Assembly: GCA_028278505.1 (NCBI GenBank)
Contig: JANQEG010000087.1
Span: 1 to 64,000 of the forward strand
Source: Rhodobiaceae bacterium
GTDB lineage: Bacteria; Pseudomonadota; Alphaproteobacteria; Rhizobiales; JAKPQE01
Direction of reading: 5' to 3'
Length of the DNA stretch: 64,000 bases
This document shows positions 1 through 64,000 of the stretch, piece after piece. The notes under the pieces were generated by a model. That model was not told the origin of the DNA. It saw only the letters and a program-made list of their open reading frames with translations, and searched no databases. A program made the position numbers and the translations under genes. Positions within the stretch are counted from its first letter, which is position 1. Every line of letters begins with the position of its first letter.

Positions 1-264
1 GCGAGCCGCAGGCACGGCACGCTCTATGTCGGCTCGACTTCCGATATTCGGAAACGGCTGGAACAACATCACTCCGGTGCGGTCAAATCGTTTACGCGCC
101 GTTACGAGGTGTTCCGCCTCGTCCATTTTGAATTCCACGACAGCCTTGACCATGCCCGTGAACGGGAGCGCCGGATCAAGAAATGGCGGCGGGCATGGAA
201 GATCCAGTTGGTCGAGGGTCACAATCCGGACTGGCGCGATCTCGCCGGTGACCTGCCGTTTTAG
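1..264 (+). CDS. GIY-YIG endonuclease superfamily protein, 5'-truncated by window edge
   Basis: Frame 1 reads ASRRHGTLYVGSTSDIRKRLEQHHSGAVKSFTRRYEVFRLVHFEFHDSLDHARERERRIKKWRRAWKIQLVEGHNPDWRDL..., typical of UPF0213/GIY-YIG proteins; stop TAG at 262-264. Confidence 0.85.
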   Translation, partial: ASRRHGTLYVGSTSDIRKRLEQHHSGAVKSFTRRYEVFRLVHFEFHDSLDHARERERRIKKWRRAWKIQLVEGHNPDWRDLAGDLPF

Positions 265-426
265 GCGGAGCTGTCCGAGATTAATTACAACTGACATACC
301 GTCTTGATGGGGGCAATGGGTCCCCGTTTTCACGGGGACGGTGCGTTTGTTATCGTCTGCACCCTAGTTTGCGCCTTCCGCGCGGACCGTTTGATTCTCC
401 CGCTACCGACCGGCGCACATAAAAAC

Positions 427-445
427 GGCTCCGCAATGCGGAGCC
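427..445 (-). terminator. Rho-independent terminator downstream of cspA-like gene
   Basis: GGCTCCGC-AAT-GCGGAGCC perfect stem; minus strand continues into TTTTTATG. Confidence 0.75.
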
Positions 446-488
446 TGAAATTGATTCCTGACGGCCGCGGGGGCCGTCGCGGGCCTCG

Positions 489-704
489 TTATTCGGCGAT
501 CTGCAGATTGACCGCCTTCGGGCCCTTGCCGCGCTTGTCCGGTTCGGTCTCGAACGAAACCCGCATTCCCTGATCCAGCGGCGGAATGCCCGAGCGTTCG
601 ACGGCCGAAACGTGAACGAACACGTCCTTCGATCCATCGTCCGGCATAATAAAGCCGAAACCCTTGGATTGGTTGAAGAATTTAACAGTGCCCGACTGTC
701 GCAT
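489..704 (-). CDS. cspA: Cold-shock domain protein (CspA family)
   Basis: MRQSGTVKFFNQSKGFGFIMPDDGSKDVFVHVSAVERSG..., RNP1/RNP2-like motifs KGFGFI and VFVH. Confidence 0.93.
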   Translation of the reverse strand: MRQSGTVKFFNQSKGFGFIMPDDGSKDVFVHVSAVERSGIPPLDQGMRVSFETEPDKRGKGPKAVNLQIAE

Positions 705-1138
705 CTAGGGATCCTTTCCCATGTCGTCGTTGCAGCCGCGCGCCTTTCGTCGTCGCGGCCCTCGATAGGCTGGCATTTCAGAAGTCGGAGAAAGGATATG
801 TGCTTGGTTTCATTGTCGTCCAGGAACCATGTCCTGTCTCAGGCCTATCCTGGCGCGGCCTGGTGCGTTATCACCTATCACATCCGCCGGGTCCGATCGG
901 CCACCCGAACGCGGATTTTATGGCGCAGCTTGGTTCGAAAGGCAAGATTGCAGTTTTTCGAAGCCTTCGGCAAAGGCCGGCGGATTCGCCCCTTCCGAGA
1001 ACGCAACGGTTCTGCGCTTGCCAGCTAAAAACCTGATATCGATCGGTTTTCGGGCACCGTCGCCGGTCTCGAAAAACGTCGGGCGATATTGCCGCAGGAC
1101 GACATGGCGAAACGGACGATGCCCTGCCGGACGATCGC

Positions 1139-1948
1139 TTAAGCGGCCGGGCCGCCGAGCCGGTCGAGGCGCAGCCTGTGTCGGTTGTCGGTCAGGCGCC
1201 AGACGCTCGCCAATACGGCGCCGAGCACGCCGAGGCCGGTGGCGCCGCCGATCAGGAACATGACCAGGATCTGGTATTTGACCGCCTCGGCCGGGTCGAC
1301 GCCGGACAGGATCTGGCCGGTCATCATGCCCGGCAGAAAGACGATGCCGGTCGCCGCCATCGAATTGATGATCGGCATGAAGCCGGCGCGGAGGGCGCGC
1401 CTTGTGAACGGCGCGACCGCGTCGAAGCGGCGGTAGCCGAGCAGCAACTGTGCCTCGATCGCCAGTTTCTCCCGGTGCACGGTGGTGGTGAGCGTATCCA
1501 GCGCGAGCGAAATCCCGGTCATCGCATTGCCGAGGATCATGCCGAACAGCGGCAGCGCATAGCGCGGCGACCACCACGGATCGGGGCCGATCTGCGTGGT
1601 CAGCGCGGTCGTCGTGACGATCATGCCGGCGAGCATCATTGCCCCGGCGCCGAGGCCATAGCCCCAGACGCCGCGCAGCCGCCGCTCCTGGCGGGCGCGG
1701 ATTTCGCGGCCGGCGAACCCGACCATGACCAGCGCGATCAGGAGCGTCAGCCAGGGCGAGGCGATGGCGAAGACCGTCTTCAGCACGAGGCCGACCAGGA
1801 AGAGCTGCACCACCATGCGCAGGGCCGAGATCGCGAGCTGGCGTTCGAGCTGCAGCCGCAGCAGCAGCGACAGGGCGCCGTTGAGCACCAGAAAGATCGC
1901 GGCGAGCGCCACGTCCCAATAGGAGAGGGCGATATAGGCGCTGGTCAT
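1139..1948 (-). CDS. fetB: ABC transporter permease, UPF0014/FetB family
   Basis: MTSAYIALSYWDVALAAIFLVLNGALSLLLRLQLERQLAISALRMVVQLFLVG...; start overlaps stop of upstream ATPase gene. Confidence 0.85.
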   Translation of the reverse strand: MTSAYIALSYWDVALAAIFLVLNGALSLLLRLQLERQLAISALRMVVQLFLVGLVLKTVFAIASPWLTLLIALVMVGFAGREIRARQERRLRGVWGYGLGAGAMMLAGMIVTTTALTTQIGPDPWWSPRYALPLFGMILGNAMTGISLALDTLTTTVHREKLAIEAQLLLGYRRFDAVAPFTRRALRAGFMPIINSMAATGIVFLPGMMTGQILSGVDPAEAVKYQILVMFLIGGATGLGVLGAVLASVWRLTDNRHRLRLDRLGGPAA

Positions 1949-2556
1949 GACGCGCCTGCCGGGCCGGCGAGGCGGCCGTTTTCGAGTCTTAGCCGACGGG
2001 CGCCGAGCCGTTCGGCCTGCTCGGCCGCGTGGGTGACGAGGAGGACGGCGATGCCGTCGCCGAGCAGTTTGCGGATCAGCTTTTCGACCGCCTCGGTCGC
2101 GGCCGGATCGAGCGCGGCGGTCGGTTCGTCGAGCAGCAGGGCCTGAGGTCCGAGCGCGATGGCGCGGGCAATGGCGAGGCGGTGGCGCTCGCCGGTGGAG
2201 AGCCGCGCGACCGTCCAGCTTGCCGCGTCGTCGGGCAGGCCGAGCGCGGAAAGCAGCGCCGGATCGGGCCGGCCGCCGGAAAAATGGTCGGCAACGATGT
2301 CGGCCCACCAGCCGCTTTCGGCCGGCACCAGGGCGACGGCGCGGCGCCAGTCCGGGGCCGGACAGGCGCTGCGCGGCCGGTCGCCCAGGAAGACCTCGCC
2401 GTCATTGGGGTCGAGGTCGGCGACGGCGCGCAGAAAAAGCGATTTGCCGGCGCCGGACGGGCCGGAGATTGCGACGCATTCGCCGGCGCCGAGCCGCAAG
2501 TCGATCGGCCCGATCAGCGCCGTCTTGAGCTTTTCGATGCGGAGTTCGCTCGCCAA
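1945..2556 (-). CDS. fetA: ABC transporter ATP-binding protein (FetA-like)
   Basis: Walker A GPSGAGKS, signature LSTGERHRLAIARA, Walker B LLLDEPTAALD; 4-nt overlap with permease. Confidence 0.85.
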   Translation of the reverse strand: MASELRIEKLKTALIGPIDLRLGAGECVAISGPSGAGKSLFLRAVADLDPNDGEVFLGDRPRSACPAPDWRRAVALVPAESGWWADIVADHFSGGRPDPALLSALGLPDDAASWTVARLSTGERHRLAIARAIALGPQALLLDEPTAALDPAATEAVEKLIRKLLGDGIAVLLVTHAAEQAERLGARRLRLENGRLAGPAGAS

Positions 2557-2650
2557 CCGGCTCGGCCCCCACGATAAACGGGAAACGGGCCCGCTCGCGT
2601 CAACGACGGGCCTCGCTGCAGGGCCTTATAGCACGCGTGTGACGTTTTGA

Positions 2651-3589
2651 TCAGCGCGCCTGGGCCGGGATCGTCACCAGGCCGCCGGGCGCCGACGGGT
2701 CCAGCTTGAAGTCGATCATGCCCTTGAATTCATACCGCTTCTGGAACCGGCCATATTTCCAGAACAGGGCGAAGGCGAGCTTTGCCCAGAATGCTGTGCC
2801 GGTGACCGCGCGCGACCTGGCGCGATGGCCGAAGACGTTGCGCAGCACGCCGTTGGCGTAGTTCATCATGTAGTGGCGGTGAATGTCGGTGGTCCAGTGC
2901 TCGGTCGTCAGCGAGACGTTCAGGCAATCGTGATTGACGACCCGATGCGGCCCGTTGAGCGGCCAGTGCAGCATCTCGCCGGGCTCCAGATCGTAGATGC
3001 TGACGTGCTCCTCGAAAGCGGGATCGTAGGGGATGTCCTCTTCCTGGATGCCGGTGATGACGTTTTCCAGATCCTCGCGCTGCAGGAAGGGCGGCGCCGG
3101 CGGGTAGACGTGCACCCGCTTGCGGCCGCGGATCTGCCATAGTGACTGGCCGGGCACATCGGCGTGATAGAACACCTGGGCGCCGGGCGAGGAGATCAGG
3201 ATGCCGAGCTTCTTGCGATAGGTCGGGCCGAGACCGGGAACGTTGGCGCCGATCTCCGCGAACATCGCCTCCAGAACATCGCGGTAGCGGCGGTCGACCT
3301 TGTCGACGCTGCGCAGATTGATCCAGAACCGGCCGCTCTTGACCGCGTTCAGCACCTGCGCGCCGGACAGATCGCCGATATTGCCGTAGCGCCAGGTCGA
3401 GTGGTCACAGCCGCCGGTCGCCATGGTCGAAATGTCGCACAGATGGTCCGGATAGGTTTCGATCAGCGCGGCGAGCGCCTCGTCGGAAAACAGCGATGAG
3501 CGATCGAGGGTGTGGTTGAGGCGGAGATTGCTGCGGCTCCATTTCGCCGCATCCGCCGGCGTGAAGTTTTCGAAAATCGCTTCGGCCAT
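2651..3589 (-). CDS. Cupin-like/JmjC-type domain protein
   Basis: MAEAIFENFTPADAAKWSRSN...; HADVPGQSLWQIRGRKRVHVYPP and LEPGEMLHWPLNGPHRV resemble cupin_8. Confidence 0.65.
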   Translation of the reverse strand: MAEAIFENFTPADAAKWSRSNLRLNHTLDRSSLFSDEALAALIETYPDHLCDISTMATGGCDHSTWRYGNIGDLSGAQVLNAVKSGRFWINLRSVDKVDRRYRDVLEAMFAEIGANVPGLGPTYRKKLGILISSPGAQVFYHADVPGQSLWQIRGRKRVHVYPPAPPFLQREDLENVITGIQEEDIPYDPAFEEHVSIYDLEPGEMLHWPLNGPHRVVNHDCLNVSLTTEHWTTDIHRHYMMNYANGVLRNVFGHRARSRAVTGTAFWAKLAFALFWKYGRFQKRYEFKGMIDFKLDPSAPGGLVTIPAQAR

Positions 3590-3830
3590 AGACGTCCCGC
3601 TTTGCTGGGTTCTGCTGCAGTTGCCGATAGTTGATAGGCGTTTTGCGGCAGGCGCGCGACCTAAACAGGACGTTAACGTAAACGGTGGCAATCGGGCCTG
3701 CGCGTCTCGCGCGATCGCGGCGGAACGGCCGGCCGGAACCGGCGCAACTCGGCGCGCATGCGCATGCCATCTTGCCGAATGGCGTTTTGTGAAGAAAAAT
3801 AACGCTACGGGGAACCTTGGAGGATTGGAC

Positions 3831-4241
3831 GTGGCTGTCGATCTCGCTATCGATCCTGATACGATCAGAATGATTGCGCAAAAGGCGCGTGCCGCCGCGG
3901 CAATGATGGATGACACGTTCGAGGACGGGCACGAAGGCGAAATCGAGTTCGACGACGAGACGCTGTCGGGTGGGCACGGCCATAGCGGGCTGCATGAGGA
4001 AGAGGACGACGATCTGAGCCGCGAGGAACTCGTCGAATTGATCGCCGACCTCAATGTGGACGAAGCGGCGGCGCTGGTCGCCGTGGTGTGGATCGGACGC
4101 GGCGATTTCGAGGCCTCCGACTGGACCATGGCGGTGGAAGAGGCCAGGGGCCGCGCGGTCGGTCCGACCTCGCGCTATCTGATCGGCATGCCGATGCTCG
4201 CCGACCACATCGAGAGCGGTCTTGACGCGCTCGGCGTGTGA
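3831..4241 (+). CDS. DUF3775-like protein
   Basis: GTG start after AGGA; VAVDLAIDPDTIRMIAQKARAAAAMMDD...LSREELVELIADLNVDEAAALVAVVWIGRGDF. Confidence 0.6.
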   Translation: MAVDLAIDPDTIRMIAQKARAAAAMMDDTFEDGHEGEIEFDDETLSGGHGHSGLHEEEDDDLSREELVELIADLNVDEAAALVAVVWIGRGDFEASDWTMAVEEARGRAVGPTSRYLIGMPMLADHIESGLDALGV

Positions 4242-4340
4242 CGGACCTTGGCTCCGGCTCTCGGGCCGATCCTCAACAGCCGACATGACATTTCGACCGG
4301 CGATCTTTTCCTGGTGCCGGACTCACGCCATATTGGCGTC

Positions 4341-6974
4341 ATGGCGAAACCCCCCGGAAAATCCTCGACGCCGTCCGATCCTCCCGGTTTCGGCGAAGCG
4401 CCGCAACCAGCGCTGGACGGCGCCCCGGCGCCGGGCGGCATCGCCCGCTGGGCCGAAGAGATCGCCGACGCCGTCGACGGCGACGGTGCTGCGGGAACAG
4501 CGGAGAAGCCGCAACGATCGAAAGCCGCCGGCCGCGGCGGCGCCCGGCCCGGCAAGACCGCGCGCGGCACCTCGATGGGCGGGCCGGCGAGCCCGAAGGA
4601 GCGTGCCGCCGGCGGCCTCAACCCGGTGGCCGGGCTCGATGTCGGCCTGGAGGAGGCGGGTTCGATCGTCGACAGCGGGGTGACGGCGACCGTGCAGGCG
4701 CTGGAAGACCTGATCCAGCACGGCCGCCCCGAATTCCGCGACGGCGTGTGGATGCCGCACCGGCCGGAGCGGCCGGACAAGTCGGAAGGCGGGATCGCCT
4801 TCACCGCGCAGTCGGACTTCGCGCCGAAGGGCGATCAGCCCGAGGCGATCGCCGAACTGGTCGAGGGCGTCGGCAATGGCGAGGCGTGCCAGGTGCTGCT
4901 CGGCGTCACCGGCTCGGGCAAGACGTTTACCATGGCCAAGGTGATCGAGGCGACGCAGCGGCCGGCGCTGGTGCTGGCGCCGAACAAGACGCTCGCCGCC
5001 CAGCTCTACGGCGAGTTCAAGGCGTTCTTCCCAGACAACGCGGTGGAGTATTTCGTCTCCTATTACGATTATTACCAGCCGGAGGCCTACGTCCCGCGCA
5101 CCGACACCTATATCGAGAAGGAATCCAACATCAACGAGCAGATCGACCGCATGCGCCACTCGGCGACGCGGGCGCTGTTGGAACGCGACGACGTCATCAT
5201 CGTCGCCTCGGTGTCGTGCATTTACGGCATCGGCTCGGTCGAGACCTATACCGAGATGACGTTCACGCTGAAAGTCGGCGACCGCATCGACCAGCGCCAA
5301 TTGCTCGCCGATCTGGTGGCGCTGCATTATCGCCGCGCCGATGCCGGCTTTGCCCGCGGCAGCTTCCGGGTGCGCGGCGACACCATCGAGATCTTCCCGG
5401 CCCACCACGAGGACCGGGCCTGGCGCATCTCGCTGTTCGGCGACGAGATCGAGGAGATCGTCGAGTTCGATCCGCTGACCGGCCATAAGTCCGACGCCTT
5501 CGAGTTCGTCAAGGTCTACGCCAATTCCCACTATGTGACGCCGCGGCCGACGCTGGCCCAGGCGATCAAGTCGATCAAGGCGGAACTCGTCGGGCGGCTC
5601 GACGAGCTGAACCACGCCGGTCGCCTGTTGGAGGCGCAGCGGCTGGAACAGCGCACGCGGTTCGACCTGGAAATGCTGGAGGCGACCGGCTCGTGCGCCG
5701 GCATCGAGAACTATTCGCGCTATCTGACCGGGCGCAAGCCGGGCGAGCCGCCGCCGACTCTGTTCGAATACCTGCCCGACAACGCGCTCGTCTTTGTCGA
5801 CGAGAGCCACGTCACCATCGGCCAGCTCGGCGGCATGTATCGCGGCGACTTCCGCCGCAAGGCGACGCTTGCGGAATACGGCTTCCGGCTGCCGTCCTGC
5901 ATGGACAACCGGCCGCTCCGTTTCGAGGAATGGGACGCGATGCGGCCGCAGACCGTGTGCGTTTCGGCGACGCCGGGCGGCTGGGAAATGGACGAGACCG
6001 GCGGCGTGTTCGTCGAGCAGGTGATCCGCCCGACCGGGCTGACCGATCCGCCGGTCGAGGTGCGGCCGGCCTCGACCCAGGTCGACGATCTGCTCGGCGA
6101 AGTGAAGGCGGTGGCGGCCGCCGGCTACCGGTCGCTGGTGACGACGCTGACCAAGCGCATGGCCGAGGACCTGACCGAATATCTGCACGAGCAGGGCGTG
6201 CGCGTCCGCTACATGCATTCCGACATCGACACGATCGAGCGCATCGAGATCATCCGCGATTTGCGCCTCGGCGCCTTCGACGTGCTGGTCGGCATCAATC
6301 TTCTGCGCGAGGGGCTCGATATTCCCGAATGCGCGCTGGTGGCGATCCTCGATGCCGACAAGGAGGGTTTTTTGCGCTCCGAGACCTCGCTGATCCAGAC
6401 CATCGGCCGGGCGGCGCGCAATGTCGACGGCAAGGTTATCCTTTACGGCGACGTGATCACCGGCTCGATGGAGCGGGCGCTGGCGGAGACGAACCGGCGC
6501 CGCGAAAAGCAGATCGCCTACAATACGGAGCACGGGATCACGCCGGAGTCGGTGAAGAAGTCGATCGGCGACATCCTCGACTCGGTCTATGAGCGCGATC
6601 ACGTCACCGTCGACACCGGCTTCGCCGAGGATGCGGCGTCGCTGGTCGGCCACAATCTGGAGGCCCATATCGCCGACCTCGAAAAGCGCATGCGCGAGGC
6701 CGCCGCCGACCTCGAATTCGAGGAGGCGGCACGGCTGCGCGACGAAGTCAAACGCCTGCGCGAGACCGCGCTTGCGGTTTCCGACGATCCGCTCGCGCGC
6801 CAGGCGGCGATCGAAGACCGCGCCGGCAGTTTTCGGGGCAGGCGCAAATATGGCCGCGCCGCCAACACGCCGGCCCACACGGCCGAACGCCCGCACAAGC
6901 CCGAGGACAAGGATATGGGCCCGCACAATTGGAGCGGCGGCAAGGGCGGTAAGCGGAGGCCGCGGCGGCGGTAG
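4341..6974 (+). CDS. uvrB: Excinuclease ABC subunit B
   Basis: [55 protein letters not shown] motif near C-terminus; long Ala/Pro-rich N-terminal extension. Confidence 0.97.
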
Positions 6975-6979
6975 GCCAA

Positions 6980-8026
6980 TCACTCCGGTAAACGCAAAAA
7001 GATATAGACGCCGGTCGGCAGGTCGATCGGGTCGCTGATCTGGCCCGGTTTTAACGCGAAAATGGCTTTGAGGCCGGCCGGGGCCATCGGCGAGTCCGCG
7101 ACGTTACGGGCCACGGTCTCGCGGCGCATGTCGGAATATTTTTCACGCAAGGCCGAGAAGTTTGCGCCTTCGCTGCGGGCGAGGCGCACAAGCTTGCCGG
7201 CGATGTCGATCGCGCCGGCGCGGTCGTAATAGAAATCGCGGCCGATGCGCTTCACATCCGGCATTTCGCTGTGGCCGATGACGATGAACTCGAAATTGCC
7301 GGGGGAAACGTGCGGCTGATCCGCGGCCGGCAGCTTCGCCGGGTCGACCGGGGCCGACGGTTCGGGCACGTTTTTCTCCGCCGCCTTGCGCAATTCCGCC
7401 GTGCGCCGGTTAGCGAGCACATGGGCGTATTCGACATCGAACCGGGCGGCTTCCGATCCTTCGCGCCGGATCACGATCTTGTCGAGCCGGTCGCCGACGA
7501 CGATCGCACCGACCACATCGATTCCTGCAACGACCGTGCCGAAAGCGGTGTACCGCCCGTCGAGCCAGGGCGCCGGTAGTTTGGTGATGAAGAACTGGCT
7601 GCCATTGGTGTTCGGGCCGCGATTGCCCATGGACAGGATGCCCGGTTCGGCATGGCTCAGCTCGGGGTGGAATTCGTCGTCGAAGACATAGCCCGGCCCA
7701 CCCTTGCCGGTGCCGGCCGGATCGCCGGTCTGGATCATGAAATCGCGGACCAGGTGGAAGGCGATGTTCCTATAGAGCGGTTCGGACGTTGTTGCGCCCG
7801 TCGTCGGGTGCTGCCATTCGCGGGTGCCCTCGGCAAGCTGGATGAAGTTCATCACCGTCAGCGGCGCCCGGCGATAGTGGAGTCGTGCCGTGACCACGCC
7901 TTTCGAAGTGTGCAGGTCGGCGAACAGGCCTTCGTTCTCAGCCGCCGCGCGGCCGGGCCCGGCAAGGCTCAATGCCGCCAGTGCCAGCGCGCCGATCAGC
8001 ACGGCGACGATACGGTTCGGTTTCAT
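6980..8026 (-). CDS. Exported peptidyl-prolyl isomerase: cyclophilin domain plus C-terminal parvulin-like region
   Basis: Signal peptide MKPNRIVAVLIGALALAALSLAGPGRAAA; cyclophilin motifs FHLVRDFMIQTGDPAGTGKGGPGYVFDDEF and NTNGSQFFIT; C-terminus ANFSALREKYSD...APAGLKAIFALKPGQISDPI parvulin-like. Confidence 0.8.
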   Translation of the reverse strand: MKPNRIVAVLIGALALAALSLAGPGRAAAENEGLFADLHTSKGVVTARLHYRRAPLTVMNFIQLAEGTREWQHPTTGATTSEPLYRNIAFHLVRDFMIQTGDPAGTGKGGPGYVFDDEFHPELSHAEPGILSMGNRGPNTNGSQFFITKLPAPWLDGRYTAFGTVVAGIDVVGAIVVGDRLDKIVIRREGSEAARFDVEYAHVLANRRTAELRKAAEKNVPEPSAPVDPAKLPAADQPHVSPGNFEFIVIGHSEMPDVKRIGRDFYYDRAGAIDIAGKLVRLARSEGANFSALREKYSDMRRETVARNVADSPMAPAGLKAIFALKPGQISDPIDLPTGVYIFLRLPE

Positions 8027-8145
8027 GTCCGCAATACTCCGCAGTGACGGCGGGCGCCGGCCGGCGCCAATGGCTCCAGGGCACGTTTCAAGAATACGGT
8101 CCAAAGCTTTTTTCTCTCAAGGTGAAGCGCTTATGTACATCTCTT

Positions 8146-8166
8146 GTCATTGCCGGGCTTGTCCCA
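8146..8166 (+). repeat. Truncated GTCAT-type palindromic element
   Basis: GTCATTGCCGGGCTTGTCCC lacks its right stem arm. Confidence 0.5.
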
Positions 8167-8270
8167 TTGGTGTCCGGTTGAGTTGGCCTAGGTTGTCACA
8201 GGCTGTTGTCGTGATGGCATTTTCTCGATTGAGGTGAAGCTTGGACACTAGCGTTGTTTATCGTCTCGAC

Positions 8271-8336
8271 GTCACCGCCCAACCCCTCCGTTGTCACCAA
8301 CCAAACCTTCCTTGGTCACCACCCAACCCTTCCTTC
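8271..8336 (+). repeat. 22-nt degenerate tandem repeat, 3 units running into a palindromic element
   Basis: GTCACCGCCCAACCCCTCCGTT / GTCACCAACCAAACCTTCCTTG / GTCACCACCCAACCCTTCCTTC then GTCACCACCCGGTTTATCC. Confidence 0.8.
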
Positions 8337-8460
8337 GTCACCACCCGGTTTATCCGGGTGGTCCATTGGCCCGTCGACTTGCTTATGCCTTCGTGGAGGC
8401 ATTGAAGCGCTTCTGAGCGCCGAAAGGCCATTGGATTGCCCGGATAAACCGGGCAATGAC
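8337..8460. repeat. Inverted pair of GTCAT-type palindromes
   Basis: GTCACCACCCGG-TTTAT-CCGGGTGGTCCATTGG ... CCATTGGATTGCCCGG-ATAAA-CCGGGCAATGAC. Confidence 0.8.
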
Positions 8461-8651
8461 GACGAGGAGGTGTCGAAACCATCCAAGAACACTTAGACCG
8501 GACAGCACCAGGAACACGTCCGGGCATGACCGGGGTTTTTACTGTTCTTCAGTGTCACGCGCCAACGCCCTCTCGATATGCACGACGGGGCCCGAAGAAA
8601 ACGGGAGCGAATGGCTCCGCTCCCGTTCCGTCGGTGCATAAACGCGTCGCG

Positions 8652-10112
8652 CTATTCTTCCAGCATGCCGAGTTTCTTCTTCATTTCATGCTCTTCGCGG
8701 AGCCGTTTCTCCTCTTCGAGGATTTCGTTGACGGCCCGGTTCAGCGGCGACCAGCCATACCAGTGCATGTAGTCGTTGGACACGTGGAAGGCGCCCTGGA
8801 ACGCGCGCTGCTTGTATTCGAGCACGATCCAGAACAGTTCCAGTTCGATCGCCGTCTTGGCGTCGTAGTATTGCAGCAGGTCCGGACCGTATTCCCATCC
8901 CTCCGGCTTCTCGAGAATACCGTCGCGATAGAGCCCCTGGACCGCCTGGATCGCCTTGGCGAAGCGGGCGTCGACCTGCTTGATGATGTCATCGGAGGCG
9001 ACGAAGAACCCGTCGATCATGCCCTTCGCGTGACAATTGTTGCAGATCGCCTTCATCCGGTCGCGTTCGGCATTGAACTCGTCCGGACCGCGGGCGACCT
9101 GGGCCTGCAGCACGACCTCGACGGCGCGGGTGGTCAGTTGCAGCCCGTCGTCGAGAAGTCCCGCCGCCTGCAGGATCAGCGCCCGGTTGAAGGTCCATTG
9201 CGGATCGTCGTCGACATCGACGTAATTGCCCGACGGCAGCGCCGAAGCGAGCTGGGTCAGATTGTCCTTCAGGGACGGTGCGACCTCGATCAGGGCCAGG
9301 ACGTTCTCCTTGGTCGGGATACGCAGGCCGAGGAAGCCCCAGGGCGTGCGGACCTCGTGATTGCCGCCATTCATGTGGCAGGTCTGACAGGTCGGTGCCC
9401 GGCCGCTTTCGGGATCGGTCTGCCAGATGATGCCGTGCTTCGAAGACGCGTACATTTCCCATTGCGGGTGGTCGAAGCCCATATGGCAGTTGGAACAGGC
9501 GCGCGGATCGAGCGCCTCCTTCTTGGAGAAGGCGTGGCGGGTGTGGCAGGCATCGCACTGGGCGTTGCCATAGCGGTATTCGCCCGCTTCCTTGCCGCCG
9601 TCATGGGTCATTTCGCTGAACCCGGACAGCGCGCCCTGCCAGCCCTTCTCGCCGATCTTGTGACAGCCGGAACAGCCGGCATAGCCCTGCTTGACGATCG
9701 AGGCGGGCTGGGCGTGCCAGGCCTGCTGCGACTTCATGGCGAACCAAGCGAGCTGGTGCTTGCCGGCCTTGAACTGCTCGACCTGATCCTTGTGGCACTT
9801 GGTGCAGGTCTTCGGCGTCGGCATTTCGGCAAGATTGTAGTCGTCCTCTTCGATATGGAGGTCGCCGTGACAATCATTGCAGCCGACATAGTCCTTGGCG
9901 TTGTCGGGACTGCCCTTCTTGCCAAGGAAGTGCTGTTTGACGATGCCGGGCGTGGACTGGATATGGCACAAAATGCAATCCTGGTCCTTGTGCTCGACCG
10001 TCACTTTGAACTTCACATCCGCGGGGTCTTCGGCGGCGGCCGCAGCGCCCACAAATGTAAAGAAAGCCGCGGCGAATGCCGCGAGCGCGATGGATATCGA
10101 TTTCGTTTGCAT
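8652..10112 (-). CDS. Octaheme cytochrome c, hydroxylamine oxidoreductase (HAO)-like, exported
   Basis: Signal peptide; eight CxxCH motifs (CILCH, CNDCH, CTKCH, CSGCH, CDACH, CSNCH, CQTCH, CNNCH); AFQGAFHVSNDYMHWYGWSPL near C-terminus. Confidence 0.82.
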   Translation of the reverse strand: MQTKSISIALAAFAAAFFTFVGAAAAAEDPADVKFKVTVEHKDQDCILCHIQSTPGIVKQHFLGKKGSPDNAKDYVGCNDCHGDLHIEEDDYNLAEMPTPKTCTKCHKDQVEQFKAGKHQLAWFAMKSQQAWHAQPASIVKQGYAGCSGCHKIGEKGWQGALSGFSEMTHDGGKEAGEYRYGNAQCDACHTRHAFSKKEALDPRACSNCHMGFDHPQWEMYASSKHGIIWQTDPESGRAPTCQTCHMNGGNHEVRTPWGFLGLRIPTKENVLALIEVAPSLKDNLTQLASALPSGNYVDVDDDPQWTFNRALILQAAGLLDDGLQLTTRAVEVVLQAQVARGPDEFNAERDRMKAICNNCHAKGMIDGFFVASDDIIKQVDARFAKAIQAVQGLYRDGILEKPEGWEYGPDLLQYYDAKTAIELELFWIVLEYKQRAFQGAFHVSNDYMHWYGWSPLNRAVNEILEEEKRLREEHEMKKKLGMLEE

Positions 10113-10135
10113 GGCTCCTTCCCCAAAGAGCTTTA

Positions 10136-10149
10136 TTGCGGGTGCGCAA
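10136..10149. promoter_or_regulatory. Perfect Crp/Fnr-family (NnrR-like) palindrome
   Basis: TTGCG-GGTG-CGCAA, 24 nt upstream of the HAO-like ATG. Confidence 0.45.
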
Positions 10150-10298
10150 CACTGCGATACGCAAAATTAAGTAATTCTAAATCGCTTTAGCTTTGATTTG
10201 GTGATGGAAACATGTGTCTTTTCAAATCGTACATGAAGTATATTCGAATAAATCGAAATATTACTTTATCCGCATAACACGGAGTCGCGAAAACGGCC

Positions 10299-10312
10299 TT
10301 GACGATGGTCAA
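10299..10312. promoter_or_regulatory. Perfect Crp/Fnr-family palindrome
   Basis: TTGAC-GATG-GTCAA in the same intergenic region. Confidence 0.5.
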
Positions 10313-10471
10313 TTCCGCTTTTTAACCTATTGAATTCGTTAGATATTTCTAGGAGCGGCAGATTATCGCATGCGGAAGAAAATTGCGCCGCCATCGCGGC
10401 GTCCGCCGGGGCGGCGGCGGTTCGGGGCGCCGGCTGTGCCGTAGCGATTGTCGTGATCGTTGTCCGGCCGG

Positions 10472-11698
10472 CTACGCGGCCGAACGGTCGACCTCGAAGA
10501 TCTCCTGCAGTCCGGGAATGCCCTTCAGCGGATAGGCGCCGAGATAGCGCGTGGGGATGTCGTTGAGCCGGGCGGCCAGGGGCTTGGACAAGAGCATCGG
10601 CCGGTTCAGCGTGCCGCAGAGATCGGCGATGCGGCTGGCCATGTTGACGTCGCGGCCGATCATGGTGAAATCGAGGCGCGTGCCCGAACCGACATTGCCG
10701 TAGGCGACGCGGCCGAAATGGAGCGCGGTGCCGACCGAGAAGTGCTGCGCGTCGGCGTCTTCATTGGCGATCCGGACATTGTGGGCGATCTCGTTGGCGG
10801 CGGCGAGCGCGGCGCGGCAGGCGGTGCCGGTGGCGCCTTCCTTGGCGCGGATCATGGCGAGCACGCCGTCGCCGATGAACTTCACGACCTCGCCGCCGGC
10901 GGTCTCCACGGCGGAGACGACGCAGTCATAATAGCGGTTGAGCAGGTGCGTCACCTCCTCGTCGCTGCGGCCCAGCGAAAGCTCGGTGTAGCCGCGCATG
11001 TCGATGAACAGGATGGCGGCGCGGATGCGCTTGACCTCGCCGCGGCGCACCGCGCCCTCGAGGATCAGCTTTTGCGGTTCTTCGCCGACATAATAGCCGA
11101 GCACCTCGCGCTGCATGCGGTAGAGCGCCATGATCTCCAGGAGATTGCCGAAGGCCGGCAGGACGAGATTGAGGCAGGCGATGTCGGCGCGGCTGAAGCC
11201 GTCGGCGGCCCGGGTCGCCAGGGTGACGCCGTTGCTCATGCCGTTGCAGAAGAAGACCGGAATGCAGAAATAGTCGGTGTAACCGTCGTCCTTGAGTTCC
11301 TGCACGATGCCGAACAGCTCGGGATCGGCGGTCTGCGGATTGAACCGGACCCATTCGCGGGTTTCATAGGCCTGATAGAACGGGCTCCTCAGATAGCCTT
11401 CGGCCGGCTCCGAGGTGTAGGGAAACGGTATGCTGTGGGCCGGCTTGTCGTGTTCCCAGTAGCGGGCGACGGCGCCGAACTCGGAATGAAGGACGCGGAC
11501 GACGACGCTGACCCGCGCGACCGGCACGCCGGCGGCGACGAGGCGGGTGCAAAAGCCGTCGACAATGGCGTCCGGATTGTTCGAGAAGCGGGCGTTGCCG
11601 GTGGCCCAGGCGATCAGATCGAGGCAGGCCTTGCGCCGCGCCGGCGGCAGGTCGTCGAGATTCTTCATGAGGGACGGCGTGTCGATGGTGTCTTGCAT
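10472..11698 (-). CDS. Class III adenylate/guanylate cyclase domain protein
   Basis: AAILFIDMRGYTELSLG...VVKFIGDGVLAMI...ALHFGRVAYGNVGSGTRLDFTMIGRDVNMASRI. Confidence 0.9.
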   Translation of the reverse strand: MQDTIDTPSLMKNLDDLPPARRKACLDLIAWATGNARFSNNPDAIVDGFCTRLVAAGVPVARVSVVVRVLHSEFGAVARYWEHDKPAHSIPFPYTSEPAEGYLRSPFYQAYETREWVRFNPQTADPELFGIVQELKDDGYTDYFCIPVFFCNGMSNGVTLATRAADGFSRADIACLNLVLPAFGNLLEIMALYRMQREVLGYYVGEEPQKLILEGAVRRGEVKRIRAAILFIDMRGYTELSLGRSDEEVTHLLNRYYDCVVSAVETAGGEVVKFIGDGVLAMIRAKEGATGTACRAALAAANEIAHNVRIANEDADAQHFSVGTALHFGRVAYGNVGSGTRLDFTMIGRDVNMASRIADLCGTLNRPMLLSKPLAARLNDIPTRYLGAYPLKGIPGLQEIFEVDRSAA

Positions 11699-11840
11699 GG
11701 CGGGTCAATTGATCCTGATATCCGGCTTCGCCCAGGTCACCGATCGCGGCGGCAGCCGCGCGACCGCTGCCGATTGCCGACAATGTAGGACAAAACTTGC
11801 CCTTTGAAAGTCTTGCCGACAATGCAATCGGCCAATCCGG

Positions 11841-12740
11841 CTATTCGGCCAGGAATTCGGCAATCGCGTCGCCGGCATCCTCGGCGTAGAAGTCGAGGAA
11901 GAAGTGATCGGCGTCCTCGATGACGGCGAGGCGTATGCGCGCGCCGTCGGCGATCGGCTCGACCGCTTCAACGAGGTTTTTGACGACCGTGTCGGCGGAA
12001 CCGGCGATCACCAGCACCGGCACCTTGATCGCTTGAAGCAGGTTCGGTGTGTGAAAGCGCGGATCGGGCGTGTAGGCCGAGACGATCGCCGCGGCGCTCG
12101 CCGAGGTGTCGCGGCAATAGTAAAGGCCGATATTGTCGATCAGCTCGTCGCCCTTGCCGGCAGCGACCATGGCGTTGGCGCGGGCCAGCAGGTCGGCGAG
12201 CGGCAGGCCATGGGTCTGTTCGTAACCGGCCGCGGCCCGTGCCTCTTCCCATGTGGCCGGCGCCAGCAGCACGACCTTGTCGATCGCCGGATCGGGCCGT
12301 TCGGCGGCGAACCAGGCGGTGTGGTTGCCACCGCGGGAATGGCCCATCAGCGCGACCTTGCTCGCGCCCTGTTGCTTCAGCCAGGCGAGCCAGGCGCCGA
12401 TCTCGTCGAGCGCGTCGGTGTGCCGGTGCGTGTGGGGCCGGGCGCAGTCATACATGCCCGTCCGGTTGTCGACACCGTAGCTGAGCGAGATCGCCAGCGA
12501 GGAGAGGCCGCGCTCGGCGAGCACGGTCTGCATGGTCCGGATGATCTCCATGCCGTTATGGGCGAGCGTCCCGTGGGTGATGAGCACCGCGCCGTCGGCG
12601 AGCGACTTGCCGTCTGCGGTGACGACATGGCCGTTCAGTTTGAGGTCGTTGTGCGTAATCGAGACGTCTTCGGCTGCGGCCGGGGTGGCCGAAACGAGGA
12701 GGAGGATGGCGAGGCGGACGAGAAAGTTAGGCAGGCGCAT
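11841..12740 (-). CDS. Exported alpha/beta hydrolase
   Basis: Signal peptide; nucleophile elbow GHSRGG; C-terminal DADHFF. Confidence 0.8.
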   Translation of the reverse strand: MRLPNFLVRLAILLLVSATPAAAEDVSITHNDLKLNGHVVTADGKSLADGAVLITHGTLAHNGMEIIRTMQTVLAERGLSSLAISLSYGVDNRTGMYDCARPHTHRHTDALDEIGAWLAWLKQQGASKVALMGHSRGGNHTAWFAAERPDPAIDKVVLLAPATWEEARAAAGYEQTHGLPLADLLARANAMVAAGKGDELIDNIGLYYCRDTSASAAAIVSAYTPDPRFHTPNLLQAIKVPVLVIAGSADTVVKNLVEAVEPIADGARIRLAVIEDADHFFLDFYAEDAGDAIAEFLAE

Positions 12741-12818
12741 GGGCGTTCGGTCCCGGTTTTTTAGTTGTTTCGGGAAGCCTATCGCGCGCCGGTCGGGGCG
12801 GCAATGAAGGGGGAAAGC

Positions 12819-14546
<1,728 letters not shown>

Positions 14547-14588
14547 TCAAGTGAATTGATTCGGTTTCATCATACCGAGGATAGGCAA

Positions 14589-14699
14589 ATGGCCAAAGCA
14601 AGCGGTGGCGGGAGGAATTTCCGCAGTGCAAAGACCGGCCAGTTCGTGACCGATAGGTACGCAAAAACCCATCCGTCGACGACGATCAAGGATAGCTGA
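14589..14699 (+). CDS. 36-aa conserved-looking small protein
   Basis: AGGA upstream; MAKASGGGRNFRSAKTGQFVTDRYAKTHPSTTIKDS; divergent from the methyltransferase gene; embedded in longer ORF 13983..14699. Confidence 0.6.
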   Translation: MAKASGGGRNFRSAKTGQFVTDRYAKTHPSTTIKDS

Positions 14700-14837
14700 T
14701 CGCCGCGCGAATTGTGGAACTTGAGGAGCGGGTTCAGGTTAGCCCGCCTGCCGAAAGAAGAAGTGGAGCTTTTTGTCATTGCGAGCCGGCCGAGAGGCCG
14801 AGGCGGCGATCCCGGCTGAGTATGCCGCTGGTTTACC

Positions 14838-15040
14838 CTCCCCCTTGCGGGGAGGGTGGACGGCGCGTGAGCGCCGGCCGGGTGGGGGTTTTGAGTGGTG
14901 CCTTCGCCATCCACCGGCGTTGTTGTGTTTTCAATTGACCCCCCTCCCTAACCCTCCCCCGCAAGGGGGGAGGGAACAGTCTTTCGCCAGCGGCGCAAAG
15001 CCCTCTCCCCGCCGGGGAGAGGGTTGGGTGGAGGGGGGGG
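14838..15040. repeat. CCCTCCCC-type mosaic palindromic repeat cluster
   Basis: CCCTCCCCCTTGCGGGGAGGG...CCCTCCCCCGCAAGGGGGGAGGG...CCCTCTCCCCGCCGGGGAGAGGG; shares blocks with 22.5-22.95 kb. Confidence 0.75.
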
Positions 15041-15091
15041 AAAGTAAATTAATTCAGAACCTTAGAATGTCACAGACGCCCGAGCCGGACC

Positions 15092-17119
<2,028 letters not shown>

Positions 17120-17339
17120 GCGATTGCTCCACTTTGCCGATACGGCACCGATACGGCGCCAGAGCGCCGACCGCGACCGGATCACGACATCATGGGCGCC
17201 CGCCGGCGAATCCTTAATCGCCGCGCGTCGCCCGTTTTCTCAAGAAATAGCCGCAACCCGTTAAACCGCGATTAACCTTGTGCCGGCCGTTCTGCTCCCC
17301 TTCGCCGGGGCGTACCGCAAACGCGCCCGGCCTGTCTAA

Positions 17340-19247
17340 TCAAAAAGTCCGTGCCGGACGCCCCGACCTTTCGCCAAATCCCTCAACGAGTGCTTCGGTG
17401 CCTTCGGTCTTGGCCAGTTCGCTGCGAATATCCAGGAGATTGGCCCAATTTTCGTCACTCGGATCGTTGGCGTAGGAAAGCTCGGCCGCCCTGAGTTCCT
17501 TATGTAATACTCGCGTGCGGTTGTGCAAGGCGAGAGACTGGCGCCAGGCCTGCTCGGCATCGGCATCGTCGGCCTCGGCGGTGGCGTGCCAGTCGCGGCA
17601 GGCGGCGATGCGGCCGTCGATCCGTCCCAGAAGCTCCTCGAAGCCCTGGCCGACGATGGCGGCGCGGAATGCGGCCGCGTCGATGTCGTGGCGGTCGGCG
17701 GCGATCTCGACGATCGCCGCGCGCAACCGGTCGAGCTCGCGGCTGCCGAATTCGAGTTCGGCAATCTCCTCGATGTGGTGGGCGATGAGCCGCGGATGGT
17801 TGATGATGGCGCCGAGCAGCACCGCCTCGCGGGCGGAAATGGCGACATGGAAATTGCGCGACACCGCCGGGCTGTTGAGCAGGCTGGTGCTGGCGGCGAT
17901 CGGCACGGCTGCGAAACGGCGCCGGTTGCGGCCGCGGCCGCGCCGGAATTCGCCCGGCCGGTCGGAGCCGAAGGTTGCCTGCAGCCGCTCGCGGATCGCC
18001 TGGGCGTAATGGCGGCGGACCGCGTCGTCGCGGATCTGGCGGACGATGTCGTTGAGCCGGGCCTCGAGTGCTGCCCGCCGCTCCGGCGTGTCAAAAATGC
18101 CGGCCTCGGCCTCGCGGCGCCACAGCATGTCGGCGAGCGGGCGGGCATGCTCAAGAATGTCCTCGATCGCCGGGCGGCCGCCGGCGCGGACGACGTCGTC
18201 GGGATCCTGGCCTTCGGGCAGCATGGCGAAGCGCAGGCTCTTGCCGGGTGCGAGCATCGGCAGCGCGGTGTCGACGGCGCGGGCCGCGGCGCGCATTCCG
18301 GCCGCATCGCCGTCGAAGCAGAGCACCGGTTCGTCGCTCATGCGCCACAGCAGCGTCATCTGATCGCCGGTCAGTGCCGTGCCGAGCGGCGCCACCGCCG
18401 CCTCATAGCCGGCCGCGACCATGGCGATCACGTCGATATAGCCCTCGACCGCGACCACCGTCTGTCCGTTGAAAGCAGCGCTGCGGGCGCCGGCGCCGTT
18501 GTAGAGCACGAAGCTCTTGTGAAACAGCGGCGTTTCCGGCGAGTTCAGGTATTTCGCCGGGATATCGGCCGACATCGCCCGGCCGCCGAAGGCGATCACC
18601 CGGCCCTTCAGATCGGTGATCGGGAAGATCACCCGGTCGCGGAACCGGTCGAAGGGAACCGGGATGTCGTCGCCGTGGACGACGAGGCCGGTCTCGATCA
18701 ACTGCTCGCGGGAAACGCCCTTGCCGGCGAGAAAGGTTTTCAGCGCCGAGCGGTCATTGGGCGCATAGCCGAGGCGGAAGCGGGCCTGCAGGTCGGGGCC
18801 GATGCCGCGTCCGGCGAGATAGCCGCGGGCGGCGGCACCGTCGCGTTCCTGCAGCCTGGCCTCGAAAAAGCCGGTGGCAAGTTCCATTACATCGAAGAGG
18901 CTGGCGCGCTTTTCCTCGCGCTCGGCGGCCTTCGGGTCGGGCGCCGGCAGCGGCACGCCGGCCTCGCCGGCCAGACGCTCCACAACTTCGGGGAAGCTGA
19001 GGCCCTCGGTCTCGGTGACGAATTTGAACATGTCGCCGGAGGCGCCGCAGCCGAAGCACTTGTATCTGCCGCGGCGGTCGTCGACGTGAAAGGACGGGGT
19101 CTTTTCCGAATGGAACGGGCAGCACGCCCAATAGTCGCCCTTGGCCGGCTGCGATTTGCGCCGGTCCCAGGTGACGCGGCGGCCGGCAACGTCCGAGATC
19201 GGCAGCCGGGCGCGGATTTCATCGAGGAGGGCGGGGGAGAATCGCAT
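17340..19247 (-). CDS. dnaG: DNA primase
   Basis: MRFSPALLDEIRARLPISDVAGRRVTWDRRKSQPAKGDYWACCPFHSEKTPSFHV...; Zn-finger and TOPRIM (VAVEGYIDVIAM). Confidence 0.97.
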   Translation of the reverse strand: MRFSPALLDEIRARLPISDVAGRRVTWDRRKSQPAKGDYWACCPFHSEKTPSFHVDDRRGRYKCFGCGASGDMFKFVTETEGLSFPEVVERLAGEAGVPLPAPDPKAAEREEKRASLFDVMELATGFFEARLQERDGAAARGYLAGRGIGPDLQARFRLGYAPNDRSALKTFLAGKGVSREQLIETGLVVHGDDIPVPFDRFRDRVIFPITDLKGRVIAFGGRAMSADIPAKYLNSPETPLFHKSFVLYNGAGARSAAFNGQTVVAVEGYIDVIAMVAAGYEAAVAPLGTALTGDQMTLLWRMSDEPVLCFDGDAAGMRAAARAVDTALPMLAPGKSLRFAMLPEGQDPDDVVRAGGRPAIEDILEHARPLADMLWRREAEAGIFDTPERRAALEARLNDIVRQIRDDAVRRHYAQAIRERLQATFGSDRPGEFRRGRGRNRRRFAAVPIAASTSLLNSPAVSRNFHVAISAREAVLLGAIINHPRLIAHHIEEIAELEFGSRELDRLRAAIVEIAADRHDIDAAAFRAAIVGQGFEELLGRIDGRIAACRDWHATAEADDADAEQAWRQSLALHNRTRVLHKELRAAELSYANDPSDENWANLLDIRSELAKTEGTEALVEGFGERSGRPARTF

Positions 19248-19539
19248 GTCCCCAAGGTAGAGCCGATACGGGACCGTTTCCAGCGGCGGCGACCGCGACC
19301 GGCCGTTGTCACCGTAATCCACCGATGCTGCGGGAGCGTATCGGATTCGGGCGGGCCTTTAGCCTGCACGCCGACCATGGCCGAACTGAAGGCGATGGGT
19401 GTCAACTATATCGCCCCGCCGATGTGGATGCTGGTCGCCGTCGAGGGCGGCAAGATCGTGCCGTTCGCCTATACACAGCATGGTAGGGGGCGTTGGCGCG
19501 AGCGTAACGCAGCAATGTCGCGGCAGTCCCTTCTCCCAC

Positions 19540-19629
19540 GTCATCACCGGGCTTGTCCCGGTGATCCACAGGGCCTAACAGCCTGAAAACAAAGTTATTT
19601 TGGATTGCCGGGACAAGCCCGGCAATGAC
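19540..19629. repeat. Inverted pair of GTCAT-type palindromes
   Basis: GTCATCACCGGGCTTGTCCCGGTGATCCA ... TGGATTGCCGGGACAAGCCCGGCAATGAC. Confidence 0.85.
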
Positions 19630-19660
19630 GCCTTAAGTGGGGCGGCATCTTTCGCGCAAA

Positions 19661-19813
19661 CGCCCACACCACCCACCGCTCCCGCGAAAGCGGGAGCCTA
19701 ATGCCCCGCTCGACAGGGGATGTCGGGCGCGATCCGGGCAATCTCTCGAAGTTATTATTTGGACCAGGAATTTGTCGCTCGCGCCAATGGTTCGCCGCTT
19801 TCGCGGGGAAGGT
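19661..19813. repeat. Tetraloop (TTTC/GAAA) palindromic pair, divergent orientation
   Basis: GCTCCCGC-GAAA-GCGGGAGC at 19678-19697 and TTCGCCGC-TTTC-GCGGGGAA at 19791-19810 with conserved flanks. Confidence 0.75.
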
Positions 19814-20054
19814 GCGGATGGGGAGGCAAAGGGGCAATCCGGCACGTTCGCGGCGGGCAACGGATAACAAGGACAAGCCCGTGGCCGCCCGTATGCACGG
19901 CGCCGGCGCTCCCGTTTCGATAAACCGATTTTGATCGTCCCGACGCGCGAGAGACTATTGTCCGCACCGGTCCGGGCTATAATTCTCACTCAAAGCCACC
20001 CGCGTGCTGCGGCCGTCCGGCTTGCCGCGCGGGGGATTTCGGAGACGGGAGTCG

Positions 20055-20360
20055 ATGATGCGGATGTTATTCCTGACCCTGGCGCTGGTTCTGGCGTTGC
20101 CGCAGATCGCTTCGGCGCGGCCGAACACGACGCAGATGAGCTGTGCCGAGGCGCAATCGCTGGTGCAACGCAACGGCGCCATCGTCATGTCGACCGGGCG
20201 CCATACCTTTGACCGCTTCGTCGCCGACCGGCGCTATTGCCAGTTCAACGAGGTGCTGGAACGGCAGTTCGTGCCCACCGCCGACAAGCGGCACTGCTTC
20301 GTCGGCTATCGCTGCGTTGCGCCCTACAATGACGATTGCCGGTTCGGGCGGTTTTGCTGA
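20055..20360 (+). CDS. Small secreted cysteine-containing hypothetical protein
   Basis: MMRMLFLTLALVLALPQIASA signal peptide; six Cys in RPNTTQMSCAEAQSLVQRNGAIVMSTGRHTFDRFV... Confidence 0.7.
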   Translation: MMRMLFLTLALVLALPQIASARPNTTQMSCAEAQSLVQRNGAIVMSTGRHTFDRFVADRRYCQFNEVLERQFVPTADKRHCFVGYRCVAPYNDDCRFGRFC

Positions 20361-20450
20361 CCGGTCGGGCGCACGCCCGGCGCGGCGGCTAAACTGAACT
20401 ATCCAGACTACATAAATCGCTCCGCCCGGCGTGGGGCGCAAATCGCGAAC

Positions 20451-20544
20451 GTCATTGCGACCCCGGCGAAAGCCGGGGGAAGCAATCCAGGGCGTCATGC
20501 TAAGGACTGGATTGCTGCGCCGGCTGACGCCGGCTCGCGATGAC
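20451..20544. repeat. Inverted pair of GTCAT-type palindromes
   Basis: GTCATTGCGACCCCGGCGAAAGCCGGGGGAAGCAATCCA ... TGGATTGCTGCGCCGGCTGACGCCGGCTCGCGATGAC. Confidence 0.8.
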
Positions 20545-20616
20545 GGTGGAGACGAACGCCAATCTTCGGGTTGGTGGGTCGGTTTTGGTCGCCTTTGGTA
20601 TAGTCCGCCACGGCTT

Positions 20617-21066
20617 CTATTTCAGCAATTCCTTGATCACCGCGCTCGCCTTGGCGAAATCCATCTGGCCGGGATAACGCTCCTTGAGCGCGGCCATGCA
20701 GCGGCCCATGTCGCGCATGCCGTGGGCATTAAGCTCCTCGACGATGCCGGCGCAGATTTCGCGGATGGCATCGTCGTCGAGCTGGGCCGGCAGAAACGCC
20801 GAGATGATGTCGATTTCCTCTTTCTCTTCCGCCGCCAGTTCGAGCCGGCCGGCATCCTCGTAGATCTTGGCCGATTCCTCGCGCTGCTTGATCATCTTGG
20901 CCAGCACCTGGAGGATCTCCTCGTCGTCGATACGCTCCCGGCCGTTGCTCCGGGCGGCGATGTCGCGGTCCTTGATCGCCGCATTGATCAGGCGCAACGT
21001 CGACGTTCGCCGCTTGTCCTTCTGGCGCACCGCATCGTTCAGCTCGCGAGCAAGTGTTTCGCGCAT
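20617..21066 (-). CDS. yqeY: GatB/YqeY domain protein
   Basis: MRETLARELNDAVRQKDKRRTSTLRLINAAIKDRDIAAR...GQMDFAKASAVIKELLK. Confidence 0.93.
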   Translation of the reverse strand: MRETLARELNDAVRQKDKRRTSTLRLINAAIKDRDIAARSNGRERIDDEEILQVLAKMIKQREESAKIYEDAGRLELAAEEKEEIDIISAFLPAQLDDDAIREICAGIVEELNAHGMRDMGRCMAALKERYPGQMDFAKASAVIKELLK

Positions 21067-21246
21067 CTCGGAATTTCCCTGGTGGTTCGGAATGGCGCTT
21101 GAAAATAACCGGCCGCGGCCGCGATCGCAACACAAAGGCTTTTTGCAACCCGTTGTATTATATGGGCTTTCAAAAAAATTTCGATGGTTGACGGTCATGC
21201 GCCCTAAGTCTAGCTTGCCGCCGGCCGGGCCGGGCATGAGAAAGGG

Positions 21247-22470
21247 ATGGCGATGACCATGGAAACCGGGACGAGGGCAGACATCAATTGGGCGGCGCCG
21301 ACGGTGACCGCGGTTCTGGTGCTTGCCGACGGGACGGTCATTGAGGGACGCGGCTTCGGCGCCCGCGGAACGGCGGTCGGCGAAGTCTGTTTCAACACGG
21401 CGATGACGGGCTATCAGGAGATCTTCACCGATCCTTCCTATGCCGGCCAGATCATCACCTTCACCTTTCCCCATATCGGCAATGTCGGCACCAATGACGA
21501 GGACATCGAAAAGGTCGATCTGGAGACCGTGGCCGGCGCCCGAGGCTCCATCTTCAAGACCGACGTCACCGATCCGTCCAACTATCGCGCCGCCGGGCGG
21601 CTCGATGCCTGGCTGGCGGCGCGCGGGATCGTCGGTATTTGCGGCATCGATACGCGGGCGCTGACCGCACTCATCCGCGAAAAGGGCATGCCCAACGCGG
21701 TCATCGCGCACGATCCGGACGGCGAATTCGACCTCGAGGCGCTGAAGCGCGAAGCCGCCGCCTGGCCGGGCCTCGTCGGCATGGATTTGGTGCCGATGGT
21801 GACGACGGCCGATCGTTTCGAATGGCACGAGACGCCGTGGCAGTGGGACGAGGGGTTCGGGCGGCAGCAGGCGCCACGCTATCACGTCGTTGCCGTCGAT
21901 TACGGCGTCAAGCGCAATATCCTGAGGCTGCTTGCGGGCGCCGGCTGCCGGGTCACGGTGGTGCCGGCGACGACGCCGGCCGACGACATCCTGGCGCTGT
22001 CGCCGGACGGCATCTTCCTGTCCAACGGTCCGGGCGACCCGGCGGCCACCGGCGCATATGCGGTGCCGGAAATCCGCAAGCTGATGGATTCGGGACGGCC
22101 GCTGTTCGGCATCTGCCTCGGCCACCAGATGCTGGCGATCGCGCTCGGCGCGGCGACCGTCAAGATGGCGCAAGGGCATCACGGCGCCAACCATCCGGTC
22201 AAGGACCACACCACGGGCAAGGTCGAGATCACCTCGATGAATCATGGGTTTACAGTGGATTCGGCGACGCTGCCGGCCGGGGTCGAGGAAACCCATGTTT
22301 CGCTGTTCGACGGATCAAATTGCGGCCTCCGGCTCAAGGGCCGGCCGGTGTTTTCCGTGCAGTACCACCCGGAAGCCTCGCCCGGGCCCCAGGACAGCCA
22401 TTATCTGTTCACCCGGTTCGTCAATCTGATCCGCGCGCGGAAGGGCGAGGCGGCGGTGGCGGAGCGGTAG
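21247..22470 (+). CDS. carA: Carbamoyl-phosphate synthase small subunit
   Basis: [44 protein letters not shown] amidotransferase motif. Confidence 0.97.
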
Positions 22471-22537
22471 CGGCACCGTCGGAGCATTTCTTATCCGGTT
22501 GATCGAGGGGCGCCTCGCAATTGTCGAGGTATTGGTG

Positions 22538-22955
22538 CAGCTTCTCCCCTCCCCCTTGCGGGGAGGGGTCGGGGGTGGGGGTCGAAAAAAAGAAAACAGC
22601 GACGCTTTCGGATCGCGCAGATGTTTGCCTATACCCCCACCCGGCCGGCGCTCACGCGCCGTCCACCCTCCCCGCAAGGGCAGGGCAATCGCATTTGGAC
22701 GGTTGGCTTCGGCGCAACGTCCTTCTTGCGATGGCCGTGGAAAACCGCCGGCTGCGCACGGCCTCCAAAGCCCTCTCCCCTCCGGGGAGAGGGTTGGGTG
22801 AGGGGGTAAAAGTTAACTTGATCACCCTCACCCGACTTCGCCCACCGGGTCGGCTTCGCATCACCGGGTCTCCGTTGCCCTCTCCCTCAAGGGAGAGGGT
22901 TAGATCCGAGGACTCCGCATATGTAATAGCCCTGCCCGCAAGGGGGAGGGTAAAA
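22538..22955 (-). repeat. Long CCCTCTCCC-type mosaic repeat, inverted copy of 30664-30935
   Basis: Reverse complement shares ...CCCTCTCCCCGGAGGGGAGAGGGCTTT(G/A)GAGGCCGTGCGCAGCCGGCGGTTTTCCACGGCCATCGCAAGA(A/G)GGACGTTGCGCCGAAGCC... with 30.7-30.9 kb. Confidence 0.85.
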
Positions 22956-22994
22956 TAGCGGCAAGCTCAACCCAGAGATACGGACCGCCGCCGC

Positions 22995-23888
22995 TCAAAG
23001 CTCAGCCGCGTTGAAGGTGTTGCAGGCGCGCAGATCGCCGGTCTCAAAGCCGCGGCGGAACCAGCGCGCGCGCTGCGCCGCGGTGCCGTGGTTGAAGGCA
23101 TCGGGAACCACATAGCCCTGGGTCCGGCGCTGGATGGTGTCGTCGCCGATCTGGTTGGCGGCGTTCAGGGCCTCCTCGATATCGCCGCTTTCCAGAAGAC
23201 CCCGCTCTTCGGTGAAATGGGCCCAGATGCCGGCGAAGCAATCGGCCTGCAATTCGACCCGGACCGACATCCGGTTCTCCTCGGCCTTGCTCATTTGGCG
23301 CCGCATCTGATTGAACTTCGGCAGCACGCCGATCAGGTTCTGGACGTGGTGGCCGACCTCGTGGGCGAGCACATAGGCCTGGGCGAAATCGCCCGGCGCC
23401 TTGAACCGGCGCTTCAACTCGTCGAAGAATTTGAGGTCGATATAGACCTTCTTGTCGCCCGGGCAGTAGAACGGGCCGGAGGCGGCGCTGGCAAAGCCGC
23501 AGGCCGAGCCGACCGAACCGGTGAACAGCACCAGCACCGGCTCTTCATAGCGGCGTTCCCGTTCTTCCATGACCTTTTTCCAGATGTCTTCGGTCTCGGC
23601 CAGAACCGTTGCGACGAACTGCTTCATTTCGTCATTGCGCGCCGGCGCAGTGGTCTGCCGGTTCGCCGGCCCGCCGGGCGCCAACGCGGTGTCGAATTCG
23701 CCGGTCAGCAGCGTCAGGGGGTTGATGCCCATGACCCAGAGCACGATGGCGGCAATGATGAGGAAACCGATGCCGCCGCCGCCGGCGCGGCGGACACGCC
23801 GGCCGCGGCCGAACCCTCCGGGCAGGCCGCCGCCGGTGCCGCGGCGGTCCTCGATATTGGTGCTCTGGCGACGACCCCTCCAGCGCAT
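22995..23888 (-). CDS. Neutral zinc metallopeptidase, YpfJ family
   Basis: MRWRGRRQSTNIEDRRG...; LAHEVGHHVQNL; QADCFAGIWAH. Confidence 0.92.
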   Translation of the reverse strand: MRWRGRRQSTNIEDRRGTGGGLPGGFGRGRRVRRAGGGGIGFLIIAAIVLWVMGINPLTLLTGEFDTALAPGGPANRQTTAPARNDEMKQFVATVLAETEDIWKKVMEERERRYEEPVLVLFTGSVGSACGFASAASGPFYCPGDKKVYIDLKFFDELKRRFKAPGDFAQAYVLAHEVGHHVQNLIGVLPKFNQMRRQMSKAEENRMSVRVELQADCFAGIWAHFTEERGLLESGDIEEALNAANQIGDDTIQRRTQGYVVPDAFNHGTAAQRARWFRRGFETGDLRACNTFNAAEL

Positions 23889-24105
23889 CGGCCGGTTCTC
23901 CCTGCTCGTGATATCATCCGTCCGGCGGCCAATGGTTGCCGCTCTCCGGGCCTGTATAGCCGAGCACGGAGGTGCTTTACAGGGTCAGCTAATGGCTGTG
24001 CGGGATTTCTCGGGTCGCGATCGGGGTGGCAGGTTCAAGGTCTCCGGACCGGGTCCGGTTCCAACGGCCTGTCATACGGCGCCGCGCGAACGCGGCGCGT
24101 CGGGG

Positions 24106-24231
24106 TCAACGGAAACGGCGGAAGAGCTTGCGCCAGAAGCGATTTACACCGCAGGTGAATTCCGCATGGCGCTGCAGATCGATCTGGCGGTTGCCGAAAA
24201 CGGCGCGTCCGATGATGAGGTCGTTAAGCAT
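24106..24231 (-). CDS. Putative 41-aa small protein (below ORF-track cutoff)
   Basis: AGGAGA upstream of ATG; MLNDLIIGRAVFGNRQIDLQRHAEFTCGVNRFWRKLFRRFR*; GCGCCGCG-CGAA-CGCGGCGC hairpin just downstream (24080-24099). Confidence 0.5.
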   Translation of the reverse strand: MLNDLIIGRAVFGNRQIDLQRHAEFTCGVNRFWRKLFRRFR

Positions 24232-24367
24232 CTTACTTCTCCTGCCGCGATGTCGCGGTAGTTACTTCGGCCCGCCCCATTCGATGTTTTCGCAATCGAT
24301 CCCCTTGATCGAAGGCCGTCCCCGGTGTTGAGTCCGTACTCATGAACGGCCCGTCACGCTAATATGT

Positions 24368-24410
24368 GCACATTGTGCGCTTTTGTCAATAAGAAATACG
24401 CACACAGTGC
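24368..24410. promoter_or_regulatory. Tandem operator-like palindromes upstream of HTH gene
   Basis: GCACA-T-TGTGC (24368-24378) and GCAC-ACA-GTGC (24400-24410), centres 32 bp apart. Confidence 0.55.
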
Positions 24411-24431
24411 GTTTTGCCCGGTTGGTCCGCG

Positions 24432-24812
24432 ATGGTGAAGAAACAAAGCAGTGCGTCGAAGGACAAAATCGGCCCCGATGGCGCGGCGATGACGCCGGAG
24501 GCGTTCAGGGCCTGGCGCAAGGGTTTGGGGCTGAAACAGAAGGACGCCGCCGATCGGCTCGGGCTGAAAAAGCGGATGATCCAGTATTACGAAAAGGGCG
24601 ACCGCGACGGCAAAAAGGTCGAGATTCCAAAGGCGATCCGGCTGGCCTGCTATGCCGTTGCCCGCGGCGTGGACGATTTCGACGGGGCCGATGCGGCGAT
24701 GGTGAAAGCGCCGCCGGCATCCGATGCCGCTGGTTCGGCGCATGATGGCCGCAGCAAGGCCGCGGCGGCGCGGCATTCGACGCCCGGTCCCCGGGCCGGC
24801 CAGGGTCAGTAG
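24432..24812 (+). CDS. XRE-family HTH regulator
   Basis: AFRAWRKGLGLKQKDAADRLGLKKRMIQYYEKGDRDGKKVEIPKAIRLACYAVARG. Confidence 0.85.
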   Translation: MVKKQSSASKDKIGPDGAAMTPEAFRAWRKGLGLKQKDAADRLGLKKRMIQYYEKGDRDGKKVEIPKAIRLACYAVARGVDDFDGADAAMVKAPPASDAAGSAHDGRSKAAAARHSTPGPRAGQGQ

Positions 24813-24997
24813 ACGGGTCTCACCCCCGGCGGCGAATTCATGGATATCGGCGCGTCTTCGGCGGTCGCGCCCGCCCGGTTGCCGATTATCCCTTGCCGGG
24901 CTTTCGTTGAGGCCGATTTTCTCCTATACATCCGCGCCGGTTCACCCGGATCATCATTTGCCTCTTGAGAGTTCGCGCCGCCCGCGCATCACGGCCC

Positions 24998-28492
<3,495 letters not shown>

Positions 28493-28607
28493 TCTAGGAT
28501 AGGGCAAGATTTTGAACGCACCGACGGCTTCGCAATCGAAAGCCGTCGAGTTCGGGATTTGCGGAAGCGACCTTACGGCACCGGTACGAGGGAAGGATCG
28601 GACGACG

Positions 28608-29081
28608 ATGGAAAAGGTCCCGATGACCTTGGGTGGGCACGCAGCCCTGTCGGAGGAGTTGCAGCGTCTGAAATCGGTGGAACGTCCGCGGATCATCCAG
28701 GCGATCGCCGAGGCGCGGGCGCATGGCGATCTGTCGGAGAATGCCGAATATCATGCGGCCAAGGAGGCCCAGGGCATGAACGAGGCGCGCATCGCCGAGC
28801 TTGAGGAAAAACTCGGCCGCTCGGAGATCATCGACGTCGCCAAGCTCAACGGCGACACCGTCAAGTTCGGCGCCACCGTCACCGTCGTCGACGAGGATAC
28901 CGACGAGGAGCGCACCTACCAGATCGTCGGCGACCTCGAGGCCGACGTGAAGTCGGGCAAGGTCTCGATTTCCTCGCCGATCGCGCGGGCGCTGATCGGC
29001 AAACGGGTCGGCGAGTCCATCGAAGTGACGACGCCGGGCGGTTCGCGCGCCTACGAGATCCTCGAAATCCGCTACATCTGA
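28608..29081 (+). CDS. greA: Transcription elongation factor GreA
   Basis: [55 protein letters not shown]. Confidence 0.97.
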
Positions 29082-29104
29082 GCGGCGCCCGCCGCACGCA
29101 AAAC

Positions 29105-29128
29105 GGGGCTTTCCGAGAGGAAAGCCCC
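29105..29128 (+). terminator. Terminator-like hairpin after greA
   Basis: GGGGCTTTCC-GAGA-GGAAAGCCCC perfect 10-bp stem. Confidence 0.6.
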
Positions 29129-29303
29129 AGTCTTCGCGATACGGAACGGCCCGGGAGCCATTCTTGGGAGGATTGCGCCTGAACCCGCATGCGCTGGAAT
29201 CCGCCCGAGACATGCTCGTTATGGTGGCAGCCGCGGTGGATTCAACAATTCATTCTGGCACGTCTGAGGATTTTTTTGACTGTGACGAATTGACGGCCCT
29301 TAA

Positions 29304-30641
<1,338 letters not shown>

Positions 30642-30663
30642 CGCCGGCCGGCGCCGCGGGTGA

Positions 30664-30935
30664 GGGCTACTGCATATGCGGAAACGACGGACCTTTCCCT
30701 CTCCCCAGAGGGGAGAGGGATACAGAGACCCGGTGAGGCGAAGCCGAACCGCTGGGCGAAGTCGGGTGAGGGTGACGGACTTTCTTTTTTTCCCCTCACC
30801 CAACCCTCTCCCCGGAGGGGAGAGGGCTTTAGAGGCCGTGCGCAGCCGGCGGTTTTCCACGGCCATCGCAAGAGGGACGTTGCGCCGAAGCCGACTGACC
30901 AAATGCGATTGCCCTGCGCTTACGGGGGAGGGGGA
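30664..30935 (+). repeat. Long CCCTCTCCC-type mosaic repeat, inverted copy of 22.66-22.95 kb
   Basis: See 22538-22955. Confidence 0.85.
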
Positions 30936-30938
30936 GTG

Positions 30939-31415
30939 ATGAAGACGCCAGGGATTGCCGCGGTCATCGCGATCGCCGTCCTCGCCGGCGCACCGGCGGG
31001 GGCGGTCACCCCGAAGAACCACTATCTCATTGGCAAGATCGACTGCATCGTTCGCGGTGTCGGGCTTGAGGGCGCCGATCATCTGCATGATATTTCGTGC
31101 GAATTCGAGCCGGGACGAGTGGCGGCGGAGACCTATTTCGGGATCGTCGAGACGGTAAAGAACGGCCGCGCCGCGGCTGCGGCTACGCCGATGCAATGGC
31201 TGGTCTTCGCCGCCCGCCGATCGTCCGGGGCCGCAATCCTGTCCGGCGATTACAGTCGCACGCAGGCGACGCTCGGTTTCGGCTTCGATGACAAAGCGCT
31301 GGTGCGCGAAGCGGGACCGCAGATCGTGCTGCAGCCGGTCGCCGGGCTTTTCGGCTTGAACCCGAAGGCCGCCGCCGATGTCATCAGGCTCGAACTGCGC
31401 TCGCTCAGCGATTGA
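30939..31415 (+). CDS. DUF992-like exported protein
   Basis: Signal peptide; KIDCIVRGVGLEGADHLHDISCEFEP...LQPVAGLFGLNPKAAADVIRLELRS. Confidence 0.65.
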   Translation: MKTPGIAAVIAIAVLAGAPAGAVTPKNHYLIGKIDCIVRGVGLEGADHLHDISCEFEPGRVAAETYFGIVETVKNGRAAAAATPMQWLVFAARRSSGAAILSGDYSRTQATLGFGFDDKALVREAGPQIVLQPVAGLFGLNPKAAADVIRLELRSLSD

Positions 31416-31582
31416 CGCCGCCGGCCCGCGACACGATGGCCGCACATACGGATTCGTGACGCTTTGTTGACGGTTGCCCTTGACCGTCGCGTTTCGGCCC
31501 TAGACGATGCGGTGGAGTTTTCGTCGCCGGCCGCCGTCCGGGCGGCCGCAACGCGTATTTTGTCGTGAGGAGGACAGCAGAA

Positions 31583-33637
31583 ATGGGGCAAAACGGCAGA
31601 AGAGGCAGCGGCCCGCGGTGCATTGCACTTGTGGGCCCGTTTGCGAGCGGCAAGACGTCGTTGCTCGAAGCTATTCTGGCGCGGACCGGGGCGATACCAC
31701 GCCAGGGCCAGGTCGCCCAGGGCAACACCGTCGGCGACGGATCGCCGGAAGCGCGGGCCCATGCCATGAGCGTCGAGGTCAATGTCGCCGATTGCGACTT
31801 CCTCGGCGAGACCTTCACGTTTGTCGACTGCCCGGGATCGGTGGAATTCACCAATGAGGCGCACGCCGTGCTGCCGGGCGTCGACGTGGCGGTCGTCGTC
31901 TGCGAGGCCGACGCCAAGAAGGTGCCGGCGCTGCAGGTGATCATGAAGGAGCTCGAGGAACGCGGCATTCCGCGCATCCTCTTCCTCAACAAGATCGACA
32001 AGGCGGACGTGCGGGTGCGCGAGACGCTGGAGGCGCTGCAGCAGGCGAGCGACCGGCCGCTGGTGCTGCGCCAGATCCCGATCTGGGAAAACGAGATCGT
32101 CTCCGGCTTCATCGATCTCGCGCTCGAGCGCGCCTATGTCTATCGCGAGCACGCCGCTTCGGAAGTGATCGACATTCCCGACGCGGACAAGGAGCGCGAG
32201 GACGAGGCGCGGTTCTCCATGCTGGAGAAGCTCGCCGACTATGACGATACGCTGATGGAGCAGCTTCTCGAAGACATTCCGCCGCCGCGCGATGCCGTGT
32301 TCGACGATCTGGTCAAGGAGATGCGCGACGGGCTGATCGTGCCGGTGCTGTTCGGCTCGGCCGAGCAGACCCACGGGATCATGCGGCTGTTGAAGGCGAT
32401 CCGCCACGAGGCGCCGGACATCACCGAAACCGCCGCCCGGCTCGGCGTCGACGGCGGCGACGAGGCGATCCTCCAGGTGCTGAAGACGATCCACACCACC
32501 CATGCCGGCAAGCTGTCGCTGGCGCGCATCCTCAACGGATCGGTCAAGGACGGCGATCATCTCTTCGTCAGCGACGGCAATGAAGACCGTGTGTCCGGCG
32601 TCTTCCGCGTCGTCGGCCAGCAGGCGACGAAGCGCGACGCCGCGTCGGTCGGCGAAACGGTGGCGCTCGGCAAGCTGGAACATGTGCGCACCGGCGATAC
32701 CCTGACCTCGAACAAGGCGGGCAGGGAACGGCTGATTGCTTTGGAGCCGCCGCAGCCGGTGCTGGCCAAGGCGATCGTGCCGGCCGAGCGCAAGGACGAG
32801 GTCAAGCTGTCGACCTCGATCGGCAAGATCGCCGAAGAGGATCCCTCGATCGTCATCGTCCACAACCAGGATACCGGCGAGACGCTGCTGGAAGGCCAGG
32901 GCGAGATGCATCTGCGCGTTGCGATCGAGCGGCTGACCGGCAAATACGCGCTGAACGTGGAAACCCACGAACCGCAGATCCCTTATAAGGAGACGATCCG
33001 CGGCACCGTCACCCAGCGCGGGCGGCACAAGAAGCAGACCGGCGGCCACGGCCAGTTCGGCGATGTCGTCGTCGAGATCAAGCCGCTGCCGCGCGGCACC
33101 GGCTTTTCGTTCGACGAGAAGATCACCGGCGGCGTCGTTCCGCGCCAGTATATCCCGTCGGTGCAGCACGGCATCGAGGAGTATCTGGTCGAGGGCCCGC
33201 TCGGCTTTCCGGTCGTCGACGTTGCGGTGACGCTGCTCGACGGCTCCTACCACTCGGTCGATTCCTCCGACATGGCGTTCAAGACGGCGGCGCAGATCGC
33301 CATGCGCGAAGGCATGCCGCAGTGCAAGCCGGTGCTGCTCGAACCGATATTGGAGGTCGAGGTCGTGTGCCCGTCGGAGGCAACCGCCAAGATCAACGCG
33401 ATCGTCTCGGGGCGGCGCGGCCAGCTCCTCGGCTTCGATACGCGGCCGGACTGGACCGGCTGGGACGCGGTCAAGGCGATGATGCCGCAATCGGAGGTGA
33501 CCGACCTCATCATCGAGCTGCGCTCGGCGACCGCGGGGGTGGGCGCCTACACTTACAGCTTCGATCATCTGGCCGAACTGACCGGCAAGCTCGCCGAACA
33601 GGTGATGGCGAAGCGGGCGGCCCATAAGGCGGCGTAA
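31583..33637 (+). CDS. Elongation factor G-like translational GTPase paralogue
   Basis: G1 GPFASGKT, G3 DCPGSVEF, G4 NKID; EF-G domain IV/V-like C-terminus; GAGGAGG upstream of ATG. Confidence 0.88.
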   Translation: MGQNGRRGSGPRCIALVGPFASGKTSLLEAILARTGAIPRQGQVAQGNTVGDGSPEARAHAMSVEVNVADCDFLGETFTFVDCPGSVEFTNEAHAVLPGVDVAVVVCEADAKKVPALQVIMKELEERGIPRILFLNKIDKADVRVRETLEALQQASDRPLVLRQIPIWENEIVSGFIDLALERAYVYREHAASEVIDIPDADKEREDEARFSMLEKLADYDDTLMEQLLEDIPPPRDAVFDDLVKEMRDGLIVPVLFGSAEQTHGIMRLLKAIRHEAPDITETAARLGVDGGDEAILQVLKTIHTTHAGKLSLARILNGSVKDGDHLFVSDGNEDRVSGVFRVVGQQATKRDAASVGETVALGKLEHVRTGDTLTSNKAGRERLIALEPPQPVLAKAIVPAERKDEVKLSTSIGKIAEEDPSIVIVHNQDTGETLLEGQGEMHLRVAIERLTGKYALNVETHEPQIPYKETIRGTVTQRGRHKKQTGGHGQFGDVVVEIKPLPRGTGFSFDEKITGGVVPRQYIPSVQHGIEEYLVEGPLGFPVVDVAVTLLDGSYHSVDSSDMAFKTAAQIAMREGMPQCKPVLLEPILEVEVVCPSEATAKINAIVSGRRGQLLGFDTRPDWTGWDAVKAMMPQSEVTDLIIELRSATAGVGAYTYSFDHLAELTGKLAEQVMAKRAAHKAA

Positions 33638-33638
33638 A

Positions 33639-33683
33639 GCGTATTCCCGAAAAGTGGGAACCGGTTTTCGGATCAGAATACGC
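33639..33683. repeat. Rhizobiales-type cruciform repeat
   Basis: GCGTATTC-CCGAAAA-GTGGGAACCGG-TTTTCGG-ATCA-GAATACGC nested stems. Confidence 0.7.
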
Positions 33684-33720
33684 GACAAACAAAATGCCCG
33701 GCCGGGGCCTGGTGAATTGG

Positions 33721-33745
33721 GGGGCGGCTTCGGCCGCCCCTTTTT
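33721..33745 (+). terminator. Rho-independent terminator
   Basis: GGGGCGGC-TTCG-GCCGCCCC-TTTTT. Confidence 0.92.
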
Positions 33746-33879
33746 GCGCTCGCCTGTCACGCGGTCGTGAGCCGACGTGAATTGAGCCGGGCGCGGTTGC
33801 GCATTATGAGCCAGGACATGGATGTTTCGACGCCTTTCGCTGCGGTTCCGCGGCGATTGCCGGCCGGCGGACCGGCCCC

Positions 33880-34854
33880 ATGCTGATCAGGCGACAGCCG
33901 CGCTGGGCGTTGCCGGAGGCGATGGCGACGCCCGAGGCGGTCTATCTCGACCGCAGGCGCTTCGTCGCCGGCGGTGCTGCGGCGCTCGCCGCGGCCGCGC
34001 TCGGCGGCTGCGACCGGCCGGGCGCCCAGGACATCGTGCCCGCCGTGCCCGACCCCTCCGGCGATCTCTATCCGGTTGCGCGCAACACCGCCTATACGGT
34101 GATGCGCGACATGACGCCGTTTTCGGTCTCGTCGCGGATCAACAATTTCTTCGAGTTTGGATCGTCGAAGAATATCGCCCACAAGGCGGCAAAACTGCCG
34201 GTCCGGCCGTGGGAGATTTCGATCGGCGGGCTCGTCGAAGAGGAGCGGACGATCGCCATCGACGAGCTGCTGGCGAAGATGCCGCTGGAGGAGCGCGTCT
34301 ACCGGCACCGCTGCGTCGAGACCTGGGCGATGGTGGTGCCGTGGAGCGGATTTCCGCTGAAGGCGCTCGTCGATCTGGCGCGGCCGCTCGGCGCGGCCAA
34401 ATTCCTGGTCATGAAGACCTTCCTCAATCCGGAACTGGCCCCCACCCAGCGCCAGGACTGGTATCCCTGGCCCTATACCGACATCCTGACCATGGACGAG
34501 GCGACGAACGAACTCGCCTTCCTGGTCACCGGCGTCTACGGCCGGCCGGCGCCGGCGCAGTTCGGCGCGCCGCTGCGGCTGGCGGTGCCGTGGAAATACG
34601 GCTTCAAGTCGATCAAGTCGATCGTCAGCTTCGCCTTCGTCGAAAAACGCCCGGACACCTTCTGGGAGGTCGTCGATTCCCGCGAATACGGGTTCTGGGC
34701 GAACGTCAATCCGGACGTGCCGCACCGGCGCTGGAGCCAGGAGATGGAATGGATGCTGGGAACGCGGGAGCTGTTTCCGACCAGGATCTACAATGGCTAC
34801 GGGCCGGAGGTGGCGCACCTCTACGATGCCGACGATCCGAAATATTTCTTCTGA
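33880..34854 (+). CDS. msrP: Protein-methionine-sulfoxide reductase catalytic subunit MsrP (YedY)
   Basis: Tat-like LDRRRFVAGGAAAL; VYRHRCVETWAMVVPWSGFPLKAL; YNGYGPEVAHLYDADDPKYFF. Confidence 0.95.
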   Translation: MLIRRQPRWALPEAMATPEAVYLDRRRFVAGGAAALAAAALGGCDRPGAQDIVPAVPDPSGDLYPVARNTAYTVMRDMTPFSVSSRINNFFEFGSSKNIAHKAAKLPVRPWEISIGGLVEEERTIAIDELLAKMPLEERVYRHRCVETWAMVVPWSGFPLKALVDLARPLGAAKFLVMKTFLNPELAPTQRQDWYPWPYTDILTMDEATNELAFLVTGVYGRPAPAQFGAPLRLAVPWKYGFKSIKSIVSFAFVEKRPDTFWEVVDSREYGFWANVNPDVPHRRWSQEMEWMLGTRELFPTRIYNGYGPEVAHLYDADDPKYFF

Positions 34855-34932
34855 GCCGATAAAGAAAAAGCCGGGTTCTGAGCCGATAAAGAAAAAGCCG
34901 GGTTCTGAGCCGATAAAGAAAAAGCCGGGCGC
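34852..34932 (+). repeat. 27-nt tandem repeat, 3 units, starting at the msrP stop codon
   Basis: TGAGCCGATAAAGAAAAAGCCGGGTTC x2 then TGAGCCGATAAAGAAAAAGCCGGGCGC. Confidence 0.95.
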
Positions 34933-34944
34933 TTGGCGCCCGGC
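34907..34944 (-). terminator. Terminator hairpin; U-tract on minus strand
   Basis: GCCGGGCGC-TTG-GCGCCCGGC (34924-34944); minus strand runs into TTTTTCTTTAT. Confidence 0.65.
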
Positions 34945-35147
34945 AGTCGATGTTCGCAACGCGATTTCGCGTGCAATCACCTTCCAGAGGGGAACAGCTG
35001 ACTGCCGGCGATGCCGAAGGGAGGAGAATCGGCTGCCAACATTAGCTGTTGATTATTAAATAAGCCGTCAAACACATTAGAACAATAGAATATGTTGCAT
35101 GTCAGTTATGCAGTACGCGCATGTCGGCGGGAGGCCGCTATACCGGT

Positions 35148-36038
35148 TCAATACGCCCAGCGCCGCGCATTGGCCACGAGGAAATCGCGGAACACCTTGA
35201 TTCTGGCCGAGTTTCTCTGCTCTTCGGGATACACGAAATAGGTGTCGAAGCTCGGCACTTCGGCCTTGGGCAGCACCGCGACGAGATCCGAATCCGGCTC
35301 GATCAGATAATCCGGCAGCAAAGCAATGCCCATGCCGCGTTCGACCGCATTGCGCAGTCCGATGACGGTGTTGATCCGGAAATTCGGGACGCGGGGGTTG
35401 TCCGGCGGCCGGCCGGCGATCTCAAGCCAGTTGACATCCTTCAGATATTGCGGCGTCGGCTCGCCGAAGGTGAGGAGCTGATGGTCGTCGAGATCGTCGA
35501 GCGAGGCCGGGCGGCCGCAGCGCTTCAAATAGTCGGGCGCGGCGTAGACGTGGAAATGCACGGTGAACAGCCGGCGCTGGATCAGGTCCGGCTGGGTCGG
35601 CTGGCGCAGGCGGATGGCGGCGTCGGCTTCGCGCTTGGCAAGATCGAGTTCGTCGTCGTTGAGGATCAACTGCAACTGGATGCCGGGATAGAGATCGATG
35701 AACGCCTTCATCCGGCTGGTCAGCCAGGTCGAGCCGAGCCCCAGTGTCGTCGTCACCCGCAGCAGGCCGGACGGCTTGTCGCGGGAATCGGTCAGCCGGG
35801 TCTTGACCGATTCCAGCTTCGCCAGCACGTCCTGGGCCGTGCGGAAGAGCAGCTCGCCCTGTTCGGTGAGAATGAGGCCGCGGGCGTGGCGGTGGAACAG
35901 CGTGACGGCGAGTTCCTGTTCGAGCGCGCTCACCTGGCGGCTGACCGCCGACTGGGACAGGCCGAGCGCTTCACCGGCATGGGTGAAGCTGCCGGCCTCG
36001 GCGGCGGCATGAAAGACCCGCAATTTATCCCAGTCCAT
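35148..36038 (-). CDS. LysR-family transcriptional regulator
   Basis: MDWDKLRVFHAAAEAGSFTHAGEALGLSQSAVSRQVSALEQELAVTLFHRHARG. Confidence 0.95.
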   Translation of the reverse strand: MDWDKLRVFHAAAEAGSFTHAGEALGLSQSAVSRQVSALEQELAVTLFHRHARGLILTEQGELLFRTAQDVLAKLESVKTRLTDSRDKPSGLLRVTTTLGLGSTWLTSRMKAFIDLYPGIQLQLILNDDELDLAKREADAAIRLRQPTQPDLIQRRLFTVHFHVYAAPDYLKRCGRPASLDDLDDHQLLTFGEPTPQYLKDVNWLEIAGRPPDNPRVPNFRINTVIGLRNAVERGMGIALLPDYLIEPDSDLVAVLPKAEVPSFDTYFVYPEEQRNSARIKVFRDFLVANARRWAY

Positions 36039-36072
36039 TCAATCCGCCCCCAGACGGGTTTCGGCTTGGCCG

Positions 36073-37038
36073 CTATTCGGCCGCTTCGCTCTCGGCTTCC
36101 GACAATGCCAGGTATTTTTCCGCCTCGAGAGCGGCCATGCAGCCCATTCCGGCGGCGGTCACCGCCTGGCGATAGATTTCGTCGGTCACGTCGCCGGCGG
36201 CGAACACGCCGGGAATGCTGGTCGCAACCGAATCGGGCGCGGTCCAGATATAGCCCGACGGCTTCATCTTGACCTGATCCTTGAACAGTTCGACCGCCGG
36301 CGCGTGGCCGATGGCAATGAAGATGCCGTCGACATCGATGTCGGTGGTGGCGCCGGTCTTGACGTTTTTCAGGCGGGCGCCGGTGACCGCGGGCGGAATG
36401 CCGTCATTGCCGAGCACCTCCTCCAGAACGCTGTCCCAGACGATCTCGGCGTTCTTGGCGTCGAACAGACGCTTCTGCAGGATCTTCTCGGCGCGGAATT
36501 CATCGCGGCGGTGGACGATTGTCACCTTTTCGGCGAGGTGGGTGAGGTAGAGCGCCTCTTCGACGGCGGTGTTGCCGCCGCCGACGACGAGGACGTGCTT
36601 GCCCTTGTAGAAGAAGCCGTCGCAGGTGGCGCAGGCGGAGACGCCGAAGCCCATATATTTCTGTTCGCTCGGCAGGCCGAGCCATTTCGCCTGGGCGCCG
36701 GTGGCGATGACGAGCGCGTCGCCGGTGTAAATGGTGCCGGAATCGCCGGTGAGGGTGAACGGCCGCTGCGAGAGATCGGCGGCCATGATGTGGTCGGCGA
36801 CGAGTTCGGCGCCGACATGGGCTGCCTGGGCCTGCATCTGCTCCATCAGCCAGGGGCCCTGTATTGGCTCGGCAAAGCCGGGATAGTTCTCCACGTCGGT
36901 GGTGATGGTGAGCTGGCCGCCGGCCTGGATGCCCTGGATCAGCATCGGTTCGAGCATGGCGCGGGCGGCATAGATCGCCGCCGTATAGCCGGCCGGGCCG
37001 GAACCGACGATGAGCAGCCTGCTGTGGCGAGAAGTCAT
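36073..37038 (-). CDS. trxB: Thioredoxin reductase
   Basis: LIVGSGPAGYTAAIYAARA; CATCDGFFY. Confidence 0.96.
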   Translation of the reverse strand: MTSRHSRLLIVGSGPAGYTAAIYAARAMLEPMLIQGIQAGGQLTITTDVENYPGFAEPIQGPWLMEQMQAQAAHVGAELVADHIMAADLSQRPFTLTGDSGTIYTGDALVIATGAQAKWLGLPSEQKYMGFGVSACATCDGFFYKGKHVLVVGGGNTAVEEALYLTHLAEKVTIVHRRDEFRAEKILQKRLFDAKNAEIVWDSVLEEVLGNDGIPPAVTGARLKNVKTGATTDIDVDGIFIAIGHAPAVELFKDQVKMKPSGYIWTAPDSVATSIPGVFAAGDVTDEIYRQAVTAAGMGCMAALEAEKYLALSEAESEAAE

Positions 37039-38093
37039 GTGCGATGTCCCGTTTTCGACGTCGGAGGAGCGGCGGCCCGGTGGGCGGCAAATCGGTCGAG
37101 AACCGCCGCGGCGATGGTCGGAGTCGAATCTAGTGGTGCCGAGGGGGCATTTTCAAGGTGGCGGCTTGCCCGATCCGGCGTCCACAATGTGATAAGGCCG
37201 GATTCCGCAAACCGTTCCAGGCGATGGCGCACGCGTCGGTCGGCTGTGGAGGGAAGATAGACGACGACCGGGCAGCCTGAGGCCAGCGCCTCGTCGACCA
37301 TGTTGACCGAATCGCCGGTAACGACGATGCGGTCAGCGTGGGCGAGCATCTGGACATAAGGATTTTCGCCGCTGCCGTCCCACCAGAAGAGGGGACCGGC
37401 ACCTAGCGCATCTTGCAGAGCCGCGGCCAGGTTTTGGGGCGTCCGCCGCGAGGTCGTCACCATAAGCCCGTATGGGCCGTCGCCGGCGGCAGCCGAAATG
37501 CAGGCGAGAAGATGTTCGGTGTCGGCGTCACAGAACTTCACCCGGCGGCTGTCGCCGCCGACCAGCACGGCGATCCGCGGCGCCGAGAGCGCGGCGATCT
37601 CGGCGCGCGGGGCTTGGCGCGCCTCGGCCAGCCGCGCGGCCGAGACCCGGTGCGGCGAGGTCGCCGTGACGATCACGTTTTCGCCGCACAAGGCGTCGTG
37701 CTCCGGCACCCAGATGAGATCGGCGACGTTGGTACTGCTGCGCGGATCCTTGAGATAGACGGTGAAGCAGGCGCCGTCGCTGGCTTGCTTTATTGCGCGC
37801 AGATAGGCGACCGTGCGCCGGCCCGAGGCGACGACGAGGTCGGGGAAGGGCGGGCGGATCGGACTGTCCGGCCGGTCGGGCGCCTCGGCCGGATCGATCG
37901 GCCCCCACGGCATCGCCCAGACCCAGGGCGGGCGCGGCGCCACGCGGCGGATTTCGGGCTGAAGCCCGAGCGCCTCGACGACGCCGAGGCACTGCATCTC
38001 GTCGCCCGCCTTGCCGTCGCTGAGCACCCAGGCGGTGCGCGGCCGCGCCTCGCCGTTGCAGGGTGTCGTCGTCTTGGCTTTGCTTGCGGGCAT
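37035..38093 (-). CDS. Mitochondrial-fission ELM1-family protein
   Basis: AWVLSDGKAGDEMQCLGVVEALGL...VTGDSVNMVDEALASGCPVVVY. Confidence 0.75.
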   Translation of the reverse strand: MPASKAKTTTPCNGEARPRTAWVLSDGKAGDEMQCLGVVEALGLQPEIRRVAPRPPWVWAMPWGPIDPAEAPDRPDSPIRPPFPDLVVASGRRTVAYLRAIKQASDGACFTVYLKDPRSSTNVADLIWVPEHDALCGENVIVTATSPHRVSAARLAEARQAPRAEIAALSAPRIAVLVGGDSRRVKFCDADTEHLLACISAAAGDGPYGLMVTTSRRTPQNLAAALQDALGAGPLFWWDGSGENPYVQMLAHADRIVVTGDSVNMVDEALASGCPVVVYLPSTADRRVRHRLERFAESGLITLWTPDRASRHLENAPSAPLDSTPTIAAAVLDRFAAHRAAAPPTSKTGHRT

Positions 38094-38273
38094 TGCGGTC
38101 CCGATTTCTCGCGCGGTCGTGGTGAGCGTTAACAATCGTTAACCCTACGCCTTGGAAATGTCATGATTTTTGTCCCCAGGCGCCGCAATCGCGGCGCAAC
38201 CGCGACGCATTCCTCCGGCACTAACCGCATCACACCGCGATGATCAGGGATCAGTTGAAGACAGGAGTGGGGA

Positions 38274-38540
38274 ATGCGGAACATTCGGCAGCACAGAGGA
38301 GAAACCGGCGCCGGCGCCGGAGACGGCCTGGCGCGGGCCTTTGCCGGCTGGCTGATCGCGTTTGCGCTGATCGTGCTGGCAAGCCTCGCCGTCATCGACC
38401 GGCCGCTCGTGCCGCAGCCGATCCTGCCGGTGAAGGCGGAAACGGTCACGGGAGAGGGCCGGATCGGGCTTCCGCGTACGGATGCCGAGAGCATTCTGCC
38501 GTTCGCGCGGATCGGCGGCGGTTACGCCGCTTCGCGCTGA
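38274..38540 (+). CDS. Small single-TM hypothetical protein
   Basis: MRNIRQHRGETGAGAGDGLARAFAGWLIAFALIVLASLAVID... Confidence 0.45.
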   Translation: MRNIRQHRGETGAGAGDGLARAFAGWLIAFALIVLASLAVIDRPLVPQPILPVKAETVTGEGRIGLPRTDAESILPFARIGGGYAASR

Positions 38541-38545
38541 GTGGA

Positions 38546-39058
38546 TCACGTTGACGCGCCGGTTGGCTTTGTGATCGCGGTGACCGCCCGGACCACGGTC
38601 TGCGGTGCGGCGAGGCCGGGAACGACCACATCGCGGCCGGAACCGGTCTCTATCCTCACCGTTCCCATATCCACCAGACGCCCGACCAAGCCGCGTTTGA
38701 CGGTCACCGCGCGGACCTCGTTAAGCGGGATCTCGCGGATGTCGGCGCCGAATCCACCTGAGTTGACCAGCAGCCGGCCCTCGGCCAGCGTCAGGCCGAT
38801 CGTTTCATAGCGGAACAGCGCATAGGCGCCGATCAGCGGCGGCGCGACGACGAACACCACCAGGCAGAGCCGGGCGAGATCGCTGTCCCCAAGCCCCGCC
38901 AGGTAGAGGATGAGCCAGGCGAGGCCGTAGAGCAGGGCAATCAGGACCGTCGGCAGAAACAGCGCCCAATGGGCCGACGCCGAATAGGGAACCGTCCATA
39001 TCGCCGCGCTTTCGGCGGACGCCCCGGTTGCCGGATCTTGAGAATCGCCGGTTGTCAT
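38546..39058 (-). CDS. Membrane protein with PH-like (bPH2) domain
   Basis: Two TM helices followed by YETIGLTLAEGRLLVNSGGFGADIREIPLNEVRAVTVKRGLVGRLVDMGTVRIETGSG. Confidence 0.65.
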   Translation of the reverse strand: MTTGDSQDPATGASAESAAIWTVPYSASAHWALFLPTVLIALLYGLAWLILYLAGLGDSDLARLCLVVFVVAPPLIGAYALFRYETIGLTLAEGRLLVNSGGFGADIREIPLNEVRAVTVKRGLVGRLVDMGTVRIETGSGRDVVVPGLAAPQTVVRAVTAITKPTGAST

Positions 39059-39134
39059 CGATCAGAGCCTAACCGCCCGGCGAAATCGGCGAAAGCCGCC
39101 GCGCCGCCGCGGCCAGAGGGTGTCATGACACGCT

Positions 39135-39842
39135 CTAGGGCGAGATTTCCCAGGTGATCTGGACGTCGACCCGGAACGTCAGCTCGCCGGCCTCGACCGG
39201 GACCGTCGCCGACATTTCCCGTGCCATCGCCATGGCGGCACCGCGCGGGGCGATCGGCACGGTGCGGCTTTCGGAGATGTTGGTGATGCGGCCGAGGGTG
39301 ACGCCGGCGGCCTCGGTCAGGATCCTGGCCTTGCGGAGCGCATCGGCGACGGCCGCGCGTCGGGCCTCGTCATAAAGCGCGGTGGTGTCATCGACGGCGA
39401 AGCGAATGTCGCCGATCCGGTTGGAGCCGGAGGTGACCGCGCGATCGAGCACCTCGCCGAGCTTGGCCAGTTCGCGCAGGCGCACCGACAACTGATTGCG
39501 CACGGTGTAGCCGACGATGCGCGGCGGCTGCTGGGTTTCGCGCTTGGGGTAGACAAAACGCGGCTCGACCGCAAAACCGGAGGTCTGCAAATCGCGGCCC
39601 TCGATCCCTGCCGCCTTCATCACGGCAACGAGCGCGTTCATGGCCGCCGTGTTGGCGTCGAGCGCGGCGCGCGCGGTTTCCGCTTCGGTGACGACGCCGG
39701 AGGTGATCATCGCCATGTCGGGCGCAGCCGCGATCTCGCCGGTGCCGCTCAGCGTCATCGTTGCCGGTTGCTCGTCCGACAGCGCCGGCGCCGTCATCGC
39801 GAGCAGAACTAGGAAGGCGGTTTTGAACATCTGCCGTCTCAT
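39135..39842 (-). CDS. SIMPL-domain (DUF541) periplasmic protein
   Basis: Signal peptide; TMTLSGTGEIAAAPDMAMITSGVVTEAETARAALDANTAAMNALVAVMKAAGIEGRDLQTSGFAVEPRF. Confidence 0.88.
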   Translation of the reverse strand: MRRQMFKTAFLVLLAMTAPALSDEQPATMTLSGTGEIAAAPDMAMITSGVVTEAETARAALDANTAAMNALVAVMKAAGIEGRDLQTSGFAVEPRFVYPKRETQQPPRIVGYTVRNQLSVRLRELAKLGEVLDRAVTSGSNRIGDIRFAVDDTTALYDEARRAAVADALRKARILTEAAGVTLGRITNISESRTVPIAPRGAAMAMAREMSATVPVEAGELTFRVDVQITWEISP

Positions 39843-40059
39843 CGGACCTCTTCTCCGCTGGAAACTGGTGCGACGGCGACATTTCCCCGACAGTCGGGCG
39901 AATTTGTGTCGGCCGTCTGTGCGGATCGGGGATTCTAAGACTGCGACGCTGTAATCGCTACAGGGGCTCGGCAAGACGTGGGATAATTCGAACAAAGGCA
40001 ATCTCCGCCGACGGCTGCATCTGCGGCCGTCCGCGCCGGTTCGAAACGGGAGTGGTTCA

Positions 40060-40878
40060 ATGCGAACATGGAAAAAGATCCTGATCGGCCTCGTCGTCGT
40101 CATCGTCGCCGTGATCGCCATCGTGTTTTACGCCACGAGCGATATCACCAAGACCGCCGACGCATTCTTCCAGGCGGTCAAATCGGGTGACGCCGAGCAG
40201 ATGGAAGGCTACCTCTCCGGCGGATTCAAGCGGTCGACCGACCGCGAAGGTCTGCAGGCCTTCATTCGCGACACCGGGCTTGACCGCTTCTCCTCGGCAA
40301 GCTGGGGCGGCCGTTCGGTCGACACTTCGGGCGGTGTGACGCGGGGTGAACTGGAGGGATCGATTACGCTGGAGGGCGGAGAAATCGTGCCGCTGACGAT
40401 CAAATTCGTCAAGGAAGGCGACGACTGGAAGATCAATGCCATCGAGAAGGACAAGGCGGGGATTTCCGAGGGCGAAGAGCCGAAACCGGTATCGCACGAT
40501 GTCCCCTCGAATGCCGACCTGGTGGCGATGGTCAATGCGACGACGCAGACCTTCGGCCGTTCGCTCAAGGCCAGGAGCCTCGACGAGTTCTACGACTCGA
40601 TTTCGGAAACCTGGAAACGCCAGACCACGGTCGAGGACTTGAACGCGGCGTTCAAGGTGTTCATCGATGCCGAGCTCGATCTGGCCGGGATTGCCGGGAT
40701 GAGTCCGGTCTTCGACATGGAGCCGGCGATCGGCGAGAACGGCGTTCTGGTGATCGAGGGGCACTATCCGTCAACGCCGCTGCGCCTGGACTTTCAGCAG
40801 AAATATCTGCAGGAGGGCAGCGAGTGGAAACTGCTCGGCCTCAATATGAACGTCAAGCCGGTGGAGACGGAACAATAG
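40060..40878 (+). CDS. Membrane-anchored hypothetical protein (lumazine-binding-like/DUF4878-like)
   Basis: N-terminal TM helix; repeated ITKTADAFFQAVKSGDAEQMEGYLSGGFK / VNATTQTFGRSLKARSLDEFYDSISETWK. Confidence 0.6.
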   Translation: MRTWKKILIGLVVVIVAVIAIVFYATSDITKTADAFFQAVKSGDAEQMEGYLSGGFKRSTDREGLQAFIRDTGLDRFSSASWGGRSVDTSGGVTRGELEGSITLEGGEIVPLTIKFVKEGDDWKINAIEKDKAGISEGEEPKPVSHDVPSNADLVAMVNATTQTFGRSLKARSLDEFYDSISETWKRQTTVEDLNAAFKVFIDAELDLAGIAGMSPVFDMEPAIGENGVLVIEGHYPSTPLRLDFQQKYLQEGSEWKLLGLNMNVKPVETEQ

Positions 40879-42691
40879 CCGGAGCGTTTGTTCCGGCGGT
40901 CGGTTCGGGCAGGTCGGCGTCGGTCAGCGTCTCCCGCTCTAAGAGCAGCGCCGCCAGCCGGTCGAGGTCGTCGCGGCGCTCCTTCAGGATGCCGGCGGCC
41001 GTCGCAAACGCGTCGTCGACGAGGGTCTTGACGGCGAGATCGATCTCGCGACCGGTGTCTTCGCTGAAGCGACGGCCGCCGCCTTCGACCGGCTGACCGA
41101 GGAAGCTGCCGGTCTCGGTCTCGTAGGCGACCTGGCCGAGCTTGTCGGTCATGCCGTAGCGGGTGACCATCGCCCGGGCGATCTCGGTGACGCGCTGCAG
41201 ATCGTCGGCCGCGCCCGTCGAAATCTCGCCGAACACCAGATCCTCGGCGGCGCGGCCGCCGAGCAGCACGGCCATCTTGTTCGTCAATTCCTCGCGGCGC
41301 ATCAGGAACCGGTCCTCGGTCGGCCTTTGCAGCGTGTAGCCGAGGGCACCGATGCCGCGCGGGATGATGGAAACCTTGTGAACGGGGTCCTGGCCGGGCA
41401 GGCTCAGCGCCACCAGGGCATGGCCGAGCTCGTGATACGCGACGGTCTTGCGTTCCAGCGGATTGAGCAGCCGGTTGCGTTTCTCCAGCCCGGCGACGAT
41501 GCGCTCGATCGCCAGCGTGAAGTCTTCCAGGGTCACGCCCTCGCGGTCGGCGCGGACCGCCTGGATCGCCGCCTCGTTGCAGAGATTGGCCAGGTCGGCG
41601 CCGCTGAAGCCGGGGGTCAGTTCGGCAACCTTCTCAAGGCTCGTTTCCGGATCGAGGACGATCTTGCGGGCGTGGACCCTCAGGATCGCGGCGCGGCCGA
41701 TCTTGTCGGGACGGTCGACCAGCACCTGGCGGTCGAAACGACCGGCGCGCAGCAGCGCCGGATCGAGGATTTCCGGCCGGTTGGTCGCCGCCAGGAGCAC
41801 GATGCCGGCGCTCGGATCGAAACCGTCGAGCTCGGCGAGGAGCTGATTGAGCGTCTGCTCCTTCTCGTCGGCGCCGCCCATGCTCGGGCCGATGCCGCGG
41901 GCGCGGCCGAGCGCGTCGAGTTCGTCGATGAAGATGATGCAGGGCGCGGCCTTGCGCGCCTGCTCGAACAGATCGCGGACGCGGGCGGCGCCGACGCCGA
42001 CGAACATTTCGACGAATTCCGAGCCCGAGATCGAGAAGAAGGAGACGCCCGCCTCGCCGGCGACGGCGCGGGCCAGAAGCGTCTTGCCGGTGCCCGGCGG
42101 GCCGACGAGCAACACGCCCTTCGGCGAGCGGGCGCCGAGGCTGCGGTAGCGCTCCGGCTCTCTCAGGAAGGAGACGATCTCGGCCAGCTCGGCCTTGGCC
42201 TCGTCGACGCCGGCGACGTCGTCGAAGGTGACCTTGGTGTCGGTCTCGACGAACACCTTGGCCTTGGATTTTCCGACGGTCATCAGGCCGCCGAATCCCT
42301 GTTTCTCGGCAAACCGGCGGAAGAAGAAGGACCAGATGGCGAAAAAGATGACCACCGGGATCACCCAGGAGAGGATGTCGCGGATGATGCTGTCCTGGAC
42401 CACGCCCTGGAACCTCACGCCGTGTTCGCGCAGCTGTTCGGCGATGTCCGGCTCGACCCGTGTGGTGACGAAATATTGGACGCCGTCGGGACGCGGATTG
42501 CGGAATCGTCCCTCGATGCTGTTCGGCTTGACGGCGACTTCGGCGATCTCACCGTCGGCGAGCAGCGCTTCGAACTCGCTGTAGGGCAGCGTTTCGGTGC
42601 TCTTATAGTTCGCCCAGAACAGCTGGACGGACATCAGCAGGAAGAATACGACCAACAGGTACCAGACGTTGATCTGCGTTTTCTTGTCCAC
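40853..42691 (-). CDS. ftsH: FtsH-type ATP-dependent zinc metalloprotease
   Basis: [52 protein letters not shown]. Confidence 0.95.
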
Positions 42692-42899
42692 GATGTCCCC
42701 TCCACGAAAGGACCGTCACGACTTAAATAAGTTCGGCAGTGCGGGATTTCCCGGACCGAATGGCGGGAAAAGCCGCGGCCATGATACGCTCGTGGCCGCC
42801 GGCGGTCGAATGGTCCGGGGATCGCGCGCAGTTCGCGCGGCCGGGCGGCGCGGATGCGGCCGGCGGGCGTTCACGGTTTCAGGTCGAGGTGATTGATCG

Positions 42900-45377
42900 A
42901 TGGCGGCAGAGGAAAGACCGGATATCCCCGCAGCGCTCCCGGCATCGACCCTGCGCCGGGTCTGCGATCCGGCGGCCTTCGATTTCGCCACCACCGACGA
43001 GCTTGCCGCCATAGACGGCTTCATCGGCCAGGACCGGGCGCTCGACGCGATCCGTTTCGGCGCCCGGATCAAGCAGCCCGGCTTCAATCTCTTCGCGCTC
43101 GGCCCGGAGGGCTCGGGGCGGCTGACGGCGATCCGCGCCATTCTGGAAAAGCAGGCCTCCACCGAGCCCTGCGGCGAAGACTGGGTCTACGTCAACAATT
43201 TCGATCATCCGCATAAACCCCGGGCGATCCGGCTCGCCAAGGGGCTGGCGATAACCTTCCGCGATGCGATGGTCGAACTGATCGACGATCTGCGCATCAC
43301 CGTGCCCGGCCAGTTCGAGACCGACGATTACCGCAGCCGCCGGCGGGTCATCGACGAAGAGTTCGAAGGCTCCCAGCAGGGCGCGTTCGAGGCGCTGCGC
43401 GAGAAGGTGGCGGCGGAGAATATCGCCATATTGCGCACGCCGATGGGCTTTGCGCTGGCGCCGCTTAAGGGTGGCAAGGTGATCAAGCCGGAGGAGTTCG
43501 AGGCGCTGCCCGAAGACGAGCGATCGCGCATCCAGGCGAGGCTCGAAGCGCTCAACGGCGAGCTCGAAGAAGTCATTCATCAGCTACCGCGGATCGAAAA
43601 GGAGCGCCGCAACAGAATTCGCGAACTGAATGCCGGGATCGCCGAGATCGCCATCGGCAGTTCGATCGCGGTGACCGCGGAGCGCTTCCGCGATATCGCG
43701 GCGATCCAGGACTTCCTGAATGCCGCCAAGCACAATCTGATCAAGAACGTGGCGCTGTTTCTCGCCGAGGGAACCGACAACCCGGAAAGCCCGTTTCCGG
43801 CGATCACCCGGCCGACGATGGACGATCCGCGTTTCGCCGCCTTCATGGTCAACGTGTTTGCCGCCGCCGAAGATGACGGCGCGCCGGCCGCAGAGGCGCC
43901 GTGCGCGCCGATCGTTCACGAAAAGAACCCGACGCTCGGCAATCTGATCGGGCGCGTCGAGCATTTGGCGCAGATGGGTGCGCTGGTCACCAATTTCCTG
44001 CTGATCAAGCCGGGCGCGCTGCACCGTGCCAATGGCGGCTATCTGGTGCTCGATGCGCGCCGGGTGCTGACCGAGCCGTTCGCCTGGGACGCGCTCAAAC
44101 GGACGCTGAAGAGCGGATCGATCACGATCACCTCGCCGGGGGCCGAGGTCAGCCCGGTGCGGACCATCTCCCTCGAACCGGAGCCGATCCCCGCCGACAT
44201 CAAGGTGGTGCTGTTCGGCGAGCCGATGCTCTATTACCTGCTGGTGCAGCTCGACCCGGAGTTTTCCGAACTGTTCAAGGTGCAGGCGGATTTCGACACC
44301 GAAATCAAGCACTCGGACGACTCGGTCAGGCTCTATGCGCGGCTGATCGCCTCGATCGCCAAGAGCAAGGAGGTCAGGCCGATCGACAGGACCGGCGTGG
44401 CGCGGCTGATCGAGGAGGCGATCCGGGCCGCCGACGATTCGGAGCGCATCTCGCTGCGCATCGGTCACGTCGCCGACCTGATCCACGAGGCCGATTTCTG
44501 GGCCGCCTCGAACGGGCGCGACACCGTCAACGCCGACGACGTGGAGCAGGCGGTCGCCGAGCGCCGGCGCCGCCGCGATCGAATCCGGGAGCGCGGCCAG
44601 GAGGCGATCGAGCGCGGAACCGTGCTGATCGACACCGACGGCGAACAGATCGGCCAGGTCAACGGCCTGTCCGTGCTCGACCTCGGCAACACGAGGTTCG
44701 GGCGGCCGACGCGGATCACGGCGCGGGTGCGCATGGGCACCGGCAAGATCGTCGATATCGAGCGCGAGGTCGATCTCGGCGGGCCGCTGCATTCCAAGGG
44801 CGTCTTCATCCTGTCGAGCTATCTGGCAACGCGGTTCGCGCTCAACCGGCCGATGTCGTTGTGGGCGAGCATCGCGTTCGAGCAGTCCTATGGCGGCGTC
44901 GACGGCGACAGCGCCTCGAGCACCGAGCTCTATGCGCTGTTGTCGGCGCTGGCCGAGGTGCCGCTGCGCCAGGATCTGGCGATAACCGGCTCGGTCAACC
45001 AGCTCGGCCAGGTGCAGGCGATCGGCGGCGTCAACGAGAAGATCGAAGGGTTCTACGATCTGTGCCGGGCGCGCGGGCTGACCGGCCGCCAGGGGGTGCT
45101 GATCCCGGTCTCGAACGTCAAGCATCTGATGCTGCGCGCCGACGTTGCCGAGGCGGCCGCCGACGGCCGCTTCCACATCTACCCGGTGACGACGATCGAT
45201 GAGGGGATTGCGCTTCTGACCGGACGCCCGGCCGGCGCCCGGCAACCGGACGGCAGCTATCCCGACGGCAGCATCAATGCGCTCGTCGATCAGCGCCTCC
45301 GCGCCTTCGCCGAACGGCGCCGCGCCTTCGGCGCCGATCATGACGGCGACGGGCGCGAACCGAGGGAGGGCGTCTGA
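42900..45377 (+). CDS. Lon-like ATP-binding protease (LonB/AAA_32 type)
   Basis: LPASTLRRVCDPAAFDFATTDELAAIDGFIGQDRALDAIRFGARI; ASIAFEQSYGGVDGDSASSTELYALLSALAEVPLRQDLAITGSVNQLGQVQAIGGVNEKIEGF (Lon Ser/Lys dyad region). Confidence 0.93.
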   Translation: MAAEERPDIPAALPASTLRRVCDPAAFDFATTDELAAIDGFIGQDRALDAIRFGARIKQPGFNLFALGPEGSGRLTAIRAILEKQASTEPCGEDWVYVNNFDHPHKPRAIRLAKGLAITFRDAMVELIDDLRITVPGQFETDDYRSRRRVIDEEFEGSQQGAFEALREKVAAENIAILRTPMGFALAPLKGGKVIKPEEFEALPEDERSRIQARLEALNGELEEVIHQLPRIEKERRNRIRELNAGIAEIAIGSSIAVTAERFRDIAAIQDFLNAAKHNLIKNVALFLAEGTDNPESPFPAITRPTMDDPRFAAFMVNVFAAAEDDGAPAAEAPCAPIVHEKNPTLGNLIGRVEHLAQMGALVTNFLLIKPGALHRANGGYLVLDARRVLTEPFAWDALKRTLKSGSITITSPGAEVSPVRTISLEPEPIPADIKVVLFGEPMLYYLLVQLDPEFSELFKVQADFDTEIKHSDDSVRLYARLIASIAKSKEVRPIDRTGVARLIEEAIRAADDSERISLRIGHVADLIHEADFWAASNGRDTVNADDVEQAVAERRRRRDRIRERGQEAIERGTVLIDTDGEQIGQVNGLSVLDLGNTRFGRPTRITARVRMGTGKIVDIEREVDLGGPLHSKGVFILSSYLATRFALNRPMSLWASIAFEQSYGGVDGDSASSTELYALLSALAEVPLRQDLAITGSVNQLGQVQAIGGVNEKIEGFYDLCRARGLTGRQGVLIPVSNVKHLMLRADVAEAAADGRFHIYPVTTIDEGIALLTGRPAGARQPDGSYPDGSINALVDQRLRAFAERRRAFGADHDGDGREPREGV

Positions 45378-46135
45378 TGGCGGAAAAAACCGCACCTAAC
45401 GTCCGCCGCGTCCTGGTGGAATTCGGCCCGGGCGAACAGTCCGACCGGTTGCTCGACGCCGCGGCGCGGCTCGCAGCCGCCGTGCGGGCCGATCTTTCCG
45501 GCCTCTTCATCGAGGACAGCGCGCTGCTCGACCTTGCCGGCCTGCCGTTTGCGCGCGCGGTGGCGCCGCGGCCGGAACCGGCCCGTTCGCTGCAGCGTCC
45601 CGATATGGAGGCGATGTTTGCCGCGCTCGCCCGCCGCTGCCAGCGCGATCTCGAAATCGCCGCAAAGGCGGCCCGGCTCGGCTGGTCGTTCGAAGTGCTG
45701 CGCGGCGAGCGCCATACGATCCTGGAGACCGCCGGCGCCGGCGGCGATTTCGTCGTCGTCTCGACCGAGGTGGAAAGCCGCATCGGCATCGATCCGTGCC
45801 GCTCGGCGCGGCAGGCGGCAAGCGGGGTCGCCGGCGTCGTCGTGGTGCACAAGGCGATGCGGCCGAATGCGCGCGGCCCGGTCGTCATTCTCGACGGCGA
45901 CGATGCGGCGCCCATCAAGGCGGTCGCCGCCGATCTCGCCGCGGCGCAGTCGGCGCCGCTCAACACCATCGCGGCGCGAACGGATATCGACAGCATCGTT
46001 CTCGCGCTCGAAGCGGCGCGGCCATCCTTCGTCGTTGCCGATCTCAATTCGCCGCTCTTCGCCGAAGACGTTTCGATCCGGCGCATCGCCCGGGCGGCGT
46101 CGGCGCCGGTGCTTCTGGTCCGGGCGGAGACTTAG
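45377..46135 (+). CDS. Universal-stress-like protein
   Basis: TGATG overlap with lon-like gene; VRRVLVEFGPGEQSDRLLDAAARLAAAVRADLSGLFIED...IRRIARAASAPVLLVRAET. Confidence 0.55.
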   Translation: MAEKTAPNVRRVLVEFGPGEQSDRLLDAAARLAAAVRADLSGLFIEDSALLDLAGLPFARAVAPRPEPARSLQRPDMEAMFAALARRCQRDLEIAAKAARLGWSFEVLRGERHTILETAGAGGDFVVVSTEVESRIGIDPCRSARQAASGVAGVVVVHKAMRPNARGPVVILDGDDAAPIKAVAADLAAAQSAPLNTIAARTDIDSIVLALEAARPSFVVADLNSPLFAEDVSIRRIARAASAPVLLVRAET

Positions 46136-49100
46136 TCCGCAGCGTGATAGGGCGAAAGCGCCCGCCAGAGTTCAGCGCCGATCTCTTTGTCGACGGTTCC
46201 CGCGCTGTCGAGGAACGCAGCCCGGCGCGCCGGAAACGAAGCTGCGGCTTTTTTGAGCGTCCGGGTCTTGATGTGGCCGAAGCCGCGTATCGTCGCCGGC
46301 AGGGCGGCGAGTTCGGTCGCCGCTTCCAGATTGGCCGCGGTCAGGGCGGAGCAAAGCTCCTCGACCAGCGCCGCATAGCCGCTAACCAGCCGCCTTTCGG
46401 TGCGGCGTTCCTGCTGGTAGCCGAAAATGTCCAGCGGCGTGCCGCGCAAGCCCTTCATCCGCGCCATGAGCTGCAAGCCGGGCAGCAGCCAGCCGCCGAA
46501 GCGGCGCTTGCCGCGGCGTCCGTCCGCGGTCAGCGCGACGGGGACGAAGGGCGGGGCCATATAAAAGGCCAAACGGGACCGGTCGCCGGTCCGGCCCGTG
46601 AGCGGGCCGACGAAGGCCGGGTCGGTCAAGAGCCGCGCCACCTCGTACTCGTCCTTATAGGCCATCAGCCGGTAGGCGGTGCGGGAAACGGTCTCGGTAA
46701 ACCGGCCGGGCGCGCCGGAAACCGCCGTCTCGGCTTCGGCAGCGTTTTCGACGAGCCGGCGATAGCGGTCCGCATAGGCAACGCTCTGATAGGCGGCGAG
46801 TTCGGCGGCGAAAAGTTCGATCGGATCGTCGGCCGCGTCGGCGGCGGTCGTCAGCCCAAGGCTTTCGGCGACCGCCTGTAGGTCGGCGGCGGCAAGCCGG
46901 CCCCAATCAAAAGCGATGCGGTTCTTCTCGGCGGCAACGCCATGGGCGGCGATCGCGGCCTGGATCGCGGCGATATCGACCGGCAGCAGGCCGAGCTGCG
47001 CCGCGGCGCCGAGCAGCACCATATTGCCGAAGATGGTCTCGCCGAACGCCTTTTCCGCAATCGCATTGGCGTCGAGGCAATGGGCGCGCTCAGCGCCGAG
47101 GGCGGCGCCGATCCGCGCGCGATAGGCCTCGACCGGCAGCGTTGCCGACGGGTCGAAGGCCTGGGCGACCATCGGCACGGCATCGTCGAGCAGCACCGCA
47201 TGGCCGCCGGGCTTCAGCTTGGCGACGCCGCCGGGGCCGGCGGCGCAGGCGAGATCGCCGGCAATCAGGAGGTCGGCGGCGCCGTCGGGCAGGCGCGCGG
47301 CAAGATCGCTGGCGTTTGCGCCGATGCGGATATGGGTCGTTACTTCGCCGCCCTTCCGGGCCAATCCGGTGATGTCGAGGGCCGACACGGCGCGGCCCTC
47401 GAAATGGGCGGCGCGGCCGATAATGGCGCCAAGCGTGACAAGGCCGGTGCCGCCGACGCCGGCAATGACGATGCCGTAAGGTGCCGCGGTGTCGAGCGCG
47501 GCGGGGACGGGCAGGGCGGCGATCGGTGCCGCCGGCGGCGCCGTGGCCGGCTTCGGCGGCGGCGGCCGATCGGTCGTAACGGTGACGAAGCTCGGACAGA
47601 AGCCGTCGAGGCAGGACAGATCGGTATTGCAGGTGGAGGCGTCGATCCGCCGCTTGGTGCCGAAAGGCGTGTCGCGGCGGCGCACGGCGACGCAATGGGA
47701 GAGGTCCGAGCAGTCGCCGCAATCCTCGCAGACGCGGTGGTTGATGATGACGGCCGGCTCCGGCGCCGCCCAGCGGCCGCTCTTGCGGTGGCGGCGCTTT
47801 TCGGTGGCGCAGATCTGGTCGTAGATGATCGCCGACACGCCCGGAAGCGTTCGGCAATCGGCCATCACCTCGGCAAGGTCGTCGCGGTCGCGGAGCCGGA
47901 CGCCCGGCGGCAGCGCCGCGGGCGCCGGCCGGTCGGCAGAGCGGCCGGTGACGATATAGATCGGCGCAACACCCTCGGCGTGGAGCTGATGCGCGATGTC
48001 GGCGGCGCTCGGCGCGCCCTCCACCGGCTGGCCGCCGGTCATGGCGACGGCGTCGTTGACGAGGATCTTATAGGTGATCGGCACATTGGCAGCGACGGCG
48101 GCACGGATCGCCAGACTTCCGGAATGCATATAGGTGCCGTCGCCGAGGTTCTGGAAGACGTGTTTACAATCTGTAAAATTCGCGGCACCGATCCAATTGG
48201 CGCCCTCGCCACCCATTTGCGGGATCGTCGCGGTGCGGCTCTCGGGCGCCCACATCACCATTGAATGGCAGCCGATGCCGGCGGTCGCCACGCTTCCCTC
48301 GGGCGTTGCGGTGGAGCGGGCGTGCGGGCAGCCGGCGCAGAAATGCGGCGTGCGGGCCGGCAGATCGATGCCGGCGGGCGCTTCGGCGGCCAGTTCTGCG
48401 GCGGCCGCGTTCAAATGGTCGCGGAGGCCTTCCGGCAGATCGGGCAGGCCGGCGATGCGCGGCGCGACGAGGCGGGCGAGCAGGCGCGGATCGGTCTCGC
48501 CGATCGCCGTCACGAGTTCTTTCTCAGTCTCGTCGGTTTTCCCAAGGATTTGCGGCCGCTCTCCGTCGGGCCAGGAAAACGCCAGGTCCTTCGCCTGGGT
48601 TTCGATAACGGCGCGTTTTTCCTCGACGACGATTACTTTGTCGAACCCGCGCAGGAATTCGCCATTGGCGGCGTCTTCGAGCGGCCAGACGAGGCCGATC
48701 TTGCGCAGGCCGATGCCGAGATCGGCGAGATCGCAATCGGCAAGCCCGAGCAGAGCAAAAGCCTCGCGCAGGTCGCGATAGGGCTTGCCGGCGGCAACGA
48801 AACCAAGCCTTTTTACCGACGGTGCGATCTCGGTGCGGTCGAACGGATTTGCGCGGGCGAAGGCGCGGACGGCGGGCAGCTTATAGCGGTGCAGCAGCGT
48901 GTCCTGGTCCCAGCGGGTGTTCGGCCAGCGCGGGCCGAGCCCGGTTTCGGGCAGAGCCACATCGTTGGGAAGGGCGAACGAAAGCGGCAGGTCCGGCAGG
49001 GTCACCGAGGCGGAGGTGTCGACGAGGTCGGCGACCAGCTTGAGGCCGACCCAGAGGCCGGAGAAGCGGGAGAGGGCGTAGCCGGCCAGGCCGAATTCCA

Positions 49101-49659
49101 GGATTTCAACCGCATCGACCGGGTGCAGGACCGGGATCGCGGCGGCGATAAACGCTTGTTCGCACTGGTTGGGAATGCTCGACGACGAGGCCGCCGGATC
49201 GTCGCCGACGACGGCAAGCACGCCGCCTTGTTGGTGGGCGCCGTCGAAACTGGCGTGTTTGATGGCGTCGGCGGCGCGGTCAAGCCCGGGGTTCTTGGCG
49301 TACCACAGGCCGAACACGCCCTGATGCGGGCCGCCGCCATAGATTTCGGTCTGCTGGCTGCCCCACACCGCATTGACCGCCAGCTCCTCGTTGAGGCCGG
49401 GCTCGAAGCGGATTTGCAAGCGGGCAAGGTCGTCGCGATTGCGCCACAGGGCGAAGTCGAGCCCGCCGAGCGGCGAGCCGCGATAGCCGGAGACGAAGCC
49501 GGCGGTGTCGAGGCCGTTTGCCCGGTCCTGTTCCTTCTGCAGACGCAGCAGGGTGACGATCGTCTCGGGGCCGGACAGGTAGAGCCGTTCGGCGGTTGGT
49601 CCGCCGCCGGTTTCGGCCGCACGCCTGCCGGCGGCAACCGGTGCCTCTCCCATCTCCAC
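46132..49659 (-). CDS. Indolepyruvate:ferredoxin oxidoreductase, fused alpha/beta-type
   Basis: FVSGYRGSPLGGLDFALWRN; HFCAGCPHARST; VRDLGDGTYMHSG-like region; VIAGVGGTGLVTLGAIIGRAAHFEG. Confidence 0.92.
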   Translation of the reverse strand: MEMGEAPVAAGRRAAETGGGPTAERLYLSGPETIVTLLRLQKEQDRANGLDTAGFVSGYRGSPLGGLDFALWRNRDDLARLQIRFEPGLNEELAVNAVWGSQQTEIYGGGPHQGVFGLWYAKNPGLDRAADAIKHASFDGAHQQGGVLAVVGDDPAASSSSIPNQCEQAFIAAAIPVLHPVDAVEILEFGLAGYALSRFSGLWVGLKLVADLVDTSASVTLPDLPLSFALPNDVALPETGLGPRWPNTRWDQDTLLHRYKLPAVRAFARANPFDRTEIAPSVKRLGFVAAGKPYRDLREAFALLGLADCDLADLGIGLRKIGLVWPLEDAANGEFLRGFDKVIVVEEKRAVIETQAKDLAFSWPDGERPQILGKTDETEKELVTAIGETDPRLLARLVAPRIAGLPDLPEGLRDHLNAAAAELAAEAPAGIDLPARTPHFCAGCPHARSTATPEGSVATAGIGCHSMVMWAPESRTATIPQMGGEGANWIGAANFTDCKHVFQNLGDGTYMHSGSLAIRAAVAANVPITYKILVNDAVAMTGGQPVEGAPSAADIAHQLHAEGVAPIYIVTGRSADRPAPAALPPGVRLRDRDDLAEVMADCRTLPGVSAIIYDQICATEKRRHRKSGRWAAPEPAVIINHRVCEDCGDCSDLSHCVAVRRRDTPFGTKRRIDASTCNTDLSCLDGFCPSFVTVTTDRPPPPKPATAPPAAPIAALPVPAALDTAAPYGIVIAGVGGTGLVTLGAIIGRAAHFEGRAVSALDITGLARKGGEVTTHIRIGANASDLAARLPDGAADLLIAGDLACAAGPGGVAKLKPGGHAVLLDDAVPMVAQAFDPSATLPVEAYRARIGAALGAERAHCLDANAIAEKAFGETIFGNMVLLGAAAQLGLLPVDIAAIQAAIAAHGVAAEKNRIAFDWGRLAAADLQAVAESLGLTTAADAADDPIELFAAELAAYQSVAYADRYRRLVENAAEAETAVSGAPGRFTETVSRTAYRLMAYKDEYEVARLLTDPAFVGPLTGRTGDRSRLAFYMAPPFVPVALTADGRRGKRRFGGWLLPGLQLMARMKGLRGTPLDIFGYQQERRTERRLVSGYAALVEELCSALTAANLEAATELAALPATIRGFGHIKTRTLKKAAASFPARRAAFLDSAGTVDKEIGAELWRALSPYHAAD

Positions 49660-49712
49660 AGCCTCCCGGTTCGCGGCCGGCCGCCGGATTTGCCCGCGGC
49701 GTCTGACCGGGA

Positions 49713-49728
49713 TTTACGGTACCGTAAA
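49713..49728. promoter_or_regulatory. 16-bp perfect palindrome, operator candidate
   Basis: TTTACGGTACCGTAAA, 53 nt upstream of the oxidoreductase start. Confidence 0.55.
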
Positions 49729-49833
49729 ATCGGAAGGGCGTAAAATGAGGATTTGCTGATGGACGGGAAACGGCGGCGTGCGGGTGGCGGGTGCCGGTGG
49801 GCGAAACAATGGCAGGTCGGTACGGAAGAGGTT

Positions 49834-49916
49834 CGAACCCGAAGGGTTCGCAAGGCCGAACGGCCGTCGCGCGGTCAGCGCGCCCCCGCGGAGGTCATGA
49901 GCGAAGCGAATTGACC
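49834..49916 (+). repeat. Four-hairpin structured element, copy 1
   Basis: CGAACCC-GAA-GGGTTCG; GGCC-GAAC-GGCC; CGCGC-GGTCA-GCGCG; GGTCA-TGAGCGAAGCGAAT-TGACC. Confidence 0.8.
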
Positions 49917-49951
49917 GTGAGCGAAGTAATGGTGGGCAGGAAGGCAAAGGT

Positions 49952-49993
49952 TCAAAAAAAGCCCTGCCGAGCTTGTTGTCGCCATGGCAGGGC
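49952..49993 (-). terminator. Rho-independent terminator without an annotated upstream gene
   Basis: Minus strand GCCCTGCC-N17-GGCAGGGC-TTTTTTT. Confidence 0.75.
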
Positions 49994-50155
49994 CTGCCCC
50001 GAAGGGTCTTGAGGCTCAATGGGTGAACCCACGAGCAATCGGTACTAAGATACGCTTCAATCCTTAAATATCAAGTGATTAGCACTTGCTTTTCGCAACC
50101 GAGAAGATCGCGGGGCAGCGCGTTTGCGACCTATAGCCTTCGCTGACGCGGCGAA

Positions 50156-50281
50156 ACACGGCGCCGGCATACCGTGTCGAACGGGGCAATGGGTCCCCGC
50201 TTGCGCGAGGACGGTGGGTGTTGTTGTCGCTGGAGCACAAAACTTACACCTTCCCCGCGAAAGCGGGGAACCATTGGCGGC
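50156..50281. repeat. Tetraloop palindromic pair, convergent orientation
   Basis: GGCATACCGTGTCGAACGGGGCAATGGGTCCCCGC...GGTG then CACCTTCCCCGC-GAAA-GCGGGGAACCATTGGC. Confidence 0.8.
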
Positions 50282-50525
50282 GCCGAAATAATAAGCGTTC
50301 GCGGTGCTTACCGGAATCATCGAGGCGCGGATTGAAAAGACGGTATCGAACTGAACCGGGCAACAGTGTTGTGATGCGTTAAATAGTCGACGTGTTCTGA
50401 AAAAGACCGAACCGATAGTCCTCCTTCGCCCGCCCAACTACGCTGAAGCTTCAGCGGGCCGGGGCTTCGGAGGACACGCCTACGCCTATATCGCCTTCGG
50501 CTGGCGAAGCTGGCTAGCAGAAATT

Positions 50526-50608
50526 CGAGCCCGGAGGGCTCGCAAGCGCGAACGCGCGCCGGCCGGTCAGGCCGCCCCGTCGGAGCCGGTGAGCGAAGCG
50601 AACTCGGC
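50526..50608 (+). repeat. Four-hairpin structured element, copy 2
   Basis: CGAGCCC-GGA-GGGCTCG; GCGC-GAAC-GCGC; CGGCC-GGTCA-GGCCG; GCCGG-TGAGCGAAGCGAAC-TCGGC. Confidence 0.8.
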
Positions 50609-50769
50609 GTGAGACAGAAAAAGGTCGAAACTGAAGGGTTGGCCCGCTTTCGTTCCGCGCTTTCACTTCGTTACAGCGCAGTCACTACAGCGCGGCATCC
50701 GTTTCGCACGCTACATCGCTCATCGCGCTGTAGCGAAATTTTGCCTTTGGCAAAATTAGCGAAAGCGGA

Positions 50770-50845
50770 TGGTGGGCCCGGCAGGACTCGAACCTGCAAC
50801 CAGACCGTTATGAGCGGCCGGCTCTAACCATTGAGCTACGGGCCC
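50770..50845 (-). tRNA. tRNA with CAU anticodon, best read as tRNA-Ile2(CAU)
   Basis: Minus strand GGGCCCGTAGCTCAATGGTTAGAGCCGGCCGCTCATAACGGTCTGGTTGCAGGTTCGAGTCCTGCCGGGCCCACCA; full cloverleaf, CCA encoded. Confidence 0.95.
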
Positions 50846-50883
50846 GGATAAAGGGCATGAGCGATAGTCGCTCCGGACTCTCG

Positions 50884-51186
50884 CTATATCAATAGCGTTT
50901 CGCGGGCAAGGCGCTCGGCGTCATAGCTCGTCGCCCTGGCCCTCTCCTCTCTGAGGCTGTCGTGTTCACACATCTCAAAGCCGGATACGGCCACGACCTC
51001 GATCGATCGCCCGAGTGTGTCGAATTTCAGGAAATATTCCTGTTCGAACGTCGCCGAAGTGATGCGATGGTTGGTTGGCGCGACCTTGCCTTTGCCCACC
51101 TTTCCCGCGGAAGCGGGAATCCAATTATCCCGTCGATACGTTTTGCCATCGGCTATTGCGAATTGAAGAGTCGACCGACAAAACAA
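50884..51186 (-). pseudogene. ORF whose N-terminal part is repeat-derived; possible remnant
   Basis: ...NWIPASAGKVGKGKVAPTNH is translated palindromic element; TSATFEQEYFLKFDTLGRSIEVVAVSGFEMCEHDS... follows. Confidence 0.3.
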
Positions 51187-51240
51187 ATGCCAATAATGGC
51201 GGATTGGCCAATGGTTCCCCGCTTTCGCGGGGAAGGTGCG
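51094..51240. repeat. Tetraloop palindromic pair, divergent orientation
   Basis: TTCCCGC-GGAA-GCGGGAA near 51102-51119 and TTCCCCGC-TTTC-GCGGGGAA at 51215-51234. Confidence 0.8.
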
Positions 51241-51303
51241 GTTATTGGCCTCCGAGTTTCCTCGATACGCCGTCCCCGTGCAAAAACCGGCCCAACCGAT
51301 CCG

Positions 51304-52347
51304 TCAGCAGATGCGCGGAAGCTGCTCGCCCGACAGCCAGTCGACGATGCGGCCGCCGCCGAAGCCGGTGGTCATCCGCACGAAGGAATGTTCGTCCTCG
51401 ACGACCACGCCGATTGCCGCGGCGTCGCGGCCGAGCGGGTGGGCGCGCATGGCCGCGAGCGCCGCATCGGCATGCTCTAGCGCGACAATCGCTATGAGTT
51501 TGCCCTCATTGGCGACATAGAGCGGGTCGAGGCCGAGAAATTCGCACGCCGCCGCCACCTCGGCTTTGACCGGGATCGCCGCCTCCTCGACGACCATGCC
51601 GACGCCGGAGGCGATCGCCAGCTCGTTGAGCACGGCGGCGAGGCCGCCGCGGGTCGGGTCGCGCATCGCGCGCAGGCCCGCGCCTGCCGCCGCCACCATC
51701 TCGGCGACGAGGCCGTGAAGCGCTGCGGTGTCCGACAGGATCGCGGTTTCGAAGCCGAGATTTTCCCGCTTCGACATCACCGCGACGCCGTGATCGCCGA
51801 TCGTGCCGGACAGGAGAATGCGGTCGCCGGGGCGGGCGCGATCAGCCGAAAGGTCGAGCCCCTCGGGGACAATGCCGATGCCGGTGGTGGTGATGAAGAC
51901 GCCGTCGGCCTTGCCGCGCTCGACCACCTTGGTGTCGCCGGTGACGATGGCGATGTCGGCCGCCGCCGCCGCCTCGCCCATGGATTTGGCGATCGCCTGC
52001 AGGTCGGCCAGCGCGAATCCTTCCTCGATGACGAAGCCGGCGGAAAGGTGGAGCGGCTTTGCGCCGGCCATCGCCACGTCGTTGATGGTGCCGTTGACGG
52101 CGAGCTCGCCGATATTGCCGCCGGGAAAGAACAGCGGTGTCACCACATAGCCGTCGGTCGACATGACCATGCGGCCGGCCGGGACGTCGAAGGCGGCCTG
52201 GTCATTGACGGCGGCCAGCATCTCGTTGTCGAAGGCTGCGTGAAAGATGTCCGCGATCAGATGCGCCATGGCGCGGCCGCCCGACCCGTGGGCGAGTTCG
52301 ACGCGACCCGATTTAAGATCGAGCTTGCGGCGGCGCGGCGCGCGCAT
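51304..52347 (-). CDS. hypE: Hydrogenase maturation protein HypE
   Basis: LAHGSGGRAMAHLI; C-terminal PRIC. Confidence 0.95.
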   Translation of the reverse strand: MRAPRRRKLDLKSGRVELAHGSGGRAMAHLIADIFHAAFDNEMLAAVNDQAAFDVPAGRMVMSTDGYVVTPLFFPGGNIGELAVNGTINDVAMAGAKPLHLSAGFVIEEGFALADLQAIAKSMGEAAAAADIAIVTGDTKVVERGKADGVFITTTGIGIVPEGLDLSADRARPGDRILLSGTIGDHGVAVMSKRENLGFETAILSDTAALHGLVAEMVAAAGAGLRAMRDPTRGGLAAVLNELAIASGVGMVVEEAAIPVKAEVAAACEFLGLDPLYVANEGKLIAIVALEHADAALAAMRAHPLGRDAAAIGVVVEDEHSFVRMTTGFGGGRIVDWLSGEQLPRIC

Positions 52348-52350
52348 CGC

Positions 52351-53502
52351 TCAGGAGGCCTTGCGCCGTTCGTCGCCGGCAGCGATCCGGAACCGGCCAT
52401 AGGTCCAGTGGGCGGCGCAGGCGCCTTCCGACGACACCATGCACGAGCCGATCGGCGTTTCCGGCGTGCACACTGTGCCGAACAGCTTGCAGTCGACCGG
52501 CTCCTTTGCGCCGCGGAGGATGGCGCCGCATTCGCAGGCCGGATTGTCGGGCGCCGGCTGATAGGAAATGCCGAAGCGCCGCTCGGCATCGAATTCGGCA
52601 AAAGGCGCCTTGATCTTGAGCGCCGAGTAGGGGACTTCGCCGAGGCCGCGCCATTCGAACGAGCGGCGCAATTCGAACATTTCGGCGACGATCGCCTGGG
52701 CGGCGGTGTTGCCCTCGCGGGTCACAGCGCGGGCGTACTGGTTCTCGACCTCGTGGCGCCCGTCATTTGCCTGCCGCACCAGCATCAGGATCGCCTGCAT
52801 CACGTCGAGCGGCTCAAAGCCGGCAACGACGACCGGCTTTTCGAATTCGCGGGCGAAATACTCGTAAGGCTGGGTACCGATGACGGTGGACACGTGGGCC
52901 GGGCCGACAAAACCGTCGAGGCGGACAAGGCCGAGCGCGCGCACCTGCCGGCTTTCTAGAATGTTGCGGATCGCTGCCGGCGTCAGCACGTGGTTGCAAT
53001 AGACGGAGAAGTTTTCGAGCTTTTGCGCCGCCGCCTGCTTGATCGCGAGCGCGGTCGGCGGCGTCGTCGTCTCAAAGCCGATGGCAAAGAAGACGACCTG
53101 CCGGTCCGGCTCGGCGGTGGCGATCTTCAGCGCATCAAGCGTCGAATAGACCATACGGATGTCGCCGCCCTCGGCCTTGGCGCGCATCAGGCTGGAGCCG
53201 CCCGAGGCCGGCACCCGCATCAGATCGCCATAGGTGAGCAGCGTGATGTCCGGATTGCGGACAAGCTCGATCGCCGCGTCGATGCGCCCGATCGGCAGCA
53301 CGCAGACCGGACAGCCGGGGCCGTGGATCATCTTGATGTTCTTCGGCAGCAGATCCTCGACGCCGTAGCGGGCGATCGCATGGGTGTGGCCGCCGCAGAA
53401 CTCCATGAACCGATAGTCGCGGTCGGCCCGGGCCTCGGCGGCGATCGCCGTGGCGAGCTTTTCGGCGATGGCGCCGTCGCGGAATTCGTCGACATATTTC
53501 AT
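52351..53502 (-). CDS. hypD: Hydrogenase maturation protein HypD
   Basis: FMEFCGGHTHAIARYGVEDLLP; HGPGCPVCVLP; C-terminal Cys cluster. Confidence 0.96.
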   Translation of the reverse strand: MKYVDEFRDGAIAEKLATAIAAEARADRDYRFMEFCGGHTHAIARYGVEDLLPKNIKMIHGPGCPVCVLPIGRIDAAIELVRNPDITLLTYGDLMRVPASGGSSLMRAKAEGGDIRMVYSTLDALKIATAEPDRQVVFFAIGFETTTPPTALAIKQAAAQKLENFSVYCNHVLTPAAIRNILESRQVRALGLVRLDGFVGPAHVSTVIGTQPYEYFAREFEKPVVVAGFEPLDVMQAILMLVRQANDGRHEVENQYARAVTREGNTAAQAIVAEMFELRRSFEWRGLGEVPYSALKIKAPFAEFDAERRFGISYQPAPDNPACECGAILRGAKEPVDCKLFGTVCTPETPIGSCMVSSEGACAAHWTYGRFRIAAGDERRKAS

Positions 53503-53723
53503 TCAGCGCCAATCCCGGCCTCGGCGAGAAGTTCAAGCGTCCGCGCGGCCTCCTCGGCGTCGACCTTGGAAAGTGCGTAGCCGACATGGACGACGACAAA
53601 ATCGCCGAGCGCCACATCGGGCACCAGCGCGATCGAGATCTCGCGGCTGACGCCGTCGATCGTCACCCGCGCCATGTCGGCGCCGATCAACTCGGTGACT
53701 TCCGCAGGGATCGCCAGGCACAT
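53499..53723 (-). CDS. hypC: Hydrogenase maturation chaperone HypC
   Basis: MCLAIPAEVTELIGADMARVTIDGVSREISIALVPDVALGDFVVVHVGYALSKVD. Confidence 0.96.
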   Translation of the reverse strand: MCLAIPAEVTELIGADMARVTIDGVSREISIALVPDVALGDFVVVHVGYALSKVDAEEAARTLELLAEAGIGAE

Positions 53724-53781
53724 TTGTCGGTTATCTCCGTTCCACTGCAGGAGTGCGCCTCAGGGGCGTACCCCGCCCGTC

Positions 53782-53928
53782 GTCATGCCGGGCTTGACCC
53801 GGCATCCATTGGCGGCCGCCAATCGCATCGTGGTTTTTTGCTCTGCGGAAGGTTGGCGGTATCGCGCACGACAATCCGTTGTAGCGGGTCGCGCCGGTAA
53901 ATGGATCCCGGCTCAAGGCCGGGATGAC
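53782..53928. repeat. Inverted pair of GTCAT-type palindromes inside the hyp block
   Basis: GTCATGCCGGGCTTGACCCGGCATCCATTGGC ... AATGGATCCCGGCTCAAGGCCGGGATGAC. Confidence 0.85.
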
Positions 53929-54029
53929 GGCAGAATATGCGGCGCCCGGAGTACATGAATTTAGTGTCGTCAGATCGGCTGGACAGGGATAACGCTCGCG
54001 CAATGCCGGTTCCCTCCGTTCGCTGATCA

Positions 54030-55163
<1,134 letters not shown>

Positions 55164-55444
55164 GGCTTCACCTCGTCCTTACCGACCCTGCCGTCGCTGG
55201 CATCGCGCAGACCAAACGCAGCCGCGCCGCATTCATCCCTGCAGCTACATATAGGTCAGTCTTTTCTTAGCGCATGAGGGGGGCGGGGGCGAGTCTTGGT
55301 GGCGGTGGATGACCGACAAGGCGCGATCGCCGGCCGCCTGAGGCATATAAATGCGCCCAATCACATCTCTGTGTGGCGCTTTGGCGCGCTGCCGCAATCA
55401 GCTAGCATTTGCAGAAAGGATTTGCTGCCGAGGAGCCGGGTCCG

Positions 55445-56389
55445 GTGCTGCGCATCATCATTGTCGTTTCGATGTTTCTGTTCGCCGCGACCGTCCCGGC
55501 GGCGGCGCAGTTCCTCGGCGGGCGGATGCCGTATGGTGCGTTCGACAAGCTGGACCACACGGAAATCAAGGTCGATGGCAGTACGCTCGTTGTCGGTATT
55601 GCGCCCGGTAAGCTCGCGCTCTCGCGCGGCGAGATCGTCGCCTGGGTGAAGAAATCGGCGGAGGCGGTGATCACCTATTACCACCGGTTTCCGACGGCGC
55701 GGACGCGCGTCCTGATCGTGCCTGTGTCGGGCGCGCGGATCAGCGGCCAGGCCTTCGGCCATCGCGGTGCGGCGATCCGGCTCCGGGTCGGGCGTAATGC
55801 GACGGCGGCGGACCTTGCCCGCGACTGGGTGATGGTCCACGAGATGATCCATCTGGCGTTTCCGATGCTCAACCGCCGGCACGACTGGCTCGCCGAAGGG
55901 CTTGCCGTCTATATCGAATCCGTTGCCCGGGTCCGCGCCGGCCATCTCGATCAGGCGACGATCTGGACGGATTTCGTCGAGGCCATGCCGCGCGGGCTGC
56001 CGGGCCCCGGCGATCGCGGCCTCGACAATACGCCGACCTGGGGGCGGACATATTGGGGCGGGGCGCTCTTCTGCCTGCTTGCCGACATCGAAATCCGCAA
56101 GCGCACGCGCAACGAAATGGGCCTCGAACATGCCTTGCGAAAGATGCTGTCCGTAGCCAATCACGAATCCTTCAGCGCCATCGAAACGGCGATCGAAACC
56201 GCCGACATTGGCACCGGCAAAACCGTGCTGATGGAGCTTTATAAGGCGCATCGCGACACCGCCATCGATGTCGACCTCGACGCGCTCTGGGCCGAGCTCG
56301 GGGTGCGGATGGAGGACGGCGCGGCCGTCCTCGATGGATCGGCGCCGCTGGCCGAAATCCGCGAGGCGATCTTTACCGCCGAAAGCTGA
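55445..56389 (+). CDS. Putative secreted gluzincin-like metallopeptidase
   Basis: Signal peptide after GTG; MVHEMIHLAF ... WLAEGLAVYIESV (HExxH...E pattern). Confidence 0.65.
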   Translation: MLRIIIVVSMFLFAATVPAAAQFLGGRMPYGAFDKLDHTEIKVDGSTLVVGIAPGKLALSRGEIVAWVKKSAEAVITYYHRFPTARTRVLIVPVSGARISGQAFGHRGAAIRLRVGRNATAADLARDWVMVHEMIHLAFPMLNRRHDWLAEGLAVYIESVARVRAGHLDQATIWTDFVEAMPRGLPGPGDRGLDNTPTWGRTYWGGALFCLLADIEIRKRTRNEMGLEHALRKMLSVANHESFSAIETAIETADIGTGKTVLMELYKAHRDTAIDVDLDALWAELGVRMEDGAAVLDGSAPLAEIREAIFTAES

Positions 56390-56503
56390 GCGCCGGCGAA
56401 TTTCGGCTTGCGCGCCGATCGTTTCCAAACCGACAGATTAGGTCGCATTCAACGCTTCGCCGCGGCGCGTGATCGCGCTTATCTCGGCCCCGCATTTCGG
56501 ATC

Positions 56504-57604
56504 ATGCCGGGAGGTCGTTCGTTGAAAGCTGCCGTCTGCCGGGAATTCGCCGGACCACTTCACATCGAAGAGGTCCACCTTGCCGATCCGGGCGTCGGCG
56601 AGGTGCGGGTCCGGATCAGGGCCTGCGCGATCTGCCATTCCGATATCGCCTTCATCGACGGCGCCTGGGGCGGCGATCTGCCCGCCGTCTTCGGCCATGA
56701 GGCGTCCGGGATCGTCGAGGCGGTCGGCAGCGGCGTCACCGATGTTGCGCCCGGCGATCCCGTGGCGGTGACGCTGGTGCGCGCCTGCGGCCGCTGCTCC
56801 TGCTGCGAGGCCGGCTATTACGGCTCGTGCGAAACCACGTTTCCGCTCGATGAGACGAGCCCGCTTCGCGGCGCCGACGGCGCGCCGATCGGCCACGGGC
56901 TCGGCACTGGCGCCTTTGCCGAGGCGGTCGTCGTCGACCGGGCGCAGATCGTGCCGATCGACGATGACATCGGCTTCGACACTGCCGCGCTGCTCGCCTG
57001 CGGCGTGATTACCGGCTATGGCGCGGTCGTCAACACGGCGGGGATTCGGGCCGGATCGCGCGTCGCCGTGGTCGGCACCGGCGGCGTCGGCCTCAACAGC
57101 GTGCAAGGGGCGGCGATTGCCGGGGCGGCGGCGGTCATCGCCATCGATCTTTCGGAGAGTAAGCGCGAGGCGGCGCGCCGGTTCGGGGCGACGCACACGA
57201 TCGACCCGCGCGCCCGCGATGTCGCCGCTGCCGTCCGCGCCGCAACCGGCGGCTGCGGCGCCGATGCCGTGTTCGTCACCGTCGGCGCGAAGGCGGCGTT
57301 CGATCGGGCTATCGACTTGCTGGCGCCGGGGGGCGCGGCGGTGATCGTCGGCATGCCGGCGAATGGCGTGATGTCGGATTATGATCCGGGCATGCTGGTC
57401 ACCCGGAGCCAGCGCATTCTCGGCTCGAAAATGGGCTCGTCAAACATCCACCAGGATATCCCGAAACTGATTGCGCTCTACCGGCAGGGCCGGCTGAAGC
57501 TCGACGAGCTGATCAGTGGCCGCTATCGCCTCGATCAGATCAATGACGCGATCGCCTCGGCGAAATCGGGCGAGGCGCTGCGCAATGTGGTGGTGATGGG
57601 GTGA
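56504..57604 (+). CDS. Zn-dependent alcohol dehydrogenase
   Basis: GHEASGIVEAVGSGV; structural-Zn CGRCSCCEAGYYGSC; VVGTGGVGLNSVQGA. Confidence 0.92.
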   Translation: MPGGRSLKAAVCREFAGPLHIEEVHLADPGVGEVRVRIRACAICHSDIAFIDGAWGGDLPAVFGHEASGIVEAVGSGVTDVAPGDPVAVTLVRACGRCSCCEAGYYGSCETTFPLDETSPLRGADGAPIGHGLGTGAFAEAVVVDRAQIVPIDDDIGFDTAALLACGVITGYGAVVNTAGIRAGSRVAVVGTGGVGLNSVQGAAIAGAAAVIAIDLSESKREAARRFGATHTIDPRARDVAAAVRAATGGCGADAVFVTVGAKAAFDRAIDLLAPGGAAVIVGMPANGVMSDYDPGMLVTRSQRILGSKMGSSNIHQDIPKLIALYRQGRLKLDELISGRYRLDQINDAIASAKSGEALRNVVVMG

Positions 57605-57608
57605 GGGG

Positions 57609-57747
57609 CCGGATTCCTTCCCCCCTTGTGGGGGAAGGTTAGGATGGGGGGTCAAGGAGAAAACGCGTGAGCGAAGCGAACGCAATTGATTTATTTATTC
57701 TTTTGACCCCCACCCCTGACCCCTCCCCACAAGGGGGAGGGGAAGCC
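57609..57747 (+). repeat. ~139-bp mosaic palindromic element, left copy
   Basis: CCGGATTCCTTCCCCCCTTGTGGGGGAAGGTTAGGATGGGGGGTCAAGG...AATTGATTTATTTATTCTTTTGACCCCCACCCCTGACCCC... Confidence 0.92.
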
Positions 57748-57827
57748 GGGCTACGGCGCTTGTCAGCGCCTCGCAATGACGAACTCGACATTCAACAGAG
57801 CTCTATGAAATCGATTGGACACTCAAC

Positions 57828-59030
57828 GTGAAACTCGAAAGCCTTGAAACCTTCATCGTCGGCAATCCGCCGCCCGGTTTCGGCGGCCGCTATTTCCAGT
57901 TCGTCAAGCTGAAGACCGCGTGCGGGATCGAGGGCGTCGGCGAGGTCTATGCGGCCTCTTTCGGCCCGGCCGCGACGGTGGCGATGATCGAGGACGTGTT
58001 TCAGCGCCGGCTTGAAGGCGCCGATCCGTTCCGCATCGAGCATTTCTTCCGCAATGCCTACGGGTCGGGATTTACGCAAAGGCCGGACACGGCGATGGCC
58101 GGCGTCGTCAGCGGGCTTGAGATGGCGATGTGGGACATCATCGGCAAGGCGCTCGATCGTCCCGTCTATGACCTTCTCGGCGGCCGCGTGCACGAGCGCT
58201 TGCGCAGCTACACCTATCTCTATCCGGGCGCCGATCAGGATGCCGCCGAATTCTATGGCGATGCCGAGGCGAGCGCGGCGCGGGCGGCCGAACTGGTCGC
58301 CGAGGGTTTTACCGCGATCAAATTCGATCCCGCCGGCCAGTACACCGCCTTTGACGGGCGCCAGCCGGATATGGAATCGCTGGATCGCTCCGAAGCTTTT
58401 TGCAGACAAATCCGGGAAGCCGTCGGCACCAAAGCGGACCTCCTGTTCGGCACCCACGGCCAGTTCACCGCCGCCGGCGCGATCCGCCTGGCGAAGCGGC
58501 TGGAGCCTTATGATCCGTTGTGGTTCGAGGAGCCGGTGCCGCCCGACAGCCCGGAGGAGATGGCGAAGGTCGCCAGGGCGACCAGCGTACCGATCGCCAC
58601 CGGCGAGCGGCTCTGCACCAAATGGGAATTTGCGCGGGTGCTTGAGGCCGGTGCCGCCGCAATCCTGCAGATGAATCTCGGCCGGGTCGGCGGGCTTTTG
58701 GAGGCCAAGAAGATCGCCGGCATGGCCGAGGCCTGGCACGGCCAGATCGCGCCGCACCTTTATTGCGGGCCGGTGGTCGGGGCGGCGAATATCCAGCTCG
58801 CCGCGACCTGCCCGAATTTCCTGATCCTGGAGGGGATCGGCAAATGGGACGGCTTTCACGCCGACCTTTTGAAGACGCCGATCCGCTGGGAGGACGGCTA
58901 TGTCATCCCGCCGACGGCGCCGGGGCTCGGGGTCGAGCTCAATGAGGAGGTCGCGCGCGCCAATCCTTACGACGGCGATAAACTGCACCTGGAAATGGGC
59001 GACGTGCCTTTCGATCCGCACAAACGGTGA
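57828..59030 (+). CDS. Mandelate racemase/muconate lactonizing enzyme family (enolase superfamily)
   Basis: MKLESLETFIVGNPPPGFGGRYFQFVKLKTACGIEGVGEVY...LLFGTHGQF...WFEEPVPP...IATGERL. Confidence 0.9.
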   Translation: MKLESLETFIVGNPPPGFGGRYFQFVKLKTACGIEGVGEVYAASFGPAATVAMIEDVFQRRLEGADPFRIEHFFRNAYGSGFTQRPDTAMAGVVSGLEMAMWDIIGKALDRPVYDLLGGRVHERLRSYTYLYPGADQDAAEFYGDAEASAARAAELVAEGFTAIKFDPAGQYTAFDGRQPDMESLDRSEAFCRQIREAVGTKADLLFGTHGQFTAAGAIRLAKRLEPYDPLWFEEPVPPDSPEEMAKVARATSVPIATGERLCTKWEFARVLEAGAAAILQMNLGRVGGLLEAKKIAGMAEAWHGQIAPHLYCGPVVGAANIQLAATCPNFLILEGIGKWDGFHADLLKTPIRWEDGYVIPPTAPGLGVELNEEVARANPYDGDKLHLEMGDVPFDPHKR

Positions 59031-59050
59031 TTGAGAAGGAAATGCAGCCA

Positions 59051-59189
59051 GGTTTCCCCTCCCCGTTCAAGGGTAGGGGTCAGGGATGGGGGTCAAAAGA
59101 ATAAATAAATCAATTGTGTTCGCTATCGCTCACAGTTTTTCCTTGACCCCCCATCCTAACCTTCCCCCACAAGGGGGGAAGGAATCCGG
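59051..59189 (-). repeat. ~139-bp mosaic palindromic element, right inverted copy
   Basis: Reverse complement nearly identical to 57609-57747. Confidence 0.92.
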
Positions 59190-59293
59190 TCGTGCACGTT
59201 TTCGCCTGTCGGCGCGAACCAACTGGCGTGCCGAGTGAAGACCGGATTTGACCAAAAGAGCCGCAATTCAGGTACGGAAAGGGAACGGCACAA

Positions 59294-60268
59294 ATGAAAA
59301 TCGGCTTTATCGGGCTCGGCAATGTCGGTGCGAAGCTCGCCGGCAGCCTGTTGCGCAACGGCGCCGACCTCACTGTGCGCGATCTCGACCGCGGGCACGC
59401 GCAGCCCTTTCTCGACAAGGGCGCGAAATGGGCGGAAAGCCCGAAAGCGATTGCCGAAGCGTGCGAACTCGTCATCACCTGCCTGCCGTCGCCGGCGGCG
59501 AGCGCGGCGGTGATGGAGGCGGAGGACGGCATATTCGCCGGCCTTAAGCCCGGCACGATCTGGGCCGAGATGAGCACCACCGACGAGGCCGAGGTGAAGC
59601 GGCTCGGCGCGCTCATTGAGGCCAAGGGCGGCCATCCGGTCGATTGCCCGGTCTCGGGAGGGTGCCATCGGGCGGCGACCGGCAACATCTCGATCTTCGC
59701 CGGCTGTGACCGGGCGACGTTTGAGCGCATCTTGCCGGTGCTCACGATCCTCGGCCGGCGCATCCTGCACACCGGCCCGCTCGGCACCGCCTCGGTGCTG
59801 AAGGTGATGACCAATTATCTGGCCACCGCCAACCTGTTGACGCTCTGCGAGGCGCTGACGACGATGAAGAAGGCCGGGCTCGACCTCAACACCACCTATG
59901 AGGCGATCCGCATCTCATCGGGCAATTCCTTCGTCCACGAAACCGAAAGCCAGGTGATCTTGAACGGCAGCCGCGACATCAACTTCACCATGGATCTGGT
60001 GCTGAAAGATATCGGCCTGTTTCAGGCGGTCGCCGAGCGGGCCGGCGTGCCGCTCGAAATCAATCCGCTGATGATCGACATTTTCAGGGACGGCATGGCG
60101 CGTTTCGGCGCGCGGGAATGGTCGCCGAACATCATCCGGCGGCTGGAGGAGGCGTGCGGCGTCGATATTCTGGCGCCCGGCTTCCCGGCCGAAATGGTCG
60201 ACGACGAACCGGAGGAGCCCGGCGGCGAGGTGTGGCCGAAGGGGCGGGACGCGGAGGCGGCGGAATGA
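59294..60268 (+). CDS. NAD(P)-binding beta-hydroxyacid dehydrogenase (3-hydroxyisobutyrate dehydrogenase-like)
   Basis: IGFIGLGNVGAKLAGSLLRNG; DCPVSGG; VLKVMTNYL. Confidence 0.92.
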   Translation: MKIGFIGLGNVGAKLAGSLLRNGADLTVRDLDRGHAQPFLDKGAKWAESPKAIAEACELVITCLPSPAASAAVMEAEDGIFAGLKPGTIWAEMSTTDEAEVKRLGALIEAKGGHPVDCPVSGGCHRAATGNISIFAGCDRATFERILPVLTILGRRILHTGPLGTASVLKVMTNYLATANLLTLCEALTTMKKAGLDLNTTYEAIRISSGNSFVHETESQVILNGSRDINFTMDLVLKDIGLFQAVAERAGVPLEINPLMIDIFRDGMARFGAREWSPNIIRRLEEACGVDILAPGFPAEMVDDEPEEPGGEVWPKGRDAEAAE

Positions 60269-61758
60269 CCGATCCGGCAGAATTGACCCACGCCGACTGG
60301 CAGGCGCGGGCGGCGGCGATCCGGCCGGAGACGCGGCTTTTCATCGGCGGCGACACTGTGGCCGCGGCCTCCGGCGAGGTCTTTTCGAGCGAAAATCCGG
60401 CGACCGGAGAACCGGTGGCGGAGATCGCGCGGGCAGGGGCCGCCGATGTCGACAAGGCGGTTGCCGCGGCCAAGGCGGCGTTTCCGGTATGGTCGCGGAT
60501 GGCGCCGCGGGAGCGGGCTTTGGTCCTTTACCGGTTTGCCGATCTGATCCTGGAAAATGCGGCCGAGCTTGCGCTTTACGACAGTCTCGAAGCCGGCAAG
60601 CCGATCGCCGACCTCGTCTCCTACGACCTGCCGGAGGTGGCGACGACGCTGCGCTTCTTTGCCGAAGCCGCCGACAAGATCGAGGGCAGCGTCACGGCGA
60701 CGCCGTCCGATGTGCTGCACTATACGCTGCGCGAGCCGCTCGGCGTCGTCGGCTGCATCTCGCCCTGGAACTATCCGCTTCTGATGGCGACCTGGAAATT
60801 CGCGCCGGCGCTCGCCGCCGGCAATACGGTCGTCGCGAAACCGGCCGAGGAGGCGTCGCTGTCCTGCCTGCGCGCCGCCGCACTCTTTGTCGAGGCCGGC
60901 GGGCCGCCGGGGGTGTTCAACGTGATCGCCGGTTTCGGCGAGGAGGCCGGCGCGCCGCTCGCCCGCCATATGGACGTCGCCAAAATCAGCTTCACCGGAT
61001 CGACGGCGGTCGGCCGGCTGATGCTGCGCTATGCCGGGGAATCCAATTTGAAGAAGGTCGGACTCGAATGCGGCGGCAAGAGCCCGAACATATTCTGCGC
61101 CGATCTGCCCGATCTGGACGCAGCCGTCGCCGCGGCGGTCGAAGGGATCTTCGGCAATATGGGCGAGGTCTGCAATGCCGGCTCGCGCATCCTCGTCGCC
61201 CGGGACATCTACGCCGATTTCGTCCAGCGCTTCACGGCGCTCTCCGAAGACACGTACAGGCCCGGCGATCCGCTCGATCCGACCACCGCGATGGGACCGC
61301 TCGTCAACGCCGAGGCGAAGGCGCGGCATCTCCGCCATGTCGAGGGCGCCTTGTCGGAAGGCGCGCGGCGGCTTTTCGGCGGCGGGGCGCCCGATATGCC
61401 CGGGCATTTCGTCGAGCCTTGTGGCTTCGGTGATGTGTCGAACGCAATGACGCTCGCCCGCGAAGAAGTGTTTACGCCGCTCGCCGCGATCATCCCGTTC
61501 GATAGCGTCGACGAGGCGGTGGCGATCGCCAATGACACGGTCTACGGGCTCGCTGCCGGCGTCTGGACCTCGGACCTTTCGACGGCGCATCGGCTGGTGC
61601 GCGACATCGAGGCCGGCGTCGTCTGGGTCAACACCTTCAATGACGGCGACATGACCCAGCCCTTCGGCGGCTACAAGCAGTCGGGCTCGGCCCGCGACAA
61701 GGCGCTGATGACGCTTGCCGAATACTGCCAAGTGAAGTCGGCTTGGATCAGATTGTAA
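60265..61758 (+). CDS. NAD(P)-dependent aldehyde dehydrogenase
   Basis: ISPWNYPLLMATWKFAPALAAGNTVVAKPAE; LECGGKSPNI; GEVCNAGSR; ATGA overlap with upstream gene. Confidence 0.95.
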   Translation: MTDPAELTHADWQARAAAIRPETRLFIGGDTVAAASGEVFSSENPATGEPVAEIARAGAADVDKAVAAAKAAFPVWSRMAPRERALVLYRFADLILENAAELALYDSLEAGKPIADLVSYDLPEVATTLRFFAEAADKIEGSVTATPSDVLHYTLREPLGVVGCISPWNYPLLMATWKFAPALAAGNTVVAKPAEEASLSCLRAAALFVEAGGPPGVFNVIAGFGEEAGAPLARHMDVAKISFTGSTAVGRLMLRYAGESNLKKVGLECGGKSPNIFCADLPDLDAAVAAAVEGIFGNMGEVCNAGSRILVARDIYADFVQRFTALSEDTYRPGDPLDPTTAMGPLVNAEAKARHLRHVEGALSEGARRLFGGGAPDMPGHFVEPCGFGDVSNAMTLAREEVFTPLAAIIPFDSVDEAVAIANDTVYGLAAGVWTSDLSTAHRLVRDIEAGVVWVNTFNDGDMTQPFGGYKQSGSARDKALMTLAEYCQVKSAWIRL

Positions 61759-61846
61759 GGCGCGTGCGGGGCGCCGGCCGCGCTTTACGGACGGTCGGCT
61801 TGCATCGCTCGGATTGCCGAGTAAGTATAGCAAAAACTAATATTTA

Positions 61847-61970
61847 CGGCACAGCCAATGGTTCCCCGCTTTCGCGGGGAAGGTGTGTGATTGTGTGTCT
61901 ACGCCAACACCGCCCACCGCTCCCGCGGAAGCGGGAGTCCATTGCCCCCATCGACACGGTATGTCGGCGG
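61847..61970. repeat. Tetraloop palindromic pair, convergent orientation
   Basis: CCAATGGTTCCCCGC-TTTC-GCGGGGAAGGTG ... CCACCGCTCCCGC-GGAA-GCGGGAGTCCATTGCCCCCATCGACACGGTATG. Confidence 0.85.
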
Positions 61971-62009
61971 CATTGAATTGAATCGGACAGCAGTGGACGA
62001 TGCCCGAGC

Positions 62010-62432
62010 CTAATCCTGCGCCTCGACGATCTCGAAGCTGTGGGTGATGTCGGCGGTCTGGCCGAGCATGATCGAGGCCGAGCAGTATTTCTCCGCCGAC
62101 AGCGCAATCGCCCGGTCCACCTGCGGTTCCTTCAGGCCGGTGCCGGTGAGGATGAAATGCACATGGATCTTCGTGAAGACGGCCGGCGTTTCGTCGGCGC
62201 GCTCGGCCTCCAATTGAATCTTTAGGGACCGCAGATCGGCGCGGGCCTTTTTCAGAATGCCGACAACGTCGAAGCCGGTGCAACCGCCCATGCCGACGAG
62301 CAGCAATTCCATCGGCCGGGAACCCTGGTTCATGCCGCCATGGGACGGGGCGCCGTCCATGATGATGGTGTGGCCCGATTCGGTGTGCGCGGCGAACTGC
62401 ACATTCCCGCCCCAGTCGATCTCTGCCTTCAT
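62010..62432 (-). CDS. OsmC-family protein
   Basis: MKAEIDWGGNVQFAAHTESGHTIIMDGAPSHGGMNQGSRPMELLLVGMGGCTGFDVVGIL; YCSASIML. Confidence 0.9.
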   Translation of the reverse strand: MKAEIDWGGNVQFAAHTESGHTIIMDGAPSHGGMNQGSRPMELLLVGMGGCTGFDVVGILKKARADLRSLKIQLEAERADETPAVFTKIHVHFILTGTGLKEPQVDRAIALSAEKYCSASIMLGQTADITHSFEIVEAQD

Positions 62433-62544
62433 GAGCTTCCCCGATCCTGCTGTCGCGACATGCTTCGGGCCTTCCTGACCGGGTTTTGCGGGGATGGCAA
62501 GAGCCGATCGGTTCGGGAGGGCATCCGTCGCCGAGACGATTTTC

Positions 62545-63852
62545 CTATCCGAGCACGGAAAAGCTGCTCGACGTGTTGATCGGCCGCTTGCGGGAATAAA
62601 AGCCGATGCTCACCGTGCGGCCGGTGTGCTCGAAGGTGAAGTCGACCGGATCGCTGTCATGGTCGCGGCCGGCCTCGCACGCCGCGATCAGATGCGCCAT
62701 CATCTTGCCGACGACGGGCGCGTTCTTGAACTGATTGCCGCTGGTGCCGATCGCCATGTAGAAGCCGGGCAGGGCGGATTTGTCGTATATCGGTATCCAG
62801 TCGTCTGAGGTGTCGTAGACGCTGACGACGCCCTGAAGCTGGTTGGGGATGCCAAGCTCGGGCACGCGCTGGGCGTAGCGCAGCGCCTGGATGCGCGCCT
62901 GTTCGGAAAGCGTCTTGTCATAGCCGTCGGGGTCGACCTCCTCGCGCGGATCGCATTCGGGGTCTTCCGACCCGACGAGGATATGGCTGCCGAGTTCGGG
63001 CCGCGAATAGACGCCGATATCGGAATCCGAAGTCACCATCGTCTCGCGTCCATAGGCGATGCCGTCCGGCACCGGCACGTGCACGACCTCCTGGCGCAGC
63101 GGCTTGGTGGTGATCGTCATGTCGCCGGTGACGCCGGCCATCTCGTTGACCTTGTGGGAGAAGGCGCCGGCGCAGTTGACGACGACCGGCGCCCAGATGA
63201 CACGGCCGTCTTCGAGACGGATACCGGCGGCGCGGCCGTTATCCTGCATGATTTCGGCGACCGAAACGTTGAACAGGAATTCGCCGCCCGCGGCCTCGGC
63301 GGCGCGCTGCAGATTGTGGGTGGCGAGTTGGGGATCGGAAATATAGCCGCCGGCGGGGAAGAAGACGGCGCCCGACACCTTTTCGCCGTTCGGCTCGCCG
63401 AAGCCGTCATCCTCGGGCCGGCACACCGGCAGGTAGCTGTCGAGCGAATAGAACGGAAACGCGGTGGCGATCCGGTCGCGATCCCATTCTTCAAAGGGGA
63501 TGTCGAGGTCGCGGCAGATGTCGAGAATACGCGCCAGATAACCGTTCCGCTCGGTCTTGAAGATCATCGTGCCGTTGTCGTGGAAATGGGCGAGGCCGCG
63601 CTCGTCCTCGACGCCGATATAGGCGGGCCAGTTCTTCCAGTCGAAATAGCCCTCATAGGCCATGGCCGAGCCGTCCAGCGTCGAATAGTACACGCGGATG
63701 ATGGCGCAGCTTTCCGCCGTCGGGCCGTAGCCGGCGGCCGGCAGCTTGTCGACATTGAGGGTCCGGTAGCCCTTGCGGGCGAGTTCGAGGCCGATATTGG
63801 TGCCGATAATGCCGGCACCGATGATGATGGCGTCGTAGGAAACATCGGTCAT
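62545..63852 (-). CDS. FAD-dependent oxidoreductase (DAO family)
   Basis: MTDVSYDAIIIGAGIIGTNIGLELARKGYRTLNVDKLPAAGYGPTAESCAIIR...VVNCAGAFS. Confidence 0.9.
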   Translation of the reverse strand: MTDVSYDAIIIGAGIIGTNIGLELARKGYRTLNVDKLPAAGYGPTAESCAIIRVYYSTLDGSAMAYEGYFDWKNWPAYIGVEDERGLAHFHDNGTMIFKTERNGYLARILDICRDLDIPFEEWDRDRIATAFPFYSLDSYLPVCRPEDDGFGEPNGEKVSGAVFFPAGGYISDPQLATHNLQRAAEAAGGEFLFNVSVAEIMQDNGRAAGIRLEDGRVIWAPVVVNCAGAFSHKVNEMAGVTGDMTITTKPLRQEVVHVPVPDGIAYGRETMVTSDSDIGVYSRPELGSHILVGSEDPECDPREEVDPDGYDKTLSEQARIQALRYAQRVPELGIPNQLQGVVSVYDTSDDWIPIYDKSALPGFYMAIGTSGNQFKNAPVVGKMMAHLIAACEAGRDHDSDPVDFTFEHTGRTVSIGFYSRKRPINTSSSFSVLG

Positions 63853-63867
63853 TCTGTTTTTCCTTTC

Positions 63868-64000
<133 letters not shown>

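Follow-up and report, generated by a model that had tools for sequence, protein, structure and literature searches.

What kind of element keeps its stems paired while their letters change, and does it pair as RNA or as DNA? This question is raised by two short repeats that lie beside a tRNA gene in the window, i.e. the whole stretch of 64,000 nucleotides analysed here, which is part of contig C113 of a 3.35-Mb draft genome. An earlier note on this sequence had described four hairpins in each repeat and compensatory changes in their stems, and had listed a structured ncRNA, an RNA-processing signal and the substrate of a structure-specific transposase as candidates.

The two window copies and their relatives

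The first copy (A1) spans positions 49831 to 49925 and the second (A2) positions 50523 to 50617, both with the minus strand as functional orientation; their covariance model matches score 116 bits (E 5.8e-21) and 115.6 bits (E 8e-21), respectively. The copies lie 692 nt apart on the same strand and are 75% identical over 95 nt without gaps (49827–49921 aligned to 50519–50613). The four hairpins described before are present in both copies, with all stems paired. Hairpin H1 reads CGAACCC-GAA-GGGTTCG in A1 (49834–49850), with a C-GAA-G triloop on the plus strand, and CGAGCCC-GGA-GGGCTCG in A2 (50526–50542). H2 is GGCC-GAAC-GGCC in A1 (49854–49865) and GCGC-GAAC-GCGC in A2 (50546–50557), and H3 is CGCGC-GGTCA-GCGCG (49868–49882) and CGGCC-GGTCA-GGCCG (50560–50574), respectively; in several other copies of the family the H3 loop holds additional inserted hairpins. 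H4 has the apex GAGCGAAGCGAA in both copies, on a stem GGTCA/TGACC in A1 and GCCGG/TCGGC in A2. A fifth stem, absent from the earlier note, encloses H4 across an internal loop GGA/GTGA (49887–49923 in A1, 50579–50615 in A2). It covaries as well, being CGC/GCG in A1 (49887–49889/49921–49923), GTC/GAC in A2 (50579–50581/50613–50615) and ATC/GAT in a further copy of the same genome on contig C95.

The array is headed by a tRNA gene with the anticodon CAT on the minus strand (50770–50845). ARAGORN calls it tRNA-Met (anticodon cat); a re-reading of this label as tRNA-Ile(CAU) is plausible, and the gene is referred to as tRNA-Ile below. Between its CCA end and A2 lies a repeat X (TCCGCTTTCGCTAATTTTGCC...; 50618–50769, minus strand). 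Along the minus strand, tRNA-Ile with its CCA end is followed by repeat X, A2, a stretch of about 590 bp, a short remnant GCCCACCA resembling a tRNA 3′ end (49930–49937, minus strand), TTAC, and A1. Given this order, A1 and A2 would most simply be members of one tRNA-linked array behind tRNA-Ile. The remnant precedes A1 by 4–5 nt in functional orientation, which equals the spacing at intact tRNA-element junctions, and may be a copy of the tRNA-Ile 3′ end that has been displaced (locus L070). The placement in the gap beside tRNA-Ile(CAU), described before, is not incidental, tRNA 3′ ends being a preferred position of the family (see below). Since the element lies downstream of tRNA-Ile on the strand of that tRNA, the informative strand is the one co-directional with the tRNA, opposite to the orientation in which the copies had been read.

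Other repeats are found in the same surroundings. Repeat X is placed exactly behind tRNA CCA ends; it recurs on C115 in truncated form and on contig C104 behind tRNA-Val, where a 12-nt copy of the tRNA-Val end (TCGCGCCCACCA) and then a second X come after it. Another short palindrome (CTTTCCCGCGRAAGCGGGAA) occurs at 50249–50275, 51100–51125 and 51218–51240 and recurs on C87. The motif GTGAGCGAAGCGAAC, which had been noticed to recur at 57.6 kb, does so at 57667, as the apical loop of a different palindromic repeat (57600–57740; TTCCTTCCCCC..GGGGGAAGG ... GACCCCCACCCC) that has a 15-mer loop in common with the element; a third copy at this site is ruled out. Relatives of this palindrome are found in the same genome at C21:19370, C113:66577 and C132:2959.

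BLAST with A1 in its own genome finds copies on C115 (a tandem pair), C87, C104 and C121, and a search for the H4 loop motif adds the C95 copy and a 3′ fragment on C115. A covariance model (R1) gives nine own-genome matches at E up to 1, and the family has at least 8 copies here. Run on this genome and 60 relatives, R1 finds matches in 24 of the 61 genomes, at 0–69 copies per genome (37 being without any), many of them in tandem arrays with a period of 80–105 nt. A second model (R2), built from 47 diverse copies, gives hits in 16 of 192 genomes from the whole class and in 8 of 150 from the whole phylum, all of them within Alphaproteobacteria. A pattern scan of named genomes finds the element in Mesorhizobium, Maricaulis, Methyloligella, Rhodobium orientis, Tepidamorphus, Neomegalonema, Hellea, Nitratireductor, Erythrobacter, Altererythrobacter, Sphingorhabdus and Phycosocius, among others; a match in one Panacagrimonas MAG may be contamination. 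The family is patchily distributed across Alphaproteobacteria, with hundreds of copies in other genomes.

One genome with 49 copies in total carries five of a divergent subtype within 1.1 kb, partly as inverted pairs (L046). Several draft contigs of Rhodobium orientis have an end that lies about 200 nt or less from an element (L101–L142), which suggests that the repeats break assemblies there. The core pattern is also present in 27 predicted viral contigs of IMG/VR (L269–L295), several with at least two copies, mostly at 70–83% GC.

No Rfam family matches the window elements at gathering score, and at E up to 5 only chance-level matches appear. Nor is the element described in the literature searched on tRNA-linked or palindromic repeats in Alphaproteobacteria. 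Against Rfam and this literature, the family is apparently undescribed; the 'Rhizobiales-1' motif (PMC2864571) is likewise without an Rfam entry.

Covariation of the stems

Six own-genome copies were aligned, three of them after removal of H3-loop inserts, with the structure set by hand. All 26 pairs form in each copy and 11 pairs are changed on both sides, a result reached by none of 500 shuffles; slide controls do not come close either. Among 146 copies from named genomes, 22 of the 26 pairs show double changes, and 94.9% of 3477 cells are paired, a percentage somewhat inflated by the fitting of this alignment to the model, whereas the six-copy result is independent of the model. Doubly changed cells number 689 in the 146 copies, versus 200 in shuffles and 53–96 in slid structures. 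The compensatory changes reported for A1 and A2 are hence real, and the claim that selection acts on the folded structure rather than on the sequence is strongly supported by the wider alignment. Loops, junctions and the order of hairpins are conserved across the class while the stems vary. The borders of the unit are sharp, since conservation extends from a tract of about five pyrimidines to the end of H1 and no further. The folding energies of A1 and A2, as RNA or as DNA, are no better than those of shuffles (z about +0.8 to −1.4); the case for structure therefore rests on covariation and not on stability. Integron attC sites, whose single, imperfect hairpin carries simple core sites and extrahelical bases, were considered as well and are ruled out by the four to five serial hairpins of the element.

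The type of mismatch in the stems bears on whether they pair as RNA or as DNA. A selected transcript would tolerate G-U pairs on its own strand, but not the mirror-image A-C. For a strict count, only pairs of H1–H3 within otherwise perfect helices were considered in 290 unique copies, on the strand used in the earlier note. G-U and A-C pairs stand at 36:32 in these stems, versus 17:1 in the acceptor stems of tRNAs from the same loci, a small control of 18 non-Watson-Crick transition-type pairs; the difference has a Fisher p of 0.0009 or 0.0003, depending on the strand. Strict counts on separate alignments likewise show parity; the copy sets used (A5, A6 and A7) overlap slightly, and the final counts come from unique sequences. 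This parity disfavours pairing at the level of RNA on either strand, and with it the proposals of a structured ncRNA or an RNA-processing signal. The stems thus appear, from their mismatches, to be maintained as folded DNA.

A GNA triloop closed by C-G is a type of stable DNA mini-hairpin, and d(GCGAAGC) is extraordinarily stable as such. On the strand of the earlier note, 63 of 105 H1 triloops are GNA, 62 of these closed by C-G, and the H4 half contains GCGNAGC in 157 of the 290 copies, exactly GCGAAGC in 88. Loops of this kind being common, they also point to DNA. The same kind of argument has been made in reverse for the STAXI motif, where UUCG loops favoured RNA (PMC2864571). The comparison of G-U with A-C is a simple and general test of covariation at DNA versus RNA level, and it is applicable to other orphan 'structured RNA' candidates.

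Placement behind gene ends, and signs of turnover and mobility

At loci with a tRNA, the border of the element typically lies 4–12 nt from the CCA end, and its working orientation is co-directional with the tRNA. Of 110 copies in three genomes, 17 are separated from a tRNA 3′ end by less than 20 nt; for 30 such an end lies within 500 nt, and 28 of those show the same geometry. In the named genomes a gap of 4–7 nt separates 31 copies from a tRNA 3′ end, and the geometry is shared by 47 of the 48 copies nearby; pooled, both samples give 75 of 78, although these counts are not fully independent, as tandem copies share one tRNA. In Rhodobium orientis 12 of 42 tRNA genes carry the element; most copies there lie away from tRNAs, a good many of them behind protein genes. 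Copies at protein genes typically start about 10 nt behind the stop codon. By composition-based ORF calls, 58 copies begin within 44 nt downstream of a same-sense stop codon and none at 45–60 nt, versus 28 at a comparable distance on the far side (54 versus 24 in exclusive cases, p 0.0009). The genes ahead of such copies, among which by eye we recognise the gyrA, typA, leuB, leuD, apt and serA types, are ordinary ones. Further copies lie 44–58 nt behind 23S rRNA, and in three genomes of one genus (L302, L303, L304) the 23S-5S spacers of both tandem rRNA operons examined, about 7.7–9.1 kb apart, contain the element.

Such placement is what would be expected of a structured RNA in the 3′ trailer of the upstream tRNA, rRNA or mRNA, co-transcribed with it in the orientation opposite to that of the earlier note and acting as terminator, stabiliser or guide for an RNase. 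This is the main rival to the reading as mobile DNA, against which the position behind RNA 3′ ends, the 23S-5S spacer included, has to be counted. The oriented spacing behind CCA ends and stop codons, the pyrimidine tract ahead of the element and the strong covariation all agree with a trailer, and the TLR RNAs rrA/B/F of E. coli are transcribed and bind Hfq and CsrA (PMC8144298). However, A-C mismatches in the stems are as common as G-U, H1 holds the register of a triloop and not of a UNCG tetraloop, the number and positions of copies differ between congeners, and 37 of the 61 genomes searched lack the element. Nor does it match a standard intrinsic terminator; only H1 of A2 is terminator-like, and the count of such cases is near chance. 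On balance, we regard a functional trailer as unlikely.

Comparison of related genomes points to movement. Mesorhizobium sp. N.Ca.ET.084.02.1 lacks both copies found at locus L151 of Mesorhizobium loti CJ3sym, the corresponding sites being empty. The flanks of the first site overlap by about 40–49 bp in the empty genome, so that the gene end (ending EQLRGLDRPL.N/V) is duplicated around the element; the empty allele has no pyrimidine tract, which at this site hence belongs to the element. The second site shows no clear target duplication. Both empty sites could also have arisen by precise loss, at the first one by recombination between the repeats. Direct repeats flank further copies: 17 nt of a tRNA-Ser end at L187, 23 nt including CCATTTTTC at L237 and 12 nt at L161. 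Repeats with a score of at least 10 surround 7.4% of single non-tRNA copies, versus 0.5% with shuffled flanks; around most copies no recognisable target duplication is present. A duplicated tRNA end is clear in a minority (L187, L161 and the displaced tRNA-Ile end in the window), while elsewhere degenerate tails ending in CCA are found.

Duplicated tRNA 3′ ends and gene ends around some copies, together with the 27 viral contigs, might point to integrases or islands that use such ends and leave attachment sites behind. Many different tRNAs and housekeeping genes are used, however, the units are only about 95 nt long and often in tandem, and blastn against plasmid and phage records gives no match to the element, which makes this origin extremely improbable.

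The proposed substrate of a structure-specific transposase fits better with the dispersal, the tandem arrays, the empty sites and the duplicated gene ends; the obvious candidate enzyme, a transposase of the RAYT/IS200 (Y1) type, is not consistently associated with the element. A REP/BIME system of the classical kind, mobilised by a RAYT (TnpA-REP) transposase that has since been lost in many lineages, would account for palindromic, dispersed repeats at gene 3′ ends with structure at DNA level, and the genome of the window has three Y1 (PF01797) transposase genes, e.g. L263 (G000:C69:21193–21555). Yet none of the contigs with these three genes carries an element, and PF01797 is absent from five genomes with 23 to 69 copies each (G001, G013, G018, G059, G060). 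The association of Y1 genes with the element is weak (9 of 24 carriers, 5 of 37 non-carriers). A RAYT origin is hence very unlikely in our view; no mobilising gene was found.

In the congeneric genomes G013 and G060, two orthologous tRNA-Leu genes each have a copy. The stems differ between the genomes, the two copies within each genome resemble each other, and a copy at a protein gene of one genome is missing in the other. From the sequences this looks like concerted evolution (homogenisation) combined with turnover, and retention at the orthologous tRNA genes could indicate a function. Likeness of copies at different tRNA-Leu genes within a genome is also what template switching (quasi-palindrome correction) with gene conversion would give, the covariation then being a by-product without selection on folding. 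Concerted, near-perfect changes of both arms with few intermediates, and the parity of G-U and A-C, agree with this. But class-wide conservation of loops, junctions and hairpin order alongside changing stems does not, and correction alone would not preserve the spacing and the loop bases along with all five stems; the explanation is highly improbable.

Taking together the family with its tandem arrays, the covariation with pairing of DNA type, the orientation and placement, the two empty sites and some duplicated gene ends, we consider the element to be probably a small mobile interspersed DNA repeat, similar to both REP and TLR repeats, that is aimed at gene 3′ ends and recognised as a folded single strand. 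A unit of about 95 nt with its short pyrimidine tract would be propagated and kept uniform as DNA. As a single strand it would form four to five hairpins, held in place by loops and junction bases that are conserved; an enzyme that recognises this folded strand may move the element, with the conserved loops as its recognition marks. Insertion would favour one orientation and occur immediately downstream of tRNA, rRNA and protein genes, at their 3′ ends; in some cases the gene end would also be copied to the far side of the element. It is conceivable, though rather doubtful, that such minimal elements travel as folded single strands throughout the class, and that machinery other than a RAYT or any known integrase aims them at tRNA CCA ends, 23S rRNA and stop codons.

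Comparison with known systems

The element is a common and strongly structured part of alphaproteobacterial genomes without description in Rfam or in the literature searched, and it can serve as a model of the way in which repeats target the 3′ ends of genes. Covarying helices are shared with the structured RNAs of Rfam, unlike which it has no family at gathering score. RIME, Bru-RS and other rhizobial mosaic repeats are palindromic intergenic repeats of about 100 bp in Rhizobiales, and the element is like them by description only.

Some REPs benefit their hosts by protection of 3′ ends, by termination or as sites for gyrase or IHF. Like REP/BIME repeats (PMC5082802), the element is short, palindromic, intergenic and dispersed, lies close behind stop codons and occurs in tandem or in clusters. 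Unlike them, it is a unit of five stems and about 95 nt with conserved loops and changing stems, it prefers tRNAs, and several carriers have no RAYT. Br-REP1 and Br-REP2 of Bradyrhizobium and Rhodopseudomonas are 3′-UTR repeats with several stem-loops and fast turnover (PMC5082802). They too are alphaproteobacterial repeats behind genes; their published consensus differs by eye, however, and they are not described as tRNA-linked.

The TLRs of E. coli comprise the tyrT repeats with the RttR/rtT RNA and the repeats rrA/rrB/rrF behind 5S rRNA; 18–19 bp of the tRNA 3′ end are duplicated at the far end of the unit, and their function has long been unknown (PMC8144298). The element resembles them in its position directly behind tRNA and rRNA 3′ ends in the same sense and in its tandem units; a minority of copies also share the duplication of the tRNA end. 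A search of the E. coli tyrT region with R2, limited to this locus, gives no match at E up to 10. In contrast to the TLRs, the element has another sequence and structure, also follows many protein genes, and is found class-wide with covariation at the level of DNA. The unexplained pattern of tRNA-linked repeats in E. coli is thereby extended to a second bacterial class and to protein genes.
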